Shown: one piece after another, positions 1 to 40,632 of the stretch
Position numbering within the stretch: the stretch's first letter is position 1
How the letters are laid out: every line of letters begins with the position of its first letter
Source of the DNA: Gammaproteobacteria bacterium
GTDB lineage: Bacteria > Pseudomonadota > Gammaproteobacteria > Thiotrichales > Thiotrichaceae
Direction of reading: 5' to 3'
Assembly (NCBI GenBank): GCA_018822845.1
Contig: JAHJJD010000033.1
Coordinates: forward strand, 1-40,632
DNA: 40,632 nucleotides
Position numbers and translations under genes: made by a program
The notes under the pieces: generated by a model
The model's input: only the letters and a program-made list of their open reading frames with translations
Databases searched by the model: none
Told to the model about the DNA's origin: nothing

Positions 1-128
1 AGCCCAAACGGATGATTGCAAGCTCAGTTGCAGTTAATGTGAGCCGAACCCCGTTTTCATTCGCAACTAATGTGAGCCGAAAAACGCGCTGATTGCAAGC
101 CCAACCGTTTTCGATTGCAAGCCGTTAC
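1..128. mobile_element. Probable insertion-sequence end with nested repeats (partial)
   Basis: Two short motifs recur in the same orientation. GATTGCAAGC occurs at 14-23, 91-100 and 113-122. TAATGTGAGCCGAA occurs at 35-48 and 68-81. Read on the minus strand, the block begins with TGTAACGG at 128, and the copies read GGCTTGCAATC and GGCTCACATTA. Arrays of repeated sites behind a terminal TG are typical of transposase-binding ends of IS21-like elements, so the body of the element would lie before position 1. The edge is only 2 bp from the stop codon of the neighbouring methyltransferase gene. No transposase gene is visible, so the family is a guess. A regulatory repeat array is the alternative. 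Confidence 0.4.
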
Positions 129-130
129 AC

Positions 131-1687
131 CTAGGCCAGCAAACCGTGGCGGGCAAACACCTGTAGCAGATGCTGTACATTGGCGGTGATTTCCTTGTCC
201 ATGCCCTTGCCGCTGGTTTGGGCCTGTTTACCGCCCGGAATCGCCAGTTCGCCAGCCGCAGCTTCTTCCAGCAACACTTGCGCAAGTTCCGGGGCAGTGC
301 GGGTTCCATCCAGCAGTTCCAGCAAGCGGCTGGCGAAGGCGTCAATGCTGAGCGCCAGATGGTGAATGGTGGCAACGCTGCTCCAGCCCTGTTCCGCCTG
401 CAAACGCGCCAGTGGCAATGCCTGCGGGCGTTCCGGCAGGTCTGGCCGGATCAGGCAGGCTTGCAAATGCCCCAATACGGCGCGGTAGCTGTAGAGGCTG
501 AACAGTTCACTGAGTAACTCGCCACTTTCATCGGCGAAACGCGCCCCACCGGCATCACGCACCTGTGTTGCCGCCACCGACAGCAGTTCGGCGAAATCCG
601 GCGTATAGGGGTGTACCTCCTGCAAATACAGCAAAGCCGCTTTGGTCAGCGGGTGGGCAATGCTCAGTTCCGTGTTGTCGGGCAGCAGGAATGCGGCAGT
701 TTTATTGTTGTTCAGCCCCACTTTACCCTTGGTGCGCAGATTGGCGCTGAAGAAAAATGTCTGGAACACGTCGATGTCGATTTCCCGCTCCAGTGGCAGG
801 TCGGCACGGCACAGCAGGCTGCGGCGAAAAGCGCGCATCCGCACAAAGTCCATCCATTGTTCATGCTGCAAGGGGTCTTCAATACCAGCCAGTGCCGCCT
901 GTGCCGGAGCTGGCAAAGTGGAATCAAACAGTGTGTTCAGGTCGGTTTCACACACGTATTGCAGGCCATGCCGGTTTGCATCGGCGAGGAATTCCGCAAA
1001 CAGGAACGGGTTGTTCTCGCCCGCCAGATATTCGTGCAGCAAATAGCTGGGGTGAGACTTGAGCAGGTAGCCGATTTCCTTTTGCACATAGCGCCCGCTG
1101 TCGCTATCCGTTTCCTGCATGGCGTTTTGCAGGCGTTGCAGGGCCGCAATCGCAGCGGCGTGTTTGGCGTGCGCGCCCTGCACGTCACGGGTAGCCAGTA
1201 ACAGCAGGTCACGCAAACTGCCGCGCATGCGCCAGCCGGGCAGCACGTTGTAGCTGATGTAGGCAATGCCGTTGGGGGTAAGGGATTCCCGCGCCAGTTG
1301 CAGGATCTTTTCCCGCACGACAGCCGGAACCCAGGAGTACACCCCGTGGGCGATGATGTAATCAAACTGGCCAATGCGCGCAGGGTCGAGTTCGAGGATG
1401 TCACCGACTTCCAGACGGATGTTTTCCAGACCGGCCTCACGCACAATGGCCTGACCAATGACTACCTGCGGTGCGGACAATTCCACCCCGAGAAATTCAC
1501 TGCCGGGCAGGTTTTGCGCCATGGGAATGAGGTTGCCACCGGTAGCGGAACCCAGCTCCAGCACCCGGCACTGTTGCGCTGGCGCAGTGTTGATGCCAAA
1601 CAGACGGCCAAGACAGGCCAGATTACCGGGGTGGGTTTCCGGGAACGGATTGGTTTCATAAGTGAATTCGTCGTAAAAGTCGACCAT
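131..1687 (-). CDS. Class I SAM-dependent methyltransferase with regulatory domain
   Basis: This 518-residue protein has an N-terminal Rossmann methyltransferase domain. Its glycine-rich SAM-binding motif I (VLELGSATGG) lies near residue 42, and an acidic motif with LEVGDILELDP follows at about residue 95. The long remainder fits the 'methyltransferase regulatory domain' architecture (PF10119-like), with a C-terminal all-alpha region. It is probably cytoplasmic, as no signal peptide or membrane segment is seen. The substrate is unknown. I chose the ATG at 1687 over an in-frame TTG at 1693; neither has a strong ribosome-binding site. The 3' end abuts the probable insertion-sequence end by 2 bp, but the C-terminus (FARHGLLA) looks natural rather than truncated. 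The family call is fairly sure; the role is not. Confidence 0.85.
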   Translation of the reverse strand: MVDFYDEFTYETNPFPETHPGNLACLGRLFGINTAPAQQCRVLELGSATGGNLIPMAQNLPGSEFLGVELSAPQVVIGQAIVREAGLENIRLEVGDILELDPARIGQFDYIIAHGVYSWVPAVVREKILQLARESLTPNGIAYISYNVLPGWRMRGSLRDLLLLATRDVQGAHAKHAAAIAALQRLQNAMQETDSDSGRYVQKEIGYLLKSHPSYLLHEYLAGENNPFLFAEFLADANRHGLQYVCETDLNTLFDSTLPAPAQAALAGIEDPLQHEQWMDFVRMRAFRRSLLCRADLPLEREIDIDVFQTFFFSANLRTKGKVGLNNNKTAAFLLPDNTELSIAHPLTKAALLYLQEVHPYTPDFAELLSVAATQVRDAGGARFADESGELLSELFSLYSYRAVLGHLQACLIRPDLPERPQALPLARLQAEQGWSSVATIHHLALSIDAFASRLLELLDGTRTAPELAQVLLEEAAAGELAIPGGKQAQTSGKGMDKEITANVQHLLQVFARHGLLA

Positions 1688-1754
1688 GATCAAGATACCC
1701 GCAGTGGCTAGCCTGTCATTTTCGTTGATTTTAGCCAGCCGGTATAGCGGTAAA

Positions 1755-2237
1755 TCAGTCCAGCGGCAGCGCCACTACCATCCTGAATTCCGCCCGCGTG
1801 TCATCAGCGCGGGTCAGCCAGAAATTCTGTACCGCCAGACTGAAGCCGCCACTCGCCATGAATTGCATCTCATAGCCGTCGCCCAGCTTGCTGGTGTCAA
1901 ACTCCAGCGGGGAATCGGAGGCACTCCATACAAATGTTCCGGTTCCTGAATCACGAATCCAGGCAGAGCCATTCTGCCCGTTCAGTTTGTATTTCATCAC
2001 CAGTTGCGCCAGTTCTTCAGTCAGTTTCACATCGTCAACCGCAACGAATACGCCAGCATCCATGTACTCAAGCCGCCCCAGTAGCCCATCCAGCAATTGT
2101 GCCTGCTCGGTCTGATCCACTGCTGCTTCAGCCTTGGGGGCCGCAAACAGCAGGAAAAGCGCTATCAGGGCGTAAATGAGTAAGGATAACCACACCAGTT
2201 GCCGGACTGATGAATGTCGCGTGTCCGGAGTTTCCAT
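1755..2237 (-). CDS. Membrane-anchored periplasmic protein of unknown function
   Basis: I do not recognise this 160-residue protein. It has a short basic N-terminus (RHSSVRQ), one hydrophobic segment at about residues 13-33 (LVWLSLLIYALIALFLLFAA) and then a soluble domain. It is therefore probably anchored in the inner membrane with about 125 residues in the periplasm, or secreted if cleaved after AEA. The soluble part is rich in beta-like stretches and resembles a stand-alone sensory domain without a signalling output; that is only an impression. The ATG at 2237 is preferred to the GTG at 2243 because AAGGTAGGTG precedes it. A perfect TATAAT lies 36 bp upstream, so it probably has its own promoter. 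Confidence 0.65.
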   Translation of the reverse strand: METPDTRHSSVRQLVWLSLLIYALIALFLLFAAPKAEAAVDQTEQAQLLDGLLGRLEYMDAGVFVAVDDVKLTEELAQLVMKYKLNGQNGSAWIRDSGTGTFVWSASDSPLEFDTSKLGDGYEMQFMASGGFSLAVQNFWLTRADDTRAEFRMVVALPLD

Positions 2238-2273
2238 ACTCACCTACCTTGATTTGAATTACTAATAGGCTCA

Positions 2274-2279
2274 ATTATA
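2274..2279 (-). promoter_or_regulatory. -10 box (TATAAT) for the gene starting at 2237
   Basis: The minus strand reads TATAAT, a perfect sigma-70 -10 hexamer. The best -35 at 17-bp spacing is TGTTCA (2297-2302), which matches only three of six positions. The predicted start is near 2267, giving a leader of about 30 nt containing the ribosome-binding site. Confidence 0.5.
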
Positions 2280-2308
2280 GAACGCAATCACAAGTCTGAA
2301 CACAAGCT

Positions 2309-2335
2309 GAATGAAAATTTGCTCAATTTTCATTC
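2309..2335. repeat. Perfect 11-bp inverted repeat over the aminopeptidase stop codon
   Basis: GAATGAAAATT at 2309-2319 and its exact reverse complement at 2325-2335 flank a five-base loop. The right arm covers the stop codon and last codon of the aminopeptidase gene. There is no T-tract on the minus strand, so it is not a standard terminator for that gene. It may stabilise the 3' end of the message or bind a protein. Confidence 0.5.
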
Positions 2336-3703
2336 TTTAAATTGATATATGGACTCAAAATACCGATAAACGGCAAATAAGCCCATCGCCTCGCCGCCGA
2401 TTGGCCGCCCTGGCCGTGAACGGTTATTCCATGCCATTACGTCGAAATGTGCCCAGGGGATGCTTTCCGGTACAAATTCATTCAGGAACAGGGCGGCGGT
2501 AATGGCACCACCGTAGCTTCCTCCGCTGTTGGTGAAATCGGCGAACTGGCTTTTCAGTTGTTCGAAATAGGGTTTGTGCAGCGGCAGGTTCCAGATCAGC
2601 TCATGACTGGTTTCCGCGACCGACTGGAGATTTGCCGTCACCCCCCTGTTGTTGGAGAAGAAAACCGGTATTTCAGTCCCCAGTGCAACCCGCGCTGCTC
2701 CTGTCAGGGTGGCGAAATCGACGATCAGATCCGGCTGCTGCTCGGCTGCGGCGGCCAATGCGTCGCACAGGATCAAACGGCCTTCCGCATCGGTGTTGTC
2801 CACTTCGACTTGCTTGCCCGCGCGGGTAGCAAGGATGTCACCGGGGCGGAATGCATCCCCCGCAATGGCGTTGTCGACTGCTGGAATCAGCACCCGCAGG
2901 CGCACCGGCAGTTGCAGTTGCATGATCAGTTTCGCCAGCCCCAATACGTGCGCCGCCCCGCCCATGTCCTTTTTCATCAGGCGCATGTATTGGGAAGGCT
3001 TGATGTCCAGGCCGCCAGTATCGAAACACACGCCCTTGCCCACCAGCGTCAGCAACGGATGGGCGCTTTCCCCCCAGTTGATTTCCAGCATACGTGGTGC
3101 ATGGGCGCTAGCGCGACCGACAGCATGGACGGCGGGGTAATGGTGTTGCAGCAATTCATCCCCAACCAGTTGGCTGAAAGCGGCGGAATGCTCGTTGGCC
3201 AGCCGTTCCGCCGCTGCTGCCAGATGTTGCGGCATCATGTGGTTGGCGGGCTGGTTGACCAGATCGCGCACCAGTGCCACTGCCTGAATGAAAGCCTCGG
3301 CGCGGGCAGTATTGACACCTGCGTACAATGATGGCGGGGTTTTGTTTTCAGCCTGACGGAAAGCATTGAATTTGTAGCAACCCAGCCCCCAGCCGATGGC
3401 CGCTTCGCTGCGTTCTTCCGCGTTCCAGCCGCATTCCAGATGGTAGCCTCCGGCGGGCAGCGTATCCGCCAAACCGGCCAGCGCCCAACGGGTTCCCTCG
3501 CTGGCGTCATACACCACCAGTACCTTGCTGAGGCCACCGTGCGCATCCGGCAACAGGCAGCTTTGCCCTGCCTTGCCCTTGAACTGGTTGAGACGCAGCC
3601 AGTTGCGCTCGGCTTCGGTAAGGCTGGCGCGGAAGTTTTCCCAGCCCTGGTTTGTGAGCGGATAAATGGCCGTAGAGGTAATGGCTTTTGCGTGTGTAAA
3701 CAT
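2330..3703 (-). CDS. Leucyl aminopeptidase family M17
   Basis: A zinc/manganese aminopeptidase that releases N-terminal amino acids from peptides in the cytoplasm. Counting from the ATG at 3703 (457 residues), the expected metal and catalytic residues are all visible. K223 and D228 lie in GKGVCFDTGG, D246 in KKDMGG, and D305, E307 and R309 in the family signature NTDAEGRL. The N-terminal third is the divergent regulatory domain, and the length is close to the shorter PepB-like or bacterial M17 members rather than to the 503-residue E. coli PepA. A GTG start at 3709 is possible, but AGG in AGGGTGAAA is better placed for the ATG. The gene diverges from the RDD operon across about 98 bp. The family call is secure; PepA versus PepB identity is not. 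Confidence 0.92.
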   Translation of the reverse strand: MFTHAKAITSTAIYPLTNQGWENFRASLTEAERNWLRLNQFKGKAGQSCLLPDAHGGLSKVLVVYDASEGTRWALAGLADTLPAGGYHLECGWNAEERSEAAIGWGLGCYKFNAFRQAENKTPPSLYAGVNTARAEAFIQAVALVRDLVNQPANHMMPQHLAAAAERLANEHSAAFSQLVGDELLQHHYPAVHAVGRASAHAPRMLEINWGESAHPLLTLVGKGVCFDTGGLDIKPSQYMRLMKKDMGGAAHVLGLAKLIMQLQLPVRLRVLIPAVDNAIAGDAFRPGDILATRAGKQVEVDNTDAEGRLILCDALAAAAEQQPDLIVDFATLTGAARVALGTEIPVFFSNNRGVTANLQSVAETSHELIWNLPLHKPYFEQLKSQFADFTNSGGSYGGAITAALFLNEFVPESIPWAHFDVMAWNNRSRPGRPIGGEAMGLFAVYRYFESIYQFKE

Positions 3704-3801
3704 TTTCACCCTATCGCTTCCCGGTTGACATCCGGTTGGTTGAATTGCATCCTGTGCAGAAAAATGACCAAAGTATATGCCTATAAGGATAACCTGCCCG
3801 G

Positions 3802-4488
3802 ATGCGACTGGATACTACCTATACCGTCAACACCCCTGAAGGCATCGCCTTGCAGCTTTCACCCGCAGGGCCTTTGCCCCGCCTGCTGGCATGGCTGATG
3901 GATTTGTTGCTGCGCTCCGTCATCAGTGTCACCCTGATCGTTATCCTGTCATATATGGGCAAAATGGGGCTGGGCATTGCTGCCATCCTGATTTTCCTGC
4001 TGGAGTGGTTTTACCCGGTTTATTTCGAGCTGCGCCAGCATGGCCAGACGCCAGGCAAGAAAATGCTCGATCTGTATGTGGCGCAAGCCGACGCCAGCCC
4101 GGTGACACCTTCCGCCTCCATCGTGCGTAACCTGCTGCGGGTCGTCGATTTCCTGCCCTTGCTGTATGGCTTTGGCCTTGCCAGCATGATGCTGAACAAG
4201 CGCTTCCAGCGACTGGGCGACCTGGCTGCCAATACCGTTGTTTTGCATAAAAACAATCATAAAAACCGCCATACTGCTGTTGAAACGGAGCCGCTACGCC
4301 CACCCATGTCGCTGACCCTGCCGGAACAGCAGGCCATCATGCTGTTCTCCCAGCGCAGCAACACCCTCACCAGCTCACGTCAGGATGAGCTGGCGCGCCT
4401 GACCGGCCCACTTGCCGGGGAGCAGGAAAACCCTGCCCGCTACCTGCACGCTATCGCCAACTGGTTAACCGGAGGGCGTGCAGCATGA
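3802..4488 (+). CDS. RDD family membrane protein
   Basis: A 228-residue integral membrane protein with the RDD family layout. The first segment is at about residues 29-50, a second follows directly at about 56-75 ending in EWFYPVYFELRQHGQTPGKKML, the signature stretch of the family, and a further segment lies near residues 117-132. The soluble C-terminal extension of about 75 residues is unusual in length. RDD proteins are associated with small-molecule or ion transport or with membrane organisation, but their biochemical role is mostly unproven. It is the first gene of a six-gene run, and its stop overlaps the next start by 4 bp (ATGA). An AAGGAT sits about 13 bp before the ATG, slightly far for a ribosome-binding site. 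Confidence 0.88.
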   Translation: MRLDTTYTVNTPEGIALQLSPAGPLPRLLAWLMDLLLRSVISVTLIVILSYMGKMGLGIAAILIFLLEWFYPVYFELRQHGQTPGKKMLDLYVAQADASPVTPSASIVRNLLRVVDFLPLLYGFGLASMMLNKRFQRLGDLAANTVVLHKNNHKNRHTAVETEPLRPPMSLTLPEQQAIMLFSQRSNTLTSSRQDELARLTGPLAGEQENPARYLHAIANWLTGGRAA

Positions 4489-5513
4489 AACAGGAACAGT
4501 TCATCGAACGCTACCAGTCATTGTGGAATGATTTCGAGGCATGGCTGGACTATCAGCAGACCAGTAAAGCCGAACGCCAACGTATGGCGCTGCAAGAGCC
4601 GCAAATTGATTTCCCCGCCACCTACCGCCAGCTTTGTCACCATCTGGCGCTGGCGCAGTCGCGCATGTACAGCCCGCTGCTGATCGAACAGCTCAACCAG
4701 TTGGTGATTCGCGGGCATAACCGCCTGTATGGCTCGCAGCTGCATTTCCTGCACCATATCGTGGCATTCTACCTGCGTGACCTGCCCCGGCTGGTACGGC
4801 GGGAAATCAAGCCATTGATGCTGGCCTGCCTGCTGTTTTTCGGCAGTTTCTTCGCCATTATGATCGCCATCCAGTACCAGCCGGAACTGGTGTATTCGGT
4901 CATCGACGGGGAACAGGTTGCAGGCATGGAAGCCATGTATGACCCGGCGGAACGTGAATCCCGCCTCGGGCGCGAACGTGAGGCCGACAGTGATGTGCTG
5001 ATGTTCGGTTATTACATCCGCAACAACACCGGCATTGGCTTTCAGGTATTTGCAGGCGGTTTGCTGTACGGGTTGGGCGCACTGTTTTTCCTGCTGTATA
5101 ACGGGCTGGTGATTGGCGCAGTGGCCGGGCACCTGACCCAGATTGGTTACATCGAAACCTTCTGGGGGTTTGTGGCCGGGCACAGCGCGTTTGAGCTGAC
5201 CGCCATCGTGTTGTCCGGGGCTGCCGGTTTCAAGCTGGCGCAGGCGCTGATCATGCCGGGCAGGAAATCGCGCCTGCTGGCCCTGTTCGACAACAGTCAG
5301 GATGCCATCAAGATCGTGTACGGTTCCGCCACCCTGTTCATCATGGCCGCATTTGTGGAAGCCTTCTGGTCATCACAGGTATGGATTCCGCTGATGATCA
5401 AGTACGCAGTCGGCATTACCCTGTGGGTACTGCTCATCGCCTACTTCACCCTTGCCGGGCGCAACCCGGTGGCTGAGCGGCGATCCCTGAGCGGAGTCGA
5501 AGGGAAGTCATGA
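4485..5513 (+). CDS. SpoIIM-like (stage II sporulation M family) membrane protein
   Basis: A 342-residue polytopic membrane protein of the SpoIIM/DUF95 family. The first about 105 residues are soluble. Hydrophobic segments follow near residues 107-127, 183-220, 235-260, 278-295 and 305-328. The segment around LLYGLGALFFLLYNGLVIGAV is characteristic of the family. In sporulating Firmicutes SpoIIM works in a peptidoglycan-remodelling complex at the engulfing membrane. In Gram-negative bacteria the family occurs next to RDD, DUF4129 and MoxR/DUF58 genes, as here, with unknown function. GGAGGG gives a strong ribosome-binding site. Its C-terminal codons run through a copy of a 20-bp repeat (5485-5504), so the last residues (RRSLSGVEGKS) are probably repeat-derived. 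Confidence 0.87.
   Translation: MKQEQFIERYQSLWNDFEAWLDYQQTSKAERQRMALQEPQIDFPATYRQLCHHLALAQSRMYSPLLIEQLNQLVIRGHNRLYGSQLHFLHHIVAFYLRDLPRLVRREIKPLMLACLLFFGSFFAIMIAIQYQPELVYSVIDGEQVAGMEAMYDPAERESRLGREREADSDVLMFGYYIRNNTGIGFQVFAGGLLYGLGALFFLLYNGLVIGAVAGHLTQIGYIETFWGFVAGHSAFELTAIVLSGAAGFKLAQALIMPGRKSRLLALFDNSQDAIKIVYGSATLFIMAAFVEAFWSSQVWIPLMIKYAVGITLWVLLIAYFTLAGRNPVAERRSLSGVEGKS
5485..5504 (-). repeat. 20-bp palindrome-armed repeat, copy 1
   Basis: CCCTGAGCGGAGTCGAAGGG has CCCT/AGGG arms around a 12-base core. The same element occurs in inverted orientation at 7014-7033, and with changed arms at 31073-31092. It lies in frame within the last codons of the SpoIIM-like gene. Confidence 0.75.
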
Positions 5514-7078
5514 ATCTTGATTCCATCACCGCCAACATCCGCCTGCGCTCCCCATGGGAAGCAACCGACCTCGGTTTCGCCATGGTGCAACACAACGCCC
5601 GCTGGATTTTCCCGGCATGGACATTGCTGCTGTTCAGTACCGCCCTGATTGTCTGGCTGATCCTGCCCGCCGATTATCAGGAATACACCCCATGGGTCGT
5701 GTGGTGGCTGAAACCGTGGTATGACCGGGTGTTGCTGCACATCCTCAGCCACCAGATGTTTGACCAGCGGCTGTCCACGGCTGACATTTTCAGCGCCATG
5801 CCGCGCTTGTTCCTGCGCACCGGGTTGCCGGGTGCTTTGCTGTGGCGGCGTCCGTCCTTTTCGCGTGGTTTCAACCTGCCTATCTGGCAACTGGAACAAT
5901 TGCGCGGCAAGGCGCGTAGTGAGCGGCAGAACCTGTTGCACTTGCAGGCGCATTCCCACGCCGTGTGGCTGACGATTGGCTGCATCCTGCTGGAACTGGT
6001 GGTGATTTTCAGCCTGTATGCGCTGATTGTCCTGCTCGACCCTACTGACGGCTCATGGGATTACCTTTCCAGCGCCTTCACCAACACCTTTGATGAGGAA
6101 ACCAGATATTGGGGGTCAATCATTTACATCGCCCTGTCTACCACTGCGACCTGGTTGATAGAGCCGCTGTACATTGCCGCCAGTTTCAGCCTGTACCTGA
6201 ACCGCCGTACCCAACTGGAAGCCTGGGACATCGAACTGGCTTTCCGCAATATGGGCGAACGCCTGCGGGCGCTGGCGCAAGCACCCCTTGCCATCCTGCT
6301 GGCAGTATTCCTGTTGGCGGGCAGCCATGCATTGTTCCCTTCCCCGGTTTCCGCCGCTGAAAGCAAGGGTGAGTATCTGGCGGAAGAGCGCCTGCCCCCG
6401 GAAGATTCCGCCGACCAGATCGAAGCTGTCATGCAACTGGACGAGCTTTCCAACATGCGCACCGTGAAGCGCTGGGAACGGATCAAGCCTGAAGAGGAGG
6501 AAGACGAACGGAAATCCTTCACCATTCCTGAAGCCTTGCAACTGCTGTTTGCCAATATCACCAAAATCCTGCTGTGGGTTTCGCTCATCATACTGGCGGT
6601 AATGCTGTTCGTTTACCGGGAACGGCTGCTGGCGATGCTGAAACCCTTGCAGCGCAAACCGCAACCGCAGGCAGTTCCCGACACCCTGTTCGGTATGGAC
6701 ATCCGCCCTGAATCCCTGCCTGACGACATTGCCACCGCCAGCCGCCGCTTGTGGGAGGCAGGGCAGCATCGCGAAGCCCTGAGCCTGCTGTACCGTGGCG
6801 CACTGATGCACCTGACACGGCACGATCGGGTTCCGGTGCAGGATAGCCATACGGAAGGCGACATCCTGCATCTGGCTCGGGAATACCTTGGTAGCGGCCA
6901 GCGTATTGCATGGCTGACGGCTGTTACCCTTGCCTGGCAGGAAGTGGCCTATGCCCACCGCACTCCGCCCGGTGAACGGGTTGAGCCGCTGTTTGAGGGG
7001 TGGATAGGCTTCGCCCTTCGACTCCGCTCAGGGACTGACGTTCAACCAACGACAAGCGCAGGGGATATGCAGGCATGA
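5510..7078 (+). CDS. DUF4129 domain membrane protein
   Basis: A 522-residue protein with membrane segments near residues 30-50, 150-172, 195-215, 257-277 and 343-363. The cytoplasmic C-terminal DUF4129 domain occupies about residues 410-510 and includes ATASRRLWEAGQHREALSLLYRGALMHL and a helical tail. A charged acidic stretch (EEEEDERKS) precedes the last membrane segment. DUF4129 proteins are a constant companion of MoxR/DUF58/SpoIIM clusters; no reaction is established. It overlaps both neighbours by 4 bp (ATGA), indicating translational coupling. The final about 25 residues run through repeat copy 2 (7014-7033) and probably replace the original C-terminus, since this region is not family-like. 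Confidence 0.87.
   Translation: MNLDSITANIRLRSPWEATDLGFAMVQHNARWIFPAWTLLLFSTALIVWLILPADYQEYTPWVVWWLKPWYDRVLLHILSHQMFDQRLSTADIFSAMPRLFLRTGLPGALLWRRPSFSRGFNLPIWQLEQLRGKARSERQNLLHLQAHSHAVWLTIGCILLELVVIFSLYALIVLLDPTDGSWDYLSSAFTNTFDEETRYWGSIIYIALSTTATWLIEPLYIAASFSLYLNRRTQLEAWDIELAFRNMGERLRALAQAPLAILLAVFLLAGSHALFPSPVSAAESKGEYLAEERLPPEDSADQIEAVMQLDELSNMRTVKRWERIKPEEEEDERKSFTIPEALQLLFANITKILLWVSLIILAVMLFVYRERLLAMLKPLQRKPQPQAVPDTLFGMDIRPESLPDDIATASRRLWEAGQHREALSLLYRGALMHLTRHDRVPVQDSHTEGDILHLAREYLGSGQRIAWLTAVTLAWQEVAYAHRTPPGERVEPLFEGWIGFALRLRSGTDVQPTTSAGDMQA
7014..7033 (+). repeat. 20-bp palindrome-armed repeat, copy 2
   Basis: CCCTTCGACTCCGCTCAGGG is the exact reverse complement of the copy at 5485-5504. 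It lies in the 3' end of the DUF4129 gene, so the two copies form a long inverted pair about 1.5 kb apart that brackets most of that gene. Confidence 0.75.
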
Positions 7079-8127
7079 CGCGGCAACAAATACTGATCGG
7101 TCTGTTTGCCTTGCTGGTTGCGATTGCTGGGGTGTACTGGTTTGTTAACACCTTCCAGTTGAAGGAAGTGGATGAACACGTCGGCTTTCGCGGCGAGGCC
7201 AAAACCAACCAGTTGTTTGCCGCGCGTCTGTTCCTCAAGCGCATGGGCGTGCCCGCTGAACGCAAGGATACGCTGGTAACCCTGCCCGATACAGACACCG
7301 TACTGCTCATCAATACCCAGCGTTACACCTTGTCCCGGCAGAAGATTGACGAAATCCTCGCTTGGGTAAAACGGGGTGGCCATCTCATTACCCGCGCCCG
7401 CAGCAACGGCAGTGCAACGATTTTCGATGACGGGGATGACTCTGAGGAAACTGAAGAAACGGAGGACGACAGCGCAACGGAACGTGATTTCCTGCAACAG
7501 GCGCTGGGCATTACCGTTGGCAAGCACATTATCCCCGATGACGATGATCTGCCGCTGGATGCCGAACTTACAGGAATGCCGGATGAACTTGGTGTAGACC
7601 CCGACTTTTTCAACGCGCTGGAAAGTTCAAATGAAAACGCCAGGGTACTGCAATACAAGGACGCCACCTGGTTGCTGGAACAACCCTGGGGCGACGGCAT
7701 GGTAACGCTGGCCGCCAATCTGGATTTCATCGAAAACCATGCGTTACAGGATTACGACCACGCCGAATTTTTCTGGTACATGCTACACAGCCAGCATGAT
7801 GAACCGCGTTCTGTCTGGCTGCTGCACATGGACGACATGCCGCCGCTGTGGAAGCTGATCTGGGAACACGCCTGGGCACTGGTGCTGACACTGGCGATGC
7901 TGGTTCCGCTGACCATCCTCGCCCTCAGCCCGCGTTTCGGCCCCTTGATCCCCAAACCGGAACCGGGACGCCGCCGCATTCTGGAACATATCCATGCCAG
8001 TGGCCGCTTCATGTGGAAACGCCACAGCAAACACGGTGACGCCCACTACCGGGATTTCGCCGCATCCGTCGAACACATCAACCCAAGCACAAGGAAACAA
8101 CATGACGACAAGCAGCCTGACGCTTGA
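7075..8127 (+). CDS. DUF4350 domain membrane protein
   Basis: A 350-residue protein with an N-terminal membrane anchor (about residues 4-24) and a second segment near residues 262-282. Between them is a periplasmic or extracytoplasmic domain of the DUF4350 type, recognisable by the RLFLKRMGVPAERKD stretch and TVLLINTQRYTLSR, which resemble a GATase-like fold found in IFT52/ABC-accessory proteins. An acidic insertion rich in D, E and T (about residues 118-140) interrupts the domain. The gene overlaps its upstream neighbour by 4 bp and the MoxR start by 26 bp. Function is unknown; the context suggests an accessory subunit of the membrane complex encoded by this operon. Confidence 0.85.
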   Translation: MTRQQILIGLFALLVAIAGVYWFVNTFQLKEVDEHVGFRGEAKTNQLFAARLFLKRMGVPAERKDTLVTLPDTDTVLLINTQRYTLSRQKIDEILAWVKRGGHLITRARSNGSATIFDDGDDSEETEETEDDSATERDFLQQALGITVGKHIIPDDDDLPLDAELTGMPDELGVDPDFFNALESSNENARVLQYKDATWLLEQPWGDGMVTLAANLDFIENHALQDYDHAEFFWYMLHSQHDEPRSVWLLHMDDMPPLWKLIWEHAWALVLTLAMLVPLTILALSPRFGPLIPKPEPGRRRILEHIHASGRFMWKRHSKHGDAHYRDFAASVEHINPSTRKQHDDKQPDA

Positions 8128-9076
8128 ACAGGCCAGCACACTGGCTGAACGCATCCGCCTTGAGATCGGCAAGGCACTGATCGGCCAGCAACAGGTCGTG
8201 CGTGAAACCCTGATTGCCCTGCTGGCGGGCGGCCACGTCCTGATCGAAGGCGTGCCCGGCCTCGGCAAGACCCTGCTGGTACGCGCGCTGGCGCATACCA
8301 TTTCCGGCCAGTTTGCACGCATCCAGTTCACCCCCGACCTGATGCCAGCCGACATCAGCGGGCATGTGCTGTTCGACATGCAGAACCAGACCTTCAACGT
8401 GCGCAAGGGGCCGGTTTTCACCCATCTGCTGCTGGCGGATGAAATCAACCGCGCACCCGCCAAAACCCAGTCCGCCCTACTGGAAGTCATGCAGGAACAG
8501 CAAGTCACCATCGAAGGCAGGGCGTACCCCGTTCCCCTGCCGTTCATGACGCTGGCGACCCAGAACCCACTGGAGCAGGAGGGCACCTACCCGCTGCCGG
8601 AAGCCCAGCTTGACCGTTTCCTGCTGAAAGTATTCATCGAATACCCGACACTGGAGGAAGAAGCTGAAATGGTCACCATCGTCACTGACCAGCAGATCGG
8701 CGACCGTTTCAACCTTGCCAGCCTGCAAGCCATCGCCGCCCCCGAACAAATCATGGAAATGCAGAAAGCTGCTGCCAATATTGCAGTGGATGTAGCGGTA
8801 CTGGATTACGCCGTGCGCATCACCCGCGCTACCCGCCAGTGGCAGGGCTTACGTTTCGGTGCTGGCCCACGTGGCAGCATTGCCCTGATCCGCGCAGCTC
8901 GCGCCAACGCCCTGCTGGAAGGCCGCGATTTCGTCCACCCGGATGACATCAAGCAAGTGTGCCTGCCAGTCTTGCGCCACCGTGTTTCGCTTGCACCGGA
9001 AATGGAACTGGAAGGCTATACTGCCGACCACCTGCTGAAAGCCGTACTGGAAAAAACCGAAGCACCGCGCACATGA
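8102..9076 (+). CDS. MoxR family AAA+ ATPase
   Basis: A 324-residue cytoplasmic AAA+ ATPase. Walker A is GVPGLGKT (about residues 50-57), Walker B with the following sensor context is LLLADEINRAP (about 111-121), and the conserved ATQNPLEQEGTYPLPEAQLDRF stretch characteristic of MoxR proteins lies near 158-179. A C-terminal lid domain follows. MoxR ATPases act as chaperone-like remodelling factors, often with von Willebrand or DUF58 partners, as here. I chose the ATG at 8102 because AGGAAAC precedes it and the protein starts family-like; this makes a 26-bp overlap with the DUF4350 gene. The stop overlaps the DUF58 start (ATGA). Confidence 0.95.
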   Translation: MTTSSLTLEQASTLAERIRLEIGKALIGQQQVVRETLIALLAGGHVLIEGVPGLGKTLLVRALAHTISGQFARIQFTPDLMPADISGHVLFDMQNQTFNVRKGPVFTHLLLADEINRAPAKTQSALLEVMQEQQVTIEGRAYPVPLPFMTLATQNPLEQEGTYPLPEAQLDRFLLKVFIEYPTLEEEAEMVTIVTDQQIGDRFNLASLQAIAAPEQIMEMQKAAANIAVDVAVLDYAVRITRATRQWQGLRFGAGPRGSIALIRAARANALLEGRDFVHPDDIKQVCLPVLRHRVSLAPEMELEGYTADHLLKAVLEKTEAPRT

Positions 9077-10380
9077 TCCTGCCCGCCCGCCGCAGCTTTT
9101 ATCTACTCGGGGTGAATGCCGTTGTCGCCCTGCTGGCCAGCATCGCACCCGATTTGCTACCCATGTGGTATGTCACGGTGGGCTTAAGCCTGCTGGCGGC
9201 ACTGGCGGACATGCTGCTGGCAGCAACGGAATCAGCTCCGCGCGCGGAACGTTCCGTACCCCATTCCCTGCCGCTCGGGGTGAAGCGCAGCGTGCAATTG
9301 CGCATCCACAACGAAGGCAAACGCCCGCTCGATCTGGAAATCTTCGACCATTTCCCGCTGGAAGTGAGTGCCAGTGGCTTCCCCATGCGTCTGGGGCTGA
9401 ATGGGGGCGAATTTGCTGCACCGCTGTACGAAGTCACCGCCAATGAACGCGGCAAACTGACCTTCCCCTGCGTACAGCTCCGGGTACTTTCCCCGCTGAA
9501 ACTGTGGTGGCGCGACCTGAAACTGCCGGTCGTGTCGGAGGTGAAGGTTTACCCCAATTTCGCAGCAGTCGCACAATACGCGCTGATGGCGACCGACAAC
9601 CACCTCAGCCATATGGGTATCATGAAAAAGCGCCGTCGGGGTGAAGGGCAGGATTTCCATCAGTTACGCGAATACCGTGAGGGCGATAGTCTGCGCCAGA
9701 TCGACTGGAAAGCAACCTCGCGGATGCACAAGGTGATTTCGCGCGAATATCAGGATGAACGTGACCAGGAGATCATTTTCATGCTGGATTGCGGGCATCG
9801 CATGATGGCAAAAGATGATGCGCTGTCGCATTTCGACCATACCCTCAACGCCATCCTGCTGCTGACCTACGTGGCCTTGCGCCAAGGGGATGCGGTAGGG
9901 CTGGGCAGTTTTGCCGGAGCCAGCCGCTGGTTGCCTGCGCACAAGGGGCAACACAATGTGCAGCACATGCTGAACGCCCTGTATGACTTGCAACCAACGC
10001 CGCAAGCACCGGATTACGCACAGGCCGCGACTGAATTACTGGTACGGCAGAAAAAACGGGCACTCATCGTGCTGCTGACCAACCTGCGTGATGAAGATCT
10101 GGATGACCTGCTGCCAGCCTTGCACATCCTGCGTAAACGCCATCTGGTGCTGCTGGCGAGTATGCGTGAGCAAGCGCTGGACAAGGCTGCGGAAGAACCG
10201 GTCGGCAATCTGGAAGATGCCCTCAACAAGGCTGCCGTCCAGCATTACCTGCAAGCGCGAAAAGCGACGCTGGATCGAATCCGCGCCGCTGGTATCCATT
10301 GTCTGGATGTTCCCCCGCCCGAACTGTCAGTTAACCTGGTTAACCATTACCTCGACATCAAGCGGAGTGGTTCGCTTTAG
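9073..10380 (+). CDS. DUF58 domain protein (VWA-like partner of MoxR)
   Basis: A 435-residue protein with two hydrophobic segments near residues 10-30 and 33-50. The long C-terminal cytoplasmic region contains the DUF58 core: RRGEGQDFHQLREYREGDSLRQIDWKATSR at about residues 190-220, the family hallmark, followed by a von Willebrand A-like fold starting at IIFMLDCG. The usual VWA metal motif is degenerate (DCGHRM in place of DxSxS), which is common for DUF58. It is the last gene of the operon and is made from an ATGA overlap with moxR. Its stop codon overlaps the convergent hemerythrin gene by 4 bp. It likely receives energy-dependent remodelling from the MoxR ATPase; the substrate is not known. 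Confidence 0.92.
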   Translation: MILPARRSFYLLGVNAVVALLASIAPDLLPMWYVTVGLSLLAALADMLLAATESAPRAERSVPHSLPLGVKRSVQLRIHNEGKRPLDLEIFDHFPLEVSASGFPMRLGLNGGEFAAPLYEVTANERGKLTFPCVQLRVLSPLKLWWRDLKLPVVSEVKVYPNFAAVAQYALMATDNHLSHMGIMKKRRRGEGQDFHQLREYREGDSLRQIDWKATSRMHKVISREYQDERDQEIIFMLDCGHRMMAKDDALSHFDHTLNAILLLTYVALRQGDAVGLGSFAGASRWLPAHKGQHNVQHMLNALYDLQPTPQAPDYAQAATELLVRQKKRALIVLLTNLRDEDLDDLLPALHILRKRHLVLLASMREQALDKAAEEPVGNLEDALNKAAVQHYLQARKATLDRIRAAGIHCLDVPPPELSVNLVNHYLDIKRSGSL

Positions 10381-10811
10381 GCTGCCAACTGCATGCGCAC
10401 TTCACGCACGGTCGGGTACAGATGTTCTACTTCGTCCTCAATCCTGCGCAAGACCAGCTCAAACATTTCCCTGGTTTCCTTGACGAACTGGTCATGATCC
10501 TTGATGCGCAGTTCTTTATCCTTGCACCAGCGTTTCAGATACTGGCTAAAAACCCGCTTGATTTCACCAGAACCGGCCAGAAACATGTTGGCGGTAATGC
10601 GTACCTTGTTTTCGCGGTGTGCCAGCAATGTTTGATACAGCTCGCGCTCTTCCATATCCAGATGTTCACGCACCCTGTCCACGTACTGAAAAAACAGCTC
10701 GCAAGTCACTGTTGTATCACAAATCAAGCGATCATCAATCAAGTAACTGAGTACGTTGGAAAGCTCGGTAATTTTATCATTCTGTTCGTGTAATTGAGCA
10801 AACAAGATCAT
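10377..10811 (-). CDS. Hemerythrin-like domain protein
   Basis: A 144-residue four-helix-bundle protein that I read as a hemerythrin-like domain. Candidate iron ligands are H8 (LHEQND), H50 with E54 (EHLDMEERELY, the HxxxE motif), H106 (KDHDQF) and H130 (EVEHLYP). The canonical helix-C HxxxH pair is not evident, so the metal site may be incomplete or altered. Such proteins bind oxygen, nitric oxide or other small ligands, or sense redox state. The ATG at 10811 is preceded by GGGAGAAAGAGA. Upstream lies an FNR box centred 41.5 bp before a predicted transcription start, which suggests activation at low oxygen. The gene ends convergent with the DUF58 gene. Confidence 0.7.
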   Translation of the reverse strand: MILFAQLHEQNDKITELSNVLSYLIDDRLICDTTVTCELFFQYVDRVREHLDMEERELYQTLLAHRENKVRITANMFLAGSGEIKRVFSQYLKRWCKDKELRIKDHDQFVKETREMFELVLRRIEDEVEHLYPTVREVRMQLAA

Positions 10812-10861
10812 TCTCTTTCTCCCTATGGCGCAAAAAAAAATTAAACTTCTACTTTCATTCA

Positions 10862-10867
10862 AGGATA
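10862..10867 (-). promoter_or_regulatory. -10 box of an FNR-type class II promoter (hemerythrin gene)
   Basis: The minus strand reads TATCCT (four of six matches to TATAAT). Taking it as -12 to -7 puts the transcription start at the A opposite 10855, exactly 41.5 bp from the centre of the FNR box. That geometry is the classical class II FNR activation position. It leaves a 44-nt leader before the ATG at 10811. Confidence 0.55.
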
Positions 10868-10889
10868 GTCATTCCCATGTTTTTTCAGC

Positions 10890-10903
10890 TTGATAAAAAT
10901 CAA
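10890..10903. promoter_or_regulatory. FNR/Anr-type operator, perfect consensus
   Basis: TTGATAAAAATCAA matches the FNR consensus TTGAT-N4-ATCAA at every fixed position and extends to a 16-base palindrome with flanking C and G. It lies in the 191-bp region between the divergent hemerythrin-like and FAD oxidoreductase genes. It is ideally placed for the former. For the latter it would sit roughly 60 bp upstream of a weak predicted start. Confidence 0.75.
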
Positions 10904-11002
10904 GCCGTATCCAGCCAGCTAGCGTTTGCCCCCAATTTAATGGATTCTATAAATTTTTCCTGGCTCCTTCTACACTTGGGAAACCATCCAGGGAGTACCG
11001 TC

Positions 11003-12439
11003 ATGAGTAACGAAATACCAGATCTGACCCGCCGCCAGTTCCTGCTGGATTCACTGGTTCTGGCCGCCAGCATTCCTGCCTTTTATTTCCCGTTAAGCGC
11101 AGAAGCCGACAGCAGCGCACCTGTATCCAGTGGAAATGTCCGTTTTCTGCTGCGCAATGATGCCGCCTATCTCAAGCACCGGCAGATTTTCAACAAACGC
11201 ATTACCGCCATGCCGAAAGTGATTGCTGTCGCAGCCAATGAAAAGGGTGTGCAGGAAGCCATCCTGTATGCGCGTCAGGCAAAACTGCCGGTTGCCGTCA
11301 AAAGTGGCGGGCATAGCTTTGAGGGCTTTTCCACCAATGATGGCGGCTTGATGCTGGATCTTTCCAGCATGAACAAGCCCGTTTACAACCGCACCTCCAA
11401 ACATTTGCTGATACAGCCAGGGGCGAAACTGGGTGGTGTTTATGAATACCTCAAGCAATACGGGCGCTTGATTCCGGCAGGTTCCTGCGCTGGCGTTGGT
11501 GTTGCCGGTTTGACGCTGGGCGGCGGCTACGGCTTTTTTGCCCGCCAGTTCGGGCTTACCTGTGACAGCCTGCAACGGGTGCGCATGGTGGATGGGCAAG
11601 GCAAACTGCATGATTCTGCCAGCGACCCGGAATTGCTGTGGGCATGCAAGGGTGGTGGCAACGGCAATTTCGGCATCATTACGGAACTGGAATTCATTAC
11701 CCACCCAACCCCGCAGTATTTCCGCAGTTACCGTTACAAATACAAAAACCTGACGCCAAGCAGTGCTACCAAACTGGCGGAGAAATGGTTCGGCTTGATG
11801 GCTACCCTGCCCAATACCGCCTACGGTTCGTGGATCCTGAATGGTAAAACCCTGACGGTACTGGTGACGGATACGGCTCCCCCCTCAGCGGCGCTGAAGA
11901 CCATACTTGCCAAACTGAAGACAGGTGCAAACGAGGTCATGACGCCGCGCAAGGATGCCTTCCTGCCTGGCATCCAGCGCTTCAAGGGTGGTGTCGAGCC
12001 GATGTACTTCAAGAATGTGTCGGCAGGCTATTACAATAGTTTCAATGATTTGAAATCAACACTTCCAGTCATTTGCGAAAAAATCATGGCATCCCGCGTA
12101 ACCACCCTGCTACAGATCAACACCATGGGCGGAGCCATCAACAAGCCAGGCATGGAAAAAACAGCAGCTTACCCACATCGCAAATTCGGCTTCCTCGGTG
12201 AACTGCAAACCTATTACGACCGGGAAGCGCAGGGCAAGGCTGCCGAACAGGTCGTGCGCGACATTCAGGGCATGCTGAGCAAAAGCGGTATTACGGCTCA
12301 TTACCGCAATTACCCGGATGTGGAAATTACCGACTGGGAACACGCTTATTATGGGGAAAATTACCCCCGCTTACAGGCGCTCAAACGCAAGTTCGACCCG
12401 GATAACGTGATCCGTCACCCGCAAAGTGTGAAAGGGTGA
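11003..12439 (+). CDS. Tat-exported FAD-linked oxidoreductase, berberine-bridge type
   Basis: A 478-residue oxidoreductase. The N-terminus has a twin-arginine motif (TRRQFLLDS at residues 9-17) followed by a hydrophobic stretch, so export of the folded protein is likely. The FAD-binding_4 (PCMH-type) domain occupies about residues 70-240. H104 (SGGHS) and C162 (AGSCAGVGVAG) match the two residues that attach FAD covalently in bicovalent members. The C-terminus (NYPDVEITDWEHAYYGENYPR and CxPxNV-like FDPDNVI) is the berberine-bridge domain. Relatives oxidise sugars, alkaloids or other alcohols and return electrons to oxygen; the substrate here is unknown. The start is fixed by GGGAG at 10991-10995. 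It diverges from the hemerythrin-like gene across an FNR box, an odd partner for an oxygen-consuming enzyme. Confidence 0.88.
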   Translation: MSNEIPDLTRRQFLLDSLVLAASIPAFYFPLSAEADSSAPVSSGNVRFLLRNDAAYLKHRQIFNKRITAMPKVIAVAANEKGVQEAILYARQAKLPVAVKSGGHSFEGFSTNDGGLMLDLSSMNKPVYNRTSKHLLIQPGAKLGGVYEYLKQYGRLIPAGSCAGVGVAGLTLGGGYGFFARQFGLTCDSLQRVRMVDGQGKLHDSASDPELLWACKGGGNGNFGIITELEFITHPTPQYFRSYRYKYKNLTPSSATKLAEKWFGLMATLPNTAYGSWILNGKTLTVLVTDTAPPSAALKTILAKLKTGANEVMTPRKDAFLPGIQRFKGGVEPMYFKNVSAGYYNSFNDLKSTLPVICEKIMASRVTTLLQINTMGGAINKPGMEKTAAYPHRKFGFLGELQTYYDREAQGKAAEQVVRDIQGMLSKSGITAHYRNYPDVEITDWEHAYYGENYPRLQALKRKFDPDNVIRHPQSVKG

Positions 12440-12449
12440 GCGTGAATGC

Positions 12450-13121
12450 TCACAGCATTCCCCGTTCCGCAAACGACACGACGGAATCACCCACGACGAA
12501 GTGGTCAATGACCCGCACATCAATCAGATGCAACGCATCTTTCAACCTTTGGGTGATGCGTTCATCTGCCTGACTGGGTTCCGCAACGCCGGACGGGTGA
12601 TTATGGGCGAAAATCACGGCGGCAGCATTGTGGTGCAGTGCACGCCGTACCACCTCTCGCGGATGAACGCTTGCCCCGTCGATCGTTCCCCGGAACAATT
12701 CCTCGTACTGGATGACCCGATGACGGTTATCCAGAAACAGGCAGGAAAACACCTCGAAACGGTAATCGCGCAATTTGGAGGTCAGATAAAAGCGCACTGC
12801 ATCAGGGTCTGCCAATGGATCTCCCCGACGCATCTTTTCCGCCAGATAGCGGCGTGACATTTCCAGCACGGCTTGCATTTGCACAAACTTGGCTTCACCC
12901 ATACCTTGCACTGCACAAAAATTTTGTGCATCTGCATCAAACAATTGTCGTAAACTACCGAAAGTTTGTAACAATTCCCGCGCCAGGTCGACAGCCGTTT
13001 TGCCCCTGATGCCGACGCGCAGGAAGATTGCCAGCAATTCTGCGTCGGACAAGGCATGCGCCCCGCGTAACAACAGTTTTTCGCGTGGTCGTTCATCGAC
13101 CGGCCAGTCAGTAATTGCCAT
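12450..13121 (-). CDS. radC: RadC family JAMM-domain protein
   Basis: A 223-residue RadC/YicR protein. The N-terminal UPF0758 helix-hairpin-helix portion ([27 protein letters not shown]) leads to a JAB/MPN metalloprotease-like domain with the JAMM residues H173, H175 and D186 in [15 protein letters not shown]. The family was named from a DNA-repair phenotype later attributed elsewhere, and its true role is unsettled. GGAG sits before the ATG. It is divergent from coaBC, the arrangement seen in Pseudomonas and many gammaproteobacteria. A short hairpin (12444-12460) overlaps its stop codon and separates it from the convergent FAD oxidoreductase gene. Confidence 0.95.
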
Positions 13122-13163
13122 GGTACTCCGCTTTTTTTATTAATGGTCTGGATCGCAAATCTT

Positions 13164-14384
13164 ATGTCATTCCTCCCCGGCAAAAACATTCTTTTAGGGA
13201 TAAGTGGCGGCATTGCAGCTTACAAATCCGCTGAACTGGTACGTCTGCTGCGTAAGCAGGGCGCAAACGTGCGTGTATGCATGACGGCATCCGCCCGGCA
13301 ATTCATCACCCCGCTGACCATGCAGGCACTTTCCGGCAATCCGGTGCATACGGAACTGCTCGACCCTGCCGCTGAAGCCGGGATGGGGCATATCGAGCTG
13401 GCACGCTGGGCAGATTACATCCTGATTGCCCCGGCGACTGCCAACACGCTGGCGAAGCTGACCTGGGGGCTGGCAGATGATTTGTTGGGCACGGTTTGCC
13501 TGGCATCCAAGGCACGTTTGGCGGTGGCACCTGCCATGAACCAGCAAATGTGGAAAAACCCGGCGACACAACACAACATCCGCACCCTGGTGGAACGCGG
13601 CGTCAACGTGTTCGGCCCGGCAGAAGGCGAACAGGCTTGTGGCGATACCGGGCCAGGGCGGATGCTGGAACCTGCCGAATTGCTGCGTAAACTGGAAGAA
13701 TGCTGCGCTACCAGCACCCTGTTGCAAGGTAAACGGGTACTGATTACCGCAGGCCCAACCAGGGAACCGCTTGACCCGGTACGCTTCCTCACCAACCGAA
13801 GTTCCGGCAAGATGGGCTATGCGGTAGCACTGGCTGCTGCGAAAATGGGCGCGGAAGTCATGCTGGTTTCCGGGCATGTCGCCCTGGAATGCCCGCCCGG
13901 CGTAAATCGCGTGATTACCGAATCTGCTGCCGACATGCTGGTGGCTACCCAGGAATATGCCCGGCAAGCTGACTTGTTCGTGGCAACCGCCGCTGTTGCC
14001 GACTATACTCCGGTAGACGTAGCGGATCGCAAAATCAAAAAGAACTCCGCAACATTTCATCTGGAAATGAAGCGTACAACTGACATATTGGCTACAATCA
14101 AGCAAACTCACCCGCAACTGTTCACGGTCGGCTTTGCAGCGGAAACCCACGACCTGATGACCTACGCACGCGGGAAACTGGAGCGCAAGGGCATCGACAT
14201 GATTGCCGCCAATTCCGTCGCTAATGGCAAGGCTTTCGACCAGCCGACCAATGCGCTGGAAGTGGTGTGGCTGGATGGCCACCGCTCATTTCCGGAAATG
14301 GATAAGCAACGCCTCGCTGAAGAACTGATGAAGCTCGTAGTAGTTCAGTATAACAAACGGAAACAGGCTAATGACAAGCATTGA
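13164..14384 (+). CDS. coaBC: Bifunctional phosphopantothenoylcysteine decarboxylase / synthetase
   Basis: The coenzyme A pathway enzyme that couples 4'-phosphopantothenate to cysteine (CoaB, C-terminal) and decarboxylates the product (CoaC, N-terminal flavoprotein). The 406-residue length equals that of E. coli Dfp. Visible motifs are [10 protein letters not shown] at the N-terminus, PAMNQQMW with the catalytic region, and the flavodoxin-like HIELARWAD stretch. For the synthetase, [25 protein letters not shown] lies near residue 195 and AAVADYTP and KIKK near 280-295. I chose the ATG at 13164 because it gives the family N-terminus; an in-frame ATG at 13143 has no better ribosome-binding site. 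It overlaps dut by 14 bp. Confidence 0.97.
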
Positions 14385-14826
14385 ATACAAGATCCTCGAC
14401 TCTCGTATTGGCACGCAATTCCCCCTGCCGGAATATGCCACCAGCGGTTCTGCTGGCATGGATTTACGCGCCTGTCTGGATACCCCCCTCAGCCTGAATC
14501 CAGGTGAAACCCAATTGATTCCGAGCGGAATTGCCATCCATATCGGTGATCCCGGCCTGGCTGCTGTCATCCTGCCGCGTTCCGGTCTGGGGCACAAACA
14601 CGGCATCGTACTGGGCAATTTGGTCGGGCTGATTGATTCCGACTATCAGGGGCAATTGTTCATTTCCTGCTGGAACCGGGGCAACGACAGCTTCACCATC
14701 CAGCCGGGCGAACGTATTGCGCAACTGGTGTTCGTACCGGTCGTACAGGCAAGTCTGCAACGGGTGGAAGATTTTGACCTGACCCATCGTGGCGACGGCG
14801 GTTTCGGACACTCCGGCAGGCATTGA
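14371..14826 (+). CDS. dut: Deoxyuridine 5'-triphosphate nucleotidohydrolase (dUTPase)
   Basis: This enzyme hydrolyses dUTP to dUMP and pyrophosphate, keeping uracil out of DNA and supplying dUMP for thymidylate. The 151-residue length is standard for the trimeric family. All five motifs are visible: AGMDLRA (I), [10 protein letters not shown] (II), GLIDSDYQG (III), GERIAQLVF (IV) and the C-terminal GDGGFGHSG (V), which closes over the active site. The start lies inside the end of coaBC (14-bp overlap), and algC follows after 7 bp. The coaBC-dut-algC order is the same as in Pseudomonas. Confidence 0.97.
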
Positions 14827-14833
14827 GCTTGTC

Positions 14834-16231
14834 ATGACCATACTCCAGCCCATCGCCCATTCCATTTTCCGCGCCTACGATGTGCGGGGCGTATATGCGG
14901 ACACCCTGACCGAACACAGTGTCCGTCTGATCGGGCAAGCCATCGGTTCGCAACTGCGCGATATGGGCGAACAGCAGGTGGTGCTGGGGCGGGATGGGCG
15001 ACTTTCCAGCCCCTCGCTGGCACAGGCTGCGGCGGAAGGTCTGTTGCAGGCCGGTTGCCATGTTATCGATTTGGGCATGCTGCCGACGCCAGTGCTGTAT
15101 TACGCTGTGCAATCCGGCCTTGCTCCGCACGGCGTCATGATTACCGGCAGCCACAACCCGCCTGACCAGAACGGCATCAAGATTGTCATCAACGGCCAGA
15201 GCCTGTACAACGAACACATCCAGCATTTATACGAACGCATTATCCGTGGCGAACTCTGGCATCAACCAAGCGCCAGCAATCTGCAACAGACCAGCATCCT
15301 GCCCGCCTACCAGCAGGTATTTTGCGCGCAGGTTCACCTGCAACGCCGTCTGCGGATCGGGCTGGATTGCGGCAATGGCGCTACCGCCTTGCTGGGAGCG
15401 GCGCTGTTCCGCGACATTGGCTGCGAAGTCCACCCGCTGTATTGCGAAGTCGATGGGACGTTCCCCAACCATTCCCCCGACCCGACCCAACCAGCCAATC
15501 TGCATGCCTTGCAGGCACTGGTGCGGGAAAAGCATCTGGACATTGGCATTGCTTTCGATGGTGACGGCGACCGCATGATTGCAGTGGATGGCAACGGACA
15601 CATCCTCTGGCCCGACCGCATCCTGCAACTACTGGCACAGGCTGTGCTAACAGAGCAACCGGGGCGCGTGGTGGCGTATGACGTGAAATGCACTTACCGG
15701 CTGGATCACACCATCCGTGCCGCAGGCGGCGTTCCAGCCATGTGCATCAGCGGCCATTCCCTGCTGAAAAAATTCATCCGGGAACATGATGCTGTGCTGG
15801 GCGGCGAATTCAGTGGGCACATCGTGCTGCGCGACCGGGGCATGGAAAGTGATGACGGCATGTACATCGCCGCCCGCTTGCTGGAAACCCTTTCTACCGA
15901 ATCTGCCTCGCCTGCCAAAGTCTTCGCCCGTATCGCGGAAGGCTTCAGTACCCAGGAATTCAAACAGTGCTTCGAGTCTTACGAAGCTGCCCATGCTGCG
16001 GTGGAATTCTGGAAGCAACATCAGCAATTACAGGCATCCCGCATCATTACCCTGGACGGCATCCGCGCCGAATACCCCGATGGCTGGGGGCTGGCGCGCG
16101 CTTCCAACACCTGCCCCTGCATCACCCTGCGCTTTGAAGCCGACACCCAGGAACGGCTGGAGGCCATCCGCAACCTGTTCCGCGCCGATATTCAACGTCT
16201 GCAATTGACCGCAGAGGCGCTGACGTTTTAA
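14834..16231 (+). CDS. algC: Phosphomannomutase / phosphoglucomutase
   Basis: A 465-residue alpha-D-phosphohexomutase that interconverts mannose or glucose 1- and 6-phosphates for nucleotide-sugar, exopolysaccharide and lipopolysaccharide synthesis. The phosphoserine loop is TGSHNPP with S106, the magnesium loop is DGDGDR (D242, D244, D246), the sugar-specificity loop is GGEFSGH (about residue 325), and a C-terminal phosphate-binding domain follows. Length and order match P. aeruginosa AlgC (463 residues). The start is the ATG at 14834, which gives a family-like N-terminus (HSIFRAYDVRG); a start further upstream would overlap dut. Dual specificity is inferred from AlgC-like motifs. Confidence 0.93.
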   Translation: MTILQPIAHSIFRAYDVRGVYADTLTEHSVRLIGQAIGSQLRDMGEQQVVLGRDGRLSSPSLAQAAAEGLLQAGCHVIDLGMLPTPVLYYAVQSGLAPHGVMITGSHNPPDQNGIKIVINGQSLYNEHIQHLYERIIRGELWHQPSASNLQQTSILPAYQQVFCAQVHLQRRLRIGLDCGNGATALLGAALFRDIGCEVHPLYCEVDGTFPNHSPDPTQPANLHALQALVREKHLDIGIAFDGDGDRMIAVDGNGHILWPDRILQLLAQAVLTEQPGRVVAYDVKCTYRLDHTIRAAGGVPAMCISGHSLLKKFIREHDAVLGGEFSGHIVLRDRGMESDDGMYIAARLLETLSTESASPAKVFARIAEGFSTQEFKQCFESYEAAHAAVEFWKQHQQLQASRIITLDGIRAEYPDGWGLARASNTCPCITLRFEADTQERLEAIRNLFRADIQRLQLTAEALTF

Positions 16232-16263
16232 TCTTGCTCCCCTTAACCCAAGGATTTGCATAC

Positions 16264-18044
<1,781 letters not shown>

Positions 18045-18175
18045 GGCTTCAGGTTTTCTAATCGACTTGATACACCTGATTTATAACAACAGACAGGAAA
18101 GAAATCGTGTGCATGACTGAAGAGCGGGGTGGATTCCGTTACCAGCGCAATATCGATGGGGGTGGAGATAAGAAT

Positions 18176-18209
18176 CCAGGGCGTGACAGGCACGCCCTGG
18201 TGGTTTTTT
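18176..18209 (-). terminator. Strong intrinsic terminator hairpin after the SPOR lipoprotein gene
   Basis: CCAGGGCGTG (18176-18185) pairs perfectly with CACGCCCTGG (18191-18200) around a 5-base loop. On the plus strand it is followed by TGG and six T's. On the minus strand, the direction of the adjacent gene that stops at 18212, it is followed by the U-rich ATTCTTAT. It can serve both strands, and the only nearby gene is on the minus strand. Confidence 0.75.
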
Positions 18210-18211
18210 GC

Positions 18212-18805
18212 TTAGCGGACTGTGAAGAAAGCGTCCGGTACGCTGGAGCGGATGCGGCTGAGGTTGGCTTTCGCTTCACTTTCGCTGGCGTAAGGAACCC
18301 GTACCTTGTATAAACCGCCTACCTGATCAATCGTGGCTGTAAAGCCCATGGATTGCATCTGGCCCAGCATCGATTCTGCCGTGCTGCGGTTCGGGCTGGC
18401 AACCACTTGTACAGCGTAGGAACCGCTTACCGAACCATTACTGCTGGCAGCACCGGTAGAGCCAGCACTATAGTCGTAGTAGGTTGAGGAAGTGGTGCCG
18501 GTATTGCTGCCAGTTGCGTAGTAATTGTCGTAACCACTTGATGGGGTAGTGGTAGCAGTAGTGGTTGCGCCACCCGTACCATAGTCATAATACGACGCGC
18601 CTGCATTTGACGCAGTGCTTCCTGTGTTGTAATCATAGGTCGTCGCGCCGGTATTGTACGCACTGCCGGTAGGCGCTGTGTAGCTACCAGCAGCCGGAAT
18701 GGAACTGGTTGTCTGTGGCGCGGTAGTACCTGCCATAGGCGCACAGCCAGAGATGAATGCTGCCAGAGTAAGGCTGGCTGCCCCCAGTTTGGTTTTGTAT
18801 TTCAT
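18212..18805 (-). CDS. SPOR-domain lipoprotein with Tyr/Thr/Gly-rich linker
   Basis: A 197-residue lipoprotein. A signal peptide ends in the lipobox ISGC (C21). Residues about 25-125 form a low-complexity linker with three related segments: TTYDYNTGST, SYYDYGTGGAT and TYYDYSAGST. Residues about 127-197 match a SPOR domain (YAVQVVASPNRSTAESMLGQM, GGLYKVRVPYASESEAKANLSRI), which binds denuded glycan strands at septa in RlpA, FtsN and DedD. It is therefore predicted to be outer-membrane anchored and enriched at division sites. It lacks the double-psi barrel of RlpA. A strong terminator follows the stop; upstream is a 70-bp gap from thiL with a small inverted repeat (ATTGTC/GACAAT). Confidence 0.82.
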   Translation of the reverse strand: MKYKTKLGAASLTLAAFISGCAPMAGTTAPQTTSSIPAAGSYTAPTGSAYNTGATTYDYNTGSTASNAGASYYDYGTGGATTTATTTPSSGYDNYYATGSNTGTTSSTYYDYSAGSTGAASSNGSVSGSYAVQVVASPNRSTAESMLGQMQSMGFTATIDQVGGLYKVRVPYASESEAKANLSRIRSSVPDAFFTVR

Positions 18806-18876
18806 AGCTTAATGCCCCGAGTGAATTGTCGTTCTAATAGACAATCTTATATTTCCAAAGGTTCCCAAACAAGGAC

Positions 18877-19830
18877 TCAATTTGCAGAAAAGTGATCGTA
18901 ACCCTGTTTTTTTGCAGACAACCCATGATCCAGCTGCAAATCTCCAATATTTTCATTCACTTTTCCGATGTTTGTAAAAAGAACTCCCCGTTCGGCAGCA
19001 GCATTTTTCACTGTTTCAAATCGTGCTGGCGGCAGGGTGAATAACACCTCGTAATCATCCCCGCCTGTCAGGGCAAATTCCAGGCGTTGTTCAAGCGGAA
19101 GTTGCAACAAGGCGGCGGAAAACGGCAAACGGGCATGTTCCAGTTTTGCCCCAAGCTGTGAAGCCTTGAGGATATGCCCCAAATCTGCCAGCAAGCCATC
19201 AGAAATATCCATGCAGGCGTTGGCATGCTCCCCCAGAATATCAGTCAGCGCATTACGGGGAGTCGGATAATTAAGCCTTTGCACACAATACTCAGCGGCA
19301 TCCACAGACAGCTCCAAACCTTGCTGTACAACAGCCAGACCAGCGGCTGCATCCCCCAATGTACCAGAAACGCAAATCAGGTCGCCCTGTTTGGCATTGC
19401 TGCGCAACAGCGCCCTGCCCGGCCTGACAAACCCCATCACCTGTACCGTAATGCTGAGCGGCCCACGGGTGGTATCCCCACCAATCAGAAAAATACCATG
19501 TTGCTGAGCCAGCTCACGCATTCCACGGGCAAATTCACTGATCCATGCGCGGTCAGCCTCCGGTAAGGAAATGGCCAGTGTAAACCAGGCAGGTTCCGCG
19601 CCCATCGCAGCCAGGTCACTGAGGTTGACTGCCAGCGCCTTGTAGCCAATTGCATGGGGCGGTGTTGCGCGTGGAAAGTGGATACCGGCATTGAAGGTAT
19701 CAACCGACACCACCAGTTCGCGCCCTGCTGGCATGCTCAGTACAGCGGCATCATCGCCGACACTGACACGCACGGAATCGGGCGGATTTTGCCAATGAAA
19801 ATAATCGCGGATGAGATCGAATTCGGACAT
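18877..19830 (-). CDS. thiL: Thiamine-monophosphate kinase
   Basis: This enzyme phosphorylates thiamine monophosphate with ATP to give the cofactor thiamine diphosphate. The 317-residue protein starts like the E. coli enzyme (SEFDLIRDYF) and has VGDDAAVL near residue 24, SVDTFNAGIHF, the hallmark KALAVNLSDLAAMGA, IGGDTTRGP for nucleotide binding, and DISDGLLADLGHI. It ends in GYDHF as the family does. I chose the ATG at 19830, preceded by GGGAA, over an in-frame ATG at 19851. It follows nusB and the 56-codon gene, as thiL usually follows nusB in gammaproteobacteria. Confidence 0.96.
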   Translation of the reverse strand: MSEFDLIRDYFHWQNPPDSVRVSVGDDAAVLSMPAGRELVVSVDTFNAGIHFPRATPPHAIGYKALAVNLSDLAAMGAEPAWFTLAISLPEADRAWISEFARGMRELAQQHGIFLIGGDTTRGPLSITVQVMGFVRPGRALLRSNAKQGDLICVSGTLGDAAAGLAVVQQGLELSVDAAEYCVQRLNYPTPRNALTDILGEHANACMDISDGLLADLGHILKASQLGAKLEHARLPFSAALLQLPLEQRLEFALTGGDDYEVLFTLPPARFETVKNAAAERGVLFTNIGKVNENIGDLQLDHGLSAKKQGYDHFSAN

Positions 19831-19875
19831 GCAGTTCCCATTGGTCGCCAAACGAAGGTATTTTCTAATGCTTAT

Positions 19876-20046
19876 TTAATACGCCTGCCGTGCAAACAGC
19901 TTCTCCAGCCGCCGTTCCCAGCGCTGCATCCGCTCTTCACGGTGAAACTGCGGTACATGTCCAACTACCGGACGGGTTTGCATCCCCTGCCGCAGTAGCA
20001 GGGAGAATTTGTTGTCATGTTTGAGCTGTTCCATTACGGGGTTCAT
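19876..20046 (-). CDS. Small basic protein (56 residues) of unknown function
   Basis: A complete short reading frame: ATG at 20046-20044, 56 codons, TAA at 19878-19876. The product begins MNPVMEQLKHDNKFSLLLRQ and ends RRLEKLFARQAY. It is basic and largely helical, with the cluster EERMQRWERRLEKLFARQ, and has no cysteine, signal peptide or membrane segment. GGAG and AGGTG precede the start at suitable distances. It fills the gap between nusB and thiL, on the same strand, 45 bp before thiL. I do not recognise it. Because it lies in a highly conserved operon with a good ribosome-binding site, I consider it likely real. Confidence 0.6.
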   Translation of the reverse strand: MNPVMEQLKHDNKFSLLLRQGMQTRPVVGHVPQFHREERMQRWERRLEKLFARQAY

Positions 20047-20156
20047 GTGCACCTGACTCCTGCTTGTCTTTGTTGATATACGCAGAATTAGGATAACGCG
20101 CAGATGTGCAGAAAGTGTGTAGAACCGATGGAAGGTTTTTGTGGTGGATAACCGGA

Positions 20157-20639
20157 TTATTTCCGGTTACGTGCTGTAACTTCAAGGGAGCGGATATTCA
20201 TCGCCACCTTGTCAAGGACGCCATTGACGAACTTGTGCGCCTGTTCTGCCCCGAATTTTTTCGCGATGTTAACGTACTCGTTTACCACAACCTTGTAAGG
20301 CGTTTCGATGTGGTTAAGCAGTTCGCAGGTAGCAACCCGCAATACGGCGTGCTCAATGGGGTCAACCTGTGACAGTTTGCGGTCAAGATACGGGGAAATA
20401 CGGTTTTCCAGATCTTCCCCACCCTCAATTGCACAGCGCAGCAGCTTGTGAAAGAAGGCAGCGTCAGACTTGCGGAAATCTTCCGCCAGATCAATATCTT
20501 CCTGAAAGTACAGATAGACTTCCTGAAAGCCATTGCCGGTGATCAGCCATTGGTAAGTTCCCTGCATCGCCAGCCGCCGTGCGACACGACGACGGGCAAT
20601 GAGTTGTTGCGCTTCCGTGAGAGGTTTGCGTCCTGCCAT
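20157..20639 (-). CDS. nusB: Transcription antitermination factor NusB
   Basis: A 160-residue all-helical RNA-binding protein that, with NusE (S10), recognises boxA and supports rRNA antitermination. Visible features are the N-terminal ARRRVARRLAMQGTYQWL and the conserved C-terminal ETPYKVVVNEYVNIAKKFGAEQAHKFVNGVLDKVA. I chose the ATG at 20639, 7 bp after ribH, giving the usual basic N-terminus; the upstream in-frame extension would overlap ribH and has no family sequence. AGGAAG precedes it. It is directly coupled to ribH, as in many proteobacteria. Confidence 0.96.
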   Translation of the reverse strand: MAGRKPLTEAQQLIARRRVARRLAMQGTYQWLITGNGFQEVYLYFQEDIDLAEDFRKSDAAFFHKLLRCAIEGGEDLENRISPYLDRKLSQVDPIEHAVLRVATCELLNHIETPYKVVVNEYVNIAKKFGAEQAHKFVNGVLDKVAMNIRSLEVTARNRK

Positions 20640-20646
20640 GTTGTGC

Positions 20647-21123
20647 TTACTTCCTGATCTTGCGCAGCAGGGAAACCATTTCGATGGCGGAAAGGGCAGC
20701 TTCCGCACCCTTGTTGCCAGCCTTGGTGCCTGCGCGTTCGATGGACTGCTCAATGGTGTCAGTGGTCAAAACACCGAAAATAACCGGTAACTCGTGGGAC
20801 AGGCCAACCTGCGCCAGACCCTTGGAAGCTTCGCCCGCTACGTAGTCGAAATGCGGCGTACTGCCACGGATGACCGCGCCCAGCGCAATGATGGCATCAT
20901 AGTCACCATTGGCAGCCATGGCCTGCGCCACCAAAGGCAACTCATAAGCACCCGGTACACGCACGACATCAATGTCTTCTTCCTTCACGCCACCATGACG
21001 CTTGAGTGCATCGACTGCACCCGCCAACAGGCTTTCGACAATAAAACTGTTAAAACGCGCCACGACGATGCCGTAACGTGCTTCCTGTGGGGTGAAATCA
21101 CCTTCGATAACATTGAAACCCAT
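20647..21123 (-). CDS. ribH: 6,7-dimethyl-8-ribityllumazine synthase
   Basis: This enzyme condenses 5-amino-6-ribitylaminouracil with 3,4-dihydroxy-2-butanone 4-phosphate, the penultimate step of riboflavin synthesis; such proteins form large icosahedral or decameric shells. The 158-residue length is typical. Visible are [15 protein letters not shown] (substrate-binding), VPGAYELP, and [15 protein letters not shown] with the catalytic histidine at residue 91. It lies 14 bp after the ribBX gene and 7 bp before nusB. Confidence 0.97.
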
Positions 21124-21137
21124 ATGCCTACCCGAAT

Positions 21138-22244
21138 TTAATCATGAACATAATCAACAATTTCCAGCCCGAAGCCACCAATACCCTGGAAGCGTTTGGG
21201 CGCACTCATGACCCGCATCTTGTGGACACCAAGATCAGACAGGATTTGCGCGCCAATGCCGTAGGTTTTTAGCTCAGCCGGTGAAGAGGATGCATTGTCC
21301 TGTACTTCTGGCCGATATTCAAACCCTTTCAACTGTTCCAGCAGATTACGGGTCTGGATTTGCTCACGCAGGATAACAATTACACCCTTGCCTTCCTCAC
21401 TGATACGGCGCATGGCGTCACGCAACGGCCAGCCACAACCAGGCTCTTTTAACGCCAACAGGTCGCACAGTTCGTTTTCCAGATGGACGCGCACCATCAC
21501 AGCGTCATCAACAGCAATTTCACCCTTGACCAGTGCCAGATGGACGTTGTGTTTGGCCAATTCCTGATAAGCGACCAGATGGAACTGACCATAGCCGGTC
21601 TGCACTTCCTTCTCGAAAATACGCTCAATGGTCTTTTCGTTGTGCACCCGGTAACGGATCAGGTCTTCGATTGTACCCATTTTGAGGCCGTGTTTTTCGG
21701 CAAAAATTTCCAGATCGGCACGGCGCGCCATGGTGCCGTCTTCGTTGAGGATTTCCACGATAGTCGCGGCAGGCTCGAAACCGGCCAGACGCGCCAGATC
21801 ACAACCCGCTTCAGTATGGCCAGCGCGGGTCAGCACCCCGCCCGGTTGCGCCATCAGTGGAAAGATATGCCCGGGCTGCTCAATGTCGGCAGGGATTGCA
21901 TTCGGTGCTACCGCCGTGCGGATGGTGTGTGCGCGGTCGTAAGCCGAAATGCCAGTGGTGACACCTTCCGCCGCTTCGATCGAAATCGTGAAATTGGTGC
22001 GGTGCTCTTCGTCAGTGGCAGAAATCATCAGCGGCAGGTTCAACTGCTTGCAACGCTCACGGGTCAGGGTCAGGCATACCAGCCCACGCCCTTCCTTGAC
22101 CATGAAATTGATGTCTTCCGGGCGGGTCAGGGATGCAACCATCAGCAGGTCGCCTTCGTTTTCGCGGTCTTCGTCATCAACGATGACAACCATTTTTCCT
22201 TCGGAAAGGTCTTTAAGAATTTCTTCTGTGGTGTTGAATTGCAT
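21138..22244 (-). CDS. ribB: 3,4-dihydroxy-2-butanone 4-phosphate synthase with degenerate GTP cyclohydrolase II-like domain
   Basis: The N-terminal domain (about residues 1-200) is a DHBP synthase that makes the four-carbon precursor of riboflavin from ribulose 5-phosphate. It shows [11 protein letters not shown] (residues 23-33), the PGHIFPL stretch and the RAGHTEA histidine region. The C-terminal domain (about 205-368) resembles GTP cyclohydrolase II. Of the three zinc cysteines in the canonical ECL...RCDCG arrangement, only the last (C270) aligns; the other two positions are N257 and P268. This fits the RibBX type, in which the RibA-like half is not an active cyclohydrolase. A separate ribA would then be needed and is not in this window. 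It lies between ribE and ribH. Confidence 0.93.
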
Positions 22245-22250
22245 GGGTTC

Positions 22251-22916
22251 TCACTTCATAAAGCCGTGTTCGGCAAGGAATGCTTCGGTAATGCCGCTAC
22301 CGGCTGTTGCTGGCTCCGCCGCCTTGTCGCCGAGTAACAGGCGTTCGAGGTAACGGGCGATCACATCCACCTCCAGGTTCACCTTCGAGCCGCTGCGGTA
22401 GTCGGCAATAATGGTCTCCTGCAAGGTGTGCGGAACGATGTTGAGTTCAAAAACGCTACCATCCACTTTATTGACCGTCAGGCTGGTTCCGTCCAGCGTA
22501 ATCGAGCCTTTGGCGGCGATGTATTTGGCAAGGTTATCAGGTGCACGGATGCTGAAACGCACCGAACGCGCATCGTCATGGCGGCTGACGACTTCACCCA
22601 GACCGTCCACATGACCACTGACCAAGTGGCCACCGAGCCGGGTTTGCAGGGTTAGCGCCTTTTCCAGATTCACGCTGGAACCCCGGTTGAGGTTGCCGAG
22701 ACTGGTCAGGGAAAGGGTTTCGCGCGAAACGTCCGCACTGAAACTGCTGCTGTCGAATGCGATGGCCGTCAGGCATACGCCATTGACAGCGATACTGTCA
22801 CCCAAAGCCACATCACTCATGTCCAGTTTGCCGCTAGCAATGGTCAGGCGCAGGTCGCCACCCTTGGGCTGCATGTCACGGACAGTGCCGATGGCTTCGA
22901 TGATTCCGGTAAACAT
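22251..22916 (-). CDS. ribE: Riboflavin synthase, alpha chain
   Basis: This enzyme catalyses dismutation of two lumazine molecules to riboflavin. The 221-residue protein is a tandem of two lumazine-binding barrels. The first starts MFTGIIEAIGTV with DSIAVNGVCLTA; the second starts GGHLVSGHVDGLGEVV with GSITLDGTSLTVN. The pairing of the two repeats is clear from these matching GV/T-LT motifs. The gene is 15 bp after ribD and 6 bp before the ribB-type gene. No FMN riboswitch-like leader fits in these short gaps. Confidence 0.95.
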   Translation of the reverse strand: MFTGIIEAIGTVRDMQPKGGDLRLTIASGKLDMSDVALGDSIAVNGVCLTAIAFDSSSFSADVSRETLSLTSLGNLNRGSSVNLEKALTLQTRLGGHLVSGHVDGLGEVVSRHDDARSVRFSIRAPDNLAKYIAAKGSITLDGTSLTVNKVDGSVFELNIVPHTLQETIIADYRSGSKVNLEVDVIARYLERLLLGDKAAEPATAGSGITEAFLAEHGFMK

Positions 22917-22931
22917 TGGGGTTGGTCTCTT

Positions 22932-24038
22932 TCAAGTCAGGCTGGCAATAATACGCCAATCACCCCCTACTGCGCGAATATCCCGAATGGTCAGGGCAAC
23001 CCGTTGGTGCATCCTGGCAATATGGGGGAGGTTGAACAGGGCGCGGGCGCTGGAACCCATCAGGTGGGGGGCCAGGTAAATCACCAGCTCATCGGCACAT
23101 CCCTGTTCGACCAGCGCACCAGCCAGGGTTGCGCCTGCTTCGACGTGCACTTCGGTGATGCCATCTTCCGCCAATGCAGTCATGACTTGCGGAAGGTGAA
23201 GTTTTGCCCCACCGAAGCGGCGGATTCTGACGCCCGCCTGTTCAAGTTGAGTAATTTTGGGGGTATCCGTGCTGCACGTATAGATGAGGGTTTCACCGGG
23301 AATGCCGAGTAATTTCGCCGTCAGTGGAAACTGTAGCCGCGAATCAAGGATTACCCGGACAGGCTGACGGACTTCGCCAGTAATGCCGAGGTCTTCGCCA
23401 GTCAGGCGTACATTGAGGGATGGATCATCAGCCAGGACAGTACCAATACCGGTCAGGATGGCATCAGCCTGCGCGCGCAAAAACTGCACATCACGACGCG
23501 CGGCTTCCCCGGTTATCCAGACACTTTCACCGGATTCCATCGCAGTGCGCCCATCCAGGCTCATGGCCATTTTCAGGCGTATGTACGGGCGCTGGCGCTC
23601 CATGCGGGAAATGAAACCGGGGTTGAGAGTGCGGGCTTCACTTTCCAGCAAGCCGGATGCGGTTTCAATCCCTGCCTGTTGCAACAGCTTCAGGCCATTA
23701 CCGGCAACCAGTGGATTGGGGTCGACCATGGCGGCAACCACCCGCATTACACCAGCTTGCACCAAGGCATTGGCGCAGGGGGGCGTGCGCCCGTGATGGG
23801 AACAGGGTTCCAGCGTGACGTAAGCCGTTGCGCCGCGTGCGGTTTCGCCAGCCATGCGCAGGGCATGGACTTCAGCGTGTGGCTCACCTGCCCGTTCGTG
23901 CCAGCCTTCGCCGACGATTTGCCCGTCACGCACGATGACGCAGCCGACGCGGGGATTGGGATGGGTGGTGTAAAGGCCACGCCGCGCCAATTGTAGCGCA
24001 CGCGCCATATAGCGATGATCGTCAGCAGAAAAACTCAT
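22932..24038 (-). CDS. ribD: Bifunctional diaminohydroxyphosphoribosylaminopyrimidine deaminase / reductase
   Basis: Early riboflavin pathway enzyme of 368 residues. The N-terminal zinc deaminase domain has H54 and E56 (PHAEVHAL) and C79 and C88 ([17 protein letters not shown]). The C-terminal reductase domain starts near residue 150 ([27 protein letters not shown]). Both catalytic halves look intact. It overlaps nrdR by 4 bp and is followed by ribE. The nrdR-ribD junction is a standard gammaproteobacterial arrangement. Confidence 0.96.
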
Positions 24039-24547
24039 GATTTGCCGGGAACGGGCGGCAGCAAGGCAATTTGCCGGTTGCGCTGTTCAGGACCAGGGTC
24101 GCTTTCCAGCCGCTCAATCATGCTACGGAATTCTTCGATGTCATTGAAACGACGGTAGACAGAGGCGAAACGCACGTAGGCAACTTCATCCAGTTGGCGC
24201 AACTCATTCATGACCAGCTCGCCAATCACGGAGGAAGCGACTTCGCGTTCGCCACTGATAAGGATTTCCTTGCGTATGTGGTTAAGCGCGGCTTCGATCT
24301 TTTCGATCGAGACCGGGCGTTTTTCCAGCGCACGCATAATGCCCCCGCGCAATTTGTCATCATTGAACGGCTCACGCGCTGCATTGGACTTGATGACTCG
24401 CGGCATGGTCAGTTCCGCCACTTCATAAGTGGTGAAACGTTCGTCACATGCCACGCAACGACGGCGACGGCGTACCTGATCGCCCTCGTTGGCGAGTCGT
24501 GAATCCACGACCCGCGTATCATCAGTTCCGCAAAAAGGGCAACGCAT
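24035..24547 (-). CDS. nrdR: Transcriptional repressor NrdR
   Basis: A zinc-ribbon and ATP-cone repressor that controls ribonucleotide reductase genes in response to nucleotide levels. The ribbon cysteines are C3, C6, C31 and C34 ([10 protein letters not shown] and CVACDERF), and the ATP-cone lies at about residues 49-140, containing the [20 protein letters not shown] stretch. The 170-residue length is slightly longer than E. coli NrdR, with a C-terminal tail. It lies 4 bp after glyA and overlaps ribD by 4 bp. No NrdR box was recognised within this window. Confidence 0.96.
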
Positions 24548-24551
24548 GACC

Positions 24552-25829
24552 TTAAGCCGGGTGGTCGCCGAAAGATGTTGAGCGATACACCGGGAAACGG
24601 CTACAGATATCCAGCACCTGATTTTTCACACGCTCGATGGTCGCTGCATCCCCGATATTGTCCAGCACGTCTGCCATCCAGTTGGCCAGTTGCTCACACT
24701 CGGCTTCCTTGAAACCACGGGTAGTGATGGCGGGCGTACCAACACGGATGCCGCTGGTCACGAAAGGCGACTGCGGGTCATTCGGCACGGAGTTCTTGTT
24801 GACCGTGATGTTGGCCGCACCCAGCGCCGCATCCGCAGCCTTGCCGGTGATGCCTTTCGCAATCAGGTCGACCAGCATCAGGTGGTTGTCGGTGCCACCG
24901 GAGACGATCTTGTAACCGCGCGCCATCAGGGTTTCCGCCATGACTTTCGCATTTTTCGCAACCTGCTGCTGATAGGTCTTGAACTCAGGTTCCAGTGCCT
25001 CCTTGAAAGCAACTGCCTTGGCAGCGATCACATGCATCAGCGGGCCGCCCTGGATACCGGGGAATACCAGCGAGTTGAATTTCTTTTCCAGATCAGGGTT
25101 GGATTTGGCCAGAATGATGCCGCCACGCGGACCACGCAGGGTCTTGTGGGTAGTGGAAGTGGTCACGTCAGCAATCTGCACCGGGCTTGGATAGACACCA
25201 GCTGCAACCAGACCGGCAACGTGCGCCATGTCGACCATCAGGTATGCGCCAACCTTGTCGGCGATTTCACGGAATTTGCCCCAATCGATGACGCGGGAAT
25301 AGGCAGAGAAACCAGCCACGATCATTTTCGGCTGGTGTTCAAGCGCCAGACGCTCGACTTCAGCATAGTCGATGTAGCCTTCGTCCGTAATACCGTACTG
25401 GACGGCATGGTAAATCTTCCCGGAGAAATTGACCTTGGCCCCGTGGGTCAAATGGCCACCGTGCGCAAGGCTCATGCCCAGCACGGTATCGCCCGGATTC
25501 AGCAGGGCCATGTAAACGGCTGCGTTGGCCTGTGAGCCGGAATGCGGCTGCACATTGGCGTAGTCCGCGCCGAACAGTTCCTTCACGCGATCAATGGCAA
25601 GCTGCTCAGCCTTGTCGACATATTCGCAGCCGCCGTAATAACGCTTGGCAGGGTAACCTTCCGCATACTTGTTGGTCAGCACGGAACCTTGCGCCTCCAT
25701 CACTCGCGGGCTGGCGTAGTTCTCGGAAGCAATCAGTTCAATGTGATCTTCCTGGCGACGCACCTCGGACTGGATGGCGCTCCACAGTTCATCATCATAA
25801 CCTGCAATTTTCATCTGGCTGGAAAACAT
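24552..25829 (-). CDS. glyA: Serine hydroxymethyltransferase
   Basis: This PLP enzyme converts serine and tetrahydrofolate to glycine and 5,10-methylene-tetrahydrofolate. The 425-residue protein aligns closely by eye with E. coli GlyA. The internal-aldimine lysine is in [12 protein letters not shown] (about residue 230); [18 protein letters not shown] and the glycine-rich GIQGGPLMH are visible. The ATG at 25829 follows AGGAGA; an in-frame ATG at 25814 is another possibility. It is probably the promoter-proximal gene of the nrdR-rib-nusB-thiL run; an extended -10 element lies upstream. Confidence 0.97.
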
Positions 25830-25870
25830 GCCGCATTTCTCCTGCGCGTTTGAAGCTAAAAAAGCGTTGT

Positions 25871-25879
25871 ATCATACCA
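25871..25879 (-). promoter_or_regulatory. Extended -10 promoter element before glyA
   Basis: The minus strand reads TGGTATGAT, an extended -10 (TG-n-TATGAT, five of six match to TATAAT). No good -35 is seen at 16-18 bp. The predicted start is near 25864, about 35 nt before the glyA ATG. The leader is short, with no purine-type riboswitch fold apparent. Confidence 0.5.
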
Positions 25880-25912
25880 CCCTTTTCAGCCACAACATAT
25901 GGTGCAGGACAG

Positions 25913-26569
25913 CTATTCACCACCAGAAATCAACTTGCCCAGACCGTTGAACAAGGAGCTCAAAGGGTTATCGGTGGCCGGGGCATCTGCGACTTCTGAC
26001 TGATTATCGCTGGCTGGCGGTGCACTCCCGATACCATTGTCAGTTGCACCATCGCCGTATTTCTTGGCGAAGATGACCGATGGCTCGCCACTGCGATTGA
26101 AGAAATGCAGGGTATTACCGCGCTGCTCCACACTGCCTGCGCGTTGCAGGGTACGGATATAGCTACCTTCCCAGTCGCCTACATTGATGCTTGGCATTCC
26201 GGGGCCCGGACGCAGGATAGGGCAACCTGCCCTGCCTTTGGCAATATCATTGATCATGAAACCGGTATGTCCGACCCGCTGGAAGTTGGCGACATACTCA
26301 TTGCAGCCACCAAACCCTTTCAGTGAACTCTCACCTACTTCCATGCTGATTTCGAGTTCTCCGGGAACTTGAGTGCCATAGACGGAAAACAAGCGCCAGC
26401 GACTTCCCAGCAATGAAGGGCCACCACTGTTCAGGGGACAGGCTCCAGATGGCAACGCTGGAGTGGTGGACGACTCTGCTGATGCCAATCTGCTAGCCAG
26501 CAGGGCCAATGGCAGCAATAAAAAATTTCTGCGGGTTTGCATCAAAGACCGGGGTGACGGCTTACTCAT
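25913..26569 (-). CDS. Exported META-domain protein (HslJ-like)
   Basis: A 218-residue exported protein. The N-terminus has TRRNFLLLPLALLASRLASA, a twin-arginine-like signal with cleavage near residue 31. A META domain follows at about residues 52-170: LLGSRWRLFSVYG, the conserved FGGCNEYVANFQ, and a C-terminal LHFFNRSGEPSVIFAK strand. HslJ and related META proteins affect envelope stress or novobiocin resistance, with no known enzymatic reaction. The C-terminal about 40 residues are low-complexity and acidic. GGGAG supplies the ribosome-binding site for the ATG at 26569. The start at 26542 (MQTRRN) is an alternative. Confidence 0.75.
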   Translation of the reverse strand: MSKPSPRSLMQTRRNFLLLPLALLASRLASAESSTTPALPSGACPLNSGGPSLLGSRWRLFSVYGTQVPGELEISMEVGESSLKGFGGCNEYVANFQRVGHTGFMINDIAKGRAGCPILRPGPGMPSINVGDWEGSYIRTLQRAGSVEQRGNTLHFFNRSGEPSVIFAKKYGDGATDNGIGSAPPASDNQSEVADAPATDNPLSSLFNGLGKLISGGE

Positions 26570-26628
26570 AACTCAATACTCCCTTTTTCGCATAATGGTC
26601 GGCATGGACACGGTAACTAATAAAAGGA

Positions 26629-26659
26629 ACAGCCCGCTTCCTCGCATCCGGCGGACTGT
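26629..26659 (-). terminator. Probable intrinsic terminator downstream of ampD
   Basis: On the minus strand ACAGTCCGC pairs with GCGGGCTGT (one G-U wobble) across a 13-base loop, followed by TCCTTTTATT. On the plus strand the same arms have a C-A mismatch, so the fold favours the minus strand. It lies about 105 bp after the ampD stop. The rest of this 194-bp gap (26570-26763) is AT-rich and shows nothing else I can support. Confidence 0.45.
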
Positions 26660-26763
26660 ATTCTTTTAACCACAACAACGAGTATAGGGCAGGTTTGAAA
26701 TTTTGCATCTTGAATATTTTTTACACCTTTGTTGCTTTATTACAACGACACAAGGCAACCGGC

Positions 26764-27330
26764 TTAACGTGATGGAAAATTCACACTCAGTGCACAAGTC
26801 AGGCGTTGCCAGTCGAAAAACGGGCCCGGGTCGGTTTTTCGTCCGGGTGCAATGTGTTCGTGGCCAGTGACGTGTTCAAGGCTCAGGCTTGGGTAAGCCT
26901 CCACGAGTGCGGGCAACAGCTTTTCCAACTGCTGATACTGGACATCCATGAAGGGTTCGAAATCCGTGCCTTCGATTTCAATGCCGATGGAAAAGTCATT
27001 ACAACGCTCCCTGCCCCGGTAGCTGGAAACGCCCGCATGGAAAGCCCGCAGGTGGAATGGCACGTACTGGACAATTTCGCCGTCACGCCGAATGAGCAAA
27101 TGACTGGCAACCCGCAGGTGGCAGATTTCGGCAAAGAATGGATGAGCGGCAGGGTCTAACTGATTGGTGAACAGGTGATCAATCCAGTTCCCACCGAATT
27201 CGTAAGGGGGCAGGCTGATATTGTGTAATACGATCAGGTCGGGCGTACAATCTTCCGGGCGCTCATCGTGGTTGGGTGAAGGACACTGACGGGCGACATC
27301 CAGCAGGCCGGTTTCGACATTGATATTCAT
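26764..27330 (-). CDS. ampD: 1,6-anhydro-N-acetylmuramyl-L-alanine amidase AmpD
   Basis: A cytoplasmic zinc amidase that removes the stem peptide from anhydro-muropeptides during peptidoglycan recycling and so keeps the beta-lactamase regulator AmpR off where one exists. In the 188-residue protein the zinc ligands are H36 (LIVLHNIS), H157 and D167 in GHEHIAPGRKTDPGP, the family signature; E119 lies in IGIEIEG. No signal peptide is present, consistent with AmpD rather than AmiD. It overlaps the upstream thioredoxin-like gene by 4 bp. No ampC or ampR gene is in the window. Confidence 0.96.
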   Translation of the reverse strand: MNINVETGLLDVARQCPSPNHDERPEDCTPDLIVLHNISLPPYEFGGNWIDHLFTNQLDPAAHPFFAEICHLRVASHLLIRRDGEIVQYVPFHLRAFHAGVSSYRGRERCNDFSIGIEIEGTDFEPFMDVQYQQLEKLLPALVEAYPSLSLEHVTGHEHIAPGRKTDPGPFFDWQRLTCALSVNFPSR

Positions 27331-27680
27331 GGTTCGTCCTCGGCGGGCAGGCTCAGGGCCGCCTGGATGGCATGGTTGATACGGGCTGGCAGTGGCTCAC
27401 ATTTCAGCTCGCGGTGATAATAACCGTTCATGTACAGAAAAATGGCTGGCAGATGGAAAATTTCCAGCGCATTGACCAACCCACCGTTGTGGACGGCATC
27501 TATCTCAAATACTGGCAGCGGCGTGTGTTCATGCATATATTTTTCCAGCGCATGCTTGAGGCTGCGGCACGCGCCACAGTTGGGCGCAGTGAAAAATACC
27601 AGCGCTGCCCCCGGCGTTTCCGCCAGCACATGATGGAAATTGAGGTCGTCAAGTCTTGCGATTTTCGTCATGGCAGGCAT
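27327..27680 (-). CDS. Thioredoxin-like protein with CGAC active site
   Basis: A 117-residue thioredoxin-fold protein. ALVFFTAPNCGACRSLKHAL contains the redox pair C35 and C38 as CGAC, in place of the CGPC of classical thioredoxin. FEIDAVHNGGLVNALEIFHLPAIFLYMNG supplies the cis-proline region (LPAIFLY). It probably acts as a cytoplasmic thiol-disulfide reductase or redox partner. I chose the ATG at 27680 (MPAMTKIARLDD); the next ATG is at 27671. A longer upstream frame is open but not family-like and would overlap the divergent ATPase gene. It overlaps ampD by 4 bp, suggesting co-transcription. Confidence 0.82.
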   Translation of the reverse strand: MPAMTKIARLDDLNFHHVLAETPGAALVFFTAPNCGACRSLKHALEKYMHEHTPLPVFEIDAVHNGGLVNALEIFHLPAIFLYMNGYYHRELKCEPLPARINHAIQAALSLPAEDEP

Positions 27681-27745
27681 TATATGCGCCCTGCCCGGCT
27701 GCTTGAACAGGCTTGTGGCAACTCGTACTGCTACAGCCCGAAACT

Positions 27746-27754
27746 TGCTATAGT
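27746..27754 (+). promoter_or_regulatory. Extended -10 element before the AAA ATPase gene
   Basis: TGCTATAGT has the extended -10 pattern (TG-n-TATAGT, five of six to TATAAT). No convincing -35 is seen. The predicted start is near 27761, with AAGGA 9 bp before the ATG at 27784. Confidence 0.45.
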
Positions 27755-27783
27755 CAGGGAATCTGGAATGAAGGACAAACGCC

Positions 27784-28827
27784 ATGCTCGACAGCCTGCA
27801 CATCAAGAACTTCCGCTGCTTTGAAGACCTTACCATCCCCTCTCTAGGACAGGTAAATTTGATCGTGGGAAAGAACAGCGTTGGCAAAAGCACACTGCTA
27901 GAAGCAATCGCTATTTTCTCATCAGCAGCAGACCGTCAAACCATTAACTTTTTTCGTGAATTTCGAGATTCTTATTCTTCTACATCTTCTACAGATGATG
28001 ATCAATTAATCGAATTACTCCCACACAAAAATCAAGAGTTAATGCTGGAAATAGGGGATATTCGGAAAATTCAATATGTTACAATAATGCCTAAAAGTAT
28101 AGCAATAGAGAAATTTCCCGACTTCCCTGTGGAGGAATCTTCTTCATATTCTAGAAGGCGCGCTAGAAAAGATAATAAATTCGTTATAATTAGCTTAAAA
28201 AACAACCTAATTAATTTAACATCGATACCACACTATTATTCTGGAACTCATCTTGAAAACACGAGCGAGTTAGAAAGGATATGGGCAGCAGCATTTAAAA
28301 ACAGTAAAAAGAAACTAGTCATTAATGCACTCAAAATAATAAACAAATCCATTAATGATCTTGCTTTTATACCAGAAGAAATTTATGAAAATGATTTTCC
28401 TAGAGATCAAAAGCTAATCAGAATACCAATGGTAAAACTTGACGATCAAGATCAAGCCGTACCTCTCCGATCACTAGGAGAAGGTACATTAAGGTTATTA
28501 CAAATTATTTTAGCTGCACTACAGGCGGAAAATGGCTTTCTGCTGATCGACGAGTTCGAGAACGGCTTACACTACTCGATTCAGGGAGAAGTATGGGAAA
28601 AACTTTTTAAGCTAGCGAAAGAACTGGATATTCAGGTGTTTGCAACAACTCACAGCGAAGATACTGTAAAAGCATTTTGTAAGGTTTCGCTACATTCACC
28701 TGAAGAAGGACATCTAATTTCTCTAGGAAGAAGTGCTTATGGTGAAGATAAAGGTAAAATCATCGCTATTGTGCATGACGAAAATGACCTCCAATACATC
28801 CTCGATACCGGCATGGAGGTTCGCTGA
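27784..28827 (+). CDS. AAA family ATPase (ABC-type, OLD/AAA_21-like), candidate defence protein
   Basis: A 347-residue ATPase of the SMC/ABC-type AAA group. Walker A is GKNSVGKST (residues 29-37), the ABC signature is SLGEGTLRLL (about 229), Walker B is FLLIDEFENGLH (about 251-262) with the catalytic glutamate, and the switch histidine is in TTHS (about 288-291). The N-terminus HIKNFRCFEDLTI is typical. There is no fused TOPRIM domain, unlike single-chain OLD nucleases. The middle of the gene is markedly AT-rich compared with every neighbour and uses rare-looking AGA, AGG and ATA codons, consistent with recent acquisition. Its stop and the next start share TGATG, so the two are translationally coupled. 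The pair resembles ATPase/TOPRIM defence modules. Confidence 0.85.
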   Translation: MLDSLHIKNFRCFEDLTIPSLGQVNLIVGKNSVGKSTLLEAIAIFSSAADRQTINFFREFRDSYSSTSSTDDDQLIELLPHKNQELMLEIGDIRKIQYVTIMPKSIAIEKFPDFPVEESSSYSRRRARKDNKFVIISLKNNLINLTSIPHYYSGTHLENTSELERIWAAAFKNSKKKLVINALKIINKSINDLAFIPEEIYENDFPRDQKLIRIPMVKLDDQDQAVPLRSLGEGTLRLLQIILAALQAENGFLLIDEFENGLHYSIQGEVWEKLFKLAKELDIQVFATTHSEDTVKAFCKVSLHSPEEGHLISLGRSAYGEDKGKIIAIVHDENDLQYILDTGMEVR

Positions 28828-29516
28828 TGACCCGCAGTGTCTTGCTCGTTGAAGGAACAACAGATAAATACTTTTTTGAATTATTACTAGAAAAAGCTGG
28901 CTTAACTCACGTAGAAGTCTTTCCCCCAAAAGAATCAGGTACTCGCGGTAGAGGCATCAATGCTCTCGTAAAAGAAGGCATTCCCAAACAACTAGAGGAA
29001 ATCAAGCGCGGCTCAGTCATGAAACTGGGTATTGTCGTCGATGCGGACAGTGAAGATGATGATGCTGGCTTTGCCAATCGTCACCAGGCCATCAGTGCGC
29101 TATTGGAAAGCGACTTTACCTTAGTGGTAGCACAACAAGAGGTTAAAGGAAGCATCTTTCAGCGGGATGATGCCCCTGAAATCCGTATTGGCTTATGGAT
29201 AATGCCTGACTGCCAAGAACAAGGAATGTTGGAAGATTGCTTATTACCCTGTATTGCTGACCCAGAACGTACTGAACTATTGGCACTTACAGATGCCAGC
29301 ATTCACGAGGTCACGCAGCGTAAAATATTTGAAAACATCCGTTTCAACGAAAAACACCTATCCAAAGTCCGGTTTACCACATGGCTGACATGGCAGCAAA
29401 AACCTAGAAGCTGCCGCCAACTTAGCCCTGCCTGCGCCCTCAAAGAAGGTTGGCTCAACCCTGACCATCCCAACATCACAGCCATCACCCACTGGCTCCA
29501 GAAAGTATTCCAATAA
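28827..29516 (+). CDS. DUF3226 / TOPRIM-like protein, partner of the AAA ATPase
   Basis: A 229-residue protein with TOPRIM-like signature residues: E9 in LLVEGTTDKYFF (motif 1) and D72 and D74 in IVVDADSEDDD (DxD motif 2). This matches the DUF3226 family, which belongs to the TOPRIM-like fold. TOPRIM domains use these acids to bind magnesium for nucleic-acid cleavage or nucleotide transfer. A catalytic role is inferred, not seen. It starts inside the ATPase stop (TGATG) and probably forms a complex or regulated pair with it. Base composition rises toward that of the host over its 3' third. rep starts 7 bp after it. Confidence 0.75.
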   Translation: MTRSVLLVEGTTDKYFFELLLEKAGLTHVEVFPPKESGTRGRGINALVKEGIPKQLEEIKRGSVMKLGIVVDADSEDDDAGFANRHQAISALLESDFTLVVAQQEVKGSIFQRDDAPEIRIGLWIMPDCQEQGMLEDCLLPCIADPERTELLALTDASIHEVTQRKIFENIRFNEKHLSKVRFTTWLTWQQKPRSCRQLSPACALKEGWLNPDHPNITAITHWLQKVFQ

Positions 29517-29522
29517 AACCAT

Positions 29523-31535
29523 ATGCAAGGACTCAACCCCGAACAACAAGAGGCGGTCACCCACCTCGGCACCCCACTATTGGTGCTGGCAGGTGCTGGC
29601 AGCGGCAAAACCCGCGTCATCACCCAGAAAATCGCCTGGATGATCCGTAAGGGCGTGCATTCCGCCGACCAGATTGCCGCGATTACCTTCACCAACAAGG
29701 CCGCGCGTGAAATGCGCGAACGCGCCAGCAAACTCCTGAGCAAGGAGGAATCGAAAGGGCTAACCGTTTCCACCTTCCACACGCTGGGTTTGAACATCAT
29801 CAAGCGCGAAGCCAAACGTTTGGGCTACAAGAACAATTTCAGTATCCTCGACGCACAGGACAGCGGTGCCATCCTCAAGGAACTCGCCCACAAGCAGGAA
29901 ATCGAGGAAGCCGACAGCCTGCGCTGGATCATTTCGCGCTGGAAAAACGACTTCATTTCGGTCGAGCAAGCTGCCCTGCTGGCCAATACCACCGACGAAA
30001 AACTTGCCGCGATCCTCTACGAGAAATACCAGCGGCAAATCAAGGCATACAACGCTGTCGATTTCGACGACCTGATCGTGCTGCCGGTGCAACTGTTCGA
30101 GCAACACCCTGATGCGCTGCAATTTTGGCAAAACAAGCTGCGTTACTTGCTGGTCGACGAATATCAGGACACCAACGCTTGCCAGTACCGCCTGATCCGC
30201 CTGCTATCCGGGCTGCGCGGCGCACTCACCGTGGTAGGCGACGATGACCAGTCGATCTACGCCTGGCGTGGCGCACGCCCGGAAAACATCATCCAGCTCC
30301 AGAAAGACTACCCCATGCTCAAGGTGGTGATGCTGGAACAGAATTACCGCTCCACCAGTCGCATCCTCAACAGCGCCAACAAGCTGATCGGCAACAATCC
30401 GCACCTGTTCAGCAAAAACCTGTGGAGCACCCTCGGCGAAGGCGACCCGATCCGCATCATGCCCTGCCGCACTCCCGAGCACGAAGCCGAAAAAGTCATC
30501 GGTGAAATCCTCAAACAGCGCTTCCGCGACCGCGCTGCCTTCAAGGATTTCGCTATCCTCTACCGGGGCAACCACCAAAGCCGATTGTTTGAAAAAGCCC
30601 TGCGTGAAAACAACGTCCCCTACAAAATCAGTGGCGGCACTTCATTTTTTGAGCGCTCCGAAGTCAAGGACATCCTTGCCTACCTGCGCCTGATCGCCAA
30701 CCCGGATGATGATGCCGCCTTCCTGCGCATCATCAACACCCCCAAGCGTGAAATCGGCACTTCCACACTGGAAAAACTCGGCGAATACGCTCACGAACGC
30801 CACACCAGCCTGTTCACTGCCGCGCAGGAACTCGGTTTCGCCCAGCGCGTTTCCGCCAAAGCCCAGCAACGGGTGGAAACCTTCAGCTTCTGGCTGCACG
30901 AAATGGTACGCGCCGCCGACAACACCGACCCGGTGAAAATTGCCCGGCAGGTCATCACCGACATTGGCTACGAAGACTGGACAAAAAACACCTGCAACAC
31001 CCCCAAACAGGCCGAAGCGCGCATGAAAAACGTGTGGGAAATTGTCGAGTGGATTCGCAAACTACATGACGACACTTCGACTCCGCTCAGTGCCCGCAAG
31101 GAGACGCTTGCCGACATCATCGCCCACATGAGCCTGGTCGACATGCTGGAACGCAACAGCGAAGAAAAAGAACAGGATGCCGTCACCCTGATGACCCTGC
31201 ATGCGGCCAAAGGGCTGGAATTCCCCAGTGTATTTCTGGTAGGAGCGGAAGAAGAACTCCTGCCCCACGCCAACAGTATCGACGAACACGGCCTTCAGGA
31301 AGAACGGCGGCTAGCCTACGTCGGCATTACCCGCGCCAAGAAAAACCTCACCATTAGCTACGCCAAGGTGCGTTCGCGCTACGGCGAGTCTTCCACCGTC
31401 GAACCCAGCCGCTTCCTCGACGAATTGCCGCCAGAACATCTGGAGTGGGAAAACAAGAAAGTGGTGTCGGATGAGGAACGACAGGAAACCGCCCGTGCCT
31501 ACATTTCCAACCTCAAAGACCTGCTGGTTGATTGA
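29523..31535 (+). CDS. rep: ATP-dependent DNA helicase Rep
   Basis: A 670-residue UvrD/Rep superfamily 1A helicase moving 3'-5' on single-stranded DNA; it helps replication forks pass protein blocks. The length is close to the 673 residues of E. coli Rep and the sequence follows it throughout. Walker A is GAGSGKT (24-30), motif Ia ITFTNKAAREM, motif II VDEYQDTN (about 210), motif III VGDDDQSIYAWRGA, motif IV EQNYRS, motif V TLHAAKGLEFPSVFLVG and motif VI EERRLAYVGITRAK. A 20-bp repeat (31073-31092) is carried in frame in a variable linker (DDTSTPLSARKETL). The start is 7 bp after the TOPRIM-like gene. Confidence 0.97.
   Translation: MQGLNPEQQEAVTHLGTPLLVLAGAGSGKTRVITQKIAWMIRKGVHSADQIAAITFTNKAAREMRERASKLLSKEESKGLTVSTFHTLGLNIIKREAKRLGYKNNFSILDAQDSGAILKELAHKQEIEEADSLRWIISRWKNDFISVEQAALLANTTDEKLAAILYEKYQRQIKAYNAVDFDDLIVLPVQLFEQHPDALQFWQNKLRYLLVDEYQDTNACQYRLIRLLSGLRGALTVVGDDDQSIYAWRGARPENIIQLQKDYPMLKVVMLEQNYRSTSRILNSANKLIGNNPHLFSKNLWSTLGEGDPIRIMPCRTPEHEAEKVIGEILKQRFRDRAAFKDFAILYRGNHQSRLFEKALRENNVPYKISGGTSFFERSEVKDILAYLRLIANPDDDAAFLRIINTPKREIGTSTLEKLGEYAHERHTSLFTAAQELGFAQRVSAKAQQRVETFSFWLHEMVRAADNTDPVKIARQVITDIGYEDWTKNTCNTPKQAEARMKNVWEIVEWIRKLHDDTSTPLSARKETLADIIAHMSLVDMLERNSEEKEQDAVTLMTLHAAKGLEFPSVFLVGAEEELLPHANSIDEHGLQEERRLAYVGITRAKKNLTISYAKVRSRYGESSTVEPSRFLDELPPEHLEWENKKVVSDEERQETARAYISNLKDLLVD
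31073..31092 (+). repeat. 20-bp palindrome-armed repeat, copy 3 with compensated arms
   Basis: CACTTCGACTCCGCTCAGTG has the same 12-base core as the copies at 5485-5504 and 7014-7033, but its arms are CACT/AGTG instead of CCCT/AGGG. Both arms changed together, preserving pairing. It lies in frame within a poorly conserved linker of rep. Confidence 0.65.
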
Positions 31536-31561
31536 AGCCCGGAAGCAGGCTGGCCTATAAT
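31532..31561 (+). promoter_or_regulatory. Sigma-70 promoter for the gene at 31591
   Basis: TTGAAG (31532-31537, four of six) and a perfect TATAAT (31556-31561) are 18 bp apart. The predicted start is near 31568, giving a leader of about 22 nt that contains AAGGA before the ATG at 31591. The -35 overlaps the stop codon of rep. Confidence 0.7.
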
Positions 31562-31590
31562 TTCTGCCCCTACCAGCAAGGATTTGCCTC

Positions 31591-32340
31591 ATGTCCCAGT
31601 ATCCCGCCAGCACCCAAAGCCTGATTGACCAGGCCACCAGGCTCAGTGGTCACGGCTTTGACATCGTGTTCGACGCCAGTTTGCCAGTTGCCTCCAGCGT
31701 GCGGATTGCCGGGCGGGAAGGCCGCGAGCGACACGAAATCGTGCTGCGCCTGCCCAGCGATGAAAACAACTACCTGATTGCATGGCAGGCAGCTTTCGTC
31801 CTGCATCAGTACAGCACGCCGGAAACCGAACGCACCAACCTGCAACCGAATGCTGCCTACCTCGCCAGCGTCAAGAATGAGTTGCTGGAAATGCACCCTG
31901 GCATCCCGCTTGCCCAGCGCGAACCCTTCACCGACCACGTGATTGGCGGCGTCCTGACGCAGTTACGCTCCGTCCCGGTCGGCATGCTGATCGACATCCA
32001 CCTGCACCGTGAATACCCCGAACTGCACGCCACGCAAAAGCAGTCCCTGATCAATCAGGTGGTGGAACACGTAGCCTGCCTGCAATTAACCCCGGAAATG
32101 TTCCCCCGCACCCTGGTACGTGCCAATCAGGTCATGAATGCGGCGCAAGCCTTGATGGTCGCCGAGCTGTTTGAAATACCCGATATTTTCGAGCCATACC
32201 GTAGCGTAGGCATGGAAGCTGCGGCAGCCATCCTGCTGGAACCGTGTATGAACCAGATATTCAACGCCACCACTGACCGTCAGCTGATTGATTCCTGGGG
32301 CAGTAATCTGGGTATTGAAAAATGGTACCGCTGGGTCTGA
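31591..32340 (+). CDS. Soluble protein of unknown function
   Basis: I do not recognise this 249-residue protein. It is predicted to be cytoplasmic, alpha-helical in its C-terminal two thirds, with no signal peptide, membrane segment or familiar catalytic motif. Noticeable stretches are VRIAGREGRERHEIVLRLP, a helical VPVGMLIDIHLHREYPELHATQ, and a C-terminal WGSNLGIEKWYRWV rich in tryptophan. It carries its own good promoter after rep, so it is likely independently expressed. It ends 4 bp before the stop of the convergent flavin reductase-like gene. Confidence 0.75.
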   Translation: MSQYPASTQSLIDQATRLSGHGFDIVFDASLPVASSVRIAGREGRERHEIVLRLPSDENNYLIAWQAAFVLHQYSTPETERTNLQPNAAYLASVKNELLEMHPGIPLAQREPFTDHVIGGVLTQLRSVPVGMLIDIHLHREYPELHATQKQSLINQVVEHVACLQLTPEMFPRTLVRANQVMNAAQALMVAELFEIPDIFEPYRSVGMEAAAAILLEPCMNQIFNATTDRQLIDSWGSNLGIEKWYRWV

Positions 32341-32344
32341 CCCC

Positions 32345-32959
32345 TCAGACGGGCGATTTTAACTCAATCTTTTCGCCGAACAGCATGTATTCCCCCGCCC
32401 CCAGCCGCGCCAGCGGTTGCAGGGCGGTGGCATCCACCGTCAAGCGCCCCTTGTCACTCATACTGGCGATAGTGTTGTCCACATACAGTGCGCTGATTTT
32501 GCCCAGCAACAAGGAATAGGTTTCCTTGCCCAACGGCACTTCCGCGTGCAGCTCGCAAGCCAACGCCACCCGGCAATCCTTCAGGCGCGGCAAATCGAAT
32601 CCTTCAAACGGAGACATTTCCAGATCCAGCATGTCGATTTCGGACTCACCCGCAGGCAGGATTTTCGCACTGGCGTTCAAGGCTTCCAGCATTTCGGTAT
32701 GCGCGATATGCACCACGAACCGTTTCCGTTGCAGAATGTTGGCGCGGGTGTCCTTGTGAGAACCATCCGGCTTGCTGCCCACCGACAGGCTGATTAACGG
32801 CGGATCGCTATTGACCGCGTTGAAATAGGAAAACGGTGCAAGGTTCAGGCTGCCATCGACATTTTCCGACAGCACCCACGCAATCGGGCGCGGCACTATC
32901 GTTTGCGTCATGGCGAAATAAATCTCAGATGGGGTCATTTGGCTGAAATCGAGATACAT
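32345..32959 (-). CDS. Flavin reductase-like (FMN-binding split-barrel) protein
   Basis: A 204-residue flavin-reductase-like protein: TQTIVPRPIAWVLSENVDGSLNLAPFSYFNAVNSDPPLISLSVG is the FMN-binding split-barrel signature, followed by KDTRANILQRKRFVVHIA, and ACELHAEVPLGK and LLLGKISALYVD in the second half. It probably uses NAD(P)H to reduce FMN or binds FMN as a flavoprotein; the physiological partner is not apparent. I chose the ATG at 32959 (MYLDFSQM). An in-frame ATG at 32986 is possible; neither has a clear ribosome-binding site. It diverges from the TrpB2-type gene across about 92 bp. Confidence 0.85.
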   Translation of the reverse strand: MYLDFSQMTPSEIYFAMTQTIVPRPIAWVLSENVDGSLNLAPFSYFNAVNSDPPLISLSVGSKPDGSHKDTRANILQRKRFVVHIAHTEMLEALNASAKILPAGESEIDMLDLEMSPFEGFDLPRLKDCRVALACELHAEVPLGKETYSLLLGKISALYVDNTIASMSDKGRLTVDATALQPLARLGAGEYMLFGEKIELKSPV

Positions 32960-33051
32960 GGCATCAAGTCCGGTAGTTTTTTGCATTGCACACGTTTGGT
33001 GCAAGTGGGAATATAACCCCTTCGTCCCGCATGGAAATAACGGAGGATTAC

Positions 33052-34401
33052 ATGACCACAAAAATATACCTGCCCGAAGCCGAAATGCCTACCCACTGGT
33101 ACAACATCGTTGCCGACATGCCCAACAAGCCTGCGCCCTATCTGGGGCCTGACGGCAACCCGGTACCGCCGGAAGCCATGCTTGCCATCTTCCCTGAAGC
33201 ACTGGTGATGCAGGAAGTCAGTGCGGAACGCTGGATTCCGATCCCCGATCCCGTGCGCGAAGCCCTGACCATGTGGCGGCCTTCCCCGCTTTACCGCGCC
33301 CACCGGCTGGAAAAAATGCTCAATACCCCGGCCAAAATCTATTACAAGAATGAAGCCGTCAGCCCGGCAGGTTCACACAAGCCCAACACCGCCGTAGCGC
33401 AGGCGTATTACAACCAGCAGGCAGGCATCAAACGCCTTGCCACCGAAACCGGCGCTGGCCAGTGGGGCAGCTCACTGGCGCTGGCAGGGCAAATGTTTGG
33501 TATCGATGTGCGTGTCTACATGGTGAAAATCAGTTACCAGCAGAAGCCGTACCGCCGTTCCATGATGCAAACCTGGGGCGCAGAAGTATTCGCCAGCCCG
33601 ACCGACATGACCAACTCGGGCCGCGCTGTCCTTGCTGCTGACCCCAACTCGCAAGGCTCCCTCGGCATCGCCATTTCCGAAGCGGTGGAAGAAGCCGCCA
33701 GCCGTGCTGACACCAACTACGCGCTGGGTTCCGTGCTCAACCACGTACTGCTGCACCAGACCATCATTGGTCAGGAAGCGCGCAAGCAACTGGAAATGGT
33801 CGGTGAATACCCCGACATGATTTTCGCCCCCTGTGGCGGCGGCTCCAACTTCGGTGGGATTGCCTTCCCGTTCTTCGCCGACAAGGCGGCGGGCAAGGAT
33901 GTGAAACTGGTGGCGGTTGAGCCGACTTCCTGCCCGACCCTGACCAAGGGTGTTTATGCTTATGACTTTGGTGACGTGGCGGGCTATACGCCGCTGATGA
34001 AAATGTACACCCTCGGCCACGACTTCATGCCACCGGGCATCCACGCGGGTGGCCTGCGCTACCACGGCGATTCCGCACTGGTCAGCCAGCTCTACAATGA
34101 AGGGCTGATCGACGCCGTAGCCGTACCGCAACTGGAAACTTTTGCTGCCGGAATCATGTTCGCCAAGAGCGAAGGCATCATTGCTGCACCGGAATCCTGC
34201 CACGCAGTCGCCGCCGTCATCCGTGAAGCCCGGAACTGTGCCAAAACCGGTGAAAGCAAAACCCTGCTATTCAACCTTTCCGGCCACGGGCATTTCGACA
34301 TGACCTCTTATGACCGTTACCTGCAAGGCGACCTGACCGACTTCGACTATCCGGAAGAAGCGATCAGGGAATCCCTGAACCATTTACCCAAGGTTGGCTA
34401 A
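33052..34401 (+). CDS. TrpB2-type tryptophan synthase beta-like PLP enzyme
   Basis: A 449-residue PLP enzyme of the TrpB2 (TIGR01415-like) branch, longer than standard TrpB (about 400). The PLP lysine is K110 in AGSHKPNTA, where classical TrpB has HKxN; the phosphate loop is PCGGGSNFGG (about 260). TETGAGQWG, where classical TrpB has TGAGQHG, and LSGHGHFD are visible. TrpB2 can make tryptophan from indole and serine and often acts without a TrpA partner; none is adjacent here. GGAGG at 33042-33046, 5 bp before the ATG, fixes the start. It ends convergent with the XAC2610-type gene. Confidence 0.94.
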   Translation: MTTKIYLPEAEMPTHWYNIVADMPNKPAPYLGPDGNPVPPEAMLAIFPEALVMQEVSAERWIPIPDPVREALTMWRPSPLYRAHRLEKMLNTPAKIYYKNEAVSPAGSHKPNTAVAQAYYNQQAGIKRLATETGAGQWGSSLALAGQMFGIDVRVYMVKISYQQKPYRRSMMQTWGAEVFASPTDMTNSGRAVLAADPNSQGSLGIAISEAVEEAASRADTNYALGSVLNHVLLHQTIIGQEARKQLEMVGEYPDMIFAPCGGGSNFGGIAFPFFADKAAGKDVKLVAVEPTSCPTLTKGVYAYDFGDVAGYTPLMKMYTLGHDFMPPGIHAGGLRYHGDSALVSQLYNEGLIDAVAVPQLETFAAGIMFAKSEGIIAAPESCHAVAAVIREARNCAKTGESKTLLFNLSGHGHFDMTSYDRYLQGDLTDFDYPEEAIRESLNHLPKVG

Positions 34402-34411
34402 ACCTTGCCGT

Positions 34412-34438
34412 GCGGGGCGCAGGTCATTGCGCCCCCGC
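34412..34438. other. GC-rich hairpin between convergent genes
   Basis: GCGGGGCGCA and TGCGCCCCCGC pair around GGTCAT with a single bulged base. It overlaps the 3' end of the minus-strand gene and follows the TrpB2 stop by about 10 bp. There is no T-tract on either strand, so it may be a barrier or an mRNA end structure rather than a standard intrinsic terminator. Confidence 0.35.
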
Positions 34439-35269
34439 CAATATTGCAGACGCCTCCACCCATTTTTCCACCACCCGGCTTCCCTTGTAGCGGATCCGGA
34501 ACCATTCCTCTCCGGTATCCCCCGAATAATCCAGCAGTTCCACCTTGTCACCCTTGATCACGTACATGCGGGTTTTACTATCTGCATCCGGCTTGTCATA
34601 GAGGGGAGCCTTGGCAGGCAGTATCTTGCGGATAGCAGGAGGGGTTTTCTCGTTGATTTCTGCCGGGTCTTCAGTAGCGGCCACTAATGTCTTGAGCAAC
34701 TTCCCGTCAGGCTTGTAGATTTTGGCGTGGTAAAGATCGCCTTCCGGGCTGACCACAACCGTTTCCATCCAGGTGTACGGTTTGCCATTTGTGAAACGGT
34801 AGTCTGTTGTATACCAGCGAGGACCTGAACGTTGCGCAGAATTGAGGGTTTTGGTCGCAGTGGTCAGGGTTGGGTTGCTGATTTCCTTGGCAAAATCCTG
34901 AAATTTGCTCGTTGTCTTGTCCCACAAATACAAGCGGTAGAACATGTTGACGCCACCATAACCAACCCCTTCCAGCAAACCGACATCGCCCATGCCGTCG
35001 AAATTGAAATCAGCCTGTATGATCAGGCTGTCGATTTCCATGCCACCTTCCGGCACATCCGGCAACTCGCCCAGGGCCTGGGTCTTGCCACCGGGCAATA
35101 CTGCGATGACATTATTCCCCTGCTGTTTCACCGTCACTTTGATGTTGGAAACAGGTGAAAAAGTTACCGGCAATTTGGCGTAACCCTTAGGTACGGTAAA
35201 GCTTACAGCTCCCAAAGCAAGCAAGCCAAAGCCTACCACCAAAGCCATGGATTTAAACGGCAGACGCAT
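34424..35269 (-). CDS. Exported XAC2610-like protein with C-terminal SH3-like domain
   Basis: A 281-residue exported protein. A hydrophobic segment (MALVVGFGLLALGAVSFTV, about residues 8-26) acts as a signal peptide or anchor. The middle resembles XAC2610-type domains, with a calcium-binding-like DFNFDGMGDVGLLEGVGYGG at about residues 108-127, a pattern of FG-GAP-type repeats. The C-terminal about 75 residues (AKAPLYDKPDADSKTRMYVIKGDKVELLDYSG) match a bacterial SH3-like module that often binds cell-wall glycans or peptides. The ATG at 35269 follows GAGGTG; the upstream in-frame extension lacks one. Possible role: envelope or peptidoglycan-associated protein; not proven. Confidence 0.78.
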   Translation of the reverse strand: MRLPFKSMALVVGFGLLALGAVSFTVPKGYAKLPVTFSPVSNIKVTVKQQGNNVIAVLPGGKTQALGELPDVPEGGMEIDSLIIQADFNFDGMGDVGLLEGVGYGGVNMFYRLYLWDKTTSKFQDFAKEISNPTLTTATKTLNSAQRSGPRWYTTDYRFTNGKPYTWMETVVVSPEGDLYHAKIYKPDGKLLKTLVAATEDPAEINEKTPPAIRKILPAKAPLYDKPDADSKTRMYVIKGDKVELLDYSGDTGEEWFRIRYKGSRVVEKWVEASAILAGAQ

Positions 35270-35353
35270 GGATTTCACCTCACTTGGTTTTTGTTTGAGT
35301 CCCAAGTTTAGACCCGCATCAGCCATTTCGTTCAAAACAAAGGGATAAATGTT

Positions 35354-36265
35354 TCAGATAACAGCCAGCAACACCAATGGCAGGGTCAGCATGCTGAACA
35401 GCGTTTCCCCGGTAATCAGCACAGCCATCATGGTTGCATTACCCCCCAGTTGGCGGGCAAGAATGTAGGCGGAAGAAGCCGTCGGCAAGGCAGCAAATGT
35501 CACCAGTACGGCACGTTCCAGCGGCTCCATCTGCAACCAGCCACACAGCACGAATACCAGCGCAGGCAACAACAACAACTTGACCCCCGACACCCACAAC
35601 AGGGAAACACCGGAAGCCCTCAGCGCCTTCAGCCGCAGCCCTGCCCCCACCGCCAGCAAGCCCAGCGGCAAAGCCATCTGCCCCAGCTTGCCCACCGCCG
35701 ACCAGACCACCTCAGGCAATTCAAACGGCAACAGATTCAACGCAATACCGGTGAGGCTTGCCATAATCAGGGGATTACGCACAATCGACAGCAGGATGAC
35801 GGCAGGCCGTACCTGCCCGTGCGTATAATGGGCAAACACCGCGATGCATAACACATTGACCAGCGGAATCATGACCGAAATGATAATGGCCGCCAGTGTC
35901 AGCGCCGGAGATGGCAAGGCCACCGCCACAATCGCCAGCCCGATGTAGGTGTTGAAGCGAATACCGCCCTGAAAAAAGGAGGTGAAATCCGGCCCGTTCA
36001 AACGCACCACGGGTGCCAGCAGCAAGCACACTGCCGCAGCCGTCAGGGGAACCAGCAAGGCTGCGAGAATCAGCCAGCCAGCTGCTGCCAGATCCACTTC
36101 TGCTTGCGCCAGCCGCTCAACCAGCAAGGCAGGAAACAGGATGAAATAGGTCGCCTTTTCCGCCTGTAACCAGAAATTTTCATCCAGAAAGCCGCTGCGC
36201 CGTGCCAGATTCCCCAATACCAGCAGGATGAAGACCGGGAATATGGCAGCGAAAACAGCGTACAT
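35354..36265 (-). CDS. AEC family transporter
   Basis: A 303-residue polytopic transporter of the auxin efflux carrier (AEC) family, with about ten predicted membrane segments distributed evenly. The NTYIGLAIVAVALPSPA and IVRNPLIMASLTGIALNLL stretches are characteristic; FLDENFWLQAEKATYFILFPALL is the typical N-terminal loop. Bacterial AECs export or import small organic anions such as malate or malonate; the substrate is not predictable here. Its ATG shares the A of the batD stop codon (TAATG), so it is translationally coupled to the bat genes, an unusual tail for a bat operon. Confidence 0.9.
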   Translation of the reverse strand: MYAVFAAIFPVFILLVLGNLARRSGFLDENFWLQAEKATYFILFPALLVERLAQAEVDLAAAGWLILAALLVPLTAAAVCLLLAPVVRLNGPDFTSFFQGGIRFNTYIGLAIVAVALPSPALTLAAIIISVMIPLVNVLCIAVFAHYTHGQVRPAVILLSIVRNPLIMASLTGIALNLLPFELPEVVWSAVGKLGQMALPLGLLAVGAGLRLKALRASGVSLLWVSGVKLLLLPALVFVLCGWLQMEPLERAVLVTFAALPTASSAYILARQLGGNATMMAVLITGETLFSMLTLPLVLLAVI

Positions 36266-38004
36266 TAATCAGGATAAAGTTCAGCCAAGCCGGAGCTGGA
36301 TTGCGGCTTGCCATTACCGGGTTTGAAAGCCTGGACGGCTTGCCATAAAGCCGCCCCCTGCCAAGCGCCTGAAGCACGCCCATAAAGGCTGGACAGCAGC
36401 TTGTCGATTTCAGCTTTCAGCAACGGGTCGGCCTGCTCGCGCAAGGAAGAGATCAGCGCAGGATGCAAGCCGTGCACAGCTCCCGCCCATTCCACCAGCG
36501 CATCGTGGGCGGCTTGTGGCTGGTTCTGTTTGCAAGCCTGTTGCAGACGGCGCAAGACACTTTTCGCCTCGACCGGCTGTTTACTGCCTGGCATTGGGGG
36601 TATCTGCCCTGTTGGTGCATGCACAGGCTTGCGGAACCAGCGCCACAGCAACCAGGCCAGTGTCAGCAATACCCAGACCAATAACAGGCTGAATGCAGCC
36701 CGTTCCCAGCTAAACCATTGTAACAGGCCATCACGCAAACTGCCCTGAGCCGCTGGTTCAGGCGTCGCCGCAGCCGACTGCTGTTGCTTGCCATTATCGG
36801 GCGCTACGGGCTGCTGGACGCTGGCAGGCGGTAATTGCCCTGCCGGGGCTTCCTGCCCACCACTGACCTGCATTTTGACCGGATCAACCGTAGCTGTTTC
36901 CTGCTTGCCCGCTAGCGTGTTCCACCAGTCGAGATTGATGGCGGGCAAATCGTATTCGCCATTGTAGGGCGCTACGATCACCCACTTTTCCTGACGCACG
37001 CCGATGATGCCATCATTACCGGCTTCGTTGCGTAACTCCGGTTGGTCGGTATATGCCTTGATGCCAGCGAGAACCTGCATTTCCAGCTTGGGGAGCTGTT
37101 CTGCTGCCAGCCCGTCAGCAACGATGGCAAGCGTCAGGGTGATGGGTTCCCCGGCCTTGAGCTTGTTGGCAGGCGTCTGCCAGTGGGCATTCAGGGTTAC
37201 GCTTTTGGCTGGCAGCCACTGCTTGCCGGTATAACTGGCTGGTTGTCCCTGAATTTGCAGGGTCAGGGGTTGGGAAAAACGCCGGATACGTTTGCCCGAA
37301 ATCCCGAATGGATCAAATGAGTTCGGCCCCGGCTCAGCCAGAATGCCTTCGAATACCGTCCCCCCCAGCCTCAGCTCCCCACTCTGCTGAGGAACCAGCG
37401 CATAGCGGCGTTCGATCACGTAATAATTGTGCCCGTCACGCATCATGTTGTAATTGCGGGTATTGCCAATCTGGCGGATGTCGCCCTTGCCTGTTTCAAC
37501 CGGTGGGTGCGACAGGGTTGCCTGTGATTGCAAGGGGGAAATATGCAGCATGCGCTGGGTAACAATGGTCTGCTGCTGTACGTAAGGTTGTTTCGGCTCG
37601 GCCTCCAGCTCGATCAGGATGTCTGTGGTAGTACCTGGAACAGCCTGGGGCTGATCCAGCACCTGCAAATCCAGCGGCTGGCTCTGGTCAGAACCAAAGG
37701 CAATGGGCGGAATACTCAAGGTTCCCGTTTTGAGTGGAAACAGGGTCAGCTCCCAGCTTGTGGTGGCGTTGCTGACGCCATTGACGAAGCTGAAGCTGGT
37801 GCTTTGTGAACGCCCACGGATTTCAAAATCCTTGCGCAGCGGTGAAAAATCAGGCTCACCCGAGGTCACGCCGGTCGCGGTGAAGCGGATGATGACAGGG
37901 TCACCCAGCGCCACCGGATTGCGGTCAAGCTGCGCAATGATGGTTGCGGCCTGCGCCAACAGCGGGACAAACCACAACAAAGCAATCAATAAAAACCTTA
38001 CCAT
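36265..38004 (-). CDS. batD: BatD family protein
   Basis: A 579-residue envelope protein. A signal peptide (about residues 1-19, cleaved near AQA) precedes a long periplasmic beta-rich region (about 20-430) with the family pattern: PVALGDPVIIRFTATGVTSGEPDFSPLRKDFEIRGRSQSTSFSFVNG, PQSGELRLGGTVFEG and repeated immunoglobulin-like modules. A membrane segment lies near 433-453, with a cytoplasmic helical tail to 579. BatD partners the VWA proteins BatA and BatB in the aerotolerance module, whose biochemistry is unresolved. It overlaps the upstream batB-type gene by 7 bp, and the AEC gene follows. Confidence 0.9.
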   Translation of the reverse strand: MVRFLLIALLWFVPLLAQAATIIAQLDRNPVALGDPVIIRFTATGVTSGEPDFSPLRKDFEIRGRSQSTSFSFVNGVSNATTSWELTLFPLKTGTLSIPPIAFGSDQSQPLDLQVLDQPQAVPGTTTDILIELEAEPKQPYVQQQTIVTQRMLHISPLQSQATLSHPPVETGKGDIRQIGNTRNYNMMRDGHNYYVIERRYALVPQQSGELRLGGTVFEGILAEPGPNSFDPFGISGKRIRRFSQPLTLQIQGQPASYTGKQWLPAKSVTLNAHWQTPANKLKAGEPITLTLAIVADGLAAEQLPKLEMQVLAGIKAYTDQPELRNEAGNDGIIGVRQEKWVIVAPYNGEYDLPAINLDWWNTLAGKQETATVDPVKMQVSGGQEAPAGQLPPASVQQPVAPDNGKQQQSAAATPEPAAQGSLRDGLLQWFSWERAAFSLLLVWVLLTLAWLLWRWFRKPVHAPTGQIPPMPGSKQPVEAKSVLRRLQQACKQNQPQAAHDALVEWAGAVHGLHPALISSLREQADPLLKAEIDKLLSSLYGRASGAWQGAALWQAVQAFKPGNGKPQSSSGLAELYPD

Positions 38005-39806
38005 TCCTCACCCCTTGCCTGATTGCCACGCTGCTGGTACTGGTACTGGAATTTGCGCCGCCACAATCCCGCAGGATCGTCCGGAATGCGCCGCAACCAC
38101 TGTTCCGTAGCCTGTTGCTGCTCACGCTGCTGCTGGTCTTCATCGCCTGCCTGCTGACCGGCATTGTCAGGTTTGTCCTGCTCGCCATCCTGACCTTGCT
38201 TTTTTTCCTGTTCAGCCTGTTTTTCGGCTTCTTTTTCTTCGCCCTGTTGGCCGTACTGCTCAGCGTCAGGCTGATTTTCCTGTTGCCCTTGCTGGCCTTG
38301 CTGAGCATTTTGCTGTTGCTGTTCGCCTTGTTGCCCCTGCTGACCATCCTGTTGTTGCTGGCCATCCTGTTGTTGCTGGCCATCCTGGTTTTGTTGCGGC
38401 TGTTGCTGCTCGCCCTGCTGGCCTTGTTGCTGCTCATCCTGACCGGACATTGCCTGCTTCAGCACTTCCAGATTATGGCGTGCATCCTCGTGTTGCGGAT
38501 CGGCTTCCAACACCTTTTCATAGGCGGCGACAGCCTCTTCAAATTTACCCTGGCGAGCCAGGGCATTGCCCTGGTTGTATTGGCTGGCCGCTGATTGACT
38601 CTCGGCAAACTGTTTGGCAGCGGTTTCATAGTCGCGGCTTTTGTAGGCTGCGGCTCCCTTCCACTGCGGATTGTGAAACAGTTTGGCAGCCTCTTCCGGC
38701 TGGCCATTATCCATGGCCTGTTGGGCCTGCTGATCGGGTGTTTCCCACAGATCGTTCCAGGCAAAGGCGTGTGCCTGCTGGGGCTGGGGCAGCAGGAAGC
38801 AAACCAGTACCGCGCCCAGCCAGCCACGCCGGAATACCAATGCAGCCAACGGCAGCAATACCAGAACCAGCCAGTAACCTTCGTTTATCCAGGTATCGAC
38901 CTGACGACCTTCGCCTTCGACAAATTTTTCATCCGTAACAGCTATCCACTGCGCACCCAGTTCCGACAAATCAGCATCACCCAAGGCAGCTTTTACGAAC
39001 AAACCGTCACCCGTATTGGCAATATTCTGGAGTTCGGGAAAATTGGTTTCTGCCACCACGGTTTTACCTGACCTGTCGAGCAGAAAACCACCATTTGGAC
39101 GGGGAACCGGTGCACCTTCCCGTGTACCAACCGACAGCACGGAAACGCGGTAGCCCATGCTGCGGGCATTCTCCGCAGCATCCTCTGCGGTGTCCGGGTC
39201 GGATGCGCCATCGGTAATCAGCAAGATATGACCTTGCGTCATCCCTGCCTGTTTGAGCAATTCCGCCGAACGCTTAATGGCTGGTGTCAGCATGCTGCCG
39301 GGGGCAGGCATGATATCGGGGGAAAGGTTTTTCACCTGTTCCTGGATGGTTTCCGTGTCATCGGTCAACGGTGAAACCACGAATGCGTCCCCGGCAAACA
39401 CCACCAATCCGGTTTGGCCGTCGGTACGCGACCTGAGCAAATCCAGCAGCTTGAAACGCGCCAGTGTCAGGCGATTGGGCTTTTCATCTTCGGCATACAT
39501 CGAAGCAGAAAAATCCATGGCCACCACCAGTGCCTGCTGGTTACGGAAAACCGGTACTTCGCGCTTTTCCCACGCAGGCCCAGCCATCGCTACCACTGCG
39601 ACCAGCAAGGAGAGCGACATGAGCACCAAGGGCATCAGGCCAAGCCCGCCCTCTTTGCCACTCAATACGAACGGCATCAGATGCTTGTCGACGATGCGTT
39701 CCCAGTCGCCCCTGTTTTTGTTGCGCAACAGGCGGATCACCCAGATCACGGGGATCGCCAGCAACAACCAGAACCATTCGGGATGCAGAAAGTGTAATTC
39801 GTCCAC
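37998..39806 (-). CDS. BatB-BatC fusion: VWA domain, TPR and glutamine-rich tail
   Basis: A 602-residue protein combining two usually separate Bat components. The BatB half has membrane segments at about 11-27 and 57-77, a von Willebrand A domain with the MIDAS motif D98-x-S100-x-S102 and ITDGASD near 198, and a further membrane segment near 311-326. A hydrophobic stretch (about 330-347) then leads to a TPR-bearing BatC half at about 384-450 (KGAAAYKSRDYETAAKQF and NQGNALARQGKFEEAVAAYEKVLEADP). Residues about 457-575 are almost entirely Gln, Glu, Asp, Gly and Lys. The end, RRIPDDPAGLWRRKF, is a family tail motif. The start is GTG at 39806, helped by GGAGA in the end of batA. Confidence 0.9.
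   Translation of the reverse strand: MDELHFLHPEWFWLLLAIPVIWVIRLLRNKNRGDWERIVDKHLMPFVLSGKEGGLGLMPLVLMSLSLLVAVVAMAGPAWEKREVPVFRNQQALVVAMDFSASMYAEDEKPNRLTLARFKLLDLLRSRTDGQTGLVVFAGDAFVVSPLTDDTETIQEQVKNLSPDIMPAPGSMLTPAIKRSAELLKQAGMTQGHILLITDGASDPDTAEDAAENARSMGYRVSVLSVGTREGAPVPRPNGGFLLDRSGKTVVAETNFPELQNIANTGDGLFVKAALGDADLSELGAQWIAVTDEKFVEGEGRQVDTWINEGYWLVLVLLPLAALVFRRGWLGAVLVCFLLPQPQQAHAFAWNDLWETPDQQAQQAMDNGQPEEAAKLFHNPQWKGAAAYKSRDYETAAKQFAESQSAASQYNQGNALARQGKFEEAVAAYEKVLEADPQHEDARHNLEVLKQAMSGQDEQQQGQQGEQQQPQQNQDGQQQQDGQQQQDGQQGQQGEQQQQNAQQGQQGQQENQPDAEQYGQQGEEKEAEKQAEQEKKQGQDGEQDKPDNAGQQAGDEDQQQREQQQATEQWLRRIPDDPAGLWRRKFQYQYQQRGNQARGEEW
38344..38388 (-). repeat. 18-bp tandem repeat in the glutamine-rich region
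   Basis: CCATCCTGTTGTTGCTGG occurs exactly at 38344-38361 and 38362-38379, with the start of a third copy at 38380-38388. It encodes repeated DGQQQQ in the BatB-BatC fusion. Such units change copy number by slippage and explain the length of the linker. It is not a CRISPR array, as there are no spacers. Confidence 0.8.
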
Positions 39807-39807
39807 C

Positions 39808-40632
39808 CTATTTCTCCGGTTCGATGCGCAGGACTGCCGCCAGCAGGGTCAGCACGAATGCCGCCAGCAACGGCCAGCGAAACAACTCGGTTTGTGGACG
39901 CCAGTGTTCCGCTTCCTTTTCGACGGGTTCCAGCCGGTCAAGTTCGGCGTAGATGTGCTGGAATTCTTCGGTATCGCGGGCGCGGAAATACAGCCCACCG
40001 GTTTTTTCCGCAATCGCCTTGAGGGTACGCTCATCCAGGTCAGCAGCAGGATTCATCAACTGGAAGCCGAACACGCTGCGCATCTGGTCACTTTCCGAAC
40101 CTATCCCCACGGTATAAATTTTCAGACCGGCAGAGGCGGCCATATCGGCAGCTTCCAGCGGGCTGACACTGCCTGCGGTATTGGCTCCGTCAGTCATCAG
40201 GATCATGACGCGGTTCTTTTCCGGGCTATCCTGCAAACGCTTGAGGCCAAGGCCAATGGCGTCGCCGATAGCGGTGCGCTCCCCCGCCAGACCAATCGCG
40301 GATTCGTTCAACAACTGCAACACGGTTTGGCGGTCGAAAGTGAGCGGTGCCTGCAAATACGCCTGATCACCAAACAACACCAGACCGATGCGGTCGCCCT
40401 TGCGGCTACGAATGAATTCACCCGCTACTGCCTTGGTTGCCACCAGACGGTCGACAACCTGCCCATCGAGAATGAAATCCTGCTCCTGCATACTGCCGGA
40501 AAGGTCGACCGCCATCATCAGGTCACGTCCTGCGACTGGCAAGGCAACCGAATCACCGATCCACACCGGGCGCGCCGCTGCCGTGACCAGTGCCACCCAT
40601 GCCAGCGTCGCCGGCAGCAGCGCCAGCAGACT
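39808..40632 (-). CDS. batA: BatA-type VWA domain protein (5' end outside window)
   Basis: The gene runs off the right edge of the window. The frame is open from 40632, with SLLALLPATLAWVALVTAAARPVW before the domain, so GTG at 40596 is not the true start. The VWA domain has a MIDAS motif VDLSGSM and ILMTDGANTAG; the C-terminal membrane segment (WPLLAAFVLTLLAAVLRI) is visible. BatA is a membrane-anchored VWA protein of the aerotolerance module, and the gene order batA-batB-batD on one strand is standard. A moxR gene may lie beyond the edge. Its TAG stop is one base before the GTG start of the next gene. Confidence 0.9.
   Translation of the reverse strand, partial: SLLALLPATLAWVALVTAAARPVWIGDSVALPVAGRDLMMAVDLSGSMQEQDFILDGQVVDRLVATKAVAGEFIRSRKGDRIGLVLFGDQAYLQAPLTFDRQTVLQLLNESAIGLAGERTAIGDAIGLGLKRLQDSPEKNRVMILMTDGANTAGSVSPLEAADMAASAGLKIYTVGIGSESDQMRSVFGFQLMNPAADLDERTLKAIAEKTGGLYFRARDTEEFQHIYAELDRLEPVEKEAEHWRPQTELFRWPLLAAFVLTLLAAVLRIEPEK

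Follow-up and report, generated by a model that had tools for sequence, protein, structure and literature searches.

In the PARIS system, the ATPase AriA is reported to sense a phage protein and to release AriB, a TOPRIM tRNase (PMC12409363). A neighboring UvrD/PcrA/Rep-like helicase is what defines Class 2 of the OLD proteins (PMC10568477), and BREX loci contain TOPRIM-linked OLD ATPases that have been described as backup effectors (PMC12839542). In Gabija, the ATPase and TOPRIM parts of GajA form one chain. The MADS system is a multi-gene cluster with a methylase and further mad genes. In HsdS of type I restriction systems, conserved blocks flank swappable recognition segments. The gene pair analyzed here, from a genome of the genus Thiothrix, is compared below with these systems. 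At a probability of about 0.6, it is a two-protein OLD-ABC/TOPRIM abortive-infection system that occupies a fixed chromosomal slot, and in which a sensing segment and a nuclease are replaced separately by recombination.

The pair lies in a window of 40,632 nucleotides, the whole stretch of DNA that was analyzed (Table 1). The two ORFs share a TGATG overlap (28825-28829), as described in the initial annotation. The ATPase gene begins 112 bp from the start of the thioredoxin-like gene, and the DUF3226 gene ends 6 bp before the gene which we take, from an earlier reading, to be rep; another neighbor is presumably glyA. The identity of the ampD-like neighbor was checked in Pfam. The C-terminus of the ATPase is E-V-R (28816-28827), with R347 invariant in 48 sequences, and the codons of these residues overlap GGAGG, a stretch resembling a ribosome-binding site for DUF3226. 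The pair has the extended -10 promoter of its own that had been claimed, TGCTATAGT, kept across 12 slot alleles. The description as AT-rich holds, with a refinement. GC content in 500-base windows is 33-45% over the ATPase gene and the start of the DUF3226 gene, compared to mostly 53-60% in the flanks, which dip to 48% near 26250-26999. In all 12 slot alleles the ATPase gene has 35-41% GC, versus 48-57% for rep. However, GC is not evenly low, with 48% at the ATPase start, 34% in the ATPase middle and 53% at the end of DUF3226.

Table 1. Features of the ATPase/DUF3226 locus (positions in the window; residues in the respective protein)
Feature	Position	Strand	Remarks
Thioredoxin-like gene, left border of the slot	27330-27671	-	Pfam Thioredoxin; same border in 11/15 same-genus genomes
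Extended -10 promoter TGCTATAGT	27746-27754	+	TGCTATA(G/A)T in 12 slot alleles; remains in emptied G004 slot
OLD/RecF-type ABC ATPase, 347 aa, presumed sensor	27784-28827	+	AAA_15/AAA_21, PDC-M38A-like
ATPase motifs			Walker A, residues 29-36; signature GEG, 232-234; Walker B DE, 256-257; switch His, 290
Conserved N block with Walker A, ATPase residues 1-44, candidate recombination arm	27784-27915	+	
Hypervariable ATPase middle, residues 45-233 (core about 51-150), candidate trigger-sensing segment	27916-28482	+	
Walker B/switch-His block, ATPase residues 234-300, candidate recombination arm	28483-28683	+	
ATPase tail, residues 301-347 and stop	28684-28827	+	Travels with DUF3226 (r=0.83, p=2e-4)
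DUF3226 TOPRIM-fold protein (predicted), 229 aa, presumed nuclease effector	28827-29516	+	PDC-M38B-like
E9, presumed TOPRIM catalytic Glu after strand 1	28851-28853	+	Invariant, 54/54
D72-A73-D74, putative TOPRIM DxD after strand 64-71	29040-29048	+	Aligns with DUF4435 DxD
rep helicase gene, right border of the slot, probably no component	29523-31535	+	88-92% identity, 11 relatives

The ATPase matches AAA_15 (1.5e-30) and AAA_21 (1.4e-25) in Pfam. It contains the complete set of ABC ATPase motifs that had been claimed and that characterizes the OLD-ABC/TOPRIM superfamily, and G34, K35, G232, G234, D256, E257 and H290 are invariant across 48 sequences (alignment A3). The AF2 model has a mean pLDDT of 86.8, with lower confidence for residues 61-150 (pLDDT 45-86). 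The partner matches DUF3226 (8.8e-39) and, below threshold, an OLD-like TOPRIM profile (0.011). Structure prediction, run as a check, yielded a model with the proposed TOPRIM-like fold, in which E9 sits just after predicted strand 3-7; a TOPRIM fold with E and DxD, as predicted here, is the second mark of the superfamily. The structures closest to the model are PH0156 and the C-termini of OLD nucleases, and the best Foldseek match is 6NK8, the TOPRIM of an OLD protein. By profile, AriB is the closest solved chain (E 0.0017), and the profile of its family, DUF4435, aligns E, D and DxD with DUF3226. Across 54 DUF3226 sequences (alignment A2), E9, D13, D72 and A73 are invariant, whereas position 74 is Asp in 44 and Asn in 10. 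The E...DxD pattern noted initially is therefore strict for E9 and D72 but not for the second Asp, and the motif is DA(D/N).

Like AriA/AriB, the locus encodes an OLD-type ATPase and a predicted TOPRIM protein in separate, adjacent genes. In contrast to AriB, which belongs to DUF4435 (PF14491), the partner gave only DUF3226 and the weak OLD-like TOPRIM match in Pfam, and a search of the window's genome for DUF4435 found none. The pair is thus related to PARIS yet distinct from it, as had been proposed. Among characterized nucleases, the OLD C-termini, as in GajA and Class 2 OLD, are nearest to the DUF3226 model, but the single chain of GajA corresponds here to two ORFs. Downstream, rep occupies the position of a GajB-like helicase, but it does so in Thiothrix only and has the appearance of a housekeeping gene. 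The ATPase matches AbiLi along its length (3.7e-53); the seven PADLOC matches of the partner (E up to 1) include no AbiLii model. The ATPase also matches mad3 (9.4e-18), and the partner weakly matches mad4 (0.0019), although the ATPase scores 58 bits against an NCBIfam MAD3 cut-off of 420. Inspection of the neighbors for MADS-type genes revealed the thioredoxin-like gene and an amidase by Pfam; other neighbors were judged by eye.

The best PADLOC matches are PDC-M38A for the ATPase (3.8e-102, in two stretches) and PDC-M38B for the partner (2.1e-48, full length). An ATPase gene matching PDC-M38A thus overlaps a gene matching PDC-M38B, the arrangement that defines PDC-M38. Weaker matches of the ATPase include AbiLi, AriA, GajA and mad3, and its matches comprise 136 families in all. 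The combination of ATPase and DUF3226, initially regarded as a different variant, is not new, since PADLOC-DB already lists it as the candidate PDC-M38. PDC candidates derive from guilt-by-embedding, and most of the common ones await validation (PMC12988326); the passages concerned do not mention M38. A literature search for DUF3226 and PDC-M38 found no work on either, including any phage, trigger or nuclease experiment.

Of 15 same-genus genomes, with one genome sampled per species, 11 carry the pair in the slot that it occupies in the window, flanked by the thioredoxin-like gene and rep. The other four genomes have rep without the pair. The emptied slot of G004 still contains the -10 element, together with a scar in the form of a 3' fragment of DUF3226; in G013 the slot is empty, with no remains of promoter or DUF3226, and in G008 rep is found in a different setting. 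Slot occupancy and these remains suggest that the ancestor of most of these Thiothrix species probably had the pair. Because 11 of the 15 share the slot and G004 retains promoter and scar, the pair looks like an old resident that has been lost in places. The slot of G005 (L050:5252-6170) is filled by an unrelated AT-rich ORF of roughly 220-250 codons on the minus strand, and the slot may thus be a hotspot, if a small one, for insertion.

Identity to the window is 88-92% for rep and 92-96% for glyA, compared to 44-52% for the ATPase and 34-39% for DUF3226 (gap columns excluded). A neighboring gene, which we take to be META-like (25913-26569), evolves faster than the genes around it, with 59-67% identity in the 11 pair-carrying relatives, versus the 92-96% of glyA. 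In five pairs of close species compared over 18 kb, the other matched ORFs are 79-100% identical, the META-like gene being lowest; of 19 ORFs, six were unmatched in L022/L027 and three in L016/L020. In the same species pairs, 8 of 10 ATPase or DUF3226 comparisons give 43-67% identity, one of them over 193 residues only. The other two, the ATPase comparison in L016/L020 (90%) and the DUF3226 comparison in L023/L025 (88%), give high identity.

A scan of genome contigs returned 55 loci, five of them in Thiothrix. The ATPase gene lies directly 5' on the same strand in 46 of the 50 non-Thiothrix loci; the other four (L074, L078, L096, L105) have broken frames or a match that lies elsewhere. The loci extend from Proteobacteria to Methanosarcinales and Caldilineaceae, and 9 of 369 genomes of the class contain DUF3226, the window's genome included. 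In L078 (Thiomargarita), two DUF3226 genes (3834-4520 and 6001-6648) and a further ATPase gene apparently lie on one contig, and Leucothrix arctica (G021, C14) has a second, more distant ATPase/DUF3226-like pair at L029 besides L021. A relative was found on each of seven plasmid records (five Acinetobacter, one Citrobacter, one Plesiomonas), and in all five of those opened the pair is intact, with the ATPase gene directly upstream. The Citrobacter plasmid is small and mobilizable, and the Plesiomonas copy is near phage tail genes. Searching phage records with the window's DUF3226 gave no match, and none was confirmed when viral contigs were scanned for a pattern. Among 119 neighboring proteins from 34 loci (at most two per side, each under 900 aa), five match PglZ and four match BrxL, a raw count without a control set. 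Seven distinct pairs are located 5' of pglZ at distances of up to about 1.6 kb, with L170 counted on a PglZ fragment only, near a contig end. The proposed association with defense is borne out by the PDC-M38A/B matches, the BREX neighbors and the plasmid copies, from which we infer defense itself.

A rival reading is that of an addiction module or of self/non-self competition, in which DUF3226 would be the toxin and the ATPase its restraint, and the variation would reflect strain incompatibility. The overlapping two-gene layout, the high polymorphism and the toxin-antitoxin genes that adjoin the plasmid cargo in two records are consistent with such a module. It is nevertheless unlikely, given that the emptied, scarred slot of G004 suggests that the pair can be lost and that embedding in BREX fits defense better. 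Moreover, deletion of either gene is reported to be non-toxic, as shown for PARIS rather than for DUF3226 (PMC9122126).

It is more doubtful still that the pair is a housekeeping module that serves repair or replication together with Rep, in the manner of the cell-cycle OLD protein Cran1, or that it forms a Gabija-like trio with the resident Rep as GajB. DUF3226 does run into rep, 6NK8 is listed under Class 2 OLD (PMC10568477), and Cran1 is a precedent for an OLD protein that reportedly seems to have no antiviral role (PMC12796447). However, rep adjoins the pair only in the five Thiothrix of 60 loci, apart from a weak helicase-like match 2 kb off in L090, and 4 of 15 same-genus genomes keep rep without the pair. 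The divergence of the pair is also the opposite of that of a housekeeping gene.

Conserved and variable segments alternate within the ATPase. Among the 12 alleles, the N block has a mean amino acid identity of 91%, and codons 1-32 a mean nucleotide identity of 0.90 versus 0.76 for the thioredoxin-like gene. The Walker B block has a mean identity of 78%, with a mean nucleotide identity of 0.84 over 40 codons from DEFENG. Identity in the middle averages 21% (minimum 11%, maximum 99%) and is 0.01-0.44 in ten-residue blocks from residue 41 to 230; the middle is hardly alignable for most allele pairs, with L016/L020 (99%), L018/L024 (68%) and L016/L023 (53%) as exceptions. Lying between Walker A and the signature, it is a natural candidate for trigger contact, judging by its variability alone.

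Identity matrices of the 12 alleles (p-values uncorrected, 45 comparisons) show two modules that assort independently: module 1, consisting of the ATPase start, middle and Walker B block, and module 2, consisting of the ATPase tail and DUF3226. The tail correlates with DUF3226 (r=0.83, p=2e-4), the N block with the middle (0.57) and the middle with the Walker B block (0.48), whereas the middle is uncorrelated with DUF3226 (r=0.13, p=0.19) and with the tail (r=0.05, p=0.31). Since tail and DUF3226 travel together, the tail may contact the nuclease. Some vertical signal is present in module 2 (DUF3226 with rep, r=0.40, p=0.025, and with the thioredoxin-like gene, r=0.44, p=0.008; tail with the latter, 0.44, p=0.005), and it is weak in the middle (with rep, r=0.28, p=0.04). 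The residual correlation of DUF3226 with both flanks counts against fully free reassortment.

Two close-species pairs each have one module in common and differ in the other. In L016/L020, the flank proteins are 96-100% identical, the ATPase gene is 97-100% identical in nucleotides as far as Walker B, and DUF3226 is 45% identical in amino acids. In a scan of 100-column nucleotide windows, in which edge windows are lower, the two are 96-100% alike over the thioredoxin-like gene and the ATPase gene up to Walker B. Similarity falls to 36-69% in the ATPase tail and DUF3226 and returns to 96-100% at rep. In L023/L025, the flank proteins are 96-100% identical, the ATPase middle 16% and DUF3226 88%. 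Four groups are fully supported in the flank trees: L016+L020, L022+L027, L018+L023+L025, and the last of these together with L019. When tested against the DUF3226 data, all four are rejected (AU p 1.1e-4, 0.018, 8e-5 and 4e-7), the rejection of L022/L027 (p 0.018) being weakest and involving long branches. Conversely, the flanks reject all three DUF3226 groups tested; the grouping L023+L025 is common to both trees. Comparison of dS is mixed and supports transfer in one of four pairs: L016/L022, where 0.74 for DUF3226 versus 2.2 for rep fits a recent transfer. In L019/L020 the values are about equal (0.52 and 0.55), and in L018/L024 (1.75 vs 1.10) and L023/L025 (0.33 vs 0.17) DUF3226 is higher. 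DUF3226 omega is 0.06-0.21 in six pairs, which argues that the proteins are constrained by purifying selection in close pairs. The tree conflicts and the abrupt identity steps indicate exchange via the conserved blocks, which would resemble the arrangement of HsdS, except that the variable segment here lies in an ABC ATPase and its recognition role is putative.

Very fast vertical evolution in a fixed slot, with no recombination, would account for the common slot and promoter, for module 2 being partly correlated with rep and the thioredoxin-like gene, and for the three of four pairs in which the dS of DUF3226 is at most slightly lower than that of rep. It is improbable in view of the tree conflicts, the steps within the ATPase, the uncorrelated modules and the low omega in close pairs. 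Least credible is the initial reading of a mobile defense cassette recently acquired at a new site, for although GC is low relative to the flanks and mobile copies exist elsewhere, the shared slot in 11 of 15 relatives, the low GC of all 12 alleles and the promoter and 3' scar of G004 contradict it. That reading was to fail if most close relatives kept both genes in the same place with host-like composition; the place is the same in most relatives, but the composition is host-like in none of the 12 alleles.

A second slot was found in relatives of Methylobacter. A family search centered on a Methylobacter genome turned up a DUF3226 relative in 27 of 201 genomes, and the pair lies between hisG and hisD in 6 of the 20 places fetched (28 in all). 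Identity between L158 and L160 is 94% for murA, 97% for hisG, 100% for the N block, 41% for the middle, 85% for the Walker B block, 94% for the tail, 82% for DUF3226 and 89% for hisD. Even the middle (82%) and DUF3226 (90%) remain similar in the closest pair, L158/L159. The middle varies most in this slot too, although the effect is weaker than in Thiothrix. In L158, L159, L160 and L177, 0.7-1.1 kb of other cargo separates hisG from the ATPase gene. In three genomes this cargo presumably includes an HDOD-like ORF, and in L158 small DUF4160-like ORFs. The same strategy of diversification may be at work in two or more lineages and slots: the slot flanked by the thioredoxin-like gene and rep in Thiothrix, and the one flanked by hisG and hisD in relatives of Methylobacter.

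For an abortive-infection system of this kind, homology and layout make a PARIS-like course the likeliest. The ATPase would act as sensor and keep the DUF3226 TOPRIM nuclease, the effector, inactive. A phage product, recognized mainly via the hypervariable ATPase middle, would free or activate the nuclease. The nuclease may then cut host nucleic acid, either tRNA, the target of AriB, or DNA, as OLD and Gabija do, and thereby stop the infected cell. The genes would remain in one chromosomal slot and obtain new specificities by recombination between species: pairing of the conserved ATPase blocks and of the rep and thioredoxin-like flanks would allow the sensing segment (module 1) and the tail with the nuclease (module 2) to be replaced separately. 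Chances are about even that the locus is, more specifically, a chromosomal immune locus in a housekeeping slot whose diversity arises through combinatorial gene conversion across species, with ATP-site arms, trigger-recognition cassettes and nuclease cassettes that reassort. The pair itself is of a known, computational candidate kind, but modules that reassort independently of each other while the locus stays in a fixed slot are undescribed, for PDC-M38 or otherwise, as far as the literature searched shows.

The reassorting modules make the roles of sensor and effector testable. The question that they address is how ATPase-TOPRIM systems recognize different phages. The 12 alleles in one slot, with naturally swapped putative sensing and effector modules, are ready-made chimeras that name the segment to test. 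Should the trigger range track the ATPase middle and the target track the DUF3226 module, a whole class of systems would have a logic that can be tested directly. Finally, the locus suggests that immunity genes that change fast can reside in fixed housekeeping slots as well as in islands and prophages, and such genes would escape searches for recent insertions.
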